Made by a program: the position numbers and the translations under genes. Positions 1-64,000 of a DNA stretch of 64,000 nt are shown here, in pieces. Below the pieces are notes generated by a model that saw only the letters and a list, made by a program, of their open reading frames with translations, was not told where the DNA came from and searched no databases. The stretch's first letter is position 1, and each line of letters starts with the position of its first letter. This DNA comes from a virus, in the IMG/VR virus record IMGVR_UViG_3300024264_002221, positions 1 through 64,000 of that record, one strand, 5' to 3'.

Positions 1-238
1 CTTCCATACCTAAATCTTGTAATTCATCTTCACCATAAACTTCTTTATTGTGTTCATTATCTAAAAAATCATATTCATTCCACACTTCGTTTTGTAGATA
101 GTTTACCAATTCTTGTTCTGAATCACCCTTATATGGTGGTTCACATTTTCTTAATGCTTCTATGTTAACCTCAATCGGTTCACTTGCAGCTGAGATTGTC
201 CAAGTCTCAATTTTACGGACGTAACTTTTTTCACTCAT
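1..238 (-). CDS. Hypothetical acidic protein, partial (3' end outside window)
   Basis: An open frame starts with ATG at 238 (MSEKSYVRKIETW) and runs off the left edge without a stop, giving at least 79 residues. It is rich in Glu and Asp and has no recognisable domain. It is the last visible member of a run of small minus-strand genes with short spacers, so it is probably co-transcribed with 249-401. No function is assigned. Confidence 0.7.
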   Translation of the reverse strand, partial: MSEKSYVRKIETWTISAASEPIEVNIEALRKCEPPYKGDSEQELVNYLQNEVWNEYDFLDNEHNKEVYGEDELQDLGME

Positions 239-248
239 TTGTTTTTAT

Positions 249-401
249 TTAATCTAATTTTTTAATATTATACAAATCTTTCGATTGTTTTAGGGTTAGG
301 TCTTTAACTTTAGAGATCCATAACCACGCTTTTTCTTCAGTGTTAGTCTCACATGCAGAAACATGGGTACCATTCTTTGTTGTGAATTTAAATTTTGACA
401 T
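249..401 (-). CDS. Hypothetical small protein, 50 aa
   Basis: ATG at 401 and TAA at 249-251 give 50 residues beginning MSKFKFTTKNGTHVSAC. The content (two predicted strands, then a Trp- and Lys-rich helix) resembles many small phage accessory proteins, but I do not recognise the family. It sits 10 bases upstream of the partial gene at the left edge, in the same direction. Confidence 0.6.
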   Translation of the reverse strand: MSKFKFTTKNGTHVSACETNTEEKAWLWISKVKDLTLKQSKDLYNIKKLD

Positions 402-444
402 TGTTCATTAATTTATTTTGGTCTTTTTATAATACAAACTATAG

Positions 445-810
445 TTAATCCCACCCTTCACTTTCGGAGTCTAAACTTTTTATGTAATGGTATCTTTCTA
501 TTTCATCCTGAATGGAATCTTTCTTTGTATACAAATATAATTGATTATCAACCACTTCGTAGTATAATATCTCTTCTATACTATCTAACCTATCTAAGTT
601 TATTAGTTGATCTACGTAAATTGTGTCGGTTACAAATACAGTGTCATTTTGTCGACTATCTTTGATTGGTTGTGATTCATAACCATTAGTTAATGAACCA
701 ACTAACATAATAACTGATAATACTAATGCTAACCCTAACAATATGAAGGTCGAATCTAAATAACCCTTATCTTTAATATTTCTAAACCATTTAGTCTTTC
801 CCATTATCAT
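445..810 (-). CDS. Membrane-anchored hypothetical protein, 121 aa
   Basis: A basic N-terminus (about 20 residues) is followed by one hydrophobic segment (about residues 21-40, FILLGLALVLSVIMLVG) and then a polar, acidic domain of about 80 residues. This is the layout of a single-pass inner-membrane protein with an exported C-terminal domain. The true start may be the third codon (804, MGKTKW). No catalytic motif is visible. Confidence 0.7.
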   Translation of the reverse strand: MIMGKTKWFRNIKDKGYLDSTFILLGLALVLSVIMLVGSLTNGYESQPIKDSRQNDTVFVTDTIYVDQLINLDRLDSIEEILYYEVVDNQLYLYTKKDSIQDEIERYHYIKSLDSESEGWD

Positions 811-852
811 TCTTTTTAGTTATTAATAATATATGATTTTTTTTATAAATAA

Positions 853-1032
853 TCAACTGATAATTAGATTATATAACCAATAAACCATAGACCAAAATAT
901 AATTGTACCTATAACTATGATCATACAACCCAAGGTGGGTTTTCTTTCTATACCATTAATTTCATCTATTTCTTGTTCGTCTACTTGGGGTTTAGATAGT
1001 ATTTGTTTCCCCTCATTTAACCAGTGATTCAT
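853..1032 (-). CDS. Small C-tail-anchored membrane protein, 59 aa
   Basis: ATG at 1032 and TGA at 853-855. The first 33 residues are polar and acidic. Residues 36-57 (CMIIVIGTIIFWSMVYWLYN) are strongly hydrophobic and end three residues before the stop, so the protein is probably held in the inner membrane by its C-terminus. Its role is unknown. It lies in the same leftward run of small genes. Confidence 0.65.
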   Translation of the reverse strand: MNHWLNEGKQILSKPQVDEQEIDEINGIERKPTLGCMIIVIGTIIFWSMVYWLYNLIIS

Positions 1033-1076
1033 AATTTATTTATTTTGAGATTCTTATTTTAACTTAAATAACATAA

Positions 1077-1253
1077 CTAACCCTGATGTAACATATCAAA
1101 ATCTATCTTATGTACCGCTGGGTAATAAACATACCCATCAAATTGGTAATAAAATTTCGATGGATCATCGTAGTCTTTTAGTGTTGATAGGTTGTGTCGT
1201 TTATCCTTGACAAACTCCCAACTCTTCAGTTTCTTTGGTTTTCTTTTTTCCAT
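1077..1253 (-). CDS. Hypothetical small basic protein, 58 aa
   Basis: I chose ATG 1253 (MEKRKPKKLKSWEF), which follows a GGGGG stretch. The longer frame up to 1340 would overlap the next gene deeply. The chosen start still overlaps the end of 1201-1488 by about 53 bases. The protein is basic at the N-terminus and aromatic-rich in the middle (KFYYQFDGYVYYPAVHK). No family is recognised. Confidence 0.55.
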   Translation of the reverse strand: MEKRKPKKLKSWEFVKDKRHNLSTLKDYDDPSKFYYQFDGYVYYPAVHKIDFDMLHQG

Positions 1254-1488
1254 CCCCCAAAAATTCAGATTTATAAAACTTTCTACCCGTGGTATATCCA
1301 AACCAACCACTTGCACCATAATCGTACATTTTACCCGCAAACTTTTCTTCCTCTACAGATAAGGTTTTAATTATTTCTAAAACTGCATGAAGAGGAAACT
1401 TTGCGTTCTCATCTTCTGTTTTATCAATCCATCTTTGAACTTCCTTGGAAACAACCTCTAATGGTGTATCAACTTTCTTTACTTTCAT
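1201..1488 (-). CDS. Hypothetical protein, 95 aa
   Basis: The start at 1488 (MKVKKVDTPLEVV) overlaps the end of the CDGSH gene by only 20 bases. An earlier in-frame ATG at 1545 would lie deep inside that gene. The N-terminal 60 residues look helical, followed by KMYDYGASGWFGYTTGRKFY and a Lys/Glu-rich tail. No known family is recognised. Overlaps on both sides suggest translational coupling. Confidence 0.6.
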   Translation of the reverse strand: MKVKKVDTPLEVVSKEVQRWIDKTEDENAKFPLHAVLEIIKTLSVEEEKFAGKMYDYGASGWFGYTTGRKFYKSEFLGDGKKKTKETEELGVCQG

Positions 1489-1660
1489 CTTCTTTTGGTT
1501 TGTGTGAACCATCACATAATATTGTTTTACTTTTTCCGCACCCACATATTGAGAATTTAGTTGGGTGGTGTCTTATCTTTTTACCGTCTGAACCCACAAG
1601 TTCGACCTCACCTTCCAATAATTTAATCTGTCCCTTCTCGTTCCTGAATAATCTCACCAT
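1469..1660 (-). CDS. CDGSH-type iron-sulfur protein, 63 aa
   Basis: Residues 39-53 read CGCGKSKTILCDGSH, matching the CDGSH (mitoNEET-like) signature that binds a redox-active 2Fe-2S cluster through three Cys and one His. Here these are C39, C41, C49 and H53. The spacing between the second and third Cys is one residue shorter than in the usual CxCx2Sx3PxCDG form, so this is a slightly divergent member. At 63 residues it is a single-domain protein like bacterial CDGSH proteins, with no membrane anchor. Bacterial members are linked to Fe-S or redox homeostasis. A phage copy may protect Fe-S enzymes during infection (inference). It overlaps genes on both sides. Confidence 0.8.
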   Translation of the reverse strand: MVRLFRNEKGQIKLLEGEVELVGSDGKKIRHHPTKFSICGCGKSKTILCDGSHKPKEDESKES

Positions 1661-1814
1661 AATGTTTTTCGTCTTCTTTAAATTGTAAATTATATAGTTT
1701 TTCTTCTAACCTATAAAGTTCATTTCTGTAATAGATCTTTCTCTCTTTATTGTCTGTAGAACCTAATCTTTCTCTGAAATACCTTATACCGTTTTTAACT
1801 GCAAAAATTTTCAT
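1623..1814 (-). CDS. Hypothetical coiled-coil protein, 63 aa
   Basis: Starts MKIFAVKNGIRYFRERLG and then forms a charged, probably coiled-coil helix (NELYRLEEKLYNLQFKEDE). It overlaps the CDGSH start by 38 bases. The leader at 1856-1863 contains a TAATTTTG box that loosely fits the Bacteroidota -7 element, but no -33 element is visible. The function is unknown. Confidence 0.6.
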   Translation of the reverse strand: MKIFAVKNGIRYFRERLGSTDNKERKIYYRNELYRLEEKLYNLQFKEDEKHYGEIIQEREGTD

Positions 1815-1891
1815 ACTTTAAATTTCATCAAATATAATATATTTTTTAGAATATACAAAATTATAATAGGAATTCTTTGATATTACCGCAT

Positions 1892-1925
1892 AAAAAAACC
1901 CTTAACTGTTACCAGAAAAGGGTTT
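1892..1925 (-). terminator. Rho-independent terminator of the structured RNA
   Basis: Read on the minus strand, an 8-bp stem AAACCCTT/AAGGGTTT (1918-1925 with 1896-1903) is followed by a run of seven T (1892-1898). It marks the probable 3' end of the candidate ncRNA. Confidence 0.75.
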
Positions 1926-2399
1926 AATAAAAAAGGAAAGTAAATGTGTACTAAGGTATGCTAGCCTTAGATGATCATTCTGTTGTGTCTTTTACTCATA
2001 CAACTATACTAAATTTTACTTTAGTTCAACATTAGACTGTTAATCTAATAATGCGGGTACAACCCCTTATAGTTTACTTTACCCCCAAACAGAAGGGTTA
2101 TTCAGTCACAAGGTGAGGTTGATCTTTCGATCGTCTCACAATGAGTTTGAAAGTTAGCTATCTTGCTGTTTTTAATGTCAACCACTTCTTCTCTGTCAAG
2201 ATACCCCAACATCAGTCTTGCGAACTTCAGCCAGAATAGTAGAACGTGTCTACTGTCGGTGTGGATTAACCTCCTTCCAAAGGTTTATTCTCCAATACAC
2301 TCAGGAAATTGATGATCAATCGTTATCCTGTCACTTTCCAATATTTTAAAGAACGTTAGGGGTTAATCGGTATCATTTTGTTCAACCTATCCCTTTTGT
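1892..2399 (-). ncRNA. Candidate large structured non-coding RNA, ~500 nt
   Basis: This is the only gene-free stretch longer than 500 bases. It has a promoter upstream and an intrinsic terminator at its end, both on the minus strand. It is full of local helices: 1951-1956/1965-1970, 2008-2013/2020-2025, 2031-2036/2044-2049, 2239-2243/2249-2253, 2268-2272/2281-2285 and 2302-2306/2326-2330 enclosing 2308-2312/2316-2320. The clearest is 2113-2117/2135-2139 enclosing 2121-2124/2129-2132, which closes on a GAAA tetraloop only when read on the minus strand. No long reading frame exists. It lacks the signatures of tmRNA, RNase P RNA and introns. Size and phage setting recall large ornate phage RNAs such as ROOL and GOLLD, but I see no sequence match. 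Confidence 0.7.
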
Positions 2400-2404
2400 T
2401 GGTA

Positions 2405-2435
2405 CAAATATATAAAACATTTTTTATTAAATCAA
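2405..2435 (-). promoter_or_regulatory. Bacteroidota-type promoter for the structured RNA
   Basis: On the minus strand: TTG (2433-2435), 20 bases, then TATATTTG (2405-2412), followed by TA. This fits the Bacteroidota housekeeping consensus TTTG-N17-20-TAnnTTTG. Transcription would begin near 2399. Confidence 0.7.
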
Positions 2436-2464
2436 TAAAATAATAAAAATATTTATATTTTTTT

Positions 2465-3289
2465 TTAATCGTCTAATTTAGAGAACCCATTTGGTACCAC
2501 ACCCTCACAAATTAGTGTTGCCACAATTGGTGAAACTACTGACCCTACAAACAATCCAACTCCCGCTGGTGTTGATAGTGCTGCTGTAGCATATATAGGG
2601 TTCGCCTTACCAACTACATTAGTAAGAACTCTTGTTAATAATTCTTTATCACACTTTCCTTTCACACCTGGTATTAAAAATATACCATCAGCTAAAAGTT
2701 TACCAACCTCTTTAGATACTACCATTATCGCAACTTTCTGACCTACCGACGCCATCGCCGCCAACATAGTCGCACTAATAGTGGTTGATGTAACGGTACC
2801 TGGATCTGCCGGTGCTGGTTTAGGTGTGAAGTACGCAACACAACCTGTTGTTAATGCCATATTCAATCCTATGTAACATGCGTTCTCATCTAACCAATCA
2901 ACTGCTGACTCCGCAGCGTCCTCAACCGCCTCTAATCCATCTTTTGCAAACTCAATTGCTTGTGAACTTCCTTCCTTCCAAGTATCAGATGCAACATCCA
3001 ACCCTTGTTTCGCGGCCTCCTCAGTGTTTTTAGCAACTACGTTAGTTGTTTTTACCACCGCCTTTTTAGAGTCAGTATAAATATTTGTAGTTGTTTTGGC
3101 AACTGTGTTAGCCACCTTAGTGGTTTCTTTCGCAACGGTGTTCGCCGCATTAGTAGTTTCTTTCGCAACGGTGTTCGCCGCATTAGTAGTTTCTTTGACA
3201 ACCGTGTTAGTTGTGTCTTTCGCCTTATCTGCAACTTTATCGGCAGACTTTTTAATAGTTTTTCCGGCCTTCTTAAACCAATTTCCCAT
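2465..3289 (-). CDS. Amphipathic-repeat protein with hydrophobic C-terminal half, 274 aa
   Basis: I chose ATG 3289 (MGNWFKKAGKTIKKSADK). A longer form from 3343 would add 18 residues. Residues 15-75 are 11-residue repeats (KETTNAANTVA) that predict a long amphipathic helix like LEA or apolipoprotein helices. After an acidic helix the C-terminal half has Ala/Gly-rich hydrophobic segments (for example ALSTPAGVGLFVGSVVSPIVATLI) that could insert into membrane. There is no signal peptide. This arrangement could suit membrane association or pore formation, or an ejected virion protein, but nothing here decides it. No enzyme motif is seen. Confidence 0.6.
   Translation of the reverse strand: MGNWFKKAGKTIKKSADKVADKAKDTTNTVVKETTNAANTVAKETTNAANTVAKETTKVANTVAKTTTNIYTDSKKAVVKTTNVVAKNTEEAAKQGLDVASDTWKEGSSQAIEFAKDGLEAVEDAAESAVDWLDENACYIGLNMALTTGCVAYFTPKPAPADPGTVTSTTISATMLAAMASVGQKVAIMVVSKEVGKLLADGIFLIPGVKGKCDKELLTRVLTNVVGKANPIYATAALSTPAGVGLFVGSVVSPIVATLICEGVVPNGFSKLDD
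3123..3188. repeat. Perfect 33-bp tandem duplication
   Basis: Two identical adjacent 33-base units (3123-3155 and 3156-3188) inside the gene at 2465-3289, flanked by diverged copies. Each unit encodes one 11-residue helix repeat, so this is a recent in-frame duplication. Confidence 0.9.
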
Positions 3290-3377
3290 ATTATATTTAA
3301 ATGTATTTAATCCTAATATTATGTACTCGAGAGTACTAACCATATCTCCCTATTAGAAAAGGAGGTATTTTATCAAT

Positions 3378-3521
3378 CTATATGTTTCTCCACCTACGTC
3401 TGTTAGACCATAGAACTTTCTTAGTTCTACCCAATATACTATAAGAACCTACTTTCTGATTGAAAGAGTTTCTTTCTCCTTGTAGTTGAGGAGTTCCATT
3501 AGTTTGTTGTTCGTGACTCAT
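3378..3521 (-). CDS. Hypothetical small basic protein, 47 aa
   Basis: ATG at 3521 (MSHEQQTNGTPQLQGERN), TAG at 3378-3380. The N-terminal half is Gln/Asn-rich and probably disordered. The C-terminus is basic (RTKKVLWSNRRRWRNI), which suggests nucleic-acid or protein binding. No family is recognised. Confidence 0.55.
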   Translation of the reverse strand: MSHEQQTNGTPQLQGERNSFNQKVGSYSILGRTKKVLWSNRRRWRNI

Positions 3522-3530
3522 TGTTTTTAC

Positions 3531-3686
3531 TTAGTTATCGTCGAAGGTTGATCTTAATACAATCTTCTCGCAATCTGGTTTTATTTTTCCCCCTGATCTC
3601 AATTGGTGATACTTTCTAATCGCCTGACCTAATTGATAATCATTCGGAAACTGTTCTATTAATTTTTGTAGGAATTGTGTTCTCAT
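3531..3686 (-). CDS. Hypothetical small protein, 51 aa
   Basis: ATG at 3686 (MRTQFLQKLIEQFPNDYQLG), TAA at 3531-3533. It has the helical, mixed-charge composition of small phage proteins. The stop of the upstream gene ends one base before this start, so the two are probably translated together. The function is unknown. Confidence 0.6.
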   Translation of the reverse strand: MRTQFLQKLIEQFPNDYQLGQAIRKYHQLRSGGKIKPDCEKIVLRSTFDDN

Positions 3687-3687
3687 T

Positions 3688-3879
3688 TTATTTATTTTTC
3701 ATACCATAATAAGTACCTATAATTCCAATTAAACCAGCAATAGTTATGTGAATTAAGTTAATTATTTTTTCATTGATTGGTCTACCCTCGCTATACGCGA
3801 TTATGTAGTCCCCAACAATTAAAATAACTAACACGATTAGGATACCTGTAACTAACCTATATATTATCTTATCTTTCAA
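3688..3879 (-). CDS. Two-span membrane protein, 63 aa
   Basis: Two hydrophobic segments (residues about 9-28 and 42-58) flank a polar loop (AYSEGRPINEK), and the tail is basic (MKNK). Two-helix proteins of this size include class II holins, but many phage membrane proteins look alike and no lysis genes lie nearby. It overlaps 3869-4153 by 11 bases. Confidence 0.6.
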   Translation of the reverse strand: MKDKIIYRLVTGILIVLVILIVGDYIIAYSEGRPINEKIINLIHITIAGLIGIIGTYYGMKNK

Positions 3880-4153
3880 TTGGACATTTGATTAAACTCA
3901 TTAGTTCTCCACATCTTTCGTATTCTTCATAGTCCTCGTATATATAAACAAGATCCTCGATATCCTCTTTAGATGGGGTCTCGGTAGGTTCAAAGAAAAA
4001 GAAGTGAGGTTTTTCAGAATCACATATAATTTCAACATAGGTCCTTCTACCCGTGAATATGTCGTATGAATTATCTAAACTTTGTTTAAATTCATCGTCA
4101 AAATTATAAAATTCGGAAGGTGTTTCAAAGTCGTCAAACAATTTATTTCTCAA
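3869..4153 (-). CDS. Hypothetical acidic protein, 94 aa
   Basis: Starts MRNKLFDDFETPSEFYNF and is very acidic (EDIEDLVYIYEDYEEYE), with two Cys near the C-terminus (YERCGELMSLIKC). No known domain is visible. Upstream at 4189-4196 a TATTTTTG box fits the Bacteroidota -7 element (TAnnTTTG), so a transcript may start here. High acidity is common among DNA-mimic inhibitors but is not evidence of that role. Confidence 0.65.
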   Translation of the reverse strand: MRNKLFDDFETPSEFYNFDDEFKQSLDNSYDIFTGRRTYVEIICDSEKPHFFFFEPTETPSKEDIEDLVYIYEDYEEYERCGELMSLIKCPIER

Positions 4154-4255
4154 TTTTTAGATATTATTAGTGTATTAATATAAGTATACAAAAATATAAC
4201 TAAAAACAACGGAAAAGTCAAGTTTTAGGGGTATAAGATTAAATAGTTTAGGTAA

Positions 4256-4468
4256 TTACCAAGGTCTTAACCTGGTTCTTTTTTCAGGTTTACCATAATA
4301 CGGTTTTTTTGGTCCGTACTTGTTTTGTTTTGTATTCTTTTTGAGGGGTACATGTATGCCGGTTGGGACACTACGATCTTTGTATACTCTTGGACAATGA
4401 TAACATGCACAAGAAGTAAAACTCAATACCAATAAGAATAACAGGGATATTTTAATTATTTTTCTCAT
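4256..4468 (-). CDS. Small lipoprotein, 70 aa
   Basis: I placed the start at 4468 (MRKIIKISLLFLLVLS), not the longer 4501 frame, because it gives a clean type II signal peptide ending in the lipobox FTSC. The mature part is short, basic and Pro/Lys-rich (PRVYKDRSVPTGIHVPLKK). It should be lipid-anchored in the envelope. It overlaps the end of 4452-4622 by 17 bases, so it is translationally coupled. Confidence 0.75.
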   Translation of the reverse strand: MRKIIKISLLFLLVLSFTSCACYHCPRVYKDRSVPTGIHVPLKKNTKQNKYGPKKPYYGKPEKRTRLRPW

Positions 4469-4622
4469 CACAACTCTTTTTATGAAAGAACCAACCACCA
4501 CACTTACATTTTATGTAGTGTACTGTTGTTGCAATGATCGGGGCCGATGCCATTGCAGTCCATACATTTGGGTGGAAGTGTTCACCACAAAATCCAAATA
4601 TATGTCTAAAAAATTCTATCAT
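4452..4622 (-). CDS. Hypothetical protein with CxC pair, 56 aa
   Basis: ATG at 4622 (MIEFFRHIFGFCGEHFHPN), TAA at 4452-4454. It contains Cys and His residues suited to metal binding (FCGEHFH, YIKCKCGGW) and a hydrophobic stretch around residues 22-36. It overlaps the lipoprotein start. Both have one-sided envelope features and may act together. The family is not recognised. Confidence 0.55.
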   Translation of the reverse strand: MIEFFRHIFGFCGEHFHPNVWTAMASAPIIATTVHYIKCKCGGWFFHKKSCDEKNN

Positions 4623-4642
4623 AATACTATAAATAGTTTAAT

Positions 4643-4843
4643 TTACTTATTTATGACTTCAACATCCGCCCAAGCCACCAAATGAACCACCTCACCATTG
4701 TCTCGTGTACAATAACTATACATTCCATCTATGGATCTGAAATTAAGTTCTTCCTGTTCCTCGATATGGGGTGCTGCGGGTGGAACCTTAATATCACTGA
4801 TCACTTTAATTCTACTATTTCTTGGTACGTCGTAAAGTTTCAT
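4643..4843 (-). CDS. Hypothetical small phage-type protein, 66 aa
   Basis: Starts MKLYDVPRNSRIKVIS and continues with alternating strands and a Pro-rich turn (KVPPAAPHIEEQEELNF). The compact layout suggests a small beta-barrel, typical of phage accessory proteins that bind partners. No function can be named. Confidence 0.6.
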   Translation of the reverse strand: MKLYDVPRNSRIKVISDIKVPPAAPHIEEQEELNFRSIDGMYSYCTRDNGEVVHLVAWADVEVINK

Positions 4844-4855
4844 AATTTACTTAAT

Positions 4856-4948
4856 TTAATTATTAATAATATATCTAATGACTCTTGAGAGTATATATAA
4901 TGTTAAAAATAATGCAAATACAATATTGTAAGTGGATTTTTTTTTCAT
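4856..4948 (-). CDS. Micro membrane protein, 30 aa
   Basis: ATG at 4948, TAA at 4856-4858. After MKKKSTYN comes a single hydrophobic segment (IVFALFLTLYILSRVI). It sits between two convincing genes in the same direction. Basic start and one span suggest an inner-membrane micropeptide. Its size makes it uncertain. Confidence 0.45.
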   Translation of the reverse strand: MKKKSTYNIVFALFLTLYILSRVIRYIINN

Positions 4949-4950
4949 TT

Positions 4951-5115
4951 TTACTTATTTAAGGAAGTTAATCTATCCCATAGAGATAGTCTCTCAGTGT
5001 GTTTTTTTATGTCGGTTATCAACCAACTTATCCTTTCCGATGCCATCTTTGGACAATCATCATCACATAGACCCTTTATCTGTGTTAGGTTTCTTATTAT
5101 ATCTTGGTAGCTCAT
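4951..5115 (-). CDS. Hypothetical small protein, 54 aa
   Basis: ATG at 5115 (MSYQDIIRNLTQIKGLCDDD), TAA at 4951-4953. It is predicted all-helical with one CDDDC motif. A TATATTTG box lies at 5130-5137, 15 bases ahead of the start, which supports this as a real leader gene of the minus-strand block. The family is not recognised. Confidence 0.6.
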   Translation of the reverse strand: MSYQDIIRNLTQIKGLCDDDCPKMASERISWLITDIKKHTERLSLWDRLTSLNK

Positions 5116-5129
5116 AATATTTATTTATA

Positions 5130-5137
5130 CAAATATA
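5130..5137 (-). promoter_or_regulatory. Bacteroidota-type -7 box (TATATTTG)
   Basis: TATATTTGTA on the minus strand, 15 bases before the start at 5115. No clear -33 TTG is seen at the usual distance. It lies in the divergent region with the plus-strand gene at 5214. Confidence 0.5.
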
Positions 5138-5163
5138 ATAATATTTTTTTAATAAAGGCCAGA

Positions 5164-5171
5164 TATTTATA
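5164..5171 (+). promoter_or_regulatory. TATTTATA motif, candidate phage promoter
   Basis: TATTTATA lies 42 bases before the start at 5214. The same motif precedes several other virion and late-type genes in the window (see findings). Confidence 0.35.
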
Positions 5172-5213
5172 GTTAAAGTAAAAATAATGATTAAAAAACA
5201 CTTTAATTAAAAG

Positions 5214-6443
5214 ATGAGAAACGTAATAGTATTATTAATGTGTATTCTATGTGCGACACCCGCACTTGCACAAAAGGAAGTAAAAGAGAAAAAAGACTCT
5301 TTTCTTAAGGAATTCTACAATGATTTTTTAAAATATGGAACAATTTATGGGGCGGGAGACATCCGTAACTCGTATGAACCAGCAAGGAAAGAATATTTTG
5401 TAAGAACTAACGATAATGGTAGTATCTACAGTATACCTGTTGTAGTTGACGGGACTGAGTATAACCCATTTGATTATAGAATAGGTTTTGGTATTAGAAA
5501 GTTAGCTAGGTTTGATTATGAAAGAAAACCCGGTAATTTTTGGACAGGTAATGCTGATAGAGAACGACAAATTGCGTTGTCCGCCCCTACATCGGCAGTT
5601 CAAGGATTTGAATACCTATTTCATTGGGAGAAAGAACGTAACAGAGGTGATGTTTGGAACAACTCAAGATACTTCATTAGACACACAGGTAAATACCATA
5701 TAGTCAAATTAGAATCAAGAGAGCAAGGTGCATTCGATTTCAAATATAAATCAGCGGAAGTGAGAGCAAGATTACCAATAGGTAAGAAATTTTCTTTATC
5801 GGGCGGTGTAATGTTCAGAACACATGATAGAGCGTATGGGTATAATCCATTTGAAGTGTGGGTAAATGAAGAAGATGTGGATGGTAACCCAATAAACCCT
5901 TGGTACACTTTAGGATATGATAATGGTTATACGGACCAATATTATACAGAAACATACATAGATCCAGTTACTGGTGACGAGGTAGAAAGAAACGATTGGT
6001 TTTGGCAAAACGAAGATGGTGAAAGAGTGGCTGATTCAGATTTAGAATTTAGAGATGGTGTATTCAGAGATTTAATTAATGACTTCAACAATGAAATGTG
6101 GGATGAAATTGGTCAGTTTGGATTAGTGTCTCCTGTAGTTGGTTTTGATTTCTATCACTACACCCCAAAATTTTGGGCACATGCTTATGGTAACTACATA
6201 TTACCTTACCATTCCTACGTAATGGGTGATGATGACTTCGATTATGGTAATAGAAACAATTGGGGTAAAGGTGGATTAAGACAAGATTCTGAATTTGAAC
6301 AGTGGAACGATTTTCAATTCGGTGCTAACATTGGTTGGAAAGTAGGAAGAAAGTTAGGAATTTTCGTTGAAGGAGAATATACAAGAATGTGGGATACAGA
6401 ATTTTTCTACAGTACATTCGGATTAAACTATACATTTAGATAA
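5214..6443 (+). CDS. Phage-encoded outer-membrane beta-barrel-like protein, 409 aa
   Basis: A signal peptide (MRNVIVLLMCILCATPALA, cleavage before Q) is followed by a mature protein rich in alternating aromatic/polar strands, Gly, Asp and Tyr, with the C-terminal strand ending FGLNYTFR. A terminal aromatic next to the end fits an outer-membrane barrel strand. There is no TonB box or enzyme motif. As a phage gene it could remodel the host surface, for example to mask or alter receptors, or the protein could be a secreted virion-associated one. It leads a plus-strand operon with 6451-6735 and 6737-7138. Confidence 0.7.
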   Translation: MRNVIVLLMCILCATPALAQKEVKEKKDSFLKEFYNDFLKYGTIYGAGDIRNSYEPARKEYFVRTNDNGSIYSIPVVVDGTEYNPFDYRIGFGIRKLARFDYERKPGNFWTGNADRERQIALSAPTSAVQGFEYLFHWEKERNRGDVWNNSRYFIRHTGKYHIVKLESREQGAFDFKYKSAEVRARLPIGKKFSLSGGVMFRTHDRAYGYNPFEVWVNEEDVDGNPINPWYTLGYDNGYTDQYYTETYIDPVTGDEVERNDWFWQNEDGERVADSDLEFRDGVFRDLINDFNNEMWDEIGQFGLVSPVVGFDFYHYTPKFWAHAYGNYILPYHSYVMGDDDFDYGNRNNWGKGGLRQDSEFEQWNDFQFGANIGWKVGRKLGIFVEGEYTRMWDTEFFYSTFGLNYTFR

Positions 6444-6450
6444 GATAATC

Positions 6451-6735
6451 ATGGCCAAACAATTAAGTGAAGGGACAAAAATTACATTAGATTTAAAAAC
6501 AATTGGTATTATTTTATTCTTTGTTGCGACTGTTGTAGGTATGTGGTTTACTTTACAGTCCGATATCAATGAAGCTAAGGAATTACCCAAACCAAACATA
6601 ACTAGGACAGAATATGATCTTAAAGATGAGTTGATCAGACAAACCATTATGGATACTCAAGAAGATGTGGAGTCTATATTGAGAGAGTTAGAGAAGATTG
6701 ATGGGAGATTGTATGAGTTACAAAAAAAGAACTAA
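6451..6735 (+). CDS. Membrane-anchored coiled-coil protein, 94 aa
   Basis: Residues 17-38 (TIGIILFFVATVVGMWFTLQ) form one membrane span. The rest is a charged helix with coiled-coil heptads (QEDVESILRELEKIDGRLYELQ). It lies seven bases after the outer-membrane protein gene and one base before the thioredoxin-fold gene. The topology (short cytoplasmic head, periplasmic coiled coil) resembles small spanin-like or scaffold proteins, but no lysis module is visible, so the role is open. Confidence 0.65.
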   Translation: MAKQLSEGTKITLDLKTIGIILFFVATVVGMWFTLQSDINEAKELPKPNITRTEYDLKDELIRQTIMDTQEDVESILRELEKIDGRLYELQKKN

Positions 6736-6736
6736 A

Positions 6737-7138
6737 ATGAGAGGTATAATTATATTACTATCCTTATTAATATCTACACAATTATATTCACAACAGTGGA
6801 TTAATGATTCAAACTTTGAATCTGAAGTTCAACAAAAACATCCATTTGGTGATGATGAGGTCACCATAACGGTTGTTGAGTTTTGGGTTGAGTTTAATAA
6901 GGTAAATGAGTTTAAGGAATGGAAATCTTTAAAAGGAGTAACCTATCTTAGATGTAATGTGGAATCAGCACCAAATGCTAAAAAGAAATATAGGATCCGT
7001 ATGGCTCCGACTCTACTCATATTTGTTGATGGGGTTTTAGAGAAATCGATTAAGTCTGGTTTAGATTTGGTACTCCCAAAAGATTTAGTGGAGATTCAAG
7101 AAGAGGTAGATGAATTACGGGAAGGTAATAAATTCTAA
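6737..7138 (+). CDS. Secreted thioredoxin-fold protein lacking CxxC, 133 aa
   Basis: I chose ATG 6737, one base after the previous stop, because it begins a clear signal peptide (MRGIIILLSLLISTQLYS). The mature part follows a thioredoxin pattern: a strand VTITVVEFWVEF, a helix, a strand VTYLRCNVE, then RMAPTLLIFVDG with the cis-Pro loop. The active-site CxxC is absent, so it is unlikely to be an oxidoreductase. It may act as a periplasmic binding or chaperone module. A bidirectional terminator follows. Confidence 0.7.
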   Translation: MRGIIILLSLLISTQLYSQQWINDSNFESEVQQKHPFGDDEVTITVVEFWVEFNKVNEFKEWKSLKGVTYLRCNVESAPNAKKKYRIRMAPTLLIFVDGVLEKSIKSGLDLVLPKDLVEIQEEVDELREGNKF

Positions 7139-7161
7139 TTGGCACAAATATTAGTTTAAAT

Positions 7162-7192
7162 AAAAAAACCCTCACATTTCTGTGAGGGTTTT
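7162..7192. terminator. Bidirectional rho-independent terminator
   Basis: A 12-bp perfect stem (7165-7176 with 7181-7192) with a TTTC loop lies between the convergent genes ending at 7138 and 7221. It has T-runs in both directions, strongest for the minus-strand gene. Confidence 0.85.
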
Positions 7193-7220
7193 CTATTATC
7201 GTGTATCTCGATATACGATA

Positions 7221-7388
7221 TTAAGATTCAGCAACTGACGCCTTTCTGTAGTCAGTAACTAATTTCTTAACTTCACCAATGTGTTTACGTGCTCTTGTTG
7301 CACCCGCCTTGGTTGTTGCATTGTGATTCTCTGTGAACGCTGTGAAGTGTTCTTGAATCTGTTCGAAAATTTCTGCTTTCTTACTCAT
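7221..7388 (-). CDS. Histone H1-like (Hc1-type) DNA-binding protein, 55 aa
   Basis: ATG at 7388 (MSKKAEIFEQIQEHF), TAA at 7221-7223. The C-terminal half, KAGATRARKHIGEVKKLVTDYRKAS split by position 27-51, follows the GTRARK...LxxLLKxFRKxS pattern of Bacteroidota histone H1-like proteins of about 55-60 residues. These small basic proteins bind DNA and are abundant in Bacteroidota. A phage copy could compact phage DNA or compete with the host protein. It has its own TATATTTG promoter and a strong terminator, so it is a single-gene unit, possibly highly expressed. Confidence 0.75.
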   Translation of the reverse strand: MSKKAEIFEQIQEHFTAFTENHNATTKAGATRARKHIGEVKKLVTDYRKASVAES

Positions 7389-7420
7389 GTGTTTAAAATT
7401 AATTTTTTATTATGATATTA

Positions 7421-7453
7421 CAAATATACTATAAATAATTTTAATAGTCAACT
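7421..7453 (-). promoter_or_regulatory. Bacteroidota-type promoter of the histone-like gene
   Basis: TTGAC (TTG at 7451-7453), 22 bases, TATATTTG (7421-7428) followed by TA, 33 bases ahead of the start at 7388. The spacing is slightly longer than usual. Confidence 0.6.
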
Positions 7454-8417
7454 ACTTCCACGTAAAATCACATCCCATGTGACCAAACATTGAAGTTTCT
7501 TTGTAAATCGGATTCCTTAACTCTAAGAAATCTATTATACCCCGAGGGGTTAAGTCGTAACCTTCGATAGGTACGATATGTCCGTTACAGTCTGCTGTTG
7601 CTTGTAATGGTTGGTCGTATCCTATAGCATACGCCAAGGTTACAATACACTCATCACCACCATATAACTCTAGATAGTCCACAGCAATTCTTCTTGCCAT
7701 ATATGCTGCCGATCTATCAACCTTAGTTGCGTCCTTACCACTAAACGCACCACCACCAATAGGTACACGCGGTCCATAGTTATCTACTGCGAGTTTTCTA
7801 CCTGTTAATCCTGCATCTGCAGTGAAACCACCAATGTTCCAATCTCCTGCAGGGTTACAATGTAATGATTGTATGGTATATTTATCATATCTTTCTTCAA
7901 AGAATAAAACAACCAATTCCTCTAATTTATTTTTAGGTGCATTTTGAAATGAACATACGACTCGTACCTTAAGTCCGTCTATTGTAACTTGGGTTTTACC
8001 ATCATATGGAAAAAATTGGTATACAAGTTTATTCAGTTCACGTGCTAAAAAATATTCTTGTGGTAATTTTTGTTCGTTGTCATTACATGCATATCCTATC
8101 ATGATCCCCTGATCACCCGCACCACCAACGTCAACCCCTTGTGATATCTCAGGTGATTGGGTATTAATATTAATGATTACATTAATTGAATCGTCAGTAG
8201 TTATATCGTGAACCACCTTTACAATATTTTCTCTTGTTACTATCGCGTTAGAGGTAACTTCTCCTGTAATGTAAACCTCACCTAAACCACCACATGTCTC
8301 AATTGCACATCGTGAATTAGGGTCTTGTTCTAAGTGTAGGTCTAATAATGTGTCCGAAATTCTATCACACATCTTGTCTGGGTGCATTGGGGATACACAT
8401 TCTGCGGTTCTAATCAT
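7452..8417 (-). CDS. metK: S-adenosylmethionine synthetase, compact form, 321 aa
   Basis: It makes S-adenosylmethionine from methionine and ATP. Family motifs are in order: HPDK (residues 12-15) followed by ISD, GGAGDQGIMIGY (98-109), DAGLTGRKL (201-209), GGGAFSGKD (221-229) with KVDRSAAY, and a C-terminal FGHMGCDFTW like the bacterial end. It is about 60 residues shorter than cellular MetK (about 380-400), mainly in the central and linker regions, while ATP and phosphate loops remain. The window also encodes SAM users: a DNA methyltransferase, a TylF-like methyltransferase and a radical SAM protein, so the phage may raise SAM supply. Cytosolic, probably a tetramer in the family. Confidence 0.93.
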   Translation of the reverse strand: MIRTAECVSPMHPDKMCDRISDTLLDLHLEQDPNSRCAIETCGGLGEVYITGEVTSNAIVTRENIVKVVHDITTDDSINVIININTQSPEISQGVDVGGAGDQGIMIGYACNDNEQKLPQEYFLARELNKLVYQFFPYDGKTQVTIDGLKVRVVCSFQNAPKNKLEELVVLFFEERYDKYTIQSLHCNPAGDWNIGGFTADAGLTGRKLAVDNYGPRVPIGGGAFSGKDATKVDRSAAYMARRIAVDYLELYGGDECIVTLAYAIGYDQPLQATADCNGHIVPIEGYDLTPRGIIDFLELRNPIYKETSMFGHMGCDFTWK

Positions 8418-8434
8418 ATAATTTAAATTTTCTA

Positions 8435-8680
8435 TTAGTTAAAATCAACTCCTCCCGTATTTGTGGAACACCATATTTTGTCTGGAGTATCAAAAGGGGT
8501 GTTTGGTGAAATAGTAGGTGGAGAGTAAGTTGGGGGTATTAATGGATTATTATAACCACATTCAACCTCAGTGACGGTCTCTAATTTATTTTTTACGGTA
8601 CTTAGTTGAGTGACACTTAATTCTGTACCTGACGCTTCAACGAAACCTCTTAACCATATTACAAATTCATTACTATCCAT
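8435..8680 (-). CDS. Small phage protein with conserved N-terminal helix motif, 81 aa
   Basis: Begins MDSNEFVIWLRGFVEASG. The FVIWLxGFVxA start followed by a predicted helix pair (VTQLSTVKNKLETV) is familiar from small proteins of many marine phages. The C-terminal 40 residues are Pro/Thr-rich and probably flexible. No function is known. A TATTTATC motif lies at 8703-8710. Confidence 0.65.
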   Translation of the reverse strand: MDSNEFVIWLRGFVEASGTELSVTQLSTVKNKLETVTEVECGYNNPLIPPTYSPPTISPNTPFDTPDKIWCSTNTGGVDFN

Positions 8681-8729
8681 ACTATACTTTTTTTAAAATA
8701 TAGATAAATAATTTGAATTAATCAACCGT

Positions 8730-9356
8730 TTATGAAATTGTGGGTTTGTTTTTACGGTAAATTTCGACTGTGGATGATTTACCACGATTATCTAAGTGAT
8801 CATAAACATCCAACTCTTTACCCCTAAAAAATACTTTAGAGACAAAATCCCAATCACCTTCAGGTGTTCCAATGTCACCACTTTGATAACAGAAATCTTT
8901 CGCAGTTGGTACTGTGTCTGATTCAAAAGGTTCAAACTCAGCTACACCACCTTTATTTTCATCAAAGGTTACAAATATGTTTTCCACCTTTGATTTATCA
9001 CCTTCACCAGGTATTGCTAAGTACCCTTCATATGGTACGTCATCGGCATCATCACCTAATACTTCGTAAAAATCATTCATGTCCTCACCATTGAAAGTCA
9101 AGACCTCTTTACCATTCTCATCGTTTACAACAAACCATAACCCACCATTATCTGATGCTCTTGATACGTGCCATAAATCAGGATTATAAAGATCCTCAAT
9201 TATCCCCTCATCTTCAAGGTCGAAACGAACTTCCCATAGTTCATCAACACCCTTAGTTTTAATTAAATCTTCAATAGATTTGACCTGTTCATCTGTAATT
9301 GAATGTCCTGTTGACTCAACTTCCCATCCATACATTTCTAATTTATACTTTGCCAT
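8730..9356 (-). CDS. Hypothetical acidic protein, 208 aa
   Basis: Starts MAKYKLEMYGWEVESTGHSI. The whole chain is acidic, alternates strands and turns, and contains WHVSRASDNGGLWFVVNDENG and later GDIGTPEGDWDFVSKVFF. No signal peptide, membrane span or catalytic motif is visible. It is flanked by other minus-strand accessory genes. I do not recognise the family. Confidence 0.65.
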   Translation of the reverse strand: MAKYKLEMYGWEVESTGHSITDEQVKSIEDLIKTKGVDELWEVRFDLEDEGIIEDLYNPDLWHVSRASDNGGLWFVVNDENGKEVLTFNGEDMNDFYEVLGDDADDVPYEGYLAIPGEGDKSKVENIFVTFDENKGGVAEFEPFESDTVPTAKDFCYQSGDIGTPEGDWDFVSKVFFRGKELDVYDHLDNRGKSSTVEIYRKNKPTIS

Positions 9357-9377
9357 ATAGTTTATTTTTTAGTGAGT

Positions 9378-9908
9378 TTACAAACTATTAGTTTGTTTAG
9401 TAAGTTCACAATACTCTTTCATAAGTGTTTTTGTGTAATCTTTTTCAGATTGTTCGGAACGTAATTCGTAGTGCCATGGATTGGATTCATAATCCTTTAA
9501 CCAATCTTTGTAATCATCAAAAAGGGAACAGTCATAGTAATGGGTATACTCATGAATTACAACAGAACATAAGGTACTTAGGTCCCAACCATCACTTTTT
9601 AATCTCTCTAAGTCAATAATTATTCTTGAACCGTTTTTATCTTTAGGCATAAAACACGCCTCAATAGGTCCATCAACGTAAACGGCACTTTCATTACTTA
9701 GATCTTCAATTACTATTTTAACTGGTGGTAAAGAATAGACATTACTCATCATTGTTCCAAAGGTATCTATGGCGTCCATAATATGAGGATCTTCCATATC
9801 CCTAAGTTTCGGATTATATCCGTATCTATTCTGTAATAATAATCCTATGATACCGATAGCGACTACTAGGTACGCAATCATTATATCTGTCTCTAAATAC
9901 CATTCCAT
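9378..9908 (-). CDS. Membrane-anchored HExxH metalloprotease-like protein, 176 aa
   Basis: Residues 9-25 (IMIAYLVVAIGIIGLLL) form an N-terminal membrane anchor. Residues 119-123 read HEYTH inside a hydrophobic helix (CSVVIHEYTHYYD), the zincin signature with two zinc-binding His and a catalytic Glu. Downstream acidic residues (HYELRSEQSEKDY, about 147-158) could supply the third ligand. It probably hydrolyses peptide bonds at the membrane. The substrate is unknown; host envelope or phage protein processing are possible. It lies in an accessory block with the caspase-like candidate 10016-10570. Confidence 0.7.
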   Translation of the reverse strand: MEWYLETDIMIAYLVVAIGIIGLLLQNRYGYNPKLRDMEDPHIMDAIDTFGTMMSNVYSLPPVKIVIEDLSNESAVYVDGPIEACFMPKDKNGSRIIIDLERLKSDGWDLSTLCSVVIHEYTHYYDCSLFDDYKDWLKDYESNPWHYELRSEQSEKDYTKTLMKEYCELTKQTNSL

Positions 9909-9916
9909 ACTAATCT

Positions 9917-10012
9917 CTATTCTTCGTTAACAAATTCACACCACTCTTTACAATCCCCACATCTATTTGAACCTTCAATCCACTCAGTGGCTCCACAACA
10001 TTCAGATACCAT
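9917..10012 (-). CDS. Zinc-ribbon-like micropeptide, 31 aa
   Basis: ATG at 10012, TAG at 9917-9919. The sequence SECCGATEWIEGSNRCGDC followed by KEWC carries a Cys pair at each end, enough for one zinc-binding knuckle. It fits tightly between two convincing genes, eight bases before the metalloprotease start. The function is unknown. Confidence 0.5.
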   Translation of the reverse strand: MVSECCGATEWIEGSNRCGDCKEWCEFVNEE

Positions 10013-10015
10013 AAC

Positions 10016-10570
10016 TTATTGATTTAGATATAAACGTTCGTGATTGTATTTTGCCACAGGGTTTGTACCAACTAACTCCCCATATTTTTCTTTGGCAATA
10101 GTGTATATGGTAGTTGAGTCATTGTCTATACACTCTCCCATGATTTCAACAAAGGAGAAATTAGACTCGTCTACTTCAGGTTGTCTCGTTTTAGGTAACC
10201 CACAATACATTGCTTCACCCACTTCACTAATAAACATACCCGTATAAAAACCTTTTAGATCGTGTTTTTCAACGAACTGATCGGCGTTACACCATATGAA
10301 TATAGAATTGTCCTTCTCTTTTAAAAGTTCTACCATCTCACCATCAATAATATAACCGTTATTAGATTGAGAAGGAAACTGACCAACACTAAACAGACCA
10401 CCTGGTGACCCATGTCCCATCATCATAACACGATCATGATCTCTTATCATTGATTTTACTTCGTTTCTACTTACATTACCCGTTACTAAGGTTAGGTCTT
10501 TGATATTTTTATAAACAACATCTAAGAACCACGTACTTCTGTCATTGGGGTGAATTACTAATGTCTTCAT
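10016..10570 (-). CDS. Putative caspase-like (clan CD) protein, 184 aa
   Basis: Hydrophobic strand DRVMMMGHGSPGGLFS carries His53 in an HG turn. A second strand SIFIWCNADQFV carries Cys94. This strand-HG ... strand-C order, 41 residues apart, matches the catalytic His/Cys layout of clan CD cysteine peptidases (caspase, gingipain). The same MGHG and WCNAD pattern occurs in an uncharacterised family that I recall from Bacteroides genomes. Proteolytic activity is an inference. It has no signal peptide, so it would act in the cytoplasm. A TATATTTG promoter box precedes it. Confidence 0.6.
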   Translation of the reverse strand: MKTLVIHPNDRSTWFLDVVYKNIKDLTLVTGNVSRNEVKSMIRDHDRVMMMGHGSPGGLFSVGQFPSQSNNGYIIDGEMVELLKEKDNSIFIWCNADQFVEKHDLKGFYTGMFISEVGEAMYCGLPKTRQPEVDESNFSFVEIMGECIDNDSTTIYTIAKEKYGELVGTNPVAKYNHERLYLNQ

Positions 10571-10595
10571 CTTTTACTTTTTTTTGTTATTAATA

Positions 10596-10603
10596 CAAAT
10601 ATA
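10596..10603 (-). promoter_or_regulatory. Bacteroidota-type -7 box (TATATTTG)
   Basis: TATATTTGTA on the minus strand, 26 bases before the start at 10570. No well-placed -33 TTG is seen. Confidence 0.5.
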
Positions 10604-10629
10604 CTAATCTTTTTTGTAATATACTAAAT

Positions 10630-11889
10630 TTATTCAAACAAGTTATGGTTATTCGTTATGGTTTCGTCCCATTTATAGATTATATCCCACCAATTTGTTA
10701 TTGTGTACTCCCCGTATTGAATGTTATTATCCTTAGATGGTATAGACTGCATCCAGTATATTAACCAACCACCATGTGGGTCTCCACCAACCTCGTAACT
10801 ACCACCATACGAACCAAATTTACCATGATCATTAATAGTGGGTGTGGGTGTTTCCATTGTTCTTGGGTATGCCCAATCACTTTTACTGATTGTTTTAGTA
10901 GATCCACCCCCATTAGGTATCCAATCTAATATATCACTCTCAACAGGAACATCACTATCATAATGGTAATCACCATCCGCATTTGGTGGGTAGTGTACTA
11001 AACCAACTCTACCACCCCTATAATATGGTTGTGGGTCACCCTCAGGATAACCTCCAAATTTCTGATAAAACAAATAAGATAAATCATAATTATTTCTATA
11101 TGTTTCCCACACACTTAACTGAGCTTCAATTTGATGACCCCTGTTGTGTACATTGTTAGCGTACCAACCTGTTTGTCCATAGACCACATATGTTTTATCA
11201 TATATTGGTAAGTCGTCGTCATTACGGTAACTGTTTGATACATCACTAGTTAACAATCCATTATGTGTAAATATTTTATGGGGACTACTCATGTTACTTT
11301 CAGGTATACTATAACCATCAGGGAAATGATTAAACCATATTTCTTTTACACCTAAATCTTCCACCTTACCTTCAATACCTAATTTTTCAAACAACTTAAA
11401 ATAATCGATTTGACCATCTTCAGTGAAATCCATTTCATATATATTAATATATTCAATTACATCAAAACCTAAGTACGGTGATGAGTTGATATCTTCTTGA
11501 CCGTGATATCTAGAACCCTCTTCCATAGACCATTTTTGTCTAATGTCACTACCTTTAAAATAATTCATCACCGACTCAACACTTAAACCATAAACAACAT
11601 TATCCCCCCAATCTCTCACCGCCTCCAATTCGGCAAACTCATCTTTAATAGTGGTCCCATCATTAGATGGTATGTAATTTATTATAATTGTGGGTATAAC
11701 TAATTCTGAACCACTTATAGGTGTGGATAGATATTCGGGTACCTCCAAGTATTCACCACCTTCTATAGATAAAGGTTCTACAATTTCCTCAACAAATACA
11801 TCTTCTTCAACAAATAACTCTTCTTTCTGACAAGAAAATACAAAGAAAAGTATGATTAATACTAAAAATTTTAAACTATTTGTTTTCAT
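10630..11889 (-). CDS. Large secreted lipoprotein, 419 aa
   Basis: The signal peptide ends in the lipobox FSC (LIILFFVFSCQKEE), followed by an acidic tether typical of Bacteroidota surface-exposed lipoproteins. The main domain includes VYGLSVESVMNYF, ANNVHNRGHQIEAQLSVWE and GRVGLVHYPPNADGDYHYD. The NRGHQIE and HYPPN blocks resemble an uncharacterised secreted protein family of bacteria and fungi, as far as I remember. Clustered His, Asp and Trp may form a metal- or sugar-binding site. A phage lipoprotein on the cell surface could block superinfection (inference). It has its own good promoter. Confidence 0.7.
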   Translation of the reverse strand: MKTNSLKFLVLIILFFVFSCQKEELFVEEDVFVEEIVEPLSIEGGEYLEVPEYLSTPISGSELVIPTIIINYIPSNDGTTIKDEFAELEAVRDWGDNVVYGLSVESVMNYFKGSDIRQKWSMEEGSRYHGQEDINSSPYLGFDVIEYINIYEMDFTEDGQIDYFKLFEKLGIEGKVEDLGVKEIWFNHFPDGYSIPESNMSSPHKIFTHNGLLTSDVSNSYRNDDDLPIYDKTYVVYGQTGWYANNVHNRGHQIEAQLSVWETYRNNYDLSYLFYQKFGGYPEGDPQPYYRGGRVGLVHYPPNADGDYHYDSDVPVESDILDWIPNGGGSTKTISKSDWAYPRTMETPTPTINDHGKFGSYGGSYEVGGDPHGGWLIYWMQSIPSKDNNIQYGEYTITNWWDIIYKWDETITNNHNLFE

Positions 11890-11916
11890 AATTACCTTTT
11901 TTAACGTTTTACACTA

Positions 11917-11946
11917 CAAATATAAAGTTATTTGTTGATATATCAA
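11917..11946 (-). promoter_or_regulatory. Bacteroidota-type promoter of the lipoprotein gene
   Basis: TTTTG (TTG at 11944-11946), 19 bases, TATATTTG (11917-11924): an almost perfect Bacteroidota consensus, 28 bases before the start at 11889. Confidence 0.75.
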
Positions 11947-11971
11947 AATAAATTTATTATATTTTTTATGA

Positions 11972-11979
11972 TATTTATA
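11972..11979 (+). promoter_or_regulatory. TATTTATA motif, candidate phage promoter
   Basis: Lies 17 bases before the start at 11996, in the divergent region between the lipoprotein gene and a candidate head protein gene. Confidence 0.4.
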
Positions 11980-11995
11980 GTAATATCAAGATACT

Positions 11996-13474
11996 ATGAA
12001 AATACACCTTAAAGAAAGTCAGGTTAAAAAATTAATTAGTGACTATAAAACAATTAATGAACAATCCGTTGGGTTTAATCCTGAAACAAAAACAGAAACG
12101 GTTAATTTTAATTCTGTTTGGAGAGCGGGTTATTGGAAACTGACAAGTAACCAGATCCAAAACTTAAATAACCAAATGAAGGTTATTCAAAATTTCTTAG
12201 CTAAAAACCCTCAAACTAAATTAAGTATTCAGGTTGAAGCGGGTGAATCTAAGGTAACAAACGCAGATAATGAATCAGGGGGTAAGGCAGTACCTGAAGG
12301 TTACCTTTCTTCTAAAAGAGGTCAGTCATTGGTTAATTATTTAAATACTTTCTTTAAAAAATTAGAAAATGGGGGAATGTCATTTACATACCCTGAAATT
12401 CCAAAACCTAAAACTATTGTAGGTTCCACACGTTACGATAGAAAGTTAGGAGACAATCCACAGGATCCAAAATATAAGAAAGAACAATTTGTTAGGTTAA
12501 AAGTAACCGCAACAAGTCAGAGTGAGTGTCTAATTGGGTTAGAAGTTATGATAGGTTGGATAAAAGATAAAGGACATCAATGTGATCAGGCAATATTCCA
12601 ATTACTAATGAATAAGGTTCCATTAGGTATAGCTAACTTAAATAATGGAACATTTGATGTAAATGGATTTCGCCCCACTGAAGTTAAACCTGACGTGTTA
12701 AGTCCTGTAAAGGGTCGTATTGCTAGGATCAATACGAGTCAAGTTACTTCTGCGATCCAGAGGGAAACGACAAAATTTGACAAATGGAGGAGGGACCCTA
12801 AAAACGGTCCATCAAGTGAAAGAAAATGGTTGGACGGATATAAATTTGTCGGAAAGACAATTAGAGAGATTGGTGGATACGCAGCGTATAAAGACCTTGT
12901 ACCATCTTACTACAAAGAAAACAAACCAAACCAACTGACATATTCGGATAATGATATTTTTGATGAGGATTACCTAAAGAAAATGGTAGCGGCAAGTAAG
13001 GATACTGCCGGACCAATTAACGCCTCACAATATAAATACTATATGAAAATAGTACCTCTTGGTGTGACATTCAAGTTTGACGCGAAAAAAATAAAACAAC
13101 CTAACGTTGATCTTCATAACAAAATAACTAGTCAAGCTGGTAGAACTTCAGATAAAGTAATAGGGGGTAAAAGAACACAAACATTTAAAATTGATACTGC
13201 CTTGGCTAAAGAAATTTTTGCAAAGGGTAAAGGTAATCAGAATAAAATAACTCTTTCCATGGTACCTTTAGTAGGTCCTTCAGGTCAATTTAAACAGTAC
13301 TACAGTAGTGGATCTCATAGTGATGTACCTTACGTTAGAATAAAAAAAGAGGGTGAAAGTGATAATAGATATAGTGGATACCCTTCGGTTTCTATTGCAA
13401 GAGGTGATTTAAGTGAAGTTACTTTAATAGAAACGGATTTATGTGGTAACCCTATTGGGAAAGTTGAGAAATAG
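11996..13474 (+). CDS. Candidate internal head protein with OmpA-like segment, 492 aa
   Basis: The N-terminus (ESQVKKLISDYKTINE, residues 7-22) is a short amphipathic helix ending in I-N-E, the type of leader that T4-like prohead proteases remove from internal head proteins. Residues about 40-120 (NFLAKNPQTKLSIQVEAG ... LSSKRGQSLVNYL) follow the OmpA-like C-terminal domain pattern, which binds peptidoglycan in cellular proteins. The rest is basic with no known motif. It could be packaged and injected, or sit in the tail. Its 3' end overlaps the convergent lipoprotein gene 13452-13733 by 23 bases. Confidence 0.65.
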   Translation: MKIHLKESQVKKLISDYKTINEQSVGFNPETKTETVNFNSVWRAGYWKLTSNQIQNLNNQMKVIQNFLAKNPQTKLSIQVEAGESKVTNADNESGGKAVPEGYLSSKRGQSLVNYLNTFFKKLENGGMSFTYPEIPKPKTIVGSTRYDRKLGDNPQDPKYKKEQFVRLKVTATSQSECLIGLEVMIGWIKDKGHQCDQAIFQLLMNKVPLGIANLNNGTFDVNGFRPTEVKPDVLSPVKGRIARINTSQVTSAIQRETTKFDKWRRDPKNGPSSERKWLDGYKFVGKTIREIGGYAAYKDLVPSYYKENKPNQLTYSDNDIFDEDYLKKMVAASKDTAGPINASQYKYYMKIVPLGVTFKFDAKKIKQPNVDLHNKITSQAGRTSDKVIGGKRTQTFKIDTALAKEIFAKGKGNQNKITLSMVPLVGPSGQFKQYYSSGSHSDVPYVRIKKEGESDNRYSGYPSVSIARGDLSEVTLIETDLCGNPIGKVEK

Positions 13475-13733
13475 AATCTAACTCTCTAATCATTTCCTCA
13501 GTGACCTTTACGTGTAAAACCTCCATGATTGAATCGAGTTGAGTTTCAGTATAGTATTTATCCTTAAACCAGTAGTATTGTACACCGTCATTTCTATCCA
13601 TAAGTTCAAACCATTCTTTGTTCGGGTCTTCCACAGACACAACCTCAGTACTTTGACATTTAGGTACTTCTTTAGTTTCAACACAAGAGGTAAAACATAC
13701 CCCTAACACCATCATTACAATTAACTTTTTCAT
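13452..13733 (-). CDS. Small lipoprotein, 93 aa
   Basis: I moved the start to 13733 (MKKLIVMMVLGVCFTSC) because it gives an ideal lipoprotein signal ending FTSC and lies 25 bases from a promoter box. A longer frame up to 13790 runs through that promoter. The mature part is acidic, with WFELMDRNDGVQYYWFKDKYY. It is envelope-anchored by lipid; the function is unknown. The 3' end overlaps the plus-strand gene at 13474. Confidence 0.75.
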   Translation of the reverse strand: MKKLIVMMVLGVCFTSCVETKEVPKCQSTEVVSVEDPNKEWFELMDRNDGVQYYWFKDKYYTETQLDSIMEVLHVKVTEEMIRELDSISQLSQ

Positions 13734-13757
13734 AATATTTAATTTTTTATTCTTATA

Positions 13758-13787
13758 CAAAGATAACAATATTTTTGAATATACAAA
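13758..13787 (-). promoter_or_regulatory. Bacteroidota-type promoter of the small lipoprotein gene
   Basis: TTTG (13784-13787), 18 bases, TATCTTTG (13758-13765), which fits TTTG-N-TAnnTTTG, 25 bases before the start at 13733. Confidence 0.7.
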
Positions 13788-13821
13788 CAAAATACTAAAA
13801 ATTTTTAATATATACTAGTGA

Positions 13822-13917
13822 TTATTTTTTCTTATCACTCTTAATACTCTTAATCAAGAATATAATGATTAGGAAAAAACTTCCACCCAAAAACAAATTA
13901 AAAAGGTACTCAAACAT
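13822..13917 (-). CDS. Micro membrane protein, 31 aa
   Basis: ATG at 13917, TAA at 13822-13824. One hydrophobic helix (YLFNLFLGGSFFLIIIFLI) ends in a strongly basic tail (KSIKSDKKK), giving a type of small inner-membrane anchor peptide. It begins four bases after the end of the methylglyoxal synthase gene. The role is unknown. Confidence 0.5.
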   Translation of the reverse strand: MFEYLFNLFLGGSFFLIIIFLIKSIKSDKKK

Positions 13918-13921
13918 ATAA

Positions 13922-14305
13922 TTATTTTACGTTGTTCATCTTAAACCACTTAATAAGGATACTCGCAGTTTTGTAGTTTGTTGCGAGTGGGACGTTATGA
14001 ACATCACATAACCTCATCAACATACTGATATCAACATCATGTGGATGTTTATCTAAAGGGTCTCTCATAAATATGACACCCGTTATTTCACCATTAACGA
14101 CTTTAGTGGCAATCTCAGCGTCTCCACCAAGTGGTCCTGAATTTACTGTCTCTAAATTCTCAATACCGGCATGTTTACAGTGTTTACCTGTTGTTCCCGT
14201 AGTTACTATATCTACATCTTCCCTATTAAAAAATGGTAATCTTTTTGACACAAATGCGACCATGTCCGCCTTTTTGTTATCGTGTGCTATAAGTGCAAAT
14301 TTCAT
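13922..14305 (-). CDS. mgsA: Methylglyoxal synthase, 127 aa
   Basis: It converts dihydroxyacetone phosphate to methylglyoxal and phosphate, a bypass of lower glycolysis. Conserved elements are all present: AHD (residues 7-9), TGTTG (36-40), SGPLGGD (56-62, with catalytic Asp62), FMRDPL (79-84), HPHDVD (87-92, His89 and Asp92 matching the essential E. coli residues) and NVPLATN. It is shorter than E. coli MgsA (152 residues) at both ends, the size of the core domain. Methylglyoxal is toxic and signals phosphate/sugar imbalance. A phage copy could redirect triose phosphate or free phosphate for nucleotide synthesis (inference). Confidence 0.93.
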   Translation of the reverse strand: MKFALIAHDNKKADMVAFVSKRLPFFNREDVDIVTTGTTGKHCKHAGIENLETVNSGPLGGDAEIATKVVNGEITGVIFMRDPLDKHPHDVDISMLMRLCDVHNVPLATNYKTASILIKWFKMNNVK

Positions 14306-14509
14306 TTAATACAAACCCCCATTTGAGTGGATCCTTGATAGATCTGAAGATGTGAGACTTTCCCACCATTGCTCCTTCATCTCTTTTAGTATTATACCTT
14401 CATTGGTGTCCCTACATGATTTTGATTTACATACATAAACAAGACCTGTTTGTTGATCATAGTACGAGTCAACCGAACTTAAATAAATCATGGTTAATAC
14501 CTGTTTCAT
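14306..14509 (-). CDS. Hypothetical protein, 67 aa
   Basis: I chose the start at 14509 (MKQVLTMIYLSSVDSYYD), which avoids overlap with the upstream PH-domain gene. Two Cys (VYVCKSKSCRD) and WWESLTSSDLSRIHSNGG are notable. It abuts mgsA (stop at 14306). The N-terminus is mildly hydrophobic but does not form a clear signal peptide. No family is recognised. Confidence 0.6.
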   Translation of the reverse strand: MKQVLTMIYLSSVDSYYDQQTGLVYVCKSKSCRDTNEGIILKEMKEQWWESLTSSDLSRIHSNGGLY

Positions 14510-14528
14510 AATAAATATACATAATTTT

Positions 14529-14990
14529 TTATCTAATGTCAAATTCACGTATACCTTCAGACCTTCTTGACTTCAGGGCGAACGTTTTAAACATCTCTCG
14601 TTTACCTTCTCCATCCACAATACCATCAAGTACTATAATTGGTTTTGTTTTGTCTGAGGTGATTAAAATGATTTTAGACAACCCGACTAACCTATATAGA
14701 AATGGTTCATACAATTGAACGTCTTTTATTCTAAAGTATTGTATCTCTTCTGTATTCACGTTTAATATACCCCTTCTCTCAATAATGGAATCTGAGGTAT
14801 ATGTCCATGACCAAAAGTATAGGTCAACTACATGGTATAACCATATTACCAAAGGGATTAAACCAAATTCTGGTGAGAAATATGTTACACCTATGGCCAA
14901 TACAAACCAAGGTATTTTTATCCATTGTGATGGTTTATCAACTGATGATCCATTTAAATTTGTTTGAAAACTATTTGTGTTATTAATCAT
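14529..14990 (-). CDS. Bacterial PH-domain (DUF304/YdbS-like) membrane protein, 153 aa
   Basis: Two adjacent hydrophobic segments (residues about 23-55, IPWFVLAIGVTYF and GLIPLVIWLYHVVDLYFW) are followed by a bacterial PH-like domain. The hallmark is SIIERRGILNVNTEEIQYFRIKDV, a strand pair with the conserved Arg-Gly turn, then LSKIILITSD. Cellular relatives sit in the inner membrane with poorly known roles, often in stress or surface homeostasis. Its start overlaps the HAD gene stop by four bases (ATGA), so the two are translationally coupled. Confidence 0.8.
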   Translation of the reverse strand: MINNTNSFQTNLNGSSVDKPSQWIKIPWFVLAIGVTYFSPEFGLIPLVIWLYHVVDLYFWSWTYTSDSIIERRGILNVNTEEIQYFRIKDVQLYEPFLYRLVGLSKIILITSDKTKPIIVLDGIVDGEGKREMFKTFALKSRRSEGIREFDIR

Positions 14991-15472
14991 AATCCTAATT
15001 TTTCTAATTCAATTACGGTAGTATCAAAATCTTTATGTAAAATACCTATACCACCATTAGATATCCACTGTTCTATGTTAGAATCCCTATCATCAATTAA
15101 TATACAGTCTTCACCTGCATATTTCTTTTTATTGTTTGAGTACTCCAATAGAAGTGGTACTCCTGGCAACTCTCTATTAACCCAAGAGTTTTTACCTTTT
15201 CTCGATCCGTATCCGTTACGAGATGGGGAGGACAATAGTACGGGATAATATTCTTCAATATACGACCATAACTTTTTACCGTCCTTCATCCATTCTAAAT
15301 TGTCCCAAAACTCCTGACCCTTTTCATTTATAGGGTTCCAAAATTCAGGTGTGGTGTGCCACTGACCCGATATATCTAAACCTGTGAGTTCAAAGTAACC
15401 CTTCTCGAAATCGACAAGAACACCATCCATATCACAGAATATTTTGTATCTAAGATTATTAAATAATATCAT
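14987..15472 (-). CDS. HAD-family phosphatase, 5'(3')-deoxyribonucleotidase-like, 161 aa
   Basis: Motif I is FCDMDGVLVDF (residues 12-22; nucleophile Asp14 and acid/base Asp16). A later LIDDRDSNIEQW (about 124-135) supplies the motif IV acidic pair. LLSSPSR (about 79-85) takes the place of the usual motif II. Size and the cap insert (EFWNPINEKGQEFWDNLEWM) match the deoxyribonucleotidase (NT5C) group seen in phages, which removes phosphate from dNMPs. It may trim host-derived nucleotides or control pools with thymidylate synthase. It is cytosolic. Confidence 0.8.
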   Translation of the reverse strand: MILFNNLRYKIFCDMDGVLVDFEKGYFELTGLDISGQWHTTPEFWNPINEKGQEFWDNLEWMKDGKKLWSYIEEYYPVLLSSPSRNGYGSRKGKNSWVNRELPGVPLLLEYSNNKKKYAGEDCILIDDRDSNIEQWISNGGIGILHKDFDTTVIELEKLGL

Positions 15473-15473
15473 T

Positions 15474-15584
15474 TTAAAAATGTGTTAAGTATATTCCTGT
15501 AGTAAAAACCGTAAGTAGTGTAACTCCCACACCTATTACGAACCCTTGTAGTTTTGGATTTAAATCTTCGAATTTTGGTATCAT
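15474..15584 (-). CDS. Micro membrane protein, 36 aa
   Basis: ATG at 15584 overlaps the stop of the upstream gene by four bases (ATGA), a strong sign of translation. MIPKFEDLNPKLQG is followed by one membrane span (FVIGVGVTLLTVFTTGIYL). The TAA stop is two bases before the HAD start. The function is unknown. Confidence 0.6.
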   Translation of the reverse strand: MIPKFEDLNPKLQGFVIGVGVTLLTVFTTGIYLTHF

Positions 15585-15868
15585 GATTTTTTTATTTTAT
15601 TAATTAAACTTGTAATTTCATCTTCACTTATATATCCGACTACATCATCACCATGAAACTCGTCATAGAATTCCCTTGTGAACTCACCATCTCTAAAAAT
15701 GGCAATCTCATAAGAATCGTATTCAAGTGGGTGTGATAGGTTAGCTCTCGGTGAACAGTAGAAAAACTGACCACATACAATGGAGATATCTATATTATCT
15801 TTAATGTTAGTTTTGGATTTGAATCCACCTACTTGGTGGGGTTCGAATTGAATTTCTTTAATTGTCAT
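15581..15868 (-). CDS. Hypothetical protein, 95 aa
   Basis: Starts MTIKEIQFEPHQVGGFKSK. The mixed strand/helix sequence includes SIVCGQFFYCSPRANLS and an acidic C-terminal helix (SEDEITSLINKIKKS). No known motif is visible. It is the first gene after a well-formed Bacteroidota promoter, so the operon down to mgsA probably begins here. Confidence 0.65.
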   Translation of the reverse strand: MTIKEIQFEPHQVGGFKSKTNIKDNIDISIVCGQFFYCSPRANLSHPLEYDSYEIAIFRDGEFTREFYDEFHGDDVVGYISEDEITSLINKIKKS

Positions 15869-15895
15869 GATATATAATTTTTACCTTTATACTGA

Positions 15896-15925
15896 CAAAG
15901 ATAATAATTATTTTATTATATACAA
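15896..15925 (-). promoter_or_regulatory. Bacteroidota-type promoter upstream of 15868
   Basis: GTTG (TTG at 15923-15925), 19 bases, TATCTTTG (15896-15903), 28 bases before the start at 15868. It probably drives the HAD/PH/mgsA operon. Confidence 0.7.
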
Positions 15926-15958
15926 CTAAATTCTAAGAATATTTTTAGAATATACTAA

Positions 15959-17782
15959 TTATTCTTCCATAAGGGGTTCCATGGAAATGTATTCTTTCAC
16001 TTTCTCAATTGAGATAGTACCTGTGTATCGTTCTCTTTTTTGTTCACCTTTCTCTTCGATTATAACCTCTACAGGTACTCCATTCTTTTCACAATCGAAT
16101 TTATCTTGTATTGTTACCTGTACATGTTCGTTATTAAAACGGTATATCGTATTATAACCACCATATTTTGTAAAATACTTATTTAGTATTTCTTGTAACT
16201 CGTTTCTTGATTTTTCACATTCGGGATGTGATTCAAATTCTTCTTCTAATTTAGATGAGTAACCCTCGATATGGGTTTCCATATCTTTAAGTGATACTTG
16301 TTCTAATGGAATTTCCCACATTGGGTTCTCGTACTCATAGTTAAGATCTTTACTATCAACATATGCATCAAATAAACTCTCACTATCGGTTATTTGTGTA
16401 ATATTTTCTTTGGATATAAACAGAGCTAACCTCATTACCGGTATGTATATGTCATGACTATTACGATCTTCATCAATGTCTATATACTTTGTTATTTCAT
16501 TCTCTTTAACTTCGTTTGCGGACCTAACACCCTCCTCATTTAACTGTGAGTATTCATCTGCAAGATCATTGATAAGTTCATCAAAATACGTAAAACTTAT
16601 TTTCTTAATAAATTCATCACGACTGTTTGCATAAGGGATATAATTTTTATCGTAGAATGCTTCGAGTATTGGTGTTAATATTTCTTTTTGCTGATCTTCG
16701 TCAGTATCTGTTATGTCACTCCTAAGGTATTCCCCGTGATCTGAATAATGACCTGAAGCGGACTTATACCCATCTAACGCATATTTTGTCGTTTCAACGT
16801 CATCACCTATCTCACTAAGTGTAAATACTATTCTATTATTGTCTCGTTGGTCCGACGACACATCTAATACATTACCGTCGTTAATAAATGACCCCTCATT
16901 TAGTTTTTCAATAAGTTCGTCACCATTGTTATTAATTAGTATTTCTACCAACTTATTGTCGGTATCCCCAATCTCTTTTTCAGTTAATGTGGCCACATCC
17001 ACATAACCTAAGAAATCCATTCTATCTAATTCAGTACTGTCGACTGGTGTATCATCAAACAATGATGGGAAGAAGTATTTTGTAACTTCCCTATGTTTGT
17101 TAAAGAAATCTGAGGTAGAAATTCCTCTATCCGCGGGATTCATAAATTGTTTAGTTTCAAAATGGAATTGGAATTTCTGTGTTGGTTCGTCCCTTTTCAC
17201 AATAACATATAGACTTCCTTTGTTGTTGTGTTGTGAGAAGTGGTTACTACGTCCTTTATATTGGTCATTAGTTGAATATGGTCCCCAAGCGGTACACCAT
17301 TGTGTTCCGTGACCTAAGTAAGCGGCTCCCTTCTCAGTTGTTGGGGTGTATATGATCCATTTCTCACCACTCATTAATACTTTATGATCAGAATCAGTCA
17401 AATTATTAACCACATCAAAATAATTACGATCCCCATCCTTAACATAGTATTTCTCTACAAGGGCATACAAGTCACCGAGTTCTTTTACTTTGTTTGAATC
17501 AACAGGTACTTGGTGTTTGTAGACTAATGTGAGGTACTCTTTTGCCTTCGGGTAATCCTCGGGTTTTAGTTTACCCGATTTAAACATTTTAATAAGTAAC
17601 TTAGCATACTTACCAATCTTTACTATCTCATAATCTTTTGGTATTTCTTTAAGTTTTGTTTTAGGGTCTAAACTTATTATGTTAAGAAACACATTCCATT
17701 CTATGTCTGAATAGTATTTGTTGTAAATTTCTTTTGGTCTCGCCTCAAGAATAAGTTCGTAAATTGTTTCTATTAATCTCAT
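15959..17782 (-). CDS. Large candidate internal head protein with PcfJ-like motif, 607 aa
   Basis: The N-terminus MRLIETIYELILE|A closely resembles the leader of T4 internal proteins (short amphipathic helix, cut after L/I-x-E by the prohead protease). Residues 140-221 contain KWIIYTP ... HGTQWCTA ... FSQHNNKGSLYVIV ... FQFHFETKQFMNPADR. This follows the strand-Cys-x-Ala-strand pattern of the PcfJ-like group found in marine phages. The remaining 380 residues are acidic and not recognised. It overlaps 17779-18618 by four bases (ATGA), which also has such a leader. Delivery into the host with the DNA is an inference. Confidence 0.65.
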   Translation of the reverse strand: MRLIETIYELILEARPKEIYNKYYSDIEWNVFLNIISLDPKTKLKEIPKDYEIVKIGKYAKLLIKMFKSGKLKPEDYPKAKEYLTLVYKHQVPVDSNKVKELGDLYALVEKYYVKDGDRNYFDVVNNLTDSDHKVLMSGEKWIIYTPTTEKGAAYLGHGTQWCTAWGPYSTNDQYKGRSNHFSQHNNKGSLYVIVKRDEPTQKFQFHFETKQFMNPADRGISTSDFFNKHREVTKYFFPSLFDDTPVDSTELDRMDFLGYVDVATLTEKEIGDTDNKLVEILINNNGDELIEKLNEGSFINDGNVLDVSSDQRDNNRIVFTLSEIGDDVETTKYALDGYKSASGHYSDHGEYLRSDITDTDEDQQKEILTPILEAFYDKNYIPYANSRDEFIKKISFTYFDELINDLADEYSQLNEEGVRSANEVKENEITKYIDIDEDRNSHDIYIPVMRLALFISKENITQITDSESLFDAYVDSKDLNYEYENPMWEIPLEQVSLKDMETHIEGYSSKLEEEFESHPECEKSRNELQEILNKYFTKYGGYNTIYRFNNEHVQVTIQDKFDCEKNGVPVEVIIEEKGEQKRERYTGTISIEKVKEYISMEPLMEE

Positions 17783-18618
17783 ACCTTCAATCTATAATCG
17801 TATTCGATCTCTCCTAATCTTTCTTTAATCATGTCGTTAACATCATCGTTACTAGCATCTCCAGAATATCTATCATCAGGACTAAACTTAGGTGAGTCGT
17901 AAGTGTTTTTATAAAACATTTCCTCGAAATAACATTTAGGGTCGTATCCACAATCCTCGTCCATCTTATCTATCACATCTACATCATCGACATCGAGACC
18001 TAACATATCCATCATTGTTGAGAATTCTACTTTAAGTGTAACCCCTTCATGGTCAAAACTTTTAATATTCCCATATTCCATCAAACATTCTCTTAATTGG
18101 TCTTTTAGGTAATTTACATAGTCATCTGCTTGGGCATTACTTAAACTATCCCTTAAAACATTTTTAATGTGGTCTTCAGTGTCGTACTGATCAATTAGGT
18201 CCTGTAAAGTCTCCCCCTCATGGTCCTCCATTTCCTTACCTTCCCTCTTAATTAGTTGATTGACGAAACCTTTAATTGTCTCTTCATTTTCGGGACTTAG
18301 ATAATAATCTAAAACTGACTCCCAATCTCCATCGTAATAGTGATTTTCATAAATATCGAAAGTATCACCATCTAATATGGTTTCAAAAAGTCCAATGTCA
18401 ACTTTTCTATTATCTTTAGTTGTGTAACTACGTATGTTGTAGTCACCACCAACATAGTCACCAATATCTTCAGGACTTATATGTATCTCAAAATCAAACA
18501 CACCATTATTTGCACCCAAAACAAACCTAACTCTGTTTTGGAAAAAATCAGGTTTACGTTTTATAATTGCCTGAACTTTTTTAGAGCTCAGTTCTTCAAA
18601 AAGAAAAGATAACTTCAT
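17779..18618 (-). CDS. Acidic protein with possible capsid-targeting leader, 279 aa
   Basis: MKLSFLFEELSSKKVQAI gives a short hydrophobic helix with L-F-E, comparable to but less clear than the leader of the next gene. The body is very acidic (Asp/Glu-rich, e.g. MDMLGLDVDDVDVIDKMDED) and has no known domain. It precedes and is coupled with 15959-17782, which suggests the products act together. A TATTTATC motif lies at 18622-18629, three bases ahead of the start, so it could serve as promoter only with a leaderless mRNA. Confidence 0.6.
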   Translation of the reverse strand: MKLSFLFEELSSKKVQAIIKRKPDFFQNRVRFVLGANNGVFDFEIHISPEDIGDYVGGDYNIRSYTTKDNRKVDIGLFETILDGDTFDIYENHYYDGDWESVLDYYLSPENEETIKGFVNQLIKREGKEMEDHEGETLQDLIDQYDTEDHIKNVLRDSLSNAQADDYVNYLKDQLRECLMEYGNIKSFDHEGVTLKVEFSTMMDMLGLDVDDVDVIDKMDEDCGYDPKCYFEEMFYKNTYDSPKFSPDDRYSGDASNDDVNDMIKERLGEIEYDYRLKV

Positions 18619-18646
18619 ATTGATAAATAGTTTGATTTTAAATAAG

Positions 18647-18667
18647 AAACCCCACTGTGTGGGGTTT
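18647..18667. terminator. Hairpin terminator
   Basis: A 9-bp perfect stem (AAACCCCAC/GTGGGGTTT) with a 3-base loop lies directly downstream of the gene at 18671-18940. The T-rich tract after it on the minus strand is interrupted (TTTCTTATTT). Confidence 0.65.
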
Positions 18668-18670
18668 ATA

Positions 18671-18940
18671 TTACTTATTTATTTTGAATACTGTTGGTGA
18701 TTCCGATCCGTCGTCTTTAAAGACAAAATAATTACCTTTACCATCTTTACCCAATCTAAGTGGGACACCATCTTCGTCACTTTCTACACTCTCAGGTTCG
18801 TCACCCATTTCTTCAGGACCTTCTTGACCCATTTGCATTATCTCAGGATCTGTGGAACCCTTCCACTCTTCTTGTTCGTTAATTACGTCTTGAACTAACT
18901 TCTCAAGATCCTCTTGTTTTAATTTAATGACTTTTGACAT
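18671..18940 (-). CDS. Small virion-candidate protein with I-N-E leader, 89 aa
   Basis: The N-terminal helix EDLEKLVQDVINE (residues 11-23) is followed by QEEW, again with an I-N-E step like T4-type capsid-targeting leaders. The middle is acidic and disordered (EEMGDEPESVESDEDG). The C-terminus forms two strands (KGNYFVFKDDG). The leader is shared with 11996-13474 and differs from non-virion neighbours. A TATTTATT motif lies at 18955-18962. Confidence 0.6.
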   Translation of the reverse strand: MSKVIKLKQEDLEKLVQDVINEQEEWKGSTDPEIMQMGQEGPEEMGDEPESVESDEDGVPLRLGKDGKGNYFVFKDDGSESPTVFKINK

Positions 18941-18952
18941 AATAATAGTTTA

Positions 18953-19495
18953 CTAATAAATATCTAAATCTTTTAAAAAGGGAAGTAATAAATCCTTTTT
19001 ACTTATTTTGGGGTTATGATCTACGTTCCATTCTATTTTAAGATCGGGATCGTTATAGATTATACCACACTCACTATCCTTATTGTATTGATTATCAACT
19101 TTGTATTGGAATACCGCCGATGATTGTGTTGAGAATCCATGTGCACATCCTTTAGGCACAAATACGGATTTAACATCGTGTTCATCCAACTCAACCGTAA
19201 CCACCTCACCATAAGTGTCAGATGTTTTTCTAATATCCACAATCACATCTGTGACTTTACCATGGATACATCTTACTAATTTAGATTGTTCGAATGGGGG
19301 TTTTTGAAAATGCAGACCCCTTATAGTGTTCCTTTTTGAGAAGGATTCGTTTTCTTGAACTATTTGGAAGTCTAACCCTGTTTGGTTGTTAAAATCACCC
19401 ACATTAAAAGGTACGGAGAAGTGTCCTCTTTCATCGAAATACTTATCGTACTCAATTATGTAACAATCTTTTATTTTGGTCTTAGAAACCCTCAT
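18953..19495 (-). CDS. rfbC: dTDP-4-dehydrorhamnose 3,5-epimerase family protein, 180 aa
   Basis: It epimerises dTDP-4-keto-6-deoxyglucose in the dTDP-rhamnose pathway. The cupin fold markers are present: DERGHFSVPF near the start, RGLHFQ (His62, the catalytic base), DVIVDIR and VPKGCAHGF. A Tyr-containing strand FQYKVDNQY sits where the second catalytic residue lies. Length fits the family (about 180). RfbA, B and D partners are not in this window, so the product may use host intermediates or a different sugar. The window's glycosyltransferase clusters are likely consumers. Confidence 0.9.
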   Translation of the reverse strand: MRVSKTKIKDCYIIEYDKYFDERGHFSVPFNVGDFNNQTGLDFQIVQENESFSKRNTIRGLHFQKPPFEQSKLVRCIHGKVTDVIVDIRKTSDTYGEVVTVELDEHDVKSVFVPKGCAHGFSTQSSAVFQYKVDNQYNKDSECGIIYNDPDLKIEWNVDHNPKISKKDLLLPFLKDLDIY

Positions 19496-19682
19496 TCAAC
19501 TTATTTTGAATCGACCCATTTAACTCCGTATAGTATATTTTTATTAGTTCGGAGTCCTCACCCATTTTGGTGAAGTGACTAAGAAAAAGATTTACGTAAT
19601 TTGTGGCTCCTTTGATTTGTTCCTTAGTGTGACAACTATCAATAACCTTCAACGCCTTTTTATATGTTTTACTTAGACTCAT
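19482..19682 (-). CDS. Hypothetical small helical protein, 66 aa
   Basis: Starts MSLSKTYKKALKVIDSCHTK and continues as two or three helices (GATNYVNLFLSHFTK). It overlaps rfbC by 14 bases and the upstream gene by four (ATGA), so it is embedded in an operon. No family name can be given. Confidence 0.65.
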   Translation of the reverse strand: MSLSKTYKKALKVIDSCHTKEQIKGATNYVNLFLSHFTKMGEDSELIKIYYTELNGSIQNKLNEGF

Positions 19683-19936
19683 AAACTTTCCTCTATAGTG
19701 TGAATATATAGTGGGGTATTTTCACCCACATATGCGTTAAGTACATTAAAATCTAGGTACTCTATTGCATCTTCATGAGATAAACCTTCTTCCAAAAGTA
19801 CGTCTATCATTTTAGAGATGTCATAGATTAATTTACCACTTAGTGGTTCTAAACCAATAATTGCATCATCGAACCCATCTGCCTGAAGAACTTCAAGTTC
19901 GGGAAATTGGTCGTGTATTTTTTCAATATTACTCAT
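19679..19936 (-). CDS. Conserved small phage protein, 85 aa
   Basis: The sequence FDDAIIGLEPLSGKLIYDIS ... SHEDAIEYLDFNVLNAYVGENTP follows a pattern I recognise from many marine tailed phages. It is a small acidic protein with an (D)DAIIG start and an AIEYLxFNxxxAYVGExTP end. Its biochemical role is not known. Its stop overlaps the following gene start (ATGA). Confidence 0.75.
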   Translation of the reverse strand: MSNIEKIHDQFPELEVLQADGFDDAIIGLEPLSGKLIYDISKMIDVLLEEGLSHEDAIEYLDFNVLNAYVGENTPLYIHTIEESL

Positions 19937-19974
19937 ATAAATAATATACGAATAATATTTTAATAAATCAAATA

Positions 19975-20118
19975 CTAAAGATGTTTGTCTTTTATTAGTT
20001 GGACAAAACTATTAGTTAGGTTCTCAATACTTGTTTTATCTTCCGTAGAGGATTTATCAATAATTGGTCTAATTTGATTTTTATTGTTATAAAGGGTATT
20101 TTTATTTACTTCTGACAT
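19975..20118 (-). CDS. Hypothetical small protein, 47 aa
   Basis: ATG at 20118 (MSEVNKNTLYNNKNQIRP), TAG at 19975-19977. It is Asn/Lys-rich with a helical end (NSFVQLIKDKHL). It fills the gap between two genes of the same operon. No family is recognised. Confidence 0.5.
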   Translation of the reverse strand: MSEVNKNTLYNNKNQIRPIIDKSSTEDKTSIENLTNSFVQLIKDKHL

Positions 20119-20136
20119 AATAACTTAGTTTTTAAT

Positions 20137-22182
20137 TTATTCTTTACCTGAATCACCGCAAGGTCCGGCGTTAAATGAACCTCCATCACAAATGGGTGCC
20201 GCAGAACAACAATCTATGAATCCACGGGAGTCATCACACTCACCCGGAGCATAAATACATGGACTGTTACAAAAGCACCTGGCCCATTCTAGTTGTTTAT
20301 AGTAACACCCACACCCAATCACTTCTTTATTGTGATGAATAACACTTTGTGTAGGGGTTTCAGAACTATCTGTTCTGAAATAGTAATCTACCTCTTCGAC
20401 ATCTATACTATATGCAACTTCATGGACGTACCTATAACCCATAGAAACTATCGTTTCGGGAATAAGGTTCCCCCCACTTAATTCTCTTGTTATTACTTTA
20501 CACCCAACCAATAAATTATCCGCAATCATGAATCGATACGAGTCCTCATTTGGTCCTGATGATAGGATTTGACTTCTACCTAAAAAGGTATATGTTTTAC
20601 CCCCACTTAAGGTTATTATGTGTTCAAAAAATCCCGACTCTTCGGAAATAATACTATCAGTACTAACTGAAGTATCGGTGAGTCCACTTACGTAAGATGT
20701 AATCTTAGTATTAGATATATTGACATCCAAATCTTGAGTCATGACCTTCATTACAAAAGAACTATATTCATTAGTCGGAGATATCTCAAGAGAATATTTC
20801 GTAGTCCCCGTACCACTAATAGTGACTGAATCGGTTGTGTAATTGGGTTCAGTATCCTCATTACCATTACCGTTTGCATCATATACATCTTTCTCTAATA
20901 GAAACATAACTTGAGCACTACCCTCACAAGAAGCATTGAACGTTATTCGACCACCTTCAGGAAACCCAATGTTTGATAATTCTGTATTGGTATTTGCAAA
21001 ACCACCCCATTCGTTAGATGTGGTTGGGTTATTGTATGTTGGATCGTGACCTTCTTCTTTAGTATAAGACATACCCCCAAATGGCCCATCAAATACGGGC
21101 GAATATACTATATCGCTACGATTTAAATCACTTATATTCGAAACAAAATTAATATGAGATTCGTCATCAGGTCCTAAACCAGTTAATATAACACTTGAGA
21201 GGGTATCACCTACTCTAAGATCTTTTAGTTTAACTAATGAACCATCACTTTTTTTAACATTATCGTTTTCAGATCCAGTATAAAGTTTCGAAGCTGCCGT
21301 TGACCCTGTTTTTTGTAAGTACTTAGGTCTCTCCCATGGGGATAGTTCATTTGTTGTACCATCGTAATCCACAGCATCTGTTATTGGTAACCTATTAGAA
21401 TGACAGAATACGTCGAACGGATTTAAAACTGATAGGTCACTTCCATATAGTATTGTAATATGTCTGTACGTTTTTAATTTACCATCAATTAAATCGTTAG
21501 TGTTACAAATATATTCCTGAAGTAATTCGTTACTATTTAATCCGTTTTTAAGTGTGTTTAATTCCTCAACACTATTAATTCTATATACTTTAGGATAATT
21601 TCCATAGTTGATCGTAGGATACCTTTCCTTAATAATAAAGTTAGGATGGTTACCATTGTTTGTTATCGTCGTACCTATAGTATCTACACTAATTTCATTC
21701 CCGTCATTAAAAAATACGTTAGGTAATGAGTTAGGATTACTGTCAGATATCAATTTTAGAAACCCGAAATTATCTTTACAGTATGATTCATCAACTAAAG
21801 CATTGTCGTCATATGCAATTCTTAAGATTAATTTATCGTCTGCATCCTCGATCAATGGTAAAGACCCATCTTGATTTTGAGTGATAAAACTAACACTATG
21901 AGTTTCACCATAAACATTAGATAACATATGACTAATCTTTTGGTAAGGAGAACTACCGTCATGTTGTTTGTCTAACCCATCTTGTACGAAGTTAGAACCT
22001 AAAGGATCTATAATGACAATACTTGTTATGTTATTATCTAAAAGAAACTGATCAAATACGGACTTGTTAAAATAGTCTTCGGCTCTTGCAAATGAAGGTA
22101 AAACAGAAGTGTTACTTTCTAAGTGTCTAAAATTACCGTTATTATCTTTAAGGTAATCATTACCTACCAAAACTGCTCTCAT
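20137..22182 (-). CDS. Multi-domain virion-type protein: ATP-grasp-like, split Hint-like and Cys-rich parts, 681 aa
   Basis: Residues about 160-265 (NFIIKERYPTINYG ... NSVEEL ... LLQEYI) show the strand order of an ATP-grasp enzyme. Residues 305-335 (KSDGSLVKLKDLRVGDTLSS) resemble the first half of a Hint (intein/hedgehog) domain, and 583-617 (YVHEVAYSIDVEEVDYYF ... VIHHN) the second half. They are separated by a beta-sandwich-like insert. The nucleophilic Cys/Ser at the Hint start is not evident and a Lys follows HHN, so splicing is unlikely. The C-terminal 60 residues have about 15 Cys. The start overlaps the upstream gene by four bases. The role is unknown; a virion-surface assembly is possible. 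Confidence 0.55.
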   Translation of the reverse strand: MRAVLVGNDYLKDNNGNFRHLESNTSVLPSFARAEDYFNKSVFDQFLLDNNITSIVIIDPLGSNFVQDGLDKQHDGSSPYQKISHMLSNVYGETHSVSFITQNQDGSLPLIEDADDKLILRIAYDDNALVDESYCKDNFGFLKLISDSNPNSLPNVFFNDGNEISVDTIGTTITNNGNHPNFIIKERYPTINYGNYPKVYRINSVEELNTLKNGLNSNELLQEYICNTNDLIDGKLKTYRHITILYGSDLSVLNPFDVFCHSNRLPITDAVDYDGTTNELSPWERPKYLQKTGSTAASKLYTGSENDNVKKSDGSLVKLKDLRVGDTLSSVILTGLGPDDESHINFVSNISDLNRSDIVYSPVFDGPFGGMSYTKEEGHDPTYNNPTTSNEWGGFANTNTELSNIGFPEGGRITFNASCEGSAQVMFLLEKDVYDANGNGNEDTEPNYTTDSVTISGTGTTKYSLEISPTNEYSSFVMKVMTQDLDVNISNTKITSYVSGLTDTSVSTDSIISEESGFFEHIITLSGGKTYTFLGRSQILSSGPNEDSYRFMIADNLLVGCKVITRELSGGNLIPETIVSMGYRYVHEVAYSIDVEEVDYYFRTDSSETPTQSVIHHNKEVIGCGCYYKQLEWARCFCNSPCIYAPGECDDSRGFIDCCSAAPICDGGSFNAGPCGDSGKE

Positions 22183-22454
22183 ATTAATGTGTTTTTAACT
22201 TTTGTTTTAAAGTGTCCTCGGTCTATTTCACTCCATTTACCTTTTGGACACTCATCCCCTTTATTAGTAAATATCTTACCATGTATAAAACAACCACAAG
22301 CACCACAACTACAAAAATTATCCTCAACACCACCCTTAAGAAATTCACATCCTTTACAAATTTCCAATCTTTTTAGTGCCAGATCTTTTTGTTCTATAGT
22401 TGGGCTAATTTTTATTTTATACGCCTCAAGTATCTTTTTAAAATCAATCTTCAT
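22179..22454 (-). CDS. Cys-rich zinc-binding small phage protein, 91 aa
   Basis: Two Cys groups, ICKGCEFLKGG (Cys33, Cys36) and FCSCGACGCFIHGK (48-55) plus ECPKGKW (Cys69), form a double zinc-ribbon-like arrangement. The RxxxCxxC ... CGCxxxxK ... CPxGKW layout is common in a small phage protein family without known function. It overlaps the next gene by four bases (ATGA). Confidence 0.75.
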   Translation of the reverse strand: MKIDFKKILEAYKIKISPTIEQKDLALKRLEICKGCEFLKGGVEDNFCSCGACGCFIHGKIFTNKGDECPKGKWSEIDRGHFKTKVKNTLI

Positions 22455-22478
22455 AACAATAAATATCTGTTTAAAATT

Positions 22479-22598
22479 TTAATAGATAATTTTAAGTGTG
22501 GGTTTAGGTTTCCCACATGAACCACATGTTTCTCTTGTGCCCGAATTAAGAGCACCACAACCACAGTTCCAAGACATGTCCACCATACCACCTATCAT
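22479..22598 (-). CDS. Zinc-ribbon micropeptide, 39 aa
   Basis: ATG 22598 overlaps the upstream stop by four bases (ATGA), which decides this start. The sequence WNCGCGALNSGTRETCGSCG holds two CxC/CxxC knuckles, as in rubredoxin-like zinc ribbons. The function is unknown. Confidence 0.65.
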   Translation of the reverse strand: MIGGMVDMSWNCGCGALNSGTRETCGSCGKPKPTLKIIY

Positions 22599-22804
22599 CG
22601 TACTATTCTAAATGATTTAATGGTATCACACAGGGTACAAATTATTGTATCTATTCTACCTCTTACACAGGAATCTTGTTCCCAAAGTTCTACATGATTT
22701 TTATCGGTGTTGCAGTTACACTTACCGACCTCAGTACAGTCAACAGAATTCCACTTTTTAAGTTTTGGATCTATTAACCATTCTTTTCTTAATAAACTTA
22801 CCAT
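22595..22804 (-). CDS. Hypothetical Cys-containing protein, 69 aa
   Basis: Starts MVSLLRKEWLIDPKLKKWN. Cys residues DCTEVGKCNCNT and IICTLCDTIK suggest a metal site. It heads a chain of coupled genes down to the 681-residue protein. An imperfect promoter (TTG-N20-TATATTAA) lies upstream. No family is recognised. Confidence 0.6.
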   Translation of the reverse strand: MVSLLRKEWLIDPKLKKWNSVDCTEVGKCNCNTDKNHVELWEQDSCVRGRIDTIICTLCDTIKSFRIVR

Positions 22805-22856
22805 ACTTTTAATTTTATTATTAATATAAGGATATTTTTACAATATATCAACTAAA

Positions 22857-22890
22857 TGAAAAAAGGGACCCAATTTACATTGAACCCCTT
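22857..22890 (-). terminator. Strong rho-independent terminator after 22920-24497
   Basis: On the minus strand a 12-bp stem (22879-22890 with 22863-22874) with a GTAA tetraloop is followed by six T (22859-22864). It terminates the transcript of the 525-residue protein gene. Confidence 0.85.
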
Positions 22891-22919
22891 AATAGTTTTG
22901 AATAGAACCAAAACCAATA

Positions 22920-24497
22920 TTACTTCTTGTTTATTGTTTTCTTTATGATGTCTTTTATTTCTTCTTCATTTAACCTCATATCAGCAGTATCCACATCCTG
23001 TCTTGTCATTTGAGCCCTTTTAGCTGCCAATTGGAATTGTTTCTTACCACTCATTTCTTTCTTGAAGTTATCTAAAATTTCTTTTAGTCCTTGGACAATG
23101 TTAACATCTGTTAATGGGTGATTATCTCCTGTGTCCCCACCAACAATTTTACCGTCTTGTTGTTTATCTACTTTACCATCAAAATCCTTTTCTTCACTTA
23201 AATCAACATCAACAAAAAGATTTATTGATACATCCTCATCCTTGAATATTTTTCTTGCTACTCTATCAGTAGGTAATTTCTTTGCGTATTCAACGGTATA
23301 GACTAATTCCCATCTATATCCAGATGTCATCTCACCTTCACCCTGAGCAATACCTTTTATTTCTAAATCAGATGATACCATTACTGAAAAATCTTCTTCA
23401 TTTGGAAAATCACCTCTATCTAATTTGAATACAGGTGTTTTACCGTATCCAGCACCTTGTTGAGTAAAACGTGTTTTAGACCAATTAGAATATCCTGAAT
23501 TGTATTGTCTTCTTAAACTATTGGATTTTTTTGGGTTGTACTCATCGCTTTCAAAATACTCAGGTGTTCTACCTCTCATAACCGTTTTCCTTGTGGTATT
23601 TTGGAACTCTTCCTGTGTTTTATATAAATTTATATTGTGTGACTGGAATGTAATCTCTTTATCGTTTACTTCACTGTATTTATTTCTGTGTTTTGGATTA
23701 AGTATAACTATTTCAGGTAAACTTATTCTCTTTAGTGTATTTACAAAATCTTTATCATCAACCAACTCATCTTTTAAAACAGAATTAAATGTTCTATTTA
23801 TCTTCTCTCTAGTATATGTTGTTCTACTTCCTGAGGCGTCTGGTACTTGATCTGAGTTATCAAAACTAACCTCATCTCCATCTTCACCAGGAATAGGTTT
23901 TACACCATCAATATCCCTACCTCTTGGTTTGTAGGACGCACACTTCTGCTCTTTTAGTTTAACTTTACCAAACTTCTCTTTTAGTTTACTAACCAAATCA
24001 GGATGTCTTTCTGTTAATTCATCCCACTCACAAGTAAATATAATCGGAGTAACCTCCCCATTATCGTATCGGTACCACCCAACATGTTCTATTGGTTTAC
24101 CCTCATTATCTATTTCAAACATTGCCGTCCAAGGTGGAATCACTTCTTTCTGATCCACACTTGATACTGTTTGTTCACTCCTATTGTCATCAACAATAAC
24201 ATCACCAGCCTGTATTTGAGTTACCTTAACAGTACTCTTATTTTCTCCGTCAACTTTTATAACTGATTGAGATGTACTATATGTCATCTCCTCACCATTA
24301 TCTAAAGTTAAAACAATTTTTTTAGATTTTTTTGTGGGTTTACCTGGTTCAACTTCTTTGCTTGGTAGTTGATCTGGTCTTAATGGCATTTCATCTAACT
24401 CCTTAGATTCATCGAAACCTTTATACCCAGGTCGTCTTATGGTGGTTAGATTCTCACCAATCAGAGTTAAAATATCTTTTTTGCTTAATTCTTCCAT
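22920..24497 (-). CDS. Candidate virion protein, 525 aa
   Basis: The N-terminus KKDILTLIGE (residues 6-15) ends in I-G-E, again like a prohead-protease leader. The C-terminus is a helix (RLNEEEIKDIIKKTINKK). The middle includes KKIVLTLDNGEEMTY ... VTQIQAGDVIVDD, a strand-rich segment, then GWYRYDNGEVTPI and long polar regions. No enzyme motif is seen. It has a TATTTATA box 15 bases ahead of the start and a strong terminator, so it is a monocistronic, probably late, structural gene. Confidence 0.6.
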   Translation of the reverse strand: MEELSKKDILTLIGENLTTIRRPGYKGFDESKELDEMPLRPDQLPSKEVEPGKPTKKSKKIVLTLDNGEEMTYSTSQSVIKVDGENKSTVKVTQIQAGDVIVDDNRSEQTVSSVDQKEVIPPWTAMFEIDNEGKPIEHVGWYRYDNGEVTPIIFTCEWDELTERHPDLVSKLKEKFGKVKLKEQKCASYKPRGRDIDGVKPIPGEDGDEVSFDNSDQVPDASGSRTTYTREKINRTFNSVLKDELVDDKDFVNTLKRISLPEIVILNPKHRNKYSEVNDKEITFQSHNINLYKTQEEFQNTTRKTVMRGRTPEYFESDEYNPKKSNSLRRQYNSGYSNWSKTRFTQQGAGYGKTPVFKLDRGDFPNEEDFSVMVSSDLEIKGIAQGEGEMTSGYRWELVYTVEYAKKLPTDRVARKIFKDEDVSINLFVDVDLSEEKDFDGKVDKQQDGKIVGGDTGDNHPLTDVNIVQGLKEILDNFKKEMSGKKQFQLAAKRAQMTRQDVDTADMRLNEEEIKDIIKKTINKK

Positions 24498-24512
24498 TAG
24501 ATTGTTTTTATA

Positions 24513-24520
24513 TATAAATA
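24513..24520 (-). promoter_or_regulatory. TATTTATA motif, candidate phage promoter
   Basis: TATTTATA on the minus strand, 15 bases before the start at 24497 of a candidate virion protein gene. Confidence 0.4.
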
Positions 24521-24541
24521 CTTTATTTATTGGTTTAAACC

Positions 24542-24871
24542 TTATAAACTAAAACTTTCCCCACATCCACAGGTTCTCGATGCATTTGGGTTGATCCATT
24601 CAAACCCTTTACCGTTTAATCCCCCTTGGAAATCTAACACTGTACCTGCTAAATAAAGTAATGAAGGTTTATTAATGACCACCTTGATTGCATCCACTTC
24701 AAATACACTATCTCCCTCATTTATCTTATCGTCAAAATCCATTTCATATTGCAAACCACTACAACCGCCACCACTTACACCAACCCTAAGGTTGTGAGTG
24801 TCAGGTGTTATACCACCTTCCATCATTAAACCAACTATTTTTTCTATTGCTATTTCTGTTACGTCTACCAT
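24542..24871 (-). CDS. A-type iron-sulfur carrier (HesB/IscA/ErpA family), 109 aa
   Basis: The three conserved Cys are present: Cys37 in GGGCSGLQY and Cys101/Cys103 in TCGCGESF at the C-terminus, which bind or carry a [Fe-S] cluster for transfer to apo-enzymes. Length (109) is typical. The window encodes other probable Fe-S proteins (CDGSH, radical SAM, U32-like), so this carrier may help load them. Such genes are known in several marine phages. It is cytosolic and stands alone between short intergenic gaps. Confidence 0.9.
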   Translation of the reverse strand: MVDVTEIAIEKIVGLMMEGGITPDTHNLRVGVSGGGCSGLQYEMDFDDKINEGDSVFEVDAIKVVINKPSLLYLAGTVLDFQGGLNGKGFEWINPNASRTCGCGESFSL

Positions 24872-24898
24872 ACTATAAAATATACGAAAAATAAAAAT

Positions 24899-26329
24899 TT
24901 ATATCAAATCATACTTTTCTTTAACCCACTTTACTTTGTCAAAGTTACCCATACGTTTGTTGAGTGTGTCTATTGCACTTTTAAAATCGGAAGGTGTCGG
25001 TGAGTTTGCCTTACCATAACACATGGTTTTCTTACCTTTTCTATATTGAACATCCACCCATCTTTTTCCCTTCCTTAAAGAGATAAATATTGATGCAATC
25101 CCATGTGCGAACTGATTACCCATACAATTTTTCATTATGTGTCCCTCAACTTTAAACTCCTCTTCTTTAGATAAGACTTTGGGTTGGTATACCACATCAC
25201 CAACCTTGATAGGTTGTTCAACATATTTAACGAAATCTTCGGGGAAAAGATACCTAACCCTATATCCTTTCTGTAGGTATTTTCTTAAGGATTCCCATTC
25301 CTCAAATAGTGTATCCAATTCTGAATCTGTTGTTGCGGTAAACTTTAATTCAATTCCCCTTTTTTCGATCTTGTTTCTTAATTCAAATAAACGATACAAG
25401 GACATTATTAATGTCCCGTCTGATGTTAAATCTGTGTTTAATCTTAAACCTTCTTCTTCCCACCTTTTAATTAACTTAACCATGTTTCTCTTTTCGGTCT
25501 CATTTTTTAGTGGGTGAACTTTTCTATTGGGTGGTGACTTATAACAATGTAAATGCCAATCAATTTTATTCATGTAATCGATATAGTTATCACCGAATAA
25601 CTTACTAAAATAATTAAGTGATTTAATTATTATCGGCATCCCCTCATCATTATTATTTATTGAACCTATAAATTGTCTATTTTTTATTCCATACTGTTCT
25701 AAAACAGCGGGTACAAATTTACGATCATTGTTTTTTAGGTATTTTTGTTTTGGATAATCCTCTTGGATGTCGATGTATATTAGATCGTGACCTTTGATAT
25801 TTTTTTTATCTAAATGAAAATCAACAATTAGGTCGTACAAAGGATCTATCTCGACTTTGTGGTATCCTTTTTTTGATAGATATTCGTCTTTTATTCTTGG
25901 TTGAATTATTTCCCTTATTAAATTCCACGCTTCCTCTGTTTTTTTTCTGTACCTAACACCCCAATTAGAACCTTTCTTAGATCCTCCGAAGAACCCCACA
26001 CTAGTAATGTCTTCTAATTGTGAGAACTTATTTCTATGATCTCTACCATTTGATGATTTGTTACCACCTAAGAACCCTTTGTTTGTGGTTTGAGTGAAGA
26101 CACGAAAGTCAGAACTATTTAGGTCTATTGATAACCTGTGTTCCGTTTCGACACGTCTCTTTAATTCGAACTCATTCTGATTACTCTCGTCGAACCTCAT
26201 ATATGTGAATAGATATGAAAGTTCAAGTATTAAAGTATCATCATAATGATATATGTCAATAGAACATTTCTCCTGACATTTACCTTTATCTGTTTTCTTG
26301 TTTTGTTTGTAATTGAATACCTTCTCCAC
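24899..26329 (-). CDS. PcfJ-like protein, 476 aa
   Basis: The C-terminal third (residues about 390-450) reads EGHIMKNCMGNQFAHG ... FISLRKGKRWVDVQYRKGK with CYGKANSP. This fits the PcfJ-like pattern (EGxxMxxCV ... SLR ... Q..GKxN) named after a conjugative-plasmid protein of unknown activity. The N-terminal 350 residues are basic, helical and unrecognised, with a Cys-pair near the start (KCQEKC). It lacks the I-x-E leader of 15959-17782, which carries a distant version of the same motif. Confidence 0.7.
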   Translation of the reverse strand: MEKVFNYKQNKKTDKGKCQEKCSIDIYHYDDTLILELSYLFTYMRFDESNQNEFELKRRVETEHRLSIDLNSSDFRVFTQTTNKGFLGGNKSSNGRDHRNKFSQLEDITSVGFFGGSKKGSNWGVRYRKKTEEAWNLIREIIQPRIKDEYLSKKGYHKVEIDPLYDLIVDFHLDKKNIKGHDLIYIDIQEDYPKQKYLKNNDRKFVPAVLEQYGIKNRQFIGSINNNDEGMPIIIKSLNYFSKLFGDNYIDYMNKIDWHLHCYKSPPNRKVHPLKNETEKRNMVKLIKRWEEEGLRLNTDLTSDGTLIMSLYRLFELRNKIEKRGIELKFTATTDSELDTLFEEWESLRKYLQKGYRVRYLFPEDFVKYVEQPIKVGDVVYQPKVLSKEEEFKVEGHIMKNCMGNQFAHGIASIFISLRKGKRWVDVQYRKGKKTMCYGKANSPTPSDFKSAIDTLNKRMGNFDKVKWVKEKYDLI

Positions 26330-26389
26330 ACCAATAATTTAGGTGAAAAAAAAATAATTGTGTAGTGTTATTTTAGTAATTTATATAGG

Positions 26390-26409
26390 TATTTATAATA
26401 ATATTTATA
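26390..26409 (+). promoter_or_regulatory. Two TATTTATA motifs, candidate phage promoter
   Basis: TATTTATA occurs at 26390-26397 and 26402-26409, 18 and 6 bases before the start at 26415. Confidence 0.35.
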
Positions 26410-26414
26410 AAATT

Positions 26415-26618
26415 ATGGCATCAAATAAAATTAAACCTTCCTCTAAAGAATACATGAGAGATTCTAAAGGTAAAATAATGAACAGTAAATGGTATTATAA
26501 GCACTATACTACTGACAATACTTCCACTGAAGAATTAAAAAAACTGTACGAATCTCCCTCATATAACAAAAAAAAGAATATAATTAAGAAAGAACTTATA
26601 AAAAGAGGGGTTCTATAA
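26415..26618 (+). CDS. Hypothetical basic protein, 67 aa
   Basis: I chose ATG 26415 (MASNKIKPSSKEYMRDSK); a longer frame from 26358 runs through the likely promoter. It is strongly basic and rich in Lys, Tyr and Ser, with a helical tail (NIIKKELIKRGVL). It may bind nucleic acid. It overlaps the convergent Smr gene by six bases. Confidence 0.6.
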   Translation: MASNKIKPSSKEYMRDSKGKIMNSKWYYKHYTTDNTSTEELKKLYESPSYNKKKNIIKKELIKRGVL

Positions 26619-26846
26619 CGAAAAATAGTTAACTATTATTTCACCCATATTGTGTGATGGCACTACGTAACTAAAACCGTGTGTTTCACATATACGGATA
26701 ACCCCATCTCTCATGGGTTTACTATTACCGGTGATTATTGTTAGACTGAACGTTCCACTATTAGATCTGATTAATAACTCATCTTCGACAAGAATGAACG
26801 ATTCCGTTCGGTTTAGCCCATGTAAATCAATAACATTACTTCTCAC
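26613..26846 (-). CDS. Smr-domain protein, 77 aa
   Basis: Contains the Smr hallmark DLHG (IDLHGLNRTES, residues 6-16) and the TGN turn of the second motif (LTIITGNSKPMRDGV). Stand-alone Smr domains (about 80 residues) cleave nucleic acid, often mRNA at stalled ribosomes. The phage form may act as a small nuclease or binding module. It overlaps the upstream chorismate-mutase-like gene by 11 bases. Confidence 0.8.
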   Translation of the reverse strand: MRSNVIDLHGLNRTESFILVEDELLIRSNSGTFSLTIITGNSKPMRDGVIRICETHGFSYVVPSHNMGEIIVNYFSL

Positions 26847-27135
26847 CGATTATTCTTTTCTGATCTTTTATTGAGTACTCAAATATTAGGTTGTATATAT
26901 CTTTAAGTAATTGTGGTGGCAGACCATCATCATTACATTTAGTTTCAAGTCTTCCATAAATTTCTTCTTTACGTTTCTCACACATATCCGTAATATGGCA
27001 TTCTCTTTTTAACTTACCTATTAGGTTAGTATCCTTAAATCTTTTTTTGATAGAATCATACAATACATCATCAAAAACATCAATCTTTCTTCTTAATATG
27101 TCTAAACGAAAATTATAATTATTCTTTTGGTCCAT
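26836..27135 (-). CDS. Chorismate-mutase (AroQ)-like helical protein, possibly degenerate, 99 aa
   Basis: The sequence ILRRKIDVFDDVL ... IGKLKRE ... EKRKEEIYGRL ... IYNLIFEYSIKDQ follows the AroQ helix pattern: the first Arg, Lys of the second helix, Arg of the third and the Sx3Q end. The usual Asp and the Glu after Arg (RE) are replaced here (KRK), so activity is doubtful. Chorismate mutase makes prephenate for Phe/Tyr. Length fits. It overlaps the thioesterase by 17 bases. Confidence 0.5.
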   Translation of the reverse strand: MDQKNNYNFRLDILRRKIDVFDDVLYDSIKKRFKDTNLIGKLKRECHITDMCEKRKEEIYGRLETKCNDDGLPPQLLKDIYNLIFEYSIKDQKRIIGEK

Positions 27136-27511
27136 ACTTGTTTCTTACTTTTTCTGAGATAGGTACTGAATCCCCATTTTCGTCGACTCTAACAAACCTA
27201 ATATTAGTTTGTAGTATAACTGTTTGACTACCTGAATATACGTTATGTGCTCTCGCCTCTAAGTAAAATGTGATTGAAGTGTTCCCAACGTGAACAACAT
27301 CTCCATAAATTTTGATCAGTTGTCCCTCTTTAGCGGGTTTCTTAAATAGACATTTATCAATCATAACAGTAACCATTCTTGGTGTGTCACATATTTCCAT
27401 GGCGTAGGCGGCACCTGCGGCATCTAACCATGCTAATAGTTTACCTCCAAATAGGTTTGCGTGAAATCCTAAATCAGATTTCTTTATTGGGTGTGTTGTT
27501 ATTAATTGCAT
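27119..27511 (-). CDS. Hotdog-fold acyl-CoA thioesterase (YciA-like), 130 aa
   Basis: The core HANLFGGKLLAWLDAAGAAYA ... MVTVMIDKCLFKKPAKEGQLIKIYGDV matches the YciA/acyl-CoA hydrolase pattern: NxxGxxFGGxLMxxxD, the strand VTVxxDxxxFxxP and the VxxVGxTSxxxxVE strand. The Asp of the first helix (Asp30) is the usual catalytic residue. These enzymes hydrolyse acyl-CoA esters. A phage copy could change membrane lipid precursor pools or CoA availability. Its start shares a base with the thyA stop (TAATG), so it is coupled to thymidylate synthase. Confidence 0.88.
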   Translation of the reverse strand: MQLITTHPIKKSDLGFHANLFGGKLLAWLDAAGAAYAMEICDTPRMVTVMIDKCLFKKPAKEGQLIKIYGDVVHVGNTSITFYLEARAHNVYSGSQTVILQTNIRFVRVDENGDSVPISEKVRNKYGPKE

Positions 27512-28557
27512 TAGTTACTAAGGGGTGCTTTAATTGTAGGGTGAGAATGATAGTGTAGTATTTCATAATCAAATTCACCGTTCAGTATATCTGAACTTTT
27601 TAATTTTAGTTTTGGTAAAAATTTGTGTGGTTCTCTTTTTAGTTGTTCTTCCGCTTGAAGTATATGGTTCTTATATAGATGTACATCACCTAAATTTCCT
27701 ATTAACTCACCAGGTATCATACCAACTTCGTCAGCCAATAATAATAATAACATACCATAAGATGCAATATTGAATGGTAATCCTAAAAATGTATCCACAC
27801 TTCTCTGACTCCACATTAGTGAGAGTGATCGTTTAGGTATCCCCATTGAATCTAAATGTTCATGAAAGTAATCCGAAGATTTAGATATCTTACCTTTATT
27901 CATATAATCTATTCTCTCGTCCAAACCTAACTCTCGAGTATATACTTGGAATCCATAATGACAAGGTGGTAGCACCATTTGATCTAACTCTCCAACATTC
28001 CATGCATTAACCATTAATCTCCTACTATCAGGATTTGTTTTTAGTTCTTCAATTAGATTTGCAATTTGGTCTTTAGTTCTCTCTACTATAATAGGATTAC
28101 CACCATTGAATTTCTCAACATAATATTCAGTCCAATTTCTCCACTGCTTTCCATAGATTGGTCCTAACTCACCCCATTGGTCTCTGAATTCTTTATCTTC
28201 CCCAAAGTCCTCCATAAACTCCTCCATGGTGAGAGGTTCAATAGTATCATCATCTTTAAAGTTATAATTATAAATGTTTAGGTAATTCTTGTATGCGTCA
28301 CCATTCCAAATCTTACAACCGTTATCTACCAAATATTTGATATTAGTATCTCCCTTTAAAAACCACTTTAATTCCGTCATGACAGATTTTATCGCCATTT
28401 TCTTAGTGGTTAGTAGTGGAAACCCGTCACTCATATTATGACGTATTTGTCTACCGAATAAAGATAATGTTCCTGTACCTGTACGATCTTTTTTCTCAGT
28501 ACCGTGATGTAAAACGTTTTCTAATATACCGAGATACTGTATGTCTAATTTATTCAT
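27511..28557 (-). CDS. thyA: Thymidylate synthase, folate-dependent, 348 aa
   Basis: It converts dUMP to dTMP using methylene-tetrahydrofolate. Hallmarks are KKDRTGTGTLSLFG near the start, LGPIYGKQWRNW, LPPCHYGFQ with catalytic Cys199, QRSVDTFLGLPFNIASYG and GDVHLYKNH. At 348 residues it is longer than E. coli ThyA (264), mainly through insertions around residues 95-120 and 210-240. It probably boosts dTTP for replication, alongside the HAD nucleotidase. It heads a coupled chain with the thioesterase, the AroQ-like and the Smr genes. Confidence 0.96.
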   Translation of the reverse strand: MNKLDIQYLGILENVLHHGTEKKDRTGTGTLSLFGRQIRHNMSDGFPLLTTKKMAIKSVMTELKWFLKGDTNIKYLVDNGCKIWNGDAYKNYLNIYNYNFKDDDTIEPLTMEEFMEDFGEDKEFRDQWGELGPIYGKQWRNWTEYYVEKFNGGNPIIVERTKDQIANLIEELKTNPDSRRLMVNAWNVGELDQMVLPPCHYGFQVYTRELGLDERIDYMNKGKISKSSDYFHEHLDSMGIPKRSLSLMWSQRSVDTFLGLPFNIASYGMLLLLLADEVGMIPGELIGNLGDVHLYKNHILQAEEQLKREPHKFLPKLKLKSSDILNGEFDYEILHYHSHPTIKAPLSN

Positions 28558-28562
28558 AATAA

Positions 28563-29093
28563 TTATTTTATAAAATTATATGTTTTCCAACCCAACCTAT
28601 AGTACAGAATAGATGCTCGTCTATTCCAATCATCGGTCACACCATACATGGATTTTATTCCTCTGTCACTCTCTTCTTTAAAGAACAAGTAACACATAGA
28701 ATATCCCGAATTATTAGGTCTATCATCTTTATCCAAATTCACAAAACATCCACCCAAATAAGTTTCATCATCTCCTAGTTCTTGATCAATATCAATCCAA
28801 TTATACGTAAAATTAGGATTACCCCAATTCCACCCTATACACCTATCTTTATAGTAAAATAAATAAGTGTACGATTTCGATTCAAACCTTTTAATAACCG
28901 TTTCCACTGTCGGTGCATCTCCCCAATCAGGAATTTGTTTTATAATTAGGTTGGAGACTTCCCTAATATCATCAATATATGTTTTGTAATTATTTATATC
29001 AACGTATTGAAGGGAATAATATGGTGAAGGGTTATGTGACGTTAGATCCCCATCAACCATTCTGTACTGTACTATTTTATTTACGTCTACCAT
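28563..29093 (-). CDS. GNAT-acetyltransferase-like protein, 176 aa
   Basis: The C-terminal half (YKDRCIGWNWGNPNF ... TYLGGCFVNLDKDDRPNNSGYSM ... VTDDWNRRASILYYRLGW) follows the GNAT layout: strand, Arg-rich turn for acetyl-CoA, helix, and the closing N...A..YxxxGF/LGW motif. The usual R/Q-x-x-G-x-G/A is replaced by RPNNSG, so the match is distant. The N-terminal 90 residues are not recognised. It is cytosolic, with the substrate unknown. It stands five bases upstream of thyA. Confidence 0.5.
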   Translation of the reverse strand: MVDVNKIVQYRMVDGDLTSHNPSPYYSLQYVDINNYKTYIDDIREVSNLIIKQIPDWGDAPTVETVIKRFESKSYTYLFYYKDRCIGWNWGNPNFTYNWIDIDQELGDDETYLGGCFVNLDKDDRPNNSGYSMCYLFFKEESDRGIKSMYGVTDDWNRRASILYYRLGWKTYNFIK

Positions 29094-29102
29094 TAAAGGT
29101 TA

Positions 29103-29162
29103 CTATCCTACTATTTCTGATTTTTTATCTGGATGTCCTATTACTACTAAATGTTTTTTCAT
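29103..29162 (-). CDS. Possible 19-aa micropeptide
   Basis: ATG 29162 overlaps the stop of the upstream gene by four bases (ATGA), the coupling style used throughout the window. It encodes MKKHLVVIGHPDKKSEIVG and stops at 29103-29105, nine bases before the next start. The sequence recalls the start of flavodoxin-like oxidoreductases, but it is far too short to be one. Confidence 0.3.
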   Translation of the reverse strand: MKKHLVVIGHPDKKSEIVG

Positions 29163-29506
29163 TTCCAAAATACTTGTATACATATTAATGCACAACACAA
29201 AAACAAACTAACCACTGTTTTAGTGTTAAGACCTTCATTAAAATGGTGGTTAACCAATATTGCGTATAGAACCATACCTATACCAAACCCTATAAATCTA
29301 GCCGGCCATAATAACCCACCTGTACCTGAAACGGCATATTTAGTTCCCCACACATAGAATATTGATAGTAGAGACCCACTAACAATTATTAACCATTCGT
29401 TTTTTTGAAACCATTTCCATATAAACTGACCATTCAACTGATAGAATGTTAGGAAATGTGCTACGGTGAAAAGTAAAACGCCAATAAATAAATCATTGTA
29501 CTTCAT
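29159..29506 (-). CDS. Conserved four-span membrane protein of phages, 115 aa
   Basis: Four hydrophobic helices carry a typical layout: FLTFYQLNGQFIWKWF, an IVSGSLLSIFYVWGTKYA span, LLWPARFIGFGIGMVLYAIL and TKTVVSLFLCCALICIQVFW. This QFIWKWF ... WPxRFIGFGIGM ... TKTxVSL pattern is familiar from marine phages and resembles one half of a small drug/metabolite transporter. It would sit in the inner membrane. Its role in infection is unknown. Confidence 0.75.
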   Translation of the reverse strand: MKYNDLFIGVLLFTVAHFLTFYQLNGQFIWKWFQKNEWLIIVSGSLLSIFYVWGTKYAVSGTGGLLWPARFIGFGIGMVLYAILVNHHFNEGLNTKTVVSLFLCCALICIQVFWK

Positions 29507-29557
29507 AATTAGTAAAAATATACGTAAATTAAATTAAATTATCAACTAGTTATAAGT

Positions 29558-29908
29558 ATGAACGTAAAGATTAATGATCAGATTTTTAATGCCGAATATA
29601 TGACTTCACCTGAGGAAATTAAACAAGGCATGATGGGGCGTAAGTCCTTAGATGGTTGTATGGTTTTCAACATGGGTAAAGGTCATCATCGTTTTTGGAT
29701 GAGAAGATGTTTAATACCTTTAGATATTATGTTTGTAAACAACAAAAGGATCAGTGGTATACATCATGATTGTCAACCATGTGACATCGATTGTGAACAT
29801 AGATATTCGGGAATAGGTGATCACGTTATCGAATTCCCCTCAGGGACCTGTAAAGATAATTTTAAGGTGGGTGATAGAGTTAATCTTCACTTTGAACCAA
29901 TGGGTTAA
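29558..29908 (+). CDS. DUF192 family protein, 116 aa
   Basis: The DUF192 signature is clear: YMTSPEEIKQGMMGRKSLDGCMVFNM, then HRFWMRRCLIPLDIMFVNNKRISGIH, matching GLMxRxxL ... MxFxF ... FWMxNTxIPLDxxFI. Cellular members are usually secreted or envelope proteins of unknown function. This one lacks a signal peptide, so it is probably cytosolic. Its end overlaps the convergent methyltransferase by 29 bases. Confidence 0.85.
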   Translation: MNVKINDQIFNAEYMTSPEEIKQGMMGRKSLDGCMVFNMGKGHHRFWMRRCLIPLDIMFVNNKRISGIHHDCQPCDIDCEHRYSGIGDHVIEFPSGTCKDNFKVGDRVNLHFEPMG

Positions 29909-30566
29909 AGTCATAAGGAACCCTCGGTTTACGTTTTTCAAATACCCAAAAATATGAATGATATTTTCTAGCGTGGTGTTGTTTCTTCCACTTAGTTCCA
30001 TTGAATGCATTAACCCTAACGTTAGATGTTAGTACAAACATATCTCTTGGGTAGAAACCTAAAGAATATGCCATATTCATAACCATAACATGACTGAAGT
30101 GTTGTTTACCTCCAGAAACGGTGTCTTGACATTTCATTACCACAAACCCATCTTTCTTAGTTAGTCTGTATAGTTCTTTTAGTGTATTATAATAATTTTC
30201 TTTTAAATCATTATATGTTCCGTAACCCTCGAACCTTTTTGCAATGATGGAACTATTAGGTCCATTTTTCTTATAACCTTTACCACTACCAACAATAATA
30301 AATGGTGGGTCGTACATTATCGCACTCATTGATTCATTTTCAAATGGGAGGTTCTCGGAATCAGACTGAATTACATGTTCGTAATGTGGGATTAAATCTG
30401 TCTTATGTGTTGGGTCTGGTAGTCCTTTCCAAAAATTACCCTTAGAGTACGTACAATCCAAATCAAACTTCTCAATACCATATAGATGCATAATATTAGT
30501 TATGGTTTCAAAATTAGAGTTATATACACTCTTCACCATTTTAAAATCTTTTTGTACTTCTTCCAT
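29880..30566 (-). CDS. DNA methyltransferase (DPPF motif), 228 aa
   Basis: Motif IV reads YDPPF (residues 85-89), with a hydrophobic strand before it (SAIMYDPP), typical of DNA N4-cytosine or N6-adenine methyltransferases. Motif I is not obvious as F-x-G-x-G, so the fold may be permuted, as in beta-class enzymes. KDGFVVMKCQD (about 137-147) fits a later strand motif. No restriction enzyme partner is seen, so it is likely an orphan enzyme that protects phage DNA or sets expression marks. SAM could come from the phage MetK. Confidence 0.75.
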   Translation of the reverse strand: MEEVQKDFKMVKSVYNSNFETITNIMHLYGIEKFDLDCTYSKGNFWKGLPDPTHKTDLIPHYEHVIQSDSENLPFENESMSAIMYDPPFIIVGSGKGYKKNGPNSSIIAKRFEGYGTYNDLKENYYNTLKELYRLTKKDGFVVMKCQDTVSGGKQHFSHVMVMNMAYSLGFYPRDMFVLTSNVRVNAFNGTKWKKQHHARKYHSYFWVFEKRKPRVPYDFNPLVQSED

Positions 30567-30681
30567 TCTATTTGAGTTTGATTATAATAAAATATACAGA
30601 AAATAAATGAGAAAAGAAACCCCCCAACGGAAATAAAACAAAACTTTTGTTTATGTTAACTATTGATTATTACTATAGAAA

Positions 30682-30689
30682 TATTTATA
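30682..30689 (+). promoter_or_regulatory. TATTTATA motif, candidate phage promoter
   Basis: TATTTATA lies 63 bases before the small gene at 30752 in an otherwise empty 185-base gap (30567-30751). Confidence 0.3.
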
Positions 30690-30751
30690 CTGTATAAAAG
30701 TATCGTTACTTTTTAATAAAACCGAATAATTATTATAAAACACTTTATATT

Positions 30752-30877
30752 ATGGGATGTGGATGTAAAAAAAAGAACACACAACAAACAACTAATGAGA
30801 CTACAACTAAAACTATCCAACAGGGACCAAACAGTCCTATTATAGTTAAGGTTGAGGAGGCTAAGAAAAATTCGTAA
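30752..30877 (+). CDS. Small CGC-start protein, 41 aa
   Basis: ATG at 30752, TAA at 30875-30877. Begins MGCGCKKKNTQQTTNETTT. The MGCGCKKK start recurs in small phage proteins. It has no span or enzyme motif. A transcription terminator follows directly, so it forms a short transcription unit of its own. Confidence 0.6.
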   Translation: MGCGCKKKNTQQTTNETTTKTIQQGPNSPIIVKVEEAKKNS

Positions 30878-30907
30878 CTCACAGACGTGAAGTTATAAAT
30901 CCACTAA

Positions 30908-30941
30908 ATGCCACAGTATTAACCTACCGTGGTATTTTTTT
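30908..30941 (+). terminator. Rho-independent terminator after the 41-aa gene
   Basis: Stem ATGCCAC (30908-30914) with GTGGTAT (30929-30935) and a T-run through 30941. Confidence 0.8.
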
Positions 30942-30975
30942 GATATAAATTATATATATAGAAATATATACAAGT

Positions 30976-31179
30976 ATGAGTAAAGCAAAGACAAAGTTAA
31001 CTACAGTTAACGTTATAGAAAACACTTACAAACAATTCAGAATCAAAACAATAGAGACTGACGGACTCAACTTTCAAAAATTGGTAAATCGTTCTTTAGA
31101 TTTATATAACACTAATGAAGAGTTTAGAAGTTTGATTGATAGTCATAATGTATTAGCCGTTAGTGGTTCAAGATTTTAA
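30976..31179 (+). CDS. Ribbon-helix-helix-like small protein, 67 aa
   Basis: The sequence KLTTVNVIENTYKQFRIKTI ... FQKLVNRSLDLY matches the Arc/MetJ-like pattern of a short strand (TTVNVI) followed by two helices, which usually bind DNA as dimers. It stands directly before the glycosyltransferase operon (no gap to 31180) and could regulate it. This is weaker than a full match because the fold is small and variable. Confidence 0.55.
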   Translation: MSKAKTKLTTVNVIENTYKQFRIKTIETDGLNFQKLVNRSLDLYNTNEEFRSLIDSHNVLAVSGSRF

Positions 31180-32562
31180 ATGAGTATGAGTAAGAAAAAG
31201 ATTTTACTTTTATCTGATGACATGAGAATGACATCAGGTGTGGCGACCATGTCAAAAGAAATGGTCATAGGTAGTGTGGATAAATTTGATTGGGTTCAGT
31301 TGGGTGCCGCTATAAAACACCCTGAGTTTGGTAAAATTGTTGATCTTAATTCCGATGTACGAAATAAAACAGGAGTAAAAGACGCAAGTGTAAAAATATA
31401 TCCCTCAAACGGCTATGGTAATATTGAGAGGTTACGGGAATTAATTTCAATTGAGAAACCTGACGCAATTTTACATTTTACTGATCCACACTATTGGCAA
31501 TGGTTATACGACAGTGAGCACGAAATAAGACAACAGATCCCCATTTTCTTTTACCATATATGGGATGACTTACCAGATCCTTATTATAATAGGGATTACT
31601 ACGAATCTTGTGATTGGTTAGGTTGTATTTCAAAACAAACCTATGGTATAGTTAATAGGGTTGGTATGTCAAATAGGGAGGTCACTCATAAACCATTGAA
31701 GAAGTGGCAAGTCAGTTATGTACCTCACGGTATAAATCCTGAAACTTTTAAACCTGTAGAGGTTGATGATGAAATGAGGAAATTTATACACGGCGACAAA
31801 GACTATGATTTTATATTGTTCTTTAATAATAGAAATATTAAACGTAAACAACCGTCCGATGTAATATACTCATACAAAACATTTTGTGACACACTTACTG
31901 AAGAAGAATCAAGTAAATGTTTACTCCTAATGCATACGAGGTCTATAGATAAAAACGGAACTGACTTAGTTGCGGTCGTTAATGAGTTGTGTCCTAAGTA
32001 TGATGTAAAATTTACTAACGACAAGTTTGATCAGGACAAGTTAAATAGAATTTATAATACAGTTGATTGTACTATTAACATTGCAAACAATGAAGGTTTT
32101 GGTTTGACCACTGCTGAATCTGTAATGTGTGGTACTCCAATAATAGTAAATGTCACTGGTGGATTACAGGACCAGTGTGGATTTGAATTGGATGGTAAGT
32201 TAATAACGGCCGATGACTACATAGAGATAGGTACACTCCATGACCCTAAGAAGTGGGAAGGTAAAGTTACTCATGGTGAGTGGGTAAGTCCTGTATGGCC
32301 AGCATCAACAACACTAAATGGGTCAGTTAATACCCCTTATATTTTTGATGACCGTATTAATCACTATGATGTTGTTTCTTCTATAAGAGAAATGTACAAT
32401 TTAGGTAGAGATGAAAGAAAGAGACGAGGACTCGTAGGAAGAAAATATATGGTAAAAAACTTCTCAACCAAGACTATGTGTAATTCATTAGTTAAAGGTA
32501 TTGAGAAATCATTATCCAAATTCACCCCTAAGAACAAATTTGAATTATTTAAAATAACATAA
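31180..32562 (+). CDS. GT4-family glycosyltransferase, 460 aa
   Basis: Two-domain GT-B enzyme. The C-terminal domain has NNEGFGLTTAESVMCGTPIIV (residues 303-323), the E-x7-E nucleotide-sugar binding motif of GT4, preceded by DVIYSYKTF and later GRKYMVKNFS. The N-terminal domain starts KKILLLSDDM and contains DAILHFTDPHYW. It transfers a sugar from a nucleotide donor; the acceptor is unknown. It leads a plus-strand run of seven genes with tiny gaps, all pointing to glycan or surface modification. Confidence 0.88.
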   Translation: MSMSKKKILLLSDDMRMTSGVATMSKEMVIGSVDKFDWVQLGAAIKHPEFGKIVDLNSDVRNKTGVKDASVKIYPSNGYGNIERLRELISIEKPDAILHFTDPHYWQWLYDSEHEIRQQIPIFFYHIWDDLPDPYYNRDYYESCDWLGCISKQTYGIVNRVGMSNREVTHKPLKKWQVSYVPHGINPETFKPVEVDDEMRKFIHGDKDYDFILFFNNRNIKRKQPSDVIYSYKTFCDTLTEEESSKCLLLMHTRSIDKNGTDLVAVVNELCPKYDVKFTNDKFDQDKLNRIYNTVDCTINIANNEGFGLTTAESVMCGTPIIVNVTGGLQDQCGFELDGKLITADDYIEIGTLHDPKKWEGKVTHGEWVSPVWPASTTLNGSVNTPYIFDDRINHYDVVSSIREMYNLGRDERKRRGLVGRKYMVKNFSTKTMCNSLVKGIEKSLSKFTPKNKFELFKIT

Positions 32563-32576
32563 TTAAAAACTATAAT

Positions 32577-32789
32577 ATGAATGAAAAATTAATAGAAATG
32601 TTAAGGACGGGTGCGTTGGCGGAGAAATCAAAGGCACTCTTAACTTTAGATCTTTTAGGAACTAAAGGGTCGGGTATCGGAGACCACTCAACAGGTGACT
32701 TCTATAAAAACGCAGAAGAGGCATTATCAATGCTGGTAGATGCTGACGATAAATTATCAACATTGGATAAGTATTTTCCAATAGATTAG
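32577..32789 (+). CDS. Hypothetical small protein, 70 aa
   Basis: Starts MNEKLIEMLRTGALAEKS and includes ALLTLDLLGTKGSGIGDHST, a helix with a Gly-rich turn. It sits inside the glycosyltransferase operon. I do not know the family, although small proteins of this shape recur between phage glycosyltransferase genes. Confidence 0.6.
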   Translation: MNEKLIEMLRTGALAEKSKALLTLDLLGTKGSGIGDHSTGDFYKNAEEALSMLVDADDKLSTLDKYFPID

Positions 32790-32805
32790 GTTTATTTAAA
32801 ATTAT

Positions 32806-34071
32806 ATGATTAAACAGAAACTATTATTTAGAGGACCAATTAAGACCTTAAGTGGTTATGGTTCTCACTCAAGAGATTTGTTAAAGTCCTTATATGATAT
32901 GGACTCATTTGACATATACATTGACAGTTGTAATTGGGGTAAGACCCCCATGACTGCTTTAGAACCCGAGGTAAATTTATTTCACACTTGGATAGAGGAA
33001 AACATTGTAAGTAGTTTAGATTTCATACCTGACGTGTATATCCAAGTGACCGTACCTAATGAATTTCAACGGAAAGGTAAGTATAATATTGGTGTCACAG
33101 CGGGGATAGAAACCACCGCAGCACCTAAGGAATGGATAGATGGGATAAATAGAATGGATAAGGTTATAACCACATCCACCTTCTCAAGAGATGTTTTACT
33201 ACAAACCGTCTATAACGAAACAGATAAAGTAACGGGTAAGTTAATCTCTCAACATAAAATAAATGTAGATTTAGAAGTTCTTCATGAAGGTGTGGATACT
33301 TCAATATACTATGAGAAAGAATCAGACTTAGAGTTAGACTTAGAAGATGATTTTAATTACTTATTTGTTGGTCATTGGTTAAAGGGTGACATCGGACAAG
33401 ACAGGAAAGACGTAGGTATGTTAATTAAGTGTTTCTGTGATTCGTTTAACGGTGTTGATGATTCTCCTGGATTAATTTTAAAGACATCCAGTGCTAACTT
33501 CTCAATTAAACAAAGGGAAGTGATGAGAAAGAAGATACAGAGGATTACATCGTCTTATAGTAACCCACCTAACATTTATTTGTTATTTGGGCAACTTACC
33601 GATGATGAGATGAATGACCTATATAATCACCCTAAAGTAAAGTCAATGGTAACTCTAACAAAGGGTGAAGGATTTGGAAGACCCCTGTTAGAATTTTCTA
33701 TGACGGGTAAACCGATAATTGCATCTAATTGGTCGGGTCACAAAGATTTCCTACCAATGGATAAGGCAATAATGTTAGGTGGTAAATTAACCAACGTACA
33801 TGAGAGTGCCTCAGATGATTTCATACTTAAAGAATCTAAATGGTTTACATGTAATTACGGTGAAGTTGTTGAGGTGTTTAAAATTGTGAAAGACAAGTAT
33901 GAAGAGTTCTTAGAAAAGTCTAAGCTTCTTAAAGAAGATAATGAAAGTAACTTCTCTTTAGAATCAACGACAGTCAAGTTTAAAGATATTTTAAAATCAG
34001 TAATAATAAACGCGGTTAAACCAAAGAAAACTAAATTGGTTTTACCTGAGTTAAAAAAAATAGAAGAATAG
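32806..34071 (+). CDS. GT4-family glycosyltransferase, 421 aa
   Basis: KGEGFGRPLLEFSMTGKPII (residues 286-305) gives the E-x7-E type GT4 signature. The N-terminal half starts RGPIKTLSGYGSHSRDLL, a GT-B opening (Gly-rich loop). Residues about 180-200 contain NYLFVGHWLKGDIG. It differs enough from 31180-32562 to use another sugar or acceptor. The C-terminal 40 residues are a helical tail that may dock to a partner. It is in the same operon. Confidence 0.87.
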   Translation: MIKQKLLFRGPIKTLSGYGSHSRDLLKSLYDMDSFDIYIDSCNWGKTPMTALEPEVNLFHTWIEENIVSSLDFIPDVYIQVTVPNEFQRKGKYNIGVTAGIETTAAPKEWIDGINRMDKVITTSTFSRDVLLQTVYNETDKVTGKLISQHKINVDLEVLHEGVDTSIYYEKESDLELDLEDDFNYLFVGHWLKGDIGQDRKDVGMLIKCFCDSFNGVDDSPGLILKTSSANFSIKQREVMRKKIQRITSSYSNPPNIYLLFGQLTDDEMNDLYNHPKVKSMVTLTKGEGFGRPLLEFSMTGKPIIASNWSGHKDFLPMDKAIMLGGKLTNVHESASDDFILKESKWFTCNYGEVVEVFKIVKDKYEEFLEKSKLLKEDNESNFSLESTTVKFKDILKSVIINAVKPKKTKLVLPELKKIEE

Positions 34072-34072
34072 T

Positions 34073-34921
34073 ATGAAAATATTAGTAACAGGTGGGAATG
34101 GATTTATTGGTTCTAACCTAATTGGTAGATTATTGAGTGAGGGACATGAAGTATCTTCAATTGATGATTTATCCACGGGATTAAAGGAATACGAAATAGA
34201 TGGGTGTGATTACCATTACAATGACATTGAACAAATCAATTCGATAGGTGGTAATTTTGACATATGTTATCATTTAGCTGCGTTGTCAAGAATACAACCC
34301 TCGTTTGATGATCCTACTGAAACATTTAGAGTTAATGCTGGTGGTTGTCAGTATGTTGCTGATTGGGCTAAGGAAAACAATATTAAAGTGGTTTATGCGG
34401 GTTCCTCCTCAAGATGGTGCAACCCTCAAACATCTCCGTATGCAACTTATAAGAGAACAGGTGAAGATATATTCAAAATGTACAGAACCGCTTATGGTTG
34501 TGACTTCGAAATCTGTAGATTTTATAACGTGTATGGCCCTAACGAATTGGTGGATGGTACATGGGCTGCAGTGATAGGTATATGGAGACACCAAGTATCA
34601 AAAGGGGAACCTATTACGATAGTTGGTGATGGGGAACAAAGAAGAGATTTCACTCATGTCATTGACATTGTTGACGCACTTTATAAAGTGGGTACAGGGA
34701 ATGAAAAACATGAGGATGCATGGGAATTGGGGACAGGTATGAACTACTCGATAAATCAGGTTTACAATATGTTTACTGAAAGGTTTGGTGATCATCCAAA
34801 AATTAACATACCTGATCAACCAGGTAACTATAGATCCACTAAAAGAGAGAATGACGATACTTTAAATAAATTAGGTTGGTCACCTAAAGATAGATTGGAA
34901 GACTATATAAAAACCCTATAA
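34073..34921 (+). CDS. NAD-dependent nucleotide-sugar epimerase/dehydratase (SDR), 282 aa
   Basis: Rossmann motif TGGNGFIG (residues 6-13) and YATYK (Tyr123, Lys127) give the extended SDR active site. GSSSRW (about 112-117) holds the catalytic Ser. RRDFTHVIDIVDAL matches the family substrate domain. It is likely to epimerise or dehydrate UDP-, GDP- or dTDP-sugars for the neighbouring glycosyltransferases. Start is one base after the previous stop. The exact sugar cannot be named. Confidence 0.88.
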   Translation: MKILVTGGNGFIGSNLIGRLLSEGHEVSSIDDLSTGLKEYEIDGCDYHYNDIEQINSIGGNFDICYHLAALSRIQPSFDDPTETFRVNAGGCQYVADWAKENNIKVVYAGSSSRWCNPQTSPYATYKRTGEDIFKMYRTAYGCDFEICRFYNVYGPNELVDGTWAAVIGIWRHQVSKGEPITIVGDGEQRRDFTHVIDIVDALYKVGTGNEKHEDAWELGTGMNYSINQVYNMFTERFGDHPKINIPDQPGNYRSTKRENDDTLNKLGWSPKDRLEDYIKTL

Positions 34922-35551
34922 ATGAAAATTACTTACGCAATTACTGTCTGTAATGAATTTGAGGAAATAAAACGTTTAGTCGGATTTCTACTTAGGAATA
35001 AAAGACCAAGTGACAACATAGTGGTTTTATATGACCAAAAAAATGGTTCTGATGAAATCGCCGAGTGGTTGGTTAAACACAATAAATTACCCAACTTCCA
35101 AATGTGGAGGGGTTATTTTGATGGTCATTTTGGTGAGTGGAAGAATAAATTATTAGACTATTGTGAGGGTGATTACATTTTTCAAATTGATGCGGACGAA
35201 ATACCTCATTTAAATTTAATTAATTACCTACCAACAATAATTGATGCGAACCCTAAGAACGAAGTATTTTTAGTTTCAAGAGTGAATACTGTCGAAGGTT
35301 TAACTGACGAACACATTAAGAAATGGAAATGGAATGTCAACTCAAAAGGGTGGGTTAATTTTCCTGACTCTCAAGCAAGAATATGGAAAAGAGAGAGTAG
35401 AATAAGATGGTACGGTAAAGTACATGAGAGGTTAGTAAATTATAATACGTACACTAACTTACCTGAAGATGAATCATTTTCTTTAATACATCATAAGAAT
35501 ATTGATCGACAAGAGAAACAAAATAACTATTATGATGAACTACAAAGGTGA
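34922..35551 (+). CDS. GT2-type glycosyltransferase, 209 aa
   Basis: GT-A fold: ITYAITVCNEFEEIKRLV at the start, YDQKNGSDEI (donor-binding strand) and IDADEIP (Asp90-Ala-Asp92), the DxD metal/donor site. The core length is short for GT2, so it may act on a small acceptor or in a complex. Its end overlaps the next gene by 20 bases. Confidence 0.8.
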   Translation: MKITYAITVCNEFEEIKRLVGFLLRNKRPSDNIVVLYDQKNGSDEIAEWLVKHNKLPNFQMWRGYFDGHFGEWKNKLLDYCEGDYIFQIDADEIPHLNLINYLPTIIDANPKNEVFLVSRVNTVEGLTDEHIKKWKWNVNSKGWVNFPDSQARIWKRESRIRWYGKVHERLVNYNTYTNLPEDESFSLIHHKNIDRQEKQNNYYDELQR

Positions 35552-36134
35552 TTTAATTGTAAGTAGATATAGAGAAGACATAACTTGGTTATCGGAGTTT
35601 TCTGATTATAGAATTTTCTTATATAATAAAGGGGAACCTATCGAAGGTTCAATTAATTTACCTAACGTTGGTCGAGAAGGTAACACGTATCTAACCCACA
35701 TAATAAAAAATTATGATAATTTAGGTGAGTGGGTATTCTTTACTCAAGGGCACCCATTTGATCACGTTAGAAATTACAAAGAGATCTTAAAAGAATTTCC
35801 AAATACCACCAAATCAATAGTTTTTGAAAAACCTAATCAATTACTATTTTTTAGTGATGGTCCCTTTAAAAGAGTTTTACATTCGAGACCAGACGGGACT
35901 CCCCATCACGGAGGTATGGATATAAATGGTGTTTGGGTAGAACTATTTGAAGATCCACCTCTTGAACTATATCCATTTACCGCCGGTGCAATATTTGCGG
36001 TTAGTAGAGAGACTATTAGAATGAGAAGTGTGGAGTTTTATAAAAGGGCTAATGAATTATGTGTCAATAAAGTATTAGGTCCGTGGATCTTCGAACGACT
36101 ATTCATTTCAATATTCGATAACACCAATAAATAA
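35532..36134 (+). CDS. DUF3431-like protein, 200 aa
   Basis: I placed the start at 35532 (MMNYKGDLIVSRYRED). The sequence VSRYREDITWLSEF ... FLYNKGEP ... LPNVGREGNTYLTHIIKNYDNL ... FTQGHPF is a close fit to the DUF3431 pattern, a family often found next to glycosyltransferases and probably related to sugar processing. The last third contains PFTAGAIFAVSRETI. The activity is not established. Confidence 0.8.
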   Translation: MMNYKGDLIVSRYREDITWLSEFSDYRIFLYNKGEPIEGSINLPNVGREGNTYLTHIIKNYDNLGEWVFFTQGHPFDHVRNYKEILKEFPNTTKSIVFEKPNQLLFFSDGPFKRVLHSRPDGTPHHGGMDINGVWVELFEDPPLELYPFTAGAIFAVSRETIRMRSVEFYKRANELCVNKVLGPWIFERLFISIFDNTNK

Positions 36135-37234
36135 TGGATATCTCTTTAGTACTTGCTGTTTTTAATAACTTAGACTATACCAAGAATACATATCAAAGGG
36201 TAAGAGATATATACCCTGACGCTCCTATGGTTATTAGTAGTGGTGGATCTACAGATGGTACGTTAGATTGGTTACAGTCTTTGGATGACGATAACCTTTC
36301 CTATATACATGATGACGATCAATTAACTTTCTCAGACAATTATAATTCGGCCATCAAGTTAGTTGATACCGATAAGTTGGTTTTGATTCATAATGATATG
36401 GTGATCGGTAAGAATTTTTTAGAGAATCTATCGGAACTGATTGATGAAAAGTCTCTTATCACGTATACCACTATTGAACCCCCAATTTTTAAAGGACATA
36501 AAAGACCTGGTAAAGTTATATTAGAATTGGGTAGAGGATTCAACGATTTTAATTATCACTTATTTGACCAATACGTTGACAAAGTTAAGGAAAGAAAGGA
36601 CTTAGTTAATGGGGGTACATTTTTTATGTCGGGTTATAAGAAAACGTTTATTGATGTTGGTTTATTTGATGGTTTTACTTTTGATCCTTTTTTCTGTGAA
36701 GATGATGATTTCATTATTAGATCCAAATTAAAAGGTTACTCACTTAAAACAACAGAGTGTGCTGTAGTATATCATTTTGTTTCTAAAACAAGTAGAGTGT
36801 TGCGGTCCGAAGAAAGTAAATTAAGTGAACACAGAAACATACGTAACTTTATACGTAAATGGGGTATCACAATACCGACATTCAACGAACTGTATTATTG
36901 GGAAGATGAAATTTTTAATTATCCGACGTTTAATATGGGTATTGAATTAAGGAGTGACAAACACTTATATAGGTTGGAACCTTATTTTGATAAACTATAT
37001 TTAGGTGGTACTGCACCCACCGAATATATTGCAAATGAACAACCTAACACTAACTATGATTTAAGATCTAAATTTTTATTATGTGATGTTGTGGATGTAA
37101 TGATCATTGAGACCGAAATAATGAACGAGGAAGATCTTCATGTAATAAACAAAATCCGATTATCAATTCCACACTACGATGTAGGAGAATATCAAATCGG
37201 AAATTTGAAAATCATAATTAAAAAGAAAGTTTAA
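36134..37234 (+). CDS. GT2-family glycosyltransferase, 366 aa
   Basis: DISLVLAVFNNLDYTKNTY with SSGGSTDGTLDWL and LIHNDMVIG (a DxD-like site) form the GT-A core. GGTFFMSGYKKTF and FFCEDDDFIIRSKLKGY (Glu-Asp-Asp) match the acceptor-side signature (xED) of rhamnosyl- and GlcNAc-type GT2 enzymes. The C-terminal 100 residues are extra. Its ATG shares a base with the preceding stop (TAATG). It closes the operon, one base short of a convergent gene. Confidence 0.85.
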   Translation: MDISLVLAVFNNLDYTKNTYQRVRDIYPDAPMVISSGGSTDGTLDWLQSLDDDNLSYIHDDDQLTFSDNYNSAIKLVDTDKLVLIHNDMVIGKNFLENLSELIDEKSLITYTTIEPPIFKGHKRPGKVILELGRGFNDFNYHLFDQYVDKVKERKDLVNGGTFFMSGYKKTFIDVGLFDGFTFDPFFCEDDDFIIRSKLKGYSLKTTECAVVYHFVSKTSRVLRSEESKLSEHRNIRNFIRKWGITIPTFNELYYWEDEIFNYPTFNMGIELRSDKHLYRLEPYFDKLYLGGTAPTEYIANEQPNTNYDLRSKFLLCDVVDVMIIETEIMNEEDLHVINKIRLSIPHYDVGEYQIGNLKIIIKKKV

Positions 37235-37235
37235 A

Positions 37236-37679
37236 CTACCCCACTAAATTAAATAAGATATTGTATTGGTCTTTTGTTTTACCCGCATCTTTAAGGTCGT
37301 CCTTAGTGATTACTGGGTGATCCAATTCTATCTCTTTAGTAAGTAACTTATTATATTCATTTAAGAATTCTACATACTTAGGATTTTTAACCGTTTCAGT
37401 TTTCTTCCCTTTCTTTTTTTCGATTGTTGGTGTTATTTGTACACCACCTTCTTCTGTTTTCTCACCAAACTTTTCAATTAGTTCGTTTCTTAGTTCATCA
37501 ACTTTACCTCTTTCATCTTTTAATTTCTCAGAGAGTTCTCTAAGTTCATACTTCAATAAGATTGATAGTGGTTGTGCTGCAAAACCTTCATAGATTACTT
37601 CACCGTTTTGAGGATTAGTATACCCATTTATTTCTGCGTCCAATTGTAGGATTTGATCGATTGTTAACTTTGTTGACAT
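37236..37679 (-). CDS. Helical coiled-coil phage protein, 147 aa
   Basis: Mostly charged helix (ILLKYELRELSEKLKDERGKV, NELIEKFGEK ... EFLNEYNKLLTKEIELDHPVI), a layout like DUF1617-type phage proteins with two helices and a beta turn at the end. The function is unknown; such proteins are often found near tail or scaffold genes. Near-consensus TTG-N20-TATATTTC lies upstream at about 37700. Confidence 0.6.
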   Translation of the reverse strand: MSTKLTIDQILQLDAEINGYTNPQNGEVIYEGFAAQPLSILLKYELRELSEKLKDERGKVDELRNELIEKFGEKTEEGGVQITPTIEKKKGKKTETVKNPKYVEFLNEYNKLLTKEIELDHPVITKDDLKDAGKTKDQYNILFNLVG

Positions 37680-37703
37680 AATGTTATTTTTTAGAAATAT
37701 AGT

Positions 37704-38717
37704 TTATTTAATTGTAAAAGTCAAGTCTAAAGAACTATAGACAATCATAATTATTACCCAAACCGAAATGGATAATAAATATTTTTTAATTGGAGTACCA
37801 AAATACTGTTGTCCAATATATATACATTTATGTGTTGGAGATAAAAGGTAACCTGAATAGCACATGGTAAATAAGAATAGAAAATATTGTATTCCCATAA
37901 TGGAGGTCACTAATGAAACTATCCCTGCGTACTTCCCTGATGACCCTAATAGAAAAGAACCTATAAAACATAACGTACCAACTAAGAGTATATTATGGTC
38001 GGATGTAACCCCACCTAAATTAGTCTTTATTTCATTACCATATAATGAAATAAGATTAGAAACAATAATCACAATACCCACACTTAAAACTAATCTCCAT
38101 CTAACGTGTTTTAATAATTTACCCCACGAGTTGGAGTAACTTACTAAGTAAAGGGTGAATCCACAAAATAAAGGTAAATAACGATCCGTTAGACCCGCCA
38201 ATACTAATGTTAGTATGAAGGGTAGGAATATTGAATATATGTTCTTATAATTGACCTGATGATGTTTTGGTATTTCAATGTTTCCGTCTTGGAATTTGTA
38301 AATGTATACACCTATTACAAGTATAGATATTATAAGTAATGGATACACCATACCCATTAATTCACCATACGTAACACCTAAAATGGCCATAGGTATTATG
38401 ACTGTTTTTTCTAATGGTGACCATATGTAATAATGGTGTGTTGATAGGTAGTCAATTATTCCGTAATTTTCTCTCCCTTGTTTATCTTTGGGTGCAACGG
38501 TGTCGAGTATACCCGCTGAAACCGCAACCCTACCAGGTATGGGTAATATCCCACCAAATAAAGATATTAAAAATAAGACGACCTTCTTGGATTTAACTGT
38601 TTTTAGTATTAAACTAAACACATCTAATAGGTAACCCTTTTCTTTTAAGATTCCCGTTATTACCATTATAAATGAGAGGTAAATTAGGAAGTGTTGGTTA
38701 TTCGTTAAAACCTCCAT
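37704..38717 (-). CDS. Polytopic permease (DUF401-like), 337 aa
   Basis: About 9-10 hydrophobic spans, with GGILPIPGRVAVSAGI and STHHYYIWSPLEKTVIIPMAI as the conserved loops, resemble the DUF401 family of anaerobic or thermophilic prokaryotes (related to citrate/GntP-type transporters). LLSPTHKCIYIGQQYFGTP is a second signature. The transport substrate is unknown. Large transporter genes are rare in phages. It overlaps the outer-membrane protein gene upstream by 13 bases, so the two are translated together. Confidence 0.75.
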   Translation of the reverse strand: MEVLTNNQHFLIYLSFIMVITGILKEKGYLLDVFSLILKTVKSKKVVLFLISLFGGILPIPGRVAVSAGILDTVAPKDKQGRENYGIIDYLSTHHYYIWSPLEKTVIIPMAILGVTYGELMGMVYPLLIISILVIGVYIYKFQDGNIEIPKHHQVNYKNIYSIFLPFILTLVLAGLTDRYLPLFCGFTLYLVSYSNSWGKLLKHVRWRLVLSVGIVIIVSNLISLYGNEIKTNLGGVTSDHNILLVGTLCFIGSFLLGSSGKYAGIVSLVTSIMGIQYFLFLFTMCYSGYLLSPTHKCIYIGQQYFGTPIKKYLLSISVWVIIMIVYSSLDLTFTIK

Positions 38718-39562
38718 CCAAATATAAGGGTATTTCTAAATTTTTTAGCGTCTTGATTTAATCCTGGTAGTATCTCAAAGTTAAGGTAGGAGTTTCCATT
38801 AAACCTATATTGTACAGCGGGTCCAACATACCATTCATTTGAACCATCTACATCATTATGTCTAAACATATTTGAAATTCCTATGGTTAGATCGTCATTA
38901 ATTATACTACCGTAAGATGCGGTATATGCGTACTGTCTTTTTTGATCCTCTCTATTAGGTGCCGTATATGCCTCATAAATAAGATTTACACCCCATATAC
39001 CCTTCTTTCCAATCCTATCACCCAAAAGTATTTTAGGTTCAATACCTTGGTACTTTCCATCTAATAATTTATGTTCGAAATATAGTGTTGGGTTACCCCA
39101 TATCTTACCCCACTCCGCCAGTGCGTATCTTATTTCCCATGAGAACCCTCTGAACCCAAACGAGGATTCATAACCACCTGATTTATAGACGGTATGAATA
39201 TATAAATCTAATTCTAATCTTTCGGCTAATCCAAATGCAAACTCATCTCTCATCCTAACCTCTGTAGGATCACCACCTCTTGGTGTTCTCATGTCAAACC
39301 ATTTTTCATACATTACAGTACCTTTAGGTACCATTATGTAAGTTCTTGTTGCTGGAAATTTTCTAACAAGAGTCCACGCGGGTTGTTTATTCTCACCAAC
39401 CAACTCAAATTGGGAATATTTTTTAGCTGTGACCACCACTTCATCAAGTGACTTCACTTCTGTACTGTCTTTTTGACCGTTATTTAGAGATCTCGAAGTG
39501 TATTGTGCGAAGACCTGATTGGTAGATAATGTGATTAATAATAATATTAATATTCTGTTCAT
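38705..39562 (-). CDS. Outer-membrane barrel protein with TonB-box-like leader, 285 aa
   Basis: Signal peptide MNRILILLLITLSTNQVFA, then residues about 38-48 SLDEVVVTAKK, which looks like the TonB box or the plug start of Bacteroidota SusC-type proteins. There is no full plug domain. The rest alternates aromatic/polar strands and ends with FGWRF, a typical last barrel strand. It is too short for a TonB-dependent transporter (usually 600 or more), so it may be a reduced receptor-like protein. It is coupled to the permease. Confidence 0.75.
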   Translation of the reverse strand: MNRILILLLITLSTNQVFAQYTSRSLNNGQKDSTEVKSLDEVVVTAKKYSQFELVGENKQPAWTLVRKFPATRTYIMVPKGTVMYEKWFDMRTPRGGDPTEVRMRDEFAFGLAERLELDLYIHTVYKSGGYESSFGFRGFSWEIRYALAEWGKIWGNPTLYFEHKLLDGKYQGIEPKILLGDRIGKKGIWGVNLIYEAYTAPNREDQKRQYAYTASYGSIINDDLTIGISNMFRHNDVDGSNEWYVGPAVQYRFNGNSYLNFEILPGLNQDAKKFRNTLIFGWRF

Positions 39563-39611
39563 TTTTTAAAGTATTTAACGATAATTTAAATAAATTTTAT
39601 ATGAAAGTCAA

Positions 39612-40277
39612 CTACTTTTCTAAAAGAAATACCCCAATTCCATTCCAAAAGTCTTTCATATCCTCACCCTTAGTAAAGATTTCTTTTTGGTGTGATACAA
39701 ACAATTTTTCCTCGTCTATGATTCTATAAAGTGCTCCACTATCCCAATTCCAATCGTCCATTATCAGTATTGTCTTGTCTGAGAATTGAGGGATTAATTT
39801 TTTAAGTGTAACATACTGATCGTGAAACTTAGTGTCCCCATCATAGAAAACAATATCTAATTTAGGTAGTTGGGAATAATCAAAGGTTGTATAATCTGTT
39901 TTGTATATATCCAACCTATCGGGATCCCCAAACCGATTAACATTATCTATGAAGTTTTCCTGTGGTGTTACATCTAACCCTTGTTTTAAGTACGATGCCA
40001 ATTTTTGACTAACACCCATCGGCATTAAGTTAGGTGATGCGAAGTTATCAATACCTATAGCGTGTAGTTTATCATTATTATAAATGGCGGAACAGAACGT
40101 TGCACCTCTAAAAACACCAACCTCTAAATACGTCCCCTCTATTGAACATATGTTGTTGAGTAACGATCTTACTTTGTTACTTGTAATTCCGTGAATATTC
40201 AATACATCTTGGTTAAGTTTAGATACTTCTCTTTCACCCCACCTAATTGAGTCGTCTATGTGTTTAATTAGATCCAT
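39612..40277 (-). CDS. TylF/MycF-like SAM methyltransferase, 221 aa
   Basis: The motif I strand GTYLEVGVFRGATF (E-x-G-x-x-x-G, residues 52-66) and DIVFYDGDTKFHD (motif IV-like, two Asp binding metal) plus ILIMDDWNWDSG match the macrocin O-methyltransferase (TylF) family, which methylates sugar hydroxyls. It sits in a coupled chain with U32-like and radical SAM genes (overlaps 14 and 8 bases), so the substrate is probably shared. The family suggests a sugar hydroxyl, but this is inference. Confidence 0.8.
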   Translation of the reverse strand: MDLIKHIDDSIRWGEREVSKLNQDVLNIHGITSNKVRSLLNNICSIEGTYLEVGVFRGATFCSAIYNNDKLHAIGIDNFASPNLMPMGVSQKLASYLKQGLDVTPQENFIDNVNRFGDPDRLDIYKTDYTTFDYSQLPKLDIVFYDGDTKFHDQYVTLKKLIPQFSDKTILIMDDWNWDSGALYRIIDEEKLFVSHQKEIFTKGEDMKDFWNGIGVFLLEK

Positions 40278-41304
40278 TAAGTTTTCTTTTTTTATGTTCC
40301 GACACTATATCACAGTAGTTACAATCCCAACACTGAAATTTACATTTCTTAATTTTCTTTCTCCACCCTCTCAACTCTTCGTATGGTACACCATCTAAAT
40401 ATGTTTTAGAGGATGACGACAATACCTCTTTACCTTTGGAATATGACTCAATAATTTCCATAGTTTCGTTAAGTCTATCAAAACTATCTCTACCATGCAT
40501 TTTAAAAACGTCAACATGGTTCAGGTATTCATTAAACTCCTCTTTGAATGGAGGAATTGTTGCGGTTTTAAAAAAGAATGCATCAACCTCGTCTTCCCAT
40601 TTGTGTTCACAAGTTACTTTAGATATTTCATGGTGAAAGTATGGTAATTCGTTTGGTTTTCTTAAGTTATTGTATGAGTAGTGTTCATCCATAACGGGAC
40701 ACCTACCTAAACAACCTTCATTAGTTAGTAATGCAATTTCAATATACCTACCGTGTTTCTGTTGAAACATCAGTTGTGCCCTTCTAATATTTTTCAATTC
40801 TTCCACATCCCTCATTAGTATTCTGTCCACATTAATATAATCAAAACCTTGTTCAGCGGAATACCAAAAATCTTGTGCAGTATTAACCTTCCTAAGTATG
40901 GTATTTTTAATATGCATCTCAGGAAAATGATCCTTTAGACCCATAGCAACCCAATGACCATGAGGAATTGTCATAGACCTTAACCCTTTCTCATAAAGGG
41001 GTTTTAAATTATCAATAAAGAGTTTATAGTTTTCATACTTTGGTGATACGTTAAAGTTATTAAAAGTTGCACTTACTTTTATTCCTAACGATTCTTGTAT
41101 CATCATTGCATTTTCAAAAACAGAGTTTCTGTCATTATCATCTATGATTGATCCCATCGCATCTTGAGTAAATGGTGGTATCCTACATGTGAAATATATA
41201 TCATAAATCCAATCCTTATGTTCCTTTAAAAAAGGGTAGAATACATGTGTGAACGCTTGCTCACTTAACATTGGATTTAACGGTATTGAAAAAATCTTAC
41301 TCAT
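40264..41304 (-). CDS. Peptidase U32-like Fe-S protein, 346 aa
   Basis: A probable TIM-barrel protein: FSIPLNPMLSEQA start, SMTIPHGHWVA and YINVDRILMRDVEEL. Two Cys sets occur: LLTNEGCLGRCPVMDEHY (Cys198, Cys202) and CKFQCWDCNYC (Cys321, 325, 328, 331). The LTNEGCLxxCP element is the U32 signature. Characterised U32 proteins (RlhA, TrhP, UbiU/UbiV) hold a [4Fe-4S] cluster and carry out oxygen-independent hydroxylation rather than proteolysis. Its gene is flanked by a radical SAM enzyme and a methyltransferase. Confidence 0.7.
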   Translation of the reverse strand: MSKIFSIPLNPMLSEQAFTHVFYPFLKEHKDWIYDIYFTCRIPPFTQDAMGSIIDDNDRNSVFENAMMIQESLGIKVSATFNNFNVSPKYENYKLFIDNLKPLYEKGLRSMTIPHGHWVAMGLKDHFPEMHIKNTILRKVNTAQDFWYSAEQGFDYINVDRILMRDVEELKNIRRAQLMFQQKHGRYIEIALLTNEGCLGRCPVMDEHYSYNNLRKPNELPYFHHEISKVTCEHKWEDEVDAFFFKTATIPPFKEEFNEYLNHVDVFKMHGRDSFDRLNETMEIIESYSKGKEVLSSSSKTYLDGVPYEELRGWRKKIKKCKFQCWDCNYCDIVSEHKKRKLNGSN

Positions 41305-42295
41305 TCTCTAAACATCCCCCACATATTCCATTACATTCTGTCTTGTAAAAAACACAATCTAAACAGTCTTGTGGTATTTTATAATTTTTATGATTATCTC
41401 TATAAAGGTCGTCGAACTCATCTCTTAGAGTTAATATACTATTTTCTCCCGAAATTTTCAATACATTATCTATCTTAACTTTATCTTGTAAAGGATAACA
41501 ATGAATAGATGAACCATCAGGAAAAATATCTAATGGCATAAACCCACATATCTTATCGTACCCTTTTACTTTAAAAGTGGCGAAGTCGAATGAGTTTTGT
41601 ATAATTGATTCTTTTGTTTTACCCTCCCATAAACATGGTGGTACTTGACAATCGGATGTAACCCTTATATTGTTGTACATTCCAAATTTAAGTATCTTGG
41701 TAACCTCCTTACCCATCTCCTTATTATTAATTAGATAGGTACCTGTTAGATCTAAACCTAACCTTATTGCATTTAGTTTACCATCTAACGCATGGTACAA
41801 CCACTTTATGTAATCATACATTTTTCTTTCTTTCCAATCTGACGATAGTGTTAGTGCAATGAATAATCTTGGATTTTCTTCAAAACCCCACGTATTGGCA
41901 TACGCCGTGTAGAGTGATAGATAATTCTTTTTAAATAGATTTAATCTATTCTTTTCATCTAACTCCGCACCATTAGGTAGGACCCATTGAATATGTCTTA
42001 TATTAGTGGTTATGTAATCTAATGTTCTCTTACCAAATAATAAGTTACTTACAAGATTAACTTTATAACCTCTAGAGATTATATAATCCATTAGTCCAAT
42101 AAAGTTTGAATGTTGTGTCGGTTCACCACCTAAAATGGTAACCTCTTCTCTAGAACCTTTTACGTCAAAGTGGTCAAGTAGTTCACCAACCTTTTCTATT
42201 GACATTTCACCAAGAGTGTGTTTTAGTCTTGCATCTTCTTTTGTAAAACAGAACGAACAACCTTTAGCACATGTACCATTTATTGCTAAATTCAT
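41297..42295 (-). CDS. Radical SAM protein with SPASM-like C-terminus, 332 aa
   Basis: Residues 9-16 read CAKGCSFC, the CX3CX2C motif binding the catalytic [4Fe-4S] cluster, right at the N-terminus. VTILGGEPTQHSNF (about 53-66) is the SAM-binding GGE motif. The C-terminus has five Cys (Cys311, 314, 321, 325, 328; CLDCVFYKTECNGICGGC), like the SPASM extension that carries auxiliary clusters in RiPP and protein-modifying enzymes. The phage MetK could supply SAM and the A-type carrier Fe-S clusters. The substrate is not encoded nearby as an obvious peptide. Confidence 0.88.
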   Translation of the reverse strand: MNLAINGTCAKGCSFCFTKEDARLKHTLGEMSIEKVGELLDHFDVKGSREEVTILGGEPTQHSNFIGLMDYIISRGYKVNLVSNLLFGKRTLDYITTNIRHIQWVLPNGAELDEKNRLNLFKKNYLSLYTAYANTWGFEENPRLFIALTLSSDWKERKMYDYIKWLYHALDGKLNAIRLGLDLTGTYLINNKEMGKEVTKILKFGMYNNIRVTSDCQVPPCLWEGKTKESIIQNSFDFATFKVKGYDKICGFMPLDIFPDGSSIHCYPLQDKVKIDNVLKISGENSILTLRDEFDDLYRDNHKNYKIPQDCLDCVFYKTECNGICGGCLENE

Positions 42296-42305
42296 TTAGT
42301 TATTT

Positions 42306-43046
42306 TTAGAAATCTATCTTCAGTGTCAGTGGGGTTGTCTCAATTTCCTCATCAATCTTTTGTTGTCTACTCATACCTACACCAAATTTCTCATGTCTTA
42401 CTCTGTGACAATCCGCTATAGTGTTACAATTTTTAACTTTTGTTTCTAAAAGTTGTTGTTCAAGAAGTAGTGTTGCTAATTTTGTGTTATATGTTGTAAC
42501 ATTAGATATAATCTTATCCACCAATACTTGTTTGTCAATACCCCTACCACTTGAAAGTATATCTATCACAGGTGTTGGGTAGTTACTGTTCTCTTGATAT
42601 GCGAACGCCTCTCTCTTCTGTTCCTCCCACGTATCTTTCTCTAAATCAGACGTATCAACCATAAGATCTTTATACCTCGTAAAGAATCTATCCGCAATAA
42701 CCTTTAGAAGAACCGCCTTATTAAAATCAACACCCAATTGTTTGTCCTCATCTGTAAGTGTGTATTTAACTTTTTCTTCTTCAGTTTCTGAAGACTCAGC
42801 TAAAACAGGTACCTCATCCATCATTGATGAATTTGTTCTTATACTTACATAACTTTTATATATGTCCGCAAAAATAAAACCTTTTCCAACGTCCTCAGTT
42901 ATGACAGACGCATTAAACTTATCCAAATCTAATCTCATGTCATCATATATATCTTCAATACGACCGTAGTAATAATTCATGTAGGATCCAACAACTCTGA
43001 TGTATCCAGGTATTTCACCAGTTATTTTAAAAATAATATGTCTCAT
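42306..43046 (-). CDS. Tail-fibre-assembly-like protein, 246 aa
   Basis: The central part (WEEQKREAFAYQENSNYPTP ... VIDILSSGRGIDKQVLVDKI ... LATLLLEQQLLETKV) resembles the W..QR..A ... PTPxIDxLAxxRG ... L..KV pattern of DUF4376-type and similar tail-fibre-assembly proteins. The N-terminal half (GYIRVVGSYMNYYYGRIEDI) is not recognised. It lies directly downstream of the fibre genes, the usual place of fibre chaperones. A chaperone role is inferred. Confidence 0.55.
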   Translation of the reverse strand: MRHIIFKITGEIPGYIRVVGSYMNYYYGRIEDIYDDMRLDLDKFNASVITEDVGKGFIFADIYKSYVSIRTNSSMMDEVPVLAESSETEEEKVKYTLTDEDKQLGVDFNKAVLLKVIADRFFTRYKDLMVDTSDLEKDTWEEQKREAFAYQENSNYPTPVIDILSSGRGIDKQVLVDKIISNVTTYNTKLATLLLEQQLLETKVKNCNTIADCHRVRHEKFGVGMSRQQKIDEEIETTPLTLKIDF

Positions 43047-43792
43047 TATAAAAGTTTTTCAGTATCAGGTTTATCTGCCTTACCCAACTTAAGTTGATTT
43101 CTCAACGATTCTTCAATTGAGAAACTATTTGTGGTCGCGTTAGACATTAGTTGATTAATGTTCTTATCTATAAATACTGTGTAAGAGGAAGCAAGTGATA
43201 AAACTTGTTTCTGTTGTTCGGCCGACATCATTAAAATAGAATCTAAGTTACCTGTACCCACTCTACCATACGATATCATATCTAACATGGCTTGTTTTGC
43301 CATTCTGACTGTCCAATACTCATGTTCAAATTTATCTTCTAAATCTTTATTACCTATGACATCTATTAAATTAGAACCGTCAGGTAATTTGGCATCATCA
43401 GTGTTTAAGAAATCTTTTATTAGATCAATAAACCCTTGTCTCTCAATATAAGCGTCCTTCAAGTTTCTTTTAAACTTTCTAAGGTCAATCTTCATATCCG
43501 CAATATTAAGGTCAACTAATTGTTTTCTTTTAGGGTCGGTAAGAAATTCTTTACTCTCCTCTTGTATTTGTATTTCTAAGTCTTGTTTTTGTACAGTATA
43601 CTCTAAATGTTCGACCGCATCTTCACGACCTCTGAGTTCAAGTAACCACTGTTTCAATTTTGCGTATGGGGTAATTTGTGCTCCCCCAACAAAAGTCTCT
43701 GCCTTATATCTCGGTAGTGCAAATGATACCTGTTCCGCTATTTCTATGAGTTTAGAGTTTGCACCATCTCTTTCGTATTTAAAGTCTTGCAT
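43046..43792 (-). CDS. Helical tail-associated protein, 248 aa
   Basis: All-helical, charged sequence with QWLLELRGREDAVEHLEYTV and a second long helix (MSYGRVGTGNLDSILMM as a linker). Shared-base stop/start with 42306-43046 (TAATG) indicates co-translation. Position after the fibre genes suggests a tail or baseplate accessory. No known motif. Confidence 0.5.
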   Translation of the reverse strand: MQDFKYERDGANSKLIEIAEQVSFALPRYKAETFVGGAQITPYAKLKQWLLELRGREDAVEHLEYTVQKQDLEIQIQEESKEFLTDPKRKQLVDLNIADMKIDLRKFKRNLKDAYIERQGFIDLIKDFLNTDDAKLPDGSNLIDVIGNKDLEDKFEHEYWTVRMAKQAMLDMISYGRVGTGNLDSILMMSAEQQKQVLSLASSYTVFIDKNINQLMSNATTNSFSIEESLRNQLKLGKADKPDTEKLL

Positions 43793-43852
43793 ATAATAAA
43801 ATTTTACTATAATATAAGTATAAAAAAGTATTAAATAAAGTGTAAAATGGTA

Positions 43853-44968
43853 TTATTCTCTCCAACCACAATGACCTGAAGATGTACCCGCATTCACTGC
43901 TGGTGGGAGACCCGCCGGATTTAAAACACCTGTGTCTGTTTGATAATACATCTTCCAACTATCGTTATTTTGAAGACTACTACCATAACAACCTAACATG
44001 TATTGCCAATCCTGTCCCATTGCGAAATTTTCTTCACCGGAATTAGATCTTAACTTAGGAATATTACCAATATTGGTATCTGTAGATGTATCCCATCTTC
44101 TCAAATTGTAACCACCTTGGTAAGATCCCTCATTACCGGCATAACCCTTACCAACTTTAGACGCAATACCTTTTTGTTGTCCGTGTGCTGACCATGAACT
44201 TGATGAACTTGATATAGTCTCCGTAGAGAATTCCATTTTTATACTACTTGTACTCCATCCATATCCATGGGTTTCATTACAAAAAGAACTCGCTCCACCA
44301 CTACTACTTATCGAGGTTACCCCGTAGTTTGTTATTGTCGTTTCATTACTTAAATTAAATTTATCTACCTCAGTTCTGTTACCCGCAAAAATCCAAGCAA
44401 ACTCATGTTCTTTCCACATGGTTCCACAATCGGACCTACTATATTGTAAGTCGTGGTTAGATTGGTGTGCGTAATTAGTATCGGTCATCATGTTAACCGC
44501 CGAAGTTGTGTTACTATGTAGGGTTGTTGGTCCTTTGTGTGCACTATCGGTGTTTACGGACCACATATAAAATATAGTTTTACTACACGCACCTGAAGTA
44601 TAGTTTGCAGGGTAATCTAATAACTCACCAATGTGAGTTGTCTGATCGGTTGCGTTGGTTGCCTTGTGTACATTCTTCCAAGGTGAACTTGATTTGTATC
44701 CGCCAGCCATATACGAATAATTAATTATTTGTCTGTACTTAAAGTTAGTTCCTTCATTCTGTTGTGCCGATATTCGTTCCCAACCATTTTCTATATTTGA
44801 AACACCTGTATAAACCATAAGGTAATTTGTGTGTTCGGATGATTCTTCTAAGAATAGAGAACCGGATAATGGGTTCGACGGTCTCTGTGACTTAACACCT
44901 TTTGGTGGTCTTGCAGTGACTCTGTCCACTTTAAGTGAACCACTAACGGACATATTTTCGTATATCAT
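43853..44968 (-). CDS. Tail-fibre tip protein, paralogue 3, 371 aa
   Basis: Begins MIYENMSVSGSLKV and shares with the two upstream genes an almost unchanged framework: NYSYMAGGYKSSSPWKNVHK, QTTHIGELLDYPANY, GKGYAGNEGSYQGGYNLRRW and a C-terminus SSGHCGWRE. The framework blocks alternate with variable ones, as in receptor-binding tips. Each copy starts with a xxVSGSL leader resembling the start of the 3,305-residue fibre, so they may attach to the same site. The outer blocks differ most in the middle (Ser/Thr/Asn-rich). Confidence 0.8.
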   Translation of the reverse strand: MIYENMSVSGSLKVDRVTARPPKGVKSQRPSNPLSGSLFLEESSEHTNYLMVYTGVSNIENGWERISAQQNEGTNFKYRQIINYSYMAGGYKSSSPWKNVHKATNATDQTTHIGELLDYPANYTSGACSKTIFYMWSVNTDSAHKGPTTLHSNTTSAVNMMTDTNYAHQSNHDLQYSRSDCGTMWKEHEFAWIFAGNRTEVDKFNLSNETTITNYGVTSISSSGGASSFCNETHGYGWSTSSIKMEFSTETISSSSSSWSAHGQQKGIASKVGKGYAGNEGSYQGGYNLRRWDTSTDTNIGNIPKLRSNSGEENFAMGQDWQYMLGCYGSSLQNNDSWKMYYQTDTGVLNPAGLPPAVNAGTSSGHCGWRE

Positions 44969-44980
44969 ATTCTTTTTATT

Positions 44981-46099
44981 TTATTCTCTCCAACCACAAT
45001 GTCCAGAGGAAGTCCCCGGGTTTACCGCGGGATTTAAACCTGTAACACTTGTAGTTCCTGTGTCTGTTGCGTACGTGAATTTCCACGAATTATTATTTTG
45101 TAAACCATTATAATTACCTAACATATACTGCCAATCCTGACCCATAGTAAAGTTTTCTTCACCACAATTTCCGTCAGGTTTCACGACGTTACCAATATTT
45201 GTGTCTGTTTGATTACTCCATCTTCTCAAGTTGTAACCTCCATTATAAGAACCTTCATTACCAGCATAACCTTTACCAACTTTAGAACTAATCCCTTTCT
45301 GTTGTGAGTGATTACCCCAACGATCCGAGGTTGCAAATGTTTCAGTTGCGAAGTTTAGTTTAACACCAGCACTTGAAGTCCACCCATAACCATGAAGTTC
45401 ATCTGAAAATGCGGAAGCACCGTCACTACCGTTTATTGTTGTTAATGTATATGCGGTATGTAAAGATTCCGTGGTTAAGTTAAATAACTCCACGGTTGCC
45501 GAACCACCACTAAAAAGGTATGCCATATCAGTTTCTTTATGCATAGTACCTAAATCACTTCTTGATATAGTTGTATCCATCGCCGCAGTATGTGCATAGT
45601 TGGTGTCAGTTATCATATTTACCGCTGATGTGGTTGTACCATGTACATTACCCGCACTCTTCCATGCACCATCACTATTAACAGACCATACGTAGAAAAT
45701 AGTTCTACTACATGCTCCTGAGGTATATGATGCAGGATAATCCAATAACTCACCTAAGTGAGTTGTCTGATCTGTTGAATTAACCGTTTTGTGTACGTTC
45801 TTCCAAGGTGAACTTGATTTGTAACCACCGGCTAGATATGAATAATTTATTATCTGATTGTACTTGAAACTCGTTTTACCAAAATTACTTTGATTTGAAA
45901 TTCTTTCCCATCCACCATCGTTTCCGTTACCTGTATAAACCATCAAGAAACTATTATCAAAACTACCTGAGGTTGTCATTTCCAAATATAGGGACCCGTT
46001 TTCTGGTGAAGATGGTCTACTCGCCTTCAAACCTGAAGGAGGTCTTGTAGGTCCTTGTCCTCTTAATGATCCACTAATTTCTAAATTTTCAAATATCAT
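44981..46099 (-). CDS. Tail-fibre tip protein, paralogue 2, 372 aa
   Basis: Second of three tandem relatives. Conserved: NYSYLAGGYKSSSPWKNVHK, LGELLDYPASY, GISSKVGKGYAGNEGSYNGG, GEENFTMGQDWQYML, SSGHCGWRE. It differs from the neighbours mainly in the central third (SGGSATVELFNLTTESLHT) and in the linker after the leader. A TATTTATA motif lies at 46103-46110, four bases ahead of the start, too close for a normal leader. Confidence 0.8.
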   Translation of the reverse strand: MIFENLEISGSLRGQGPTRPPSGLKASRPSSPENGSLYLEMTTSGSFDNSFLMVYTGNGNDGGWERISNQSNFGKTSFKYNQIINYSYLAGGYKSSSPWKNVHKTVNSTDQTTHLGELLDYPASYTSGACSRTIFYVWSVNSDGAWKSAGNVHGTTTSAVNMITDTNYAHTAAMDTTISRSDLGTMHKETDMAYLFSGGSATVELFNLTTESLHTAYTLTTINGSDGASAFSDELHGYGWTSSAGVKLNFATETFATSDRWGNHSQQKGISSKVGKGYAGNEGSYNGGYNLRRWSNQTDTNIGNVVKPDGNCGEENFTMGQDWQYMLGNYNGLQNNNSWKFTYATDTGTTSVTGLNPAVNPGTSSGHCGWRE

Positions 46100-46102
46100 A
46101 TC

Positions 46103-46110
46103 TATAAATA
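46103..46110 (-). promoter_or_regulatory. TATTTATA motif before paralogue 2
   Basis: TATTTATA on the minus strand, four bases ahead of the start at 46099. It may be chance or an internal element within the fibre transcript. Confidence 0.2.
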
Positions 46111-46111
46111 G

Positions 46112-47251
46112 TTAATTTCTCCAACCACAATGTCCTGATGATGCACCTGCGTTAACACCTGGTGCTAACCCTGCAGGATTTACCGTACCCGTATCTGTCG
46201 TATATGAGAATTTCCAACTTGTATTTGTTTGACCTGTACCATCATATGTTGCTAACATGTATTGATGGTCTTGTCCTAATGTGAAATTCTCTTCTCCACA
46301 ATTTGCATGTGGTTTAGGGACATTACCAATATTAGTTTCAGTGAAAACGTCCCACCTTCTTAAATTGTAACCTCCATTATATGTACCTTCATTTCCACAA
46401 TAACCTTTACCAACTTTAGAACTTATCCCTTTCTGTTGCCCACTAGATGCCCATGAGGATGCCCTTGTCTCGAACACATCAGTAGCAAAGTGACATTTGT
46501 TTCCACTTTCAGAACCATACCCATAACCATAGTTTTCATCAGAAAACCCTGAAGAACCTAATGTACTCGTAATGGATAATGTTGTTGTAACATAAGGTGA
46601 CCCACCTGGATAATAAGTGGTATACATTGTCTCATTAGTTAAATTAAATTTTTCTACAGTAGCTACCGATCCACCAAAAACATATGCAAATTCGGTTTCC
46701 TTAAACAAAGTTCCACAATCATCCCTTGCATTTAATAAATCCCACTTAGATTGGTGTGCGTATGTTGTTTCATTCACCATATCAATACCAGATGTGTGAG
46801 TTGAATGTATTGTGGTAGCCCCTTTATGACCACCATCTGTATTTGTTGACCATAAGAATAGTTTAGTCTTACTACATACTCCTGAGGTATAATTTGCGGG
46901 GTAATCTAATAACTCACCTAAGTGAGATGTTTGGTCAGTTGCGTTAATTGTTTTATGTACATTCTTCCAAGGTGAACCTGACTTATATCCACCTGCCAAA
47001 TATGAATAGTTTATTATTTGTCTGTATTTGAATCCTGTTCTGTCAGTATCTTGTGAACCCACGGGTTCCCAACCATCATCATAATTAGATGAACCAGTGT
47101 ATGTAACAACGAAACTACCACTTGTAGATTCTTCTAAGTACATAGAACCTGTCTCAGGTGAAGTGGGTCTTTCCCCTCTACTACCTCTTGGTATGATAAA
47201 TTGTCCACTCACGTCAAGTGAACCACTAACTATTACGTTTTCTCTAATCAT
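46112..47251 (-). CDS. Tail-fibre tip protein, paralogue 1, 379 aa
   Basis: First of the three, next to the giant fibre. Leader MIRENVIVSGSLDVSG, framework GGYKSGSPWKNVHK, GISSKVGKGYCGNEGTYNGG and end SSGHCGWRN. The central block is longer than in the others (TTYYPGGSPYVTTTLSITST). The spacing to the giant fibre gene is only 11 bases, so one transcript probably covers all four. Function: likely receptor recognition. Confidence 0.8.
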   Translation of the reverse strand: MIRENVIVSGSLDVSGQFIIPRGSRGERPTSPETGSMYLEESTSGSFVVTYTGSSNYDDGWEPVGSQDTDRTGFKYRQIINYSYLAGGYKSGSPWKNVHKTINATDQTSHLGELLDYPANYTSGVCSKTKLFLWSTNTDGGHKGATTIHSTHTSGIDMVNETTYAHQSKWDLLNARDDCGTLFKETEFAYVFGGSVATVEKFNLTNETMYTTYYPGGSPYVTTTLSITSTLGSSGFSDENYGYGYGSESGNKCHFATDVFETRASSWASSGQQKGISSKVGKGYCGNEGTYNGGYNLRRWDVFTETNIGNVPKPHANCGEENFTLGQDHQYMLATYDGTGQTNTSWKFSYTTDTGTVNPAGLAPGVNAGASSGHCGWRN

Positions 47252-47262
47252 TTAACTCTTTT

Positions 47263-50200
47263 TTATCCTGTTACGACTACTCTTCCTGATCTACTTGTTT
47301 CAAATTTAACCACAACCACCCCATTTAAAGAATTTATTGCCGAAGGGAAAAATAAATCACCATTACTATCATATACCTGTACAATCACGTTGTCGGTTCC
47401 TAAACCATGGGTAAAAGTAACGGTACCCACATTACTGAATGTAGAAACATTAACCGCCGGTATCTTTTTCCAAGATTGCCAAGTACCACTATTTTTACCT
47501 CTAACCGCAATTCGTCCACTTCTATAGTCACCCGCAATTTGATGTTGCCATGCTGAACTATATATTTGTGAGTAGAGTGCTCCGTCAGTTGCGTTACCTG
47601 AGAAGTTTGTCACACCACCTGTGTAGTATGTGATACCCGCACTATCTAAGGAGTCCGCATCAATCCCTGCACCTGAATTTGTGTTTCTAAATGCGACACC
47701 ATCAATCATATCTGCTGATCCCGCTGTGGATGCGTAACTCACTGATTGGGATCCAATATTTCCTGAGTGTATAAATTCTCTCCAACCCTCTAATGAACCA
47801 TTTTCCATTCTTTGGAACCATACTTGGTCATCATGGAAATCAAACGCCATTTGTACATAGTAACCAGCACTATTTGCGTGGTTCATTATTATTTGGTGGT
47901 GCCAATCAGTATTTGGGTTTTGTGGTGCCTCACCATTCATACCTGTACCTCCCGCACCACTCTGATCCATCCATTGGAATTGACCCGTACCGAACGTAAT
48001 TGATGAGTTCTCGGTAATTCTATTGTGGTCGTGAGATGAATATGCATATCTACCGTCTAAATCGACTGTCTGATCAGTTGCCCCATTCACACTCGCCGTA
48101 AGAACACCAGTACTAGTATCGAAACTTAATCCATCAACATAGTAATTATCATTTCCACTATCGGTGACTGTTTCTGTGGCCGTAGTTATACCCGTAACGT
48201 GTCCGTTACCATCCACTAAAATGTCCTGAACATACGTTCTACCACTATTGTTAGAAGATGTGGCCGCAGTAATATTATCGTGGGCTGTATAACTTTCAGA
48301 GGTTAAATACCTACCATCAATATCGACAGTAAATCCAGCATTACCTGTTCCTGTACCTGTAATTACACCTGTAGCATCATCAAACGTAGCTCCACTTATG
48401 TAATCTATATCATTATCATTTCCACTATCGGTGACTGTCTCTGTTGCTGTTGTAACACCCGTAACGTGTCCATTACCATCTAATAAGATGTCTTGTATAT
48501 ATGTTCTACCCGAGTTATCTGAAGAAGTAGCCGCGGTGATCGTTGGGTGTTGTTGGTATGAAGTATAGTTACCTGCGTGAACCACAATGTTACCGTTGAT
48601 TCTAACCGCACTGTTACCATTAACCACAAAGTTAACACCATCAGTCGCATCGTTATGTGATTTAATCTCAATGACAGAACCTGACAATCCACCACTATTA
48701 CTTGTGTGTAATATATGTGCGGTATCTGAGGAATCTGTGGTATCTTCTTTATCATAACCTGTCCAATAGATACCTCTACCTTGGTTGGATGTGGTTACAG
48801 GTCCATCAAACTCAATATTACCACTTCCGTTAATTACTTTATTGTTTCCAACGTATAATGAACCAAGTGGGTCAATAGTAATAGCACCACTTGCATTAAC
48901 ATTAAAAATTGGAACACCTGACGAATCAGAGACGGCAAATAAATCACCTGTTAAATCATCTGTAATTGAGAATAACTGACCACTTGTACCTTGGATATCG
49001 AATATTGTTGATCCCGATGTGGATGATGTCAACGTTAGTTTATCAGTAAATTCTGACTGACCATTTGATCCTAAAGTTAATATTCTTGTACTTGATTTAA
49101 CGAATTGTAAGTTACCACCACTGTTTGTTGTTAGATCATTTGGTGATTCAACAATTCTAAATCCGTTACCACCTAACCATTCGATACCTTCTGTTGGTCC
49201 TGGGTCTGCAATTGTAATATGGTTAACATTACTTATTGAACCATTAACCATATTAATACCACTACCGTTCATGTTAATGGCACCACTCATAGTTCCACCG
49301 GATTTTAGTAGGAAGTCACCTGATGCATATCCTGCCGCTGAGTGGTCTCCCCATCCATATGCGGTATTCCAATTATTAATACTACTTTGTTGAAAGTGTC
49401 CGGTGTGCCATAATTGGTATCCAGTACCCCATGACGCCGAGTCGTATGATTGGTCAGAGACGTAAACATTTGTACTGTACTTGTCGAACACCAATGCGTG
49501 TGACCCTTTTACATCACCACCATTATATGCACTAATCCAAAGTACATCATTCCAAGATCCCCCGAATCCAAGGTTAGTGTTTGATAGCATCGCTATCTTC
49601 AGTTTTCCTGATCCAAACGTTGCTGAATTTGGTTTTTCTGTACCACCAGCTGAGTAGTGTCCACCTAAATAGGAACCAACAGCATTACCACCACTTGTAT
49701 ATGTTTTATTTTCTGAAAGTGATTTTAAACCATACCTACCATCAATAGCGACAGTCCATGTACCTCCATGGTGTGTCCCTGTTATAATACCGTTACCCGT
49801 ATTGAATGATGCACTTGTCGTATACCAGTTAACATCTGTATCAACCGCAAACCCTGAAACATCTACGGTACTTCCGTTTGATTTGGTTAAGGTTAGTATC
49901 TGATTACCACTGTTATATGTACCACCCGTTACAGTAACGTCTATTAGGGCTGATGCTATACTTACACTGTAAGTATCTCCATCATTTCTTGTGAATTCAA
50001 GGGTACCTGAACCACCATTAAAAGTGGCACCTGTCGTATATTCATTAGTATCGGTATATCCTGTTATGTACCCTGCAGTATTGTGGTCTCCCCATCCATA
50101 TGCGGTTTTAAAGTTTTGTATGTTTGTTTTACTTAATTCCTCACCGTCAATATAAAGTTTCTTTTGGTAGAGTTTCATCCACTCTTGATAGTTTCCAGTC

Positions 50201-53200
50201 CCATCTAAACCTACATCGTATGCTCTCCAAACAAATGGTTCACTATAATCATCAGAAGTCCAAAACTCCATTTCACCATCATTATTGGTGTAGTTAAATC
50301 TAATACCCGCAACATCATTAGTTCCTGTCGGAACAAACTTTATCATTGGGTTAGTACCTGTCATATTAAGATTACCCGATAACGATCCTCCCGACAATTG
50401 TAGATATCTATTGTCTACATCAACCGTATATGTGTCACCATCATTTCTTGTAAATGTGATTATACCATTACCACTATTAAATGTGGCACCTGTTGTATAC
50501 TCGTCATTTTTCACATACCCTTCAGTGGAATGGTCACCCCATCCATATGCGGTTTTAAAGTTTTGGATATTAGTTTTGGTGAGGTCTTCCCCATCTAACC
50601 TAAGTAAATCCCCTCTAAGTAGTGCGGTTTTTCTTGCCGCCCATCCACCTGACCAATTACCTGTTTCTGAATTAACCTCAAGACCTTGTTCTGCATTGAT
50701 ATAAACATATTCATTTCCTTGTCCCGTAGCGTAAGCGTAAGATTCACCAGCATTCAATATTAAGTGTTGTCCCGCACCCCTTATATCTCCATTGACAGTC
50801 AATGATCCTGTGAACGTATCTGTAGTGTTTAATAAATAACCGCTTAAGTCTTGGTCACCTGTGTATCCCGCTACTGAATGATCTCCCCATCCATATGCTG
50901 TATTCCATTGTGAGATGTTAGTTGAACTAAAATCACCACTGTGCCATAATTGTTTCCATGTTTGCCATGTTGAACTGTCCGTTCTGGTCCTCATGTAAAA
51001 ATCTGATCCGTTATAGTGTGCACCTATCTGAAACATAGATGCTGAACCACCTACATTACTTGAAAATAGGTGTGCACTCGCTCCCGTGTAATTTATGACA
51101 TAACTTCCACTACCCGTAACTCTGGTTTCTGTCTTAGAATCATCAAACGGATTACCACCTGTTAAACTTATACTTCCTTTATTATCTTGGAAATATCTAT
51201 CGTCATGATTATGTGAACTTAGTGCGTATCTACCATCTAAATCGACATTGAACGTATCACCACCATTATTTCTAGTGAATGTAATAATACCGTTACCTGT
51301 GTTAAATGTCGCACCTGTTGTAAATTCATTTGTATTTGTAAATCCTGTAATATATCCAACTTGTGAGTGGTCACCCCATCCATATGCGGTATCCCAATTA
51401 GTATCTTTTCTTGTACCCGCACCTGTACCTGTCGCCGGTTTGGAGTATATACCTTCTTTGTACATTAACTTACCATCGGCAAGTATTGTCATTGTGGGTT
51501 GATTTGTTGATAACACTATAGACGCACCAGAACCATAACTAGAACCGTCACCATGGTAATGTGTTATATATGCTCTTTGTGTACCAGTCCCTGGGTTATC
51601 ACTAAATTCAATTCCCGTACCTAACCCATTACTTGAGTTTTCTAACTTTAAACTATATGTGTTACTGCTTGAAATAGTACCACCATCTAGTGGTAAATAC
51701 CTACCATCAATATCAACAGTCCATGTATCACCTCCATTACGTGTTCCTGTTATAATACCGTTACCGGTATTAAACGTTGCACCCGTTGTAAAATTATTTG
51801 TATTATCAAGTGCAAATCCCGTAACTTCAACAGTAGTCCCGTCTGATTTTGTTAATGTTAATGTTTGGTTACCATCATTATATGTACCACCTGTAACAGT
51901 AACTTCCGTTAATGCTGATGATATATCTACTGAGTATGTGTCGCCATCATTTCTTGTGAATGTAACAATTCCTGTCCCACCATTCCATGTTGCTCCTGTT
52001 GTGTACTCATCATTATATTCTTTTAGATAATTTTCAGTTGAATGATCTCCCCATCCGTACGCTGTATTCCATTGTGATGAATCACCACCATTTGCGTATA
52101 TTCCTGACCATCTATATGATGACGAACCTAAACTTCTTGTGTTGTTGGTGTATGGTCTAACATCTCCGTCGAAGACAGTTGATGAAGTACCAAAATAGAA
52201 TGGTTTATTACCTTCGAAATGTATCCACCCTGAGTTCTTAGAACCAATATCAATATAACCTGTAGATGTTTTAAATCTAAACGCATTACCAGCCGCTTCC
52301 TCTATTATTGAATTACCGTCGTTAAGGTTTACCCCACCAACAGTAATAATATTCGAAGTGGTCGCACCTCTATCGGTTACACTATCTAAAGTGTCCACTT
52401 CACTATATCCTGTGATATACCCTTCGGTAGAGTGATCACCCCATCCATATGCTGTATTCCAATTTCCTGAATTACCTCCTGATGCGGTTACAACACCACT
52501 AAAATCACCAAGACCACCATAAACACCTTTCCATCTGTATGTAGATGTACCCATATTTGAGTTAGAGGCTGTGGTTGATGTGTTTGGTATTAATGCGGTT
52601 CCAACAAAATGTACATGATTTTGGTCACCACTCCTACCAAAACTTGCGTTACCCATTTGTACGGTAGGTACGGTAAGAGTACCTGTCATGGTGTCTCCAC
52701 CTAATTTTACATATCTACCATCTAAATCAACGGTTTGATTTGTCGATCCATTAACACTTGCGGTAAAGACACCAGTAGATAAATTAAATTCTACACCATC
52801 AACGTAGTAATTGTCATTACCACTATCTGTTACTGTTTCAGTGGCAGTGGTTAGTCCTGTTACGTGTCCATTACCGTCTAATAGAATATCTTGGATATAT
52901 GTTCTTCCACTATTGTTAGAAGATGCCGGTGATGCAATTGGTGGGTGTTGTGTTAAATACGTATTTGAATCTACACTACCATCCGCCTTTAAGAATTGTG
53001 ATGATGTACCACCACTCTTAATAAATGAAGTCGCTGTAAGGTTACCACCATTAGATAATGACATTTTAGTGGTGTACCCACTATTATAATGTTTCCAATT
53101 AATTGCAGAACCATCATATAAAACTTGGTAATAATTAGAACCGTTTGCTTTGAACCTATATCCATATTCACTATAATCCGTACCATCTAATGCAATTGCC

Positions 53201-56200
53201 ACACCGGCATTTGCGGAGGATTCACCAGCACTCGCGTTAATTACTAATGGTGCCCATGGTGATCCACTACCTAATGTTATTCCTCTTGAGGTGGTATTAC
53301 CCCTTGCAACCACACTATCTAAAGTGTCTGTTTCAGAATAACTTGTTAAATACCTACCGTCTATATCGACAGTAAATGTATCCCCATCATTTCTTTTAAA
53401 TGTAATTACACCATTACCACTATTAAATGTGGCACCTGTCGTATATTCATCATTATAATCTGTTAGGTAATTTTGATCACCAACCCAATCTCTTGTTGCA
53501 ATATGATACCATGTTGATCCCGTTATTGTGTTAGTACCCGCAAAATTTCTAAAGTATAATCCGTCTCCATTAACTAATGTTGATCCCCCTAATTGGAAAC
53601 CATAATTACCGTCTGTTTGAGATACATGTAATATTGTGTTGTGACCACTGATAGGTCCGTTAGACGCGAAATTTCTATATATACCAAATTCTGTATAATC
53701 ATTAGCGTCACCATTTGTACTATATAATTCACTATGTACTTGTGCCCTTGTGTCTAAAAATCTACCGTCTATATCAACAGTAAATGTGTCACCATCATTT
53801 CTTTTAAATGTAATTACACCATTACCACTATTAAATGTTGCTCCTGTTGTGTATTCATTGTTGTAATCTGTAAGATAACTTCCTGTTTCCGCCTCAATAC
53901 CATCTAATCTACTATCTAAAGTGGTTAAGTCCGTATTATCTAATAATCTTTCTTCAGATCCTTTTTGACCACCCTTCCAATAGTTGGTTTGTCCGTCCCA
54001 TATTAAAGAACCAGATAATAAGTCAGGAGATGTGTTATCTCTAACTTCGATACCTGCATTTTGTGCTCCACTACCATTTAAAGATATAATGTTATCCCCT
54101 ATCTCGACAGTTGTTGAATCTACTCTTGTTTCTGTTCCTTTAATTAAAAGATCCCCCTTAATAGTTACGTTAGACCCTGTAAATTCTAAACCACCTTCTA
54201 TCGTGTCTAATCTACTGTCTAAACCTGTAATATCACCATTTAAACTTCCAGTCTTAGTCTCTAAAGAATCTAACCTTCCATCGTGTGAACCACTTGTCGT
54301 TTCTATACTATTTAACCTATTATTTTGGGTTGTATTAGTACTATCATTAGAAGATGTATATGAATTAAAAGTTGTTCTAATACTACCACTTTCAGTCTCT
54401 AAAGAAACTAATCTAAGATCTTGGTTTGAGTTAGTAGTGTTATTAGATGAGGTATAAGTATTTAAATCAGTTCTAAGTGTTGTTACGTCAGTATCAGTAG
54501 CATATGTATCATCAATACTCGAAGTGAACTCCTCTAACGCATCTACCCTATTACCTAAGTTAGATACGTCTGTGGATAGACTACCCGTCTTGGTTTCAAT
54601 AGAATCGACTCTACTATCTAATGTAGAAATATCTCCATTTAATGTGGAAATATCACCTTCTAAACTACCTGTTTTAGTTTCTAAAGAATCTAATCTGTTT
54701 TTATGTTCCCCTAATTTTGTTTTTTGTGATCCACTTACGACTTCTAAAGAATCAACTCTACCATCTAATGTGGAAATATCACCACTTAAACTTCCTGACT
54801 TAGTTTCTAAAGAGTCTATCCTACCACTTAAGTTTTGTTTATCTGTTTCGTTGGACGAAGTGTAAGTATTTAGATCACCCCTTAGGTTAGATATATCTGT
54901 ATTTAAACTACCAGTTTTGGTTTCTAAAGAACCTAACCTATTGTTTTGTGATGTGTTAGTTGAATCGTTGGATGAGGTATAAGTATTTAAATCACCTCTT
55001 AGATTAGTTATATCCGAGTCGGTTGCATATGTGTCATCGATACTTGCCGTGAATGATTCTATACTGTCTAACCTACCATCGTGTGAACCACTTGTTGTTT
55101 CTAAACTACCTAATCTACTATTTTGAGTAATATTGGTAGAATCGTTGGATGAGGTATAAGTATTTAAATCACCTCTCAAAGTGGTTAAATCAGTATCAGT
55201 TGCATATGTGTCATCGATACTTGCGGTAAAGGATTCTATACTGTCTAACCTACCATCAACCAAATTATAATTAGTTGTTCCAGTAATATCCACTTGTATG
55301 GAACTACTAATTACGGTTTCTGTATTTAATTTAGTTTTAACTCTATCATCTGTATAATAAAGATTGGTTGTTCCTTCGGTGATTGAATCTGTATCACCTG
55401 CTCCACCGACAAAAACTTTGTTACCCATACCATTATGGTTGGTACAATAATATAATAATGTTTGTGGGGTATCTTGATTTACAACTATTTGAACGTATGC
55501 TCCTGATAAACCTTCGGTACCATTTACGGTAACACCGTCTGTATATTGACTATTGTTAGTTAATGAAAATCTGAATGGGTGTCCTGAATTTGATGAGTGA
55601 GATACATCAAACCTATAAACTAGTCCTTTTGCTAATGAGACAATTTGTTGTTCTACACCATCTATGTAATATACACCACCACTTGCAGTTACGGTAACGT
55701 CAACATATTGTGTTATTGGTGAGGTTGAATTTAAAACAAATTCAGAACCTGAGACAACATTTTCCGTATTTAGTTTTGATTTAATATCTGTAGTCAAAGA
55801 ACCACTTTTAGTCTCTAAACTACTTAACCTACTATTTTGTGTTGTGTTGGTTGAATCATTGGATGCGGTATGAGTGTTAAAGTCAGATCTCATAGTACCA
55901 TCCACACTACCAGTAAATGTTTCTAATAGGTCTAACCTCCCATCGTGTGACCCACTTGTCGTTTCTAACGACGTGAATCTATTATTACTTGCAGTATAAT
56001 GGGCCGCAAACGCTTCATCATTTGTGGTGTCAACACTATTAATAAGTCCTACGATTTCTGCGAATGAATTCTTATCAGCATCAGAAGAATCTAAAATAGC
56101 ATCCACATCTGTTTTTAATAATGATATATCAACTCCATCAACAGTCCCTGTTAAATCTATACTACCTGTTACAATTAATCCATTACCGAAAACAATTGAG

Positions 56201-57180
56201 TTTCCGTCAGAAGATATTACTTTGTTACCGGCTGTTATTTGTATAGGTGCGTCTAATTCTATGTTACCCGTTCCTGAAGAACTTAATGTAATATCACCAT
56301 CAACTGTTTGTAGTGTGATAGTATCAGAACCCGTTTCTAATATTTTTATTGATTCACCACTATCTGTAGTGACTCTTAATTCAGTACCTGTAGTTGAGAG
56401 TACTTGTTGTCCATTTATATATAATGACCCTGATGAAAGATATAAATCTCTCCACTCCTTGTCGGGTGCACCTAAATCAATTGTATTTGTGATACTAGGT
56501 ATAATTGAAACATTAGTTATCAAACTGTCTGAGGATATCGACGCGGTTGCTGTTGTACTTGCAATCCGATCTAAACTTAGACCCGTAACCCCACTTGCGG
56601 GAACATTAATTAAACCACTACCATCTCCCCTAAAAGAACCAGTGAACGAACCCGATAATTGAGCTAACTCTTCATCACTGTCGTTAGTGGCCATTAACTT
56701 TAAACGACCATTATTTACTTTAAGAACTTTCTTGTTTGATCCGTGACCTAATTCAATTTCAGACGCAATTAATCTTTTTAAGGTGTTACCACTATCGTGA
56801 AGTTGTACATCACCATCACTATTCTTAGTTATTTTTGTACCACCCAAATCAATAGTACTTCCCGCTAAATATATATCATTCCATCTTTTAGTATCGCTAC
56901 CCAAATCATGAGTAAGTGTTCCTTGAGGTAACAATGATCCACTAATTGTTTGATCCCCAATGAATACATTACTTCCAGTAGTAGCTGCGGTATTTTTATA
57001 ATCATTAAAACTTGATGTGAGTAAGTAGGAGGCGGCGTGTGATGCACTTATTGCATTATCAACACTTCCGTCAATCTGTGCAGTACCATAGATAGTTCCT
57101 TGTACTGTTAAATCCCCTTGTATTTCCGCCGATGCGGAGACGGATAGGGATCCTGTAATGTGTGGATCAAATATATTCAT
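47263..57180 (-). CDS. Giant repeat-rich tail fibre, 3305 aa
   Basis: The start gives HITGSLSVSASAEIQGDL, a leader like those of the three tip proteins. Residues about 390-480 and 600-1050 have LETxSGSL-type coiled-coil repeats. Residues about 488-592 look like a cupredoxin-type domain (His534, Cys579, His582, Met585). The rest holds at least seven W-x-TAYGWGDHS blocks and many TTGATFNSGNGIITFTRNDGDT-type blocks (written here in part), a pattern of marine phage fibres. The C-terminus (VTFTHGLGTDNVIVQVYDS) resembles a tip head. It extends like a needle to contact the host. No chaperone domain is fused. Confidence 0.9.
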   Translation of the reverse strand: MNIFDPHITGSLSVSASAEIQGDLTVQGTIYGTAQIDGSVDNAISASHAASYLLTSSFNDYKNTAATTGSNVFIGDQTISGSLLPQGTLTHDLGSDTKRWNDIYLAGSTIDLGGTKITKNSDGDVQLHDSGNTLKRLIASEIELGHGSNKKVLKVNNGRLKLMATNDSDEELAQLSGSFTGSFRGDGSGLINVPASGVTGLSLDRIASTTATASISSDSLITNVSIIPSITNTIDLGAPDKEWRDLYLSSGSLYINGQQVLSTTGTELRVTTDSGESIKILETGSDTITLQTVDGDITLSSSGTGNIELDAPIQITAGNKVISSDGNSIVFGNGLIVTGSIDLTGTVDGVDISLLKTDVDAILDSSDADKNSFAEIVGLINSVDTTNDEAFAAHYTASNNRFTSLETTSGSHDGRLDLLETFTGSVDGTMRSDFNTHTASNDSTNTTQNSRLSSLETKSGSLTTDIKSKLNTENVVSGSEFVLNSTSPITQYVDVTVTASGGVYYIDGVEQQIVSLAKGLVYRFDVSHSSNSGHPFRFSLTNNSQYTDGVTVNGTEGLSGAYVQIVVNQDTPQTLLYYCTNHNGMGNKVFVGGAGDTDSITEGTTNLYYTDDRVKTKLNTETVISSSIQVDITGTTNYNLVDGRLDSIESFTASIDDTYATDTDLTTLRGDLNTYTSSNDSTNITQNSRLGSLETTSGSHDGRLDSIESFTASIDDTYATDSDITNLRGDLNTYTSSNDSTNTSQNNRLGSLETKTGSLNTDISNLRGDLNTYTSSNETDKQNLSGRIDSLETKSGSLSGDISTLDGRVDSLEVVSGSQKTKLGEHKNRLDSLETKTGSLEGDISTLNGDISTLDSRVDSIETKTGSLSTDVSNLGNRVDALEEFTSSIDDTYATDTDVTTLRTDLNTYTSSNNTTNSNQDLRLVSLETESGSIRTTFNSYTSSNDSTNTTQNNRLNSIETTSGSHDGRLDSLETKTGSLNGDITGLDSRLDTIEGGLEFTGSNVTIKGDLLIKGTETRVDSTTVEIGDNIISLNGSGAQNAGIEVRDNTSPDLLSGSLIWDGQTNYWKGGQKGSEERLLDNTDLTTLDSRLDGIEAETGSYLTDYNNEYTTGATFNSGNGVITFKRNDGDTFTVDIDGRFLDTRAQVHSELYSTNGDANDYTEFGIYRNFASNGPISGHNTILHVSQTDGNYGFQLGGSTLVNGDGLYFRNFAGTNTITGSTWYHIATRDWVGDQNYLTDYNDEYTTGATFNSGNGVITFKRNDGDTFTVDIDGRYLTSYSETDTLDSVVARGNTTSRGITLGSGSPWAPLVINASAGESSANAGVAIALDGTDYSEYGYRFKANGSNYYQVLYDGSAINWKHYNSGYTTKMSLSNGGNLTATSFIKSGGTSSQFLKADGSVDSNTYLTQHPPIASPASSNNSGRTYIQDILLDGNGHVTGLTTATETVTDSGNDNYYVDGVEFNLSTGVFTASVNGSTNQTVDLDGRYVKLGGDTMTGTLTVPTVQMGNASFGRSGDQNHVHFVGTALIPNTSTTASNSNMGTSTYRWKGVYGGLGDFSGVVTASGGNSGNWNTAYGWGDHSTEGYITGYSEVDTLDSVTDRGATTSNIITVGGVNLNDGNSIIEEAAGNAFRFKTSTGYIDIGSKNSGWIHFEGNKPFYFGTSSTVFDGDVRPYTNNTRSLGSSSYRWSGIYANGGDSSQWNTAYGWGDHSTENYLKEYNDEYTTGATWNGGTGIVTFTRNDGDTYSVDISSALTEVTVTGGTYNDGNQTLTLTKSDGTTVEVTGFALDNTNNFTTGATFNTGNGIITGTRNGGDTWTVDIDGRYLPLDGGTISSSNTYSLKLENSSNGLGTGIEFSDNPGTGTQRAYITHYHGDGSSYGSGASIVLSTNQPTMTILADGKLMYKEGIYSKPATGTGAGTRKDTNWDTAYGWGDHSQVGYITGFTNTNEFTTGATFNTGNGIITFTRNNGGDTFNVDLDGRYALSSHNHDDRYFQDNKGSISLTGGNPFDDSKTETRVTGSGSYVINYTGASAHLFSSNVGGSASMFQIGAHYNGSDFYMRTRTDSSTWQTWKQLWHSGDFSSTNISQWNTAYGWGDHSVAGYTGDQDLSGYLLNTTDTFTGSLTVNGDIRGAGQHLILNAGESYAYATGQGNEYVYINAEQGLEVNSETGNWSGGWAARKTALLRGDLLRLDGEDLTKTNIQNFKTAYGWGDHSTEGYVKNDEYTTGATFNSGNGIITFTRNDGDTYTVDVDNRYLQLSGGSLSGNLNMTGTNPMIKFVPTGTNDVAGIRFNYTNNDGEMEFWTSDDYSEPFVWRAYDVGLDGTGNYQEWMKLYQKKLYIDGEELSKTNIQNFKTAYGWGDHNTAGYITGYTDTNEYTTGATFNGGSGTLEFTRNDGDTYSVSIASALIDVTVTGGTYNSGNQILTLTKSNGSTVDVSGFAVDTDVNWYTTSASFNTGNGIITGTHHGGTWTVAIDGRYGLKSLSENKTYTSGGNAVGSYLGGHYSAGGTEKPNSATFGSGKLKIAMLSNTNLGFGGSWNDVLWISAYNGGDVKGSHALVFDKYSTNVYVSDQSYDSASWGTGYQLWHTGHFQQSSINNWNTAYGWGDHSAAGYASGDFLLKSGGTMSGAINMNGSGINMVNGSISNVNHITIADPGPTEGIEWLGGNGFRIVESPNDLTTNSGGNLQFVKSSTRILTLGSNGQSEFTDKLTLTSSTSGSTIFDIQGTSGQLFSITDDLTGDLFAVSDSSGVPIFNVNASGAITIDPLGSLYVGNNKVINGSGNIEFDGPVTTSNQGRGIYWTGYDKEDTTDSSDTAHILHTSNSGGLSGSVIEIKSHNDATDGVNFVVNGNSAVRINGNIVVHAGNYTSYQQHPTITAATSSDNSGRTYIQDILLDGNGHVTGVTTATETVTDSGNDNDIDYISGATFDDATGVITGTGTGNAGFTVDIDGRYLTSESYTAHDNITAATSSNNSGRTYVQDILVDGNGHVTGITTATETVTDSGNDNYYVDGLSFDTSTGVLTASVNGATDQTVDLDGRYAYSSHDHNRITENSSITFGTGQFQWMDQSGAGGTGMNGEAPQNPNTDWHHQIIMNHANSAGYYVQMAFDFHDDQVWFQRMENGSLEGWREFIHSGNIGSQSVSYASTAGSADMIDGVAFRNTNSGAGIDADSLDSAGITYYTGGVTNFSGNATDGALYSQIYSSAWQHQIAGDYRSGRIAVRGKNSGTWQSWKKIPAVNVSTFSNVGTVTFTHGLGTDNVIVQVYDSNGDLFFPSAINSLNGVVVVKFETSRSGRVVVTG
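49330..52460 (-). repeat. Seven AYGWGDHS-coding repeat blocks in the fibre gene
   Basis: The block encoding (N/K)TAYGWGDHS occurs near 49345, 50089, 50532, 50882, 51370, 52045 and 52437, each followed by a variable linker. Spacing is about 350-740 bases. Nucleotide identity within the core is very high (CCCCATCCATATGC on the plus strand, with one variant at 52045). Confidence 0.85.
55405..55719 (-). other. Cupredoxin-like domain inside the tail fibre
   Basis: Encodes residues about 488-592. The ligand set SGHPFRF (His534) and YYCTNHNGM (Cys579, His582, Met585) follows the C-x2-H-x2-M copper site of amicyanin-type proteins. The domain sits between an N-terminal fibre section and the coiled coil. 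Confidence 0.6.
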
Positions 57181-57203
57181 CTATATAAACGTTTTTCTTA
57201 TTA

Positions 57204-57211
57204 GATAAATA
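57204..57211 (-). promoter_or_regulatory. TATTTATC motif, candidate promoter of the fibre operon
   Basis: TATTTATC on the minus strand, 23 bases before the start at 57180. Confidence 0.4.
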
Positions 57212-57271
57212 CTTTATAATTCAATAGTAATTTGGTTTTGGTAAGATTTATAACCACTAAATAAATTTTTT

Positions 57272-58045
57272 CTATATTAGGTCCCTATCGCTATTTGATT
57301 TTATTCCCATTTTATTAAGGTGGGGGATTATTACGGTATCTGTGAAATACTTATGGCCCGACTCTAATGGATGAATACCTGGGTTTTCGGAGTTAGGCAT
57401 ACCTGATGGGAAATTTTTGGATACGTATTCATAACAACCATCAACATTTAAGAAATTATTGAAATCTATTAATTCTAATAGGTAACTCACGTCTTCAGAC
57501 TCTAAAATATTTTTAGGATATCTATTAAATATATCCATAAATGTCGTCATAAAGTATTTTATTCCTTTTTCCTTTAAGTACCATTGAACTAATAGTATGG
57601 AGTGTATTGTGTTAATTAACATACCAATATCGGAATGAAAATATTCGTAATATGATTTCATAAGTGGGTGTGGATTCTCTAAACCATCCCACCCTGGATT
57701 TATGAAATACCACTTTTTTTCTACAGCAACTTTAGTAGGGTTGTCAATATGACTAACATGTCCGTTATTACCCCAATTATCACTACTATAGTTATTCTCA
57801 CTATGAAAATCAAATCTATCAACACCACTCCACATAACCCCAACTAAAATATCCTCAGGTTTTGTGGTTTCTAATTCTTTATTTACTGCATAAATTAGTT
57901 TTTTAGAAATTAGACCATTTCCTTGGGATGCCATACCAACATTATTAAGATTTTCTTTACGTATCTTTAAATGTTTTATTAAAAACTTAGGCCAATTCCA
58001 ATCTTCAAAAGTGAAACTACAGCCGGAGACAATTACTTTCTTCAT
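57272..58045 (-). CDS. SGNH-hydrolase-like protein, 257 aa
   Basis: VIVSGCSFTFEDWNWPKF holds a GCSFT block equivalent to the GDSL/GxSxT serine motif (Ser11), MASQGNGLI supplies a G-N element and IHPLESGHKYF gives a late His (block V). This pattern fits SGNH hydrolases, which remove acyl groups from sugars or lipids. The gene is the last of a sugar cluster, so it may deacetylate a glycan. It overlaps the upstream glycosyltransferase by four bases (ATGA). Confidence 0.7.
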   Translation of the reverse strand: MKKVIVSGCSFTFEDWNWPKFLIKHLKIRKENLNNVGMASQGNGLISKKLIYAVNKELETTKPEDILVGVMWSGVDRFDFHSENNYSSDNWGNNGHVSHIDNPTKVAVEKKWYFINPGWDGLENPHPLMKSYYEYFHSDIGMLINTIHSILLVQWYLKEKGIKYFMTTFMDIFNRYPKNILESEDVSYLLELIDFNNFLNVDGCYEYVSKNFPSGMPNSENPGIHPLESGHKYFTDTVIIPHLNKMGIKSNSDRDLI

Positions 58046-59268
58046 ATGATATTTTTTTTACTTAAATCGAATTTAAAACCCGTTAATTCTGAATATAATT
58101 TCTCACCTCCCGAAATAGACGGTAAATTGAGTTTTATATGTCTTGATTTAAAATATTTATGTATTTCTCTTATTTTGTCATCCCCAACCTCCATTCTCAA
58201 TCTATGAATTACATAAACTTGCATAATATCGTACCATTTCATATAAGTTACATGGAAAAACCCGTTGAACTCTTGGTTTAGAAAATCCAAAATATTTTCT
58301 CTATCTTTAATTGTTATTTTATCTATTTTTTTCTTTTTAGTTAGTTTACTATAATTCTTAATTTTAGATAATTTTGTTATCACCTCACCATCTCCGTAAT
58401 TAAAATGTTTACCCTTAATGTTATGTAATCTAAATGGAAATTTAACGTCATTAATGTTGGGTACATTGTTATGTGCGTCTACTTGTATCGTTGGTATGTC
58501 ATTAAAAATAACATGATTATTTTTGTCCGATGATTTCCTATATTTTTTGTCACTTATTCTTAAGTTTGTGTGTAACATTAATTGTTCTATATAACATGAC
58601 CCGTATTCTTCGTTATCAATATTACCACTATGTTTAATGTAATGATTTATTGTATCTCGACACACTTTAGAGAACGATTTATGGTCTTTAATATAAACGA
58701 TGTTCATGTTTGGAATTGTTTCAAAAGACCCGTAAGAATCGAATAGGGTACTCCCATTTTCTTTTGAAAAAATTAGATCAAAGAATAGTTTTGAATATGT
58801 TTTATTAATATAAAAGTAATTATTTTTATTCTTAATGTTTTCAGGATTTTTATAGGGTGGATTAGAGTAATATTTATAAAGTTCAGATATAAGTTCGTTC
58901 TTAGACAAATCTGACGGTGTGTGCATATCTATGTGACTGAACAGATAATTTTGATCATATGTATCAAATATTATTTTATTAAATAGTAGTGTGTCGGTAT
59001 CAATATGTAGAAAAGATTCATTCATTGATTCGTACACTTTTAATTTGGGTATACTCCATGTATTTGAGTCCACTCTCTTCACTATTTTATCGTTCACCTC
59101 ATCATAAGGTAAACCTAAGTCAATAACTTGTCTGCATTCCTCAACGTCACCATAAAAAGTTATATTACCGTAATGTTTTTTTGCTAATATGGCACTGAGA
59201 TATTGTGTGTATAATAATTCTTTCCATATTATACCTATCTTATCCACATATGTATGTACAACCTTCAT
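58042..59268 (-). CDS. GT-A glycosyltransferase-like protein (DUF6734-like), 408 aa
   Basis: The N-terminal 120 residues run MKVVHTYVDK ... ITFYGDVEECRQV ... ESFLHIDTDTLLF with a DTD metal site (Asp90-92 region) as in GT-A enzymes. The first third resembles the DUF6734 glycosyltransferase-like family. The remainder is basic with ENGSTLFDSYGSFETIPN and no further motif. It is coupled with the SGNH hydrolase. The acceptor is unknown. Confidence 0.7.
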   Translation of the reverse strand: MKVVHTYVDKIGIIWKELLYTQYLSAILAKKHYGNITFYGDVEECRQVIDLGLPYDEVNDKIVKRVDSNTWSIPKLKVYESMNESFLHIDTDTLLFNKIIFDTYDQNYLFSHIDMHTPSDLSKNELISELYKYYSNPPYKNPENIKNKNNYFYINKTYSKLFFDLIFSKENGSTLFDSYGSFETIPNMNIVYIKDHKSFSKVCRDTINHYIKHSGNIDNEEYGSCYIEQLMLHTNLRISDKKYRKSSDKNNHVIFNDIPTIQVDAHNNVPNINDVKFPFRLHNIKGKHFNYGDGEVITKLSKIKNYSKLTKKKKIDKITIKDRENILDFLNQEFNGFFHVTYMKWYDIMQVYVIHRLRMEVGDDKIREIHKYFKSRHIKLNLPSISGGEKLYSELTGFKFDLSKKNII

Positions 59269-59269
59269 A

Positions 59270-59389
59270 TTAATGTTTGTAAAAAAATGGGTCTCTATCC
59301 TTCAACTTCTTCATTTTTTCCTTGAACCGTTTTTCTAATTTCTTTTTTTCTTTACGGTCTTTAAACCATCTAATTATTTTTCTAAACAT
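59270..59389 (-). CDS. Small very basic protein, 39 aa
   Basis: ATG at 59389 overlaps the carbamoyltransferase stop (TAATG) and TAA is at 59270-59272. It is almost half Lys/Arg (MFRKIIRWFKDRKEKKKLE). It may bind nucleic acid or an acidic partner, or anchor a complex. It fills the only gap between the carbamoyltransferase and glycosyltransferase genes. Confidence 0.55.
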   Translation of the reverse strand: MFRKIIRWFKDRKEKKKLEKRFKEKMKKLKDRDPFFYKH

Positions 59390-61050
59390 TATTTAAAAAT
59401 TACAATATTATTTAAGACTAATACATCAATATCTGTTGAATCAAATGTTTCTAACGCATCTTTAGGGGTTAAAACCATAGTCTTATCTTTAATGTTGAAT
59501 GACGTGTTTAATAGTATAGGGTACGATGTCAAATTCTCAAATTCCCTTAAAAGATTATGTATCTCATTATCTTGATAAACTGTTTGTACTCGTGCGGTAC
59601 CATCAACATGAGTTGTGGAGACAAGAATGTCCCTATATTGGTCACGAACCTCAACAACCTGATTCATATATCTCAAATCGTCATTCATTATAAAATATTC
59701 ATGTTGTCTTTCTTTAGTCACCATAGGTGCAAAAGGTCTAAACCCTTCCCTCTTTTTTACCATTTTATTTATCCTATCCTTCATTTTAGGATTTGTTGGG
59801 TCAGCCAAAATTGATCTATTCCCTAATGCTCTCGCACCAAATTCAATTTCATTTCTAAACCAACCGACGACTTTACCTTTTCTAATTTGTTTGGCAACTA
59901 TCCTATATATATTTTGGTTATTCAGATACATGGTTCTCCTATTACCCAAGTATTTCTTAGATTTTGAATTTACGGTATATGAAGGACCTAAAAATGGGGT
60001 ATTAGGTATCTTAACATTCGCCCCATTATTAATATAATAATTAATTACAGAACCTATAGAGGACCCCGCATCAGATGGTGCTGGTGGTACCCATACCTTC
60101 CTAAATCCGGTGTTTCGATATATCTTACCATTTGCCAATCCATTATATGCACATCCACCACCCAAGCATAGATTACTTGTCTGATACTTTTTACCAACAT
60201 AATCTAAAAGATCAAACAACACCTTTTCATATACATGTTGAACCGCATATGATAAGTCTTTATGTATTTTTTTTATTTTTTCATCGGGGGTCCTTGGTAA
60301 CAAACCCAATAATTCAGATAAATCATAGTTGTACATAATCTTATCAGATTTATGCCAATTAAAATATTTTAAATTACATTTTATTTCTCCGTTTTCGAAT
60401 TTTATTAATTCACTAACCTTCTCAACCAACTTTGTTTTATTCCCATAAGATGTTAATCCCATAACTTTATATTCTCCTTCATTGGGTTTAAACCCTAAGA
60501 AGGATGTCATTGCGGAATAAAATAAACCTAAAGAATGTGGGTAAGATGAAATGGTTTCAACATCTAAAACACCCCCATCATATTTAGATATGGTTGTTGT
60601 GTCGTATTCCCCAACACCATCGATAGAAACCACTGCGGAGGTTTTATAAGGAGAACTAAATGATGAATAATATAAGTGTGAATGATGATGTTTTGAGAAA
60701 AAGATATTATCAGAAATATTGGGTAGTAGTTTTTTTAACTCTCGTCTATTTCTATAAGATTCCCATACTCTTCTAATTGATAATAGGGGTTTGGTTAGTA
60801 ATTGTTTTTTTGAATATTCTTTAACTCTTTGACTCTTCAATTCGACATCCTCATAAAAACAAACCACCTCCACATTTTCCTTTGTTAAAGAATACTTTTT
60901 TGTAACATAATTTAGTACATTTTTAGGAAAACTATAGTCATGTTTTACTCCTGTGAATTTCTCTTCTTCACACGCGAATATTAATTTCCCGTCTTTAAAT
61001 AAACATAAAGACGAGTCGTGATAATAACAAGATATCCCTATTGAAAACAT
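59389..61050 (-). CDS. Carbamoyltransferase (NodU/CmcH family), 553 aa
   Basis: It transfers carbamoyl from carbamoyl phosphate to a hydroxyl, often of a sugar. The N-terminal Kae1-like domain has KHHHSHLYYSSF (metal-binding His), SIDGVGEYDTTT, GEYKVMGLTSYG and GGGCAYNG. The C-terminal part has GWFRNEIEFGARALGNRSIL, a YrdC-like element, and REGFRPFAPMV. Length (553) fits the family. In some phages such enzymes modify bases or sugars. With the neighbouring sugar enzymes, glycan carbamoylation on virion, DNA or surface is plausible, though nothing here names the acceptor. Confidence 0.92.
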   Translation of the reverse strand: MFSIGISCYYHDSSLCLFKDGKLIFACEEEKFTGVKHDYSFPKNVLNYVTKKYSLTKENVEVVCFYEDVELKSQRVKEYSKKQLLTKPLLSIRRVWESYRNRRELKKLLPNISDNIFFSKHHHSHLYYSSFSSPYKTSAVVSIDGVGEYDTTTISKYDGGVLDVETISSYPHSLGLFYSAMTSFLGFKPNEGEYKVMGLTSYGNKTKLVEKVSELIKFENGEIKCNLKYFNWHKSDKIMYNYDLSELLGLLPRTPDEKIKKIHKDLSYAVQHVYEKVLFDLLDYVGKKYQTSNLCLGGGCAYNGLANGKIYRNTGFRKVWVPPAPSDAGSSIGSVINYYINNGANVKIPNTPFLGPSYTVNSKSKKYLGNRRTMYLNNQNIYRIVAKQIRKGKVVGWFRNEIEFGARALGNRSILADPTNPKMKDRINKMVKKREGFRPFAPMVTKERQHEYFIMNDDLRYMNQVVEVRDQYRDILVSTTHVDGTARVQTVYQDNEIHNLLREFENLTSYPILLNTSFNIKDKTMVLTPKDALETFDSTDIDVLVLNNIVIFK

Positions 61051-61058
61051 ATGAATTT

Positions 61059-62237
61059 TTAATTTCTTTTTCTTGTATTTCCATAATGAATGACCTTAAT
61101 TTTTTTATCCGTTTTAAAGGACCTCCATGGATCTAAAACCACCGAACCATCAGGGAAATCATAATCGTGGTGTTTACCCATATGACCCAACAAATAGATT
61201 CCTTTTATTGGAGTCTCTAAATCATACTGTACTTTGTATTTACTACCGTACACGGATTCACAATAATGTCCGACTAAAATTGATGAGGACCCATCTAAGT
61301 ACTCAACATCAGGTTTATATGATTGACCCAATATAATTATAGGTAGATTAAGACGGTTTGATTCAATCACCAATTTAGTTGCAATGTTTTTTGCTTGTAC
61401 CTCTCTCGCTAACATAATTGCATCAAATAAGTCATATCCTAAATCCAATTCTTGAGCCATGTATCTTAATGCAATATTATCACGAGGATGACATCCTCCA
61501 CCGTCTCCCATCCCTGCCTTCATATATGCAGGACCTAGTATTCTATATGTAGATCTTTCTAACGCCCCAGTAACTACGTCTACATTCATATTACCTGATT
61601 TCTCGGCAACATCTTGTATCATGTTAACCAGTGCAACTTTGGTTGAGATAAACGTGTTATAAAATATTTTAATTCCCTCAGCTTCGTCCCATGTACCAAG
61701 TTCATACCTTGTACCTTCACTAATAAATGTTTTATAGAAGTCTAATAATAATTTTGCATCTCCCGTTTTAGAACCATCTTCTGTTCCAATGATAATCATT
61801 TCAGGATTTACCATATCCCATTTTACCGTACCCATTGCAATTAGGTATGGGTTGTATATAAATCTACCATTCGGTATCAAGTCAATGAATTCTCTTCTGA
61901 CGGTACCGGGTAAGACTGTCGATATTAAAACAATAAGTTGATCTTTAGAAACGTGTTTATTAACCTCGACCAACACTTCTTTTACTATGTTATAATTAAA
62001 GTCTTTATTTTCTAAGTGTGATGTTGGGTATCTCCCGTCATAGTCTGGATGATGGGGTGTCGGTACCGCAATAAATATTAATTCCCTATTCTCACAGGCC
62101 TCCTTAATTGTTGAGACCATTACAAAATTTTCGGGTTGTACCTCAGTTATGTCATATCCTATAACATCATGTTTCTCCGCCATTACCTCAGCCGCATCTT
62201 TTCCGAGTTTACCAACCCCAATAAAACCTACTCTCAT
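61059..62237 (-). CDS. UDP-glucose/GDP-mannose dehydrogenase family protein, 392 aa
   Basis: Rossmann start VGFIGVGKLG (GxGxxG, residues 7-12), STVLPGTV (binding strand), and GDGGGCHPRDN with catalytic Cys249 (GGxCxPxD). ILGQSYKPDVEYLDGSS is the C-terminal NAD/UDP-binding element. Such enzymes oxidise UDP-glucose to UDP-glucuronate or related sugars. At 392 residues it is near normal (about 390-430). It sits between a carbamoyltransferase and two GT10-like proteins. The exact donor sugar cannot be told. Confidence 0.92.
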   Translation of the reverse strand: MRVGFIGVGKLGKDAAEVMAEKHDVIGYDITEVQPENFVMVSTIKEACENRELIFIAVPTPHHPDYDGRYPTSHLENKDFNYNIVKEVLVEVNKHVSKDQLIVLISTVLPGTVRREFIDLIPNGRFIYNPYLIAMGTVKWDMVNPEMIIIGTEDGSKTGDAKLLLDFYKTFISEGTRYELGTWDEAEGIKIFYNTFISTKVALVNMIQDVAEKSGNMNVDVVTGALERSTYRILGPAYMKAGMGDGGGCHPRDNIALRYMAQELDLGYDLFDAIMLAREVQAKNIATKLVIESNRLNLPIIILGQSYKPDVEYLDGSSSILVGHYCESVYGSKYKVQYDLETPIKGIYLLGHMGKHHDYDFPDGSVVLDPWRSFKTDKKIKVIHYGNTRKRN

Positions 62238-62238
62238 A

Positions 62239-63318
62239 CTAAATTTTTTTAATTATTTTATTATAAATATTATCTAATGGTTTATCAAAAAATAAACCTC
62301 TATTATGTTCTAACATCCATAAGTCTCGTTTAAATAAAGTATTTAAATCATCAATACTTAATTCGAGTACTTTTTTTACTGAATAAATAAAATGGTCAAA
62401 CCTCTCTCGATCATCTTCTATAGTATCATACCCATAATCAATCCAATCGGCCAATAAAAAACCATATTCTCTTATATTTTTAACTAATCCACAGTAACCA
62501 AAAGGTAAGATAAAATGACCTTTAAGTAAAGGGTTCCAAGTCTTTTCGGTTATAGATTTTACTTGTTTGTCTTTATCTCGTATTAAGTATGTTAATGTTT
62601 CCACATATATACTTAAAAATGAAGAATCGTAGTACCTATTGTGTATGGGGTTGAATGCTTCAAACTTTACTAAGTTTTCGTTATCGGGGGTTTCTTGAGG
62701 TTCTAACGATAAACCCCTATCAGGATCGTTTGTGTATCCATCCTCCAACTCTAAAACATATCTTAAAGATATTCTCTTATATATTCTATCATTGGGATTG
62801 TCCAATGAGGTTCTATTGGGGGAAAGAAATTTCTTAAGTGTCCCCACTTTCTTTATGTCGGATAGTTCAAACATTTTGTTAGAGGACTCTCCAAAAAATT
62901 CTGTGTTTTTTAAACCGTAACCCTCAAAATCGGTAAATGCACATTTTTGTCTATTCCATAAAAAGTCGTAAAATATATCTTCCTTCGTATTTAAGTTTGT
63001 ATGAATGTGAAGTAGAGTTTTACCCTTTTCACTTAATAGTAATTTCATACGATTTAAATGGGGGATAACGCTGGTTTGTTCATGGACATGAAATATATCT
63101 AAATGAAGTACATATTTTATGTTTGCATACTCTAATATCTTATCAACTTGTTGTTGGTATATACCGTGATCGCATAGTATCGCAACACTATCACACTCAT
63201 AGATATCGTTAACAAGTTTAAATTTATTATTTTCTATTATGAAGGGAGCCGCATGTAAGTGACTAATAAATCTAAGTTTATCTAACTCATTTATCCCATC
63301 ATTCACATATAAGTTCAT
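62239..63318 (-). CDS. GT10-like glycosyltransferase, 359 aa
   Basis: C-terminal part SITEKTWNPLLKGHFILPFGYCGLVKNIREYGF resembles (F/I)(S/T)EKT ... F.A...P.xxG, the fucosyltransferase-like GT10 donor motif, although split by position about 255-290. LEYANIKYVLHLDIFHVHE and SPHLNR ... LLHIHTN in the N-terminal domain fit a GT-B half. Its start overlaps 63299-64000 by 20 bases. That gene carries the same FITEKT block. Donor and acceptor are unknown. Confidence 0.65.
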   Translation of the reverse strand: MNLYVNDGINELDKLRFISHLHAAPFIIENNKFKLVNDIYECDSVAILCDHGIYQQQVDKILEYANIKYVLHLDIFHVHEQTSVIPHLNRMKLLLSEKGKTLLHIHTNLNTKEDIFYDFLWNRQKCAFTDFEGYGLKNTEFFGESSNKMFELSDIKKVGTLKKFLSPNRTSLDNPNDRIYKRISLRYVLELEDGYTNDPDRGLSLEPQETPDNENLVKFEAFNPIHNRYYDSSFLSIYVETLTYLIRDKDKQVKSITEKTWNPLLKGHFILPFGYCGLVKNIREYGFLLADWIDYGYDTIEDDRERFDHFIYSVKKVLELSIDDLNTLFKRDLWMLEHNRGLFFDKPLDNIYNKIIKKI

Positions 63319-64000
63319 CTTTAACTATTTTAACTATTTTGTCTATCCTGTACCACACATTTTCTATTTCATCATATGATGTGTCACACCAATCTGTTAA
63401 ATGACTTATATCCAACCCATGGTACTTCTGATATTCTTTTTTAGTTTTACTTAACATACCTTTAGAAGAGAGTAAAATAAATTTCTTATTCTGTTGCACA
63501 CATTTAGTTGTTTTCTCAGTAATAAATGACCTATCATTTGTAACATCACTTTCCATTATTAGGACAAAGTCAACCAAATCGTAGTATGTTGCGTCGTACT
63601 CTCTTGTATGAGATATTTTGTGATTAAATGAAGTTACATCTAACACTTTATTTGACCCCATTTTTTCTAACCCAATCTGAACTCTCCTTTTTTGTTCGTT
63701 TGGGGAGTCCGTCATAAAATACATATCCTTAGTTTCGTTCGTAAAAGTTTCTAATGGATTAAAACCAAAGTAAGATATGTAACCACACTTATCTAACCCC
63801 TCAAAATATAATAGGGATGTTAGTGCTGTTCTAAATGTTTTTGATTTACCACCTAGTAATAGAAACTGTCTACGCTCTTTTTTTTGTGTATTATAGTTTT
63901 TAATTGGTACATAATAATCATAATGTTTTACAAAGTATGGTTCTACCGTAATATTTAAACCTCTACTTTTAACAACCTTGAGATCCTCAATAGATTCATC
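63299..64000 (-). CDS. GT10-like glycosyltransferase, partial (5' end outside window)
   Basis: The frame is open from the right edge to the stop at 63299-63301 with no stop codon, so the gene starts beyond 64000; an internal ATG at 63724 is not the start. At least 233 residues: KKERRQFLLLGGKSKTFRTA ... GYISYFGFNPLE ... LVDFVLIMESDVTNDRSFITEKTTKC ... FILLSSKGML. RSFITEKT matches the ITEKT donor element of 62239-63318, so both are probably related sugar transferases. The N-terminus is missing here. Confidence 0.65.
   Translation of the reverse strand, partial: DESIEDLKVVKSRGLNITVEPYFVKHYDYYVPIKNYNTQKKERRQFLLLGGKSKTFRTALTSLLYFEGLDKCGYISYFGFNPLETFTNETKDMYFMTDSPNEQKRRVQIGLEKMGSNKVLDVTSFNHKISHTREYDATYYDLVDFVLIMESDVTNDRSFITEKTTKCVQQNKKFILLSSKGMLSKTKKEYQKYHGLDISHLTDWCDTSYDEIENVWYRIDKIVKIVKDELICE

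What the first reader, a model, noticed from the sequence alone, without database searches (positions are those of the whole stretch)
1892..2435. Possible new large structured RNA with its own promoter and terminator
A 508-nt stretch has no gene but has a Bacteroidota-type promoter, a clean terminator and at least seven local helices. One nested hairpin closes on a GAAA tetraloop only on the minus strand, which sets its direction. I find no tmRNA tag or CCA-type end, no RNase P core and no intron junctions. Large phage RNAs such as ROOL and GOLLD are known, but I cannot place this one.
Basis: partly seen in the sequence, partly recalled or inferred. Interest (0 to 1): 0.85.

Follow-up and report, generated by a model that had tools for sequence, protein, structure and literature searches.

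The report
Standalone phage RNA enlarging manA motif
A virus of Bacteroidota bacteria carries a roughly 500-letter RNA gene with its own start and stop signals; it is an enlarged relative of the poorly understood 'manA' RNA, and because it carries the anti-termination signal of ribosomal RNA genes and stands alone, it is probably an independent RNA and not the gene switch that manA was thought to be.

Summary
In detail: minus strand 2435-1892 has a Bacteroidota-type promoter, about 510 nt without a conserved reading frame, and an intrinsic terminator. The claim that no family fits is wrong in part. The 3' half is a divergent manA RNA (RF01745; full length, 49.6 bits, E=1.2e-11, just under the curated cut-off of 55.2, so the default Rfam scan is empty). 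What is new: in divergent phage groups the RNA is larger than manA and has its own architecture: an rRNA-type boxA, an outer helix P0 closing the whole RNA, hairpin P1, long-range helix P2, a second copy of the manA core (GAAUAA-hairpin-UAA), about 150 nt of extra helices, the manA core, a four-way junction, a 3' hairpin and a terminator. P0, P1, P2 and the core helices covary. Downstream genes differ between lineages and in the window have their own promoter, so a cis-acting riboswitch is unlikely here. The same boxA leads tRNA clusters and GOLLD RNAs in other phages; contigs had GOLLD or this RNA, never both (27 contigs). Homology to GOLLD beyond boxA is not shown. Best reading: a boxA-protected, standalone phage noncoding RNA; molecular target unknown.

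The parts
2405..2435 (-). Bacteroidota-type promoter: TTG (2435-2433), 20-nt spacer, TAtaTTTG (2412-2405); start predicted near 2398
   Evidence: sequence; identical in L008/L023/L024
2346..2357 (-). boxA AACGTTCTTTAA (followed by AATATTGG), rRNA-type antitermination signal
   Evidence: conserved in all full-length relatives; same type of element in Bacteroidota 16S leaders
2331..2339 (-). P0, 5' strand (GGAAAGUGA), pairs with 1943-1935
   Evidence: covariation over six distinct sequences against shuffles; MFE fold
2302..2330 (-). P1 hairpin, likely true counterpart of manA P1
   Evidence: 5 of 6 outer pairs with changes on both sides
2296..2300 (-). P2, 5' strand GUGUA, pairs with 1950-1946
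   Evidence: GUGUA/UACAC to AUAUG/CAUAU, 100% of cells paired; MFE
2265..2290 (-). Core copy 1: [GAAUAA] ACCUUU-GGAA-GGAGGU [UAA]
   Evidence: helix covaries; second-best place in the RNA for a model trained only on copy 2
2141..2264 (-). Extra domain absent from classic manA; several covarying local helices in the nearer relatives
1942..2140 (-). manA-type region (Rfam RF01745 match, full model)
   Evidence: 49.6 bits, E=1.2e-11, gathering score 55.2
2076..2108 (-). Core copy 2: UGAC[UGAAUAA]CCC...GGG[UAAA]GU, signature of manA
2003..2073 (-). Four-way, cloverleaf-like junction of manA
   Evidence: its complement gives the weak plus-strand tRNA match
1951..1970 (-). 3' hairpin
1946..1950 (-). 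P2, 3' strand UACAC
1935..1943 (-). P0, 3' strand UUACUUUCC
1892..1922 (-). Intrinsic terminator
1829..1858 (-). Separate promoter (TTG-19-TATATTTG) of the downstream 63-aa ORF 1814-1623; -7 element also present in L008
   Evidence: sequence

Best explanation
The locus makes a standalone, boxA-protected, stable noncoding RNA of about 500 nt, an enlarged variant of the manA RNA family. A Bacteroidota-type promoter starts it. The boxA would recruit the host NusB/NusE antitermination complex so that the untranslated RNA is finished without Rho-dependent arrest (inferred from rRNA). The RNA folds into one body closed by P0 and P2, holding two copies of the manA core module and a four-way junction (supported by covariation), and transcription ends at the terminator (predicted). 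It then most likely acts in trans during infection as a structured RNA, deployed like GOLLD and tRNA genes in other phages that use the same boxA (inferred); its target is not known.
For: manA match, relatives in IMG/VR. Covariation: 36 pairs, 93.8% of cells paired against 75.7% shuffled and at most 43% slid, 60 double-change cells against 19. P0 sum 118.5 against shuffle mean 83, maximum 108 of 500. MFE of 2339-1934 gives P0, P1, P2 and copy 1 unaided. Terminator at a constant place, 202-228 nt after the core, with unrelated sequences in window/L008, L247, L017/L044, L059, L015/L027. Following gene not conserved: 63-aa ORF, tRNA-Ala (L247; L017 by eye), 275-aa ORF. boxA matches Bacteroidota 16S leaders, and such sites precede tRNAs in 15 of 72 cases (random 4.4, maximum 10 of 1000). 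In manA outside this family, boxA lies 25-50 nt upstream in L015, L027 and L021 (3 of 19; shuffle mean 0.06).
Against: No expression data. Other manA RNAs (L010, L054, L011, L033, L002, L034, L203) have no terminator directly after them and sit just before a gene, as a cis-element would. Only six to eight distinct full-length sequences, and much of the contrast comes from one split between two groups. P2 has a weaker local alternative (GUGU with ACAC). A clear Bacteroidota promoter is seen only in the window/L008 group; L064 has no clear terminator.
Confidence: 0.7

Rival explanations
1. It is a cis-acting regulator (riboswitch or attenuator) of the downstream gene: ligand binding to the manA fold decides whether the terminator at 1922-1892 forms.
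For: manA was proposed as a candidate riboswitch from its 5' UTR positions (PMC2864571); a terminator follows directly; many other manA copies sit just before a start codon. A 7-nt complement of the terminator (AAAAGGG) occurs near the RNA's 5' end (read).
Against: The downstream gene differs between lineages, is a tRNA in L247, and in cyanophages is talC, a tRNA-Gly, hypothetical genes or an opposite-strand gene. In the window a separate promoter lies between terminator and ORF. The 7-nt complement is not kept in L247 or L044. P0 closes the RNA before the terminator.
Confidence: 0.15
2. It is a processive antitermination element: boxA plus the folded RNA modify RNA polymerase so that it reads through the adjacent terminator into tRNA or other genes.
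For: boxA near the 5' end and a terminator at a fixed place followed on the same strand by genes or tRNA-Ala; precedent of boxA in rRNA operons.
Against: Leader-type manA RNAs have no terminator to overcome; the downstream ORF in the window has its own promoter; one cyanophage copy is followed by an opposite-strand gene. A second core copy and about 150 extra nt are not needed for it.
Confidence: 0.1
3. It is a reduced relative of GOLLD that likewise builds a homo-oligomeric RNA assembly.
For: Same promoter-boxA layout, both phage-borne and large; never both in one contig (0 of 15 and 0 of 12). GOLLD 5' ends of one group match model R1 with 37-43 bits against 18-22 for boxA-tRNA controls.
Against: Without boxA the match falls to 15 bits, E=0.017, and 6 bits in another GOLLD. 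The reciprocal GOLLD model does not find either core copy. No RF02032 match.
Confidence: 0.1

Closest known systems
manA RNA (Rfam RF01745; Weinberg et al. 2010, PMC2864571)
   Same: Core UGACUGAAUAA-hairpin-UAARGU, P1 next to the P2 closing helix (the GGGaG/CuCCC pairing of the Rfam model), four-way junction, 3' hairpin; phage-borne
   Different: About twice as long: a second core copy and about 150 nt inserted between P2 and the core; outer helix P0, boxA, own promoter and terminator; not a 5' UTR; scores 5.6 bits below the gathering score
GOLLD RNA (RF02032; cryo-EM 14-mer nanocage, Kretsch et al. 2025, PMC12286853)
   Same: Large phage RNA, in these contigs led by the same boxA and often a TAnnTTTG promoter, near tRNAs; one AAUAA-hairpin-UAA-like module at a similar distance from boxA
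   Different: No match to the GOLLD model; reciprocal module models fail; about half the length; no GOLLD 3' domain
Pre-rRNA leader (boxA, then a helix closing the RNA)
   Same: boxA of the Bacteroidota 16S leader type, followed by a helix that pairs both ends of the RNA
   Different: No rRNA similarity; ends at an intrinsic terminator

Membership tests
manA RNA (RF01745) | Covariance-model score at or above the curated cut-off (55.2 bits) | tested here: not met
   49.6 bits, E=1.2e-11, full model 1-192; relatives L033, L011, L036, L034 pass
manA RNA (RF01745) | Core UGACUGAAUAA-hairpin-UAARGU with AC/GU closing pairs | tested here: met
manA RNA (RF01745) | P1 hairpin followed by the 5' strand of a helix that pairs with the 3' end | tested here: met
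   P1 2330-2302, P2 2300-2296 with 1950-1946, covarying
manA RNA (RF01745) | Four-way junction | tested here: met
   alignment; arms also in the MFE fold
cis-regulatory RNA or riboswitch (Rfam label of manA) | Directly upstream of, and co-transcribed with, a regulated gene | tested here: not met
   terminator and separate promoter before the next ORF; downstream genes not conserved; judged from sequence, no transcript data
GOLLD RNA (RF02032) | Match to the GOLLD 3' domain model | tested here: not met
   no match in G000 or 14 relatives; positive in 12 of 12 GOLLD contigs
GOLLD RNA (RF02032) | Homologous 5' domain | tested here: inconclusive
   against 103, 104
GOLLD/ROOL-like homo-oligomers | RNA-only multimer | not testable with these tools
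   needs mass photometry or cryo-EM
tmRNA, RNase P, ROOL, group I/II introns | Match to the Rfam model | tested here: not met
   ARAGORN
boxA-led stable RNA (rRNA type) | boxA of the host-phylum type near the transcript's 5' end | tested here: met
boxA-led stable RNA (rRNA type) | NusB/NusE binding and antitermination | not testable with these tools
   needs biochemistry

The most novel reading that the evidence does not exclude
manA, this enlarged RNA and GOLLD belong to one class of boxA-led, interchangeable phage RNAs built from a repeated core module and able to self-assemble, so that manA was misread as a riboswitch and is the small member of the RNA-cage family.
Probability: 0.12. Interest if true: 0.88.

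Novelty: new variant of a known kind. Interest (0 to 1): 0.6.

Why it matters
manA has been listed since 2010 as a candidate riboswitch without a ligand. A phage lineage in which it is a closed, boxA-led, separately terminated RNA gives a reason why a ligand may not exist and a clean system to test it. The boxA link also supplies a search handle for large phage noncoding RNAs (it retrieved GOLLD, tRNA clusters and this RNA in one scan) and ties two classes of unknown function, manA-like RNAs and GOLLD, to the same way of being transcribed.

Tried and rejected
Default Rfam scan: empty; only the E-value mode showed manA. The plus-strand tRNA match (E=0.25) is the complement of the cloverleaf-like junction: rejected as chance. 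The Rfam placement of P1 at 2140-2115 is probably forced; the covarying P1 is at 2330-2302. blastn of this RNA and of three relatives against annotated phages: no useful match except for the classic cyanophage type. Genome contigs: one manA-like contig (L197) and one chance hit. RNase P-like strings in L015 (ACAGAGUAAACCG, GGUAAGG): wrong order and not conserved in L027; dropped. GOLLD homology: R1 suggested it, but with boxA removed it is weak and the reciprocal model fails (also nhmmer), so it is not claimed. Two of the contigs used as boxA-tRNA controls (L233, L220) turned out to hold a GOLLD-type module elsewhere; their control sites are still the tRNA leaders. Two pattern scans added few true members. 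Minimum free energy alone does not favour the minus strand.

Full report
What is there. On the minus strand a Bacteroidota-type promoter (TTG-20-TATATTTG, 2435-2405) is followed by about 510 nt without a conserved reading frame and an intrinsic terminator ending at 1892. The longest minus-strand ORF inside (36 aa) is broken in the close relative L008. Folding energies are only moderately low and do not prefer the minus strand; direction comes from promoter, boxA, terminator, family match and covariation. The next ORF (1814-1623) has its own promoter at 1858-1829, whose -7 element is also present in L008.

Which family. The default Rfam scan of the window is empty. With an E-value threshold, 2140-1942 matches the full manA model (RF01745), 49.6 bits, E=1.2e-11, under the gathering score of 55.2. 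manA was described in 2010 as a candidate riboswitch in marine metagenomes and cyanophages, in potential 5' UTRs of varied genes (PMC2864571); no later functional work was found in the held library.

Relatives. Scanning IMG/VR for the core TGACTGAATAA-hairpin-TAARG gave about 30 true members in many lineages, several above the Rfam cut-off. Full-length relatives of the window RNA came from core and boxA patterns: L057 (same), L008/L023/L024, L064/L102/L140, L247, L272 (3' cut), and a divergent group L017/L044/L047/L059/L060. In 84,980 bacterial and archaeal species genomes only one contig with the strict pattern was manA-like, so the element is essentially phage-borne.

Architecture. The alignment and covariation give: boxA; P0; P1; P2; core copy 1; an extra domain; core copy 2; the four-way junction; a 3' hairpin; P2'; P0'; terminator. 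For 36 pairs, 93.8% of cells pair (75.7% shuffled, at most 43% slid) and 60 cells change on both sides (19 shuffled). P2 switches from GUGUA/UACAC to AUAUG/CAUAU. P0 is 6-11 bp with several different sequences, summed score 118.5 against a shuffle mean of 83 and maximum of 108. Folding 2339-1934 alone returns P0, P1, P2 and copy 1 as the minimum free energy structure. In classic manA, P1 and P2 lie directly before the core; here a second module and about 150 nt stand between them. That copy 1 is a second core is supported by a model trained only on copy 2: it finds copy 1 of L044 (26.2 bits, E=0.002 in 513 kb) and ranks window copy 1 second in the RNA (12 bits, E=0.006 in 519 nt).

boxA. AACGTTCTTTAAAATATTGG lies about 40 nt after the predicted start. 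Chitinophagaceae-family 16S leaders (relatives of a Segetibacter genome) carry the same type of element (AAGTTCTTTGAAAGTTTGGA, 147 nt before the gene in L318). In viral contigs the pattern lies in non-ORF stretches twice as often as random positions (36 of 72 against 17) and is followed by a tRNA within 300 nt in 15 of 72 (random 4.4, maximum 10). It also leads GOLLD RNAs: all 12 contigs tested carry RF02032, 11 of them over the cut-off. Among other manA RNAs, L015, L027 and L021 have a boxA 25-50 nt before the core.

Relation to GOLLD. Fifteen contigs with the window-type RNA have no GOLLD and 12 GOLLD contigs have no manA core, although many contigs are fragments. A model of the 5' part scores 37-43 bits in one GOLLD group against 18-22 in boxA-tRNA controls, but boxA supplies about half. 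Without it the best GOLLD gives 15 bits, E=0.017, another 6 bits, a control 6.7 bits, and the reverse model finds nothing at either core copy. Homology is therefore open. GOLLD forms a 14-mer cage (PMC12286853); whether this RNA oligomerises is untested.

How it works. Supported by comparison: a single closed fold under selection, in a fixed boxA-RNA order, with a terminator at a constant place in all full-length lineages except L064. Inferred: boxA protects the untranslated transcript from Rho, as in rRNA; the RNA is stable and acts in trans. Against a cis-acting switch: downstream genes differ by lineage, include a tRNA, and in the window are separately promoted; in cyanophages they are talC, a tRNA-Gly, hypothetical genes or an opposite-strand gene. 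For it: many other manA copies sit directly before a start codon, so manA as a whole may hold both kinds, or its leader copies may also be separate RNAs.

Verdict. Real, conserved, larger than and differently placed from known manA RNAs: a new variant of a known RNA kind.

Noticed in passing
L205, L206, L235, L238, L243, L256, L293, L298 and others: GOLLD RNAs in these phage contigs begin with an rRNA-type boxA, often after a TAnnTTTG promoter; no paper linking GOLLD with boxA was found in the held library.
   Followed up: partly
L225, L229, L233, L240, L274, L279, L297, L298: The same boxA string stands directly before tRNA clusters in phage contigs, a handle for stable-RNA operons.
   Followed up: yes
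L245:1266-1800 (+), contig of 339 kb: boxA followed by a CRISPR-like array (repeat ATTGTTGTAGACCTTGTGTTTTAGGGGTCTAACAAC) in a very large viral contig.
   Followed up: no
L289:1072-1121 (-): Type I hammerhead ribozyme match (35.9 bits) about 800 nt downstream of a boxA in a noncoding-looking stretch.
   Followed up: no
L244, L237, L281 (downstream of boxA): boxA-led stretches without long reading frames; L244 and L237 have no non-tRNA Rfam family at gathering score there. Possible further phage noncoding RNAs.
   Followed up: no
L197 (WOR-3 MAG contig, 356-386 +): manA-like RNA in a contig binned as candidate division WOR-3, similar to phage contig L010; probably a phage contig.
   Followed up: no
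GU071098.1 151381-151634 (L201): In Synechococcus phage S-SSM7 manA runs straight into a tRNA-Gly gene and is itself annotated as a hypothetical protein.
   Followed up: no
window 1469-1660 (-): 63-aa ORF with a CDGSH iron-sulfur-like motif (CGCGKSKTILCDGSHK) two ORFs after the RNA.
   Followed up: no
window 47263-57180 (-): Very large ORF of 3305 aa, not examined.
   Followed up: no
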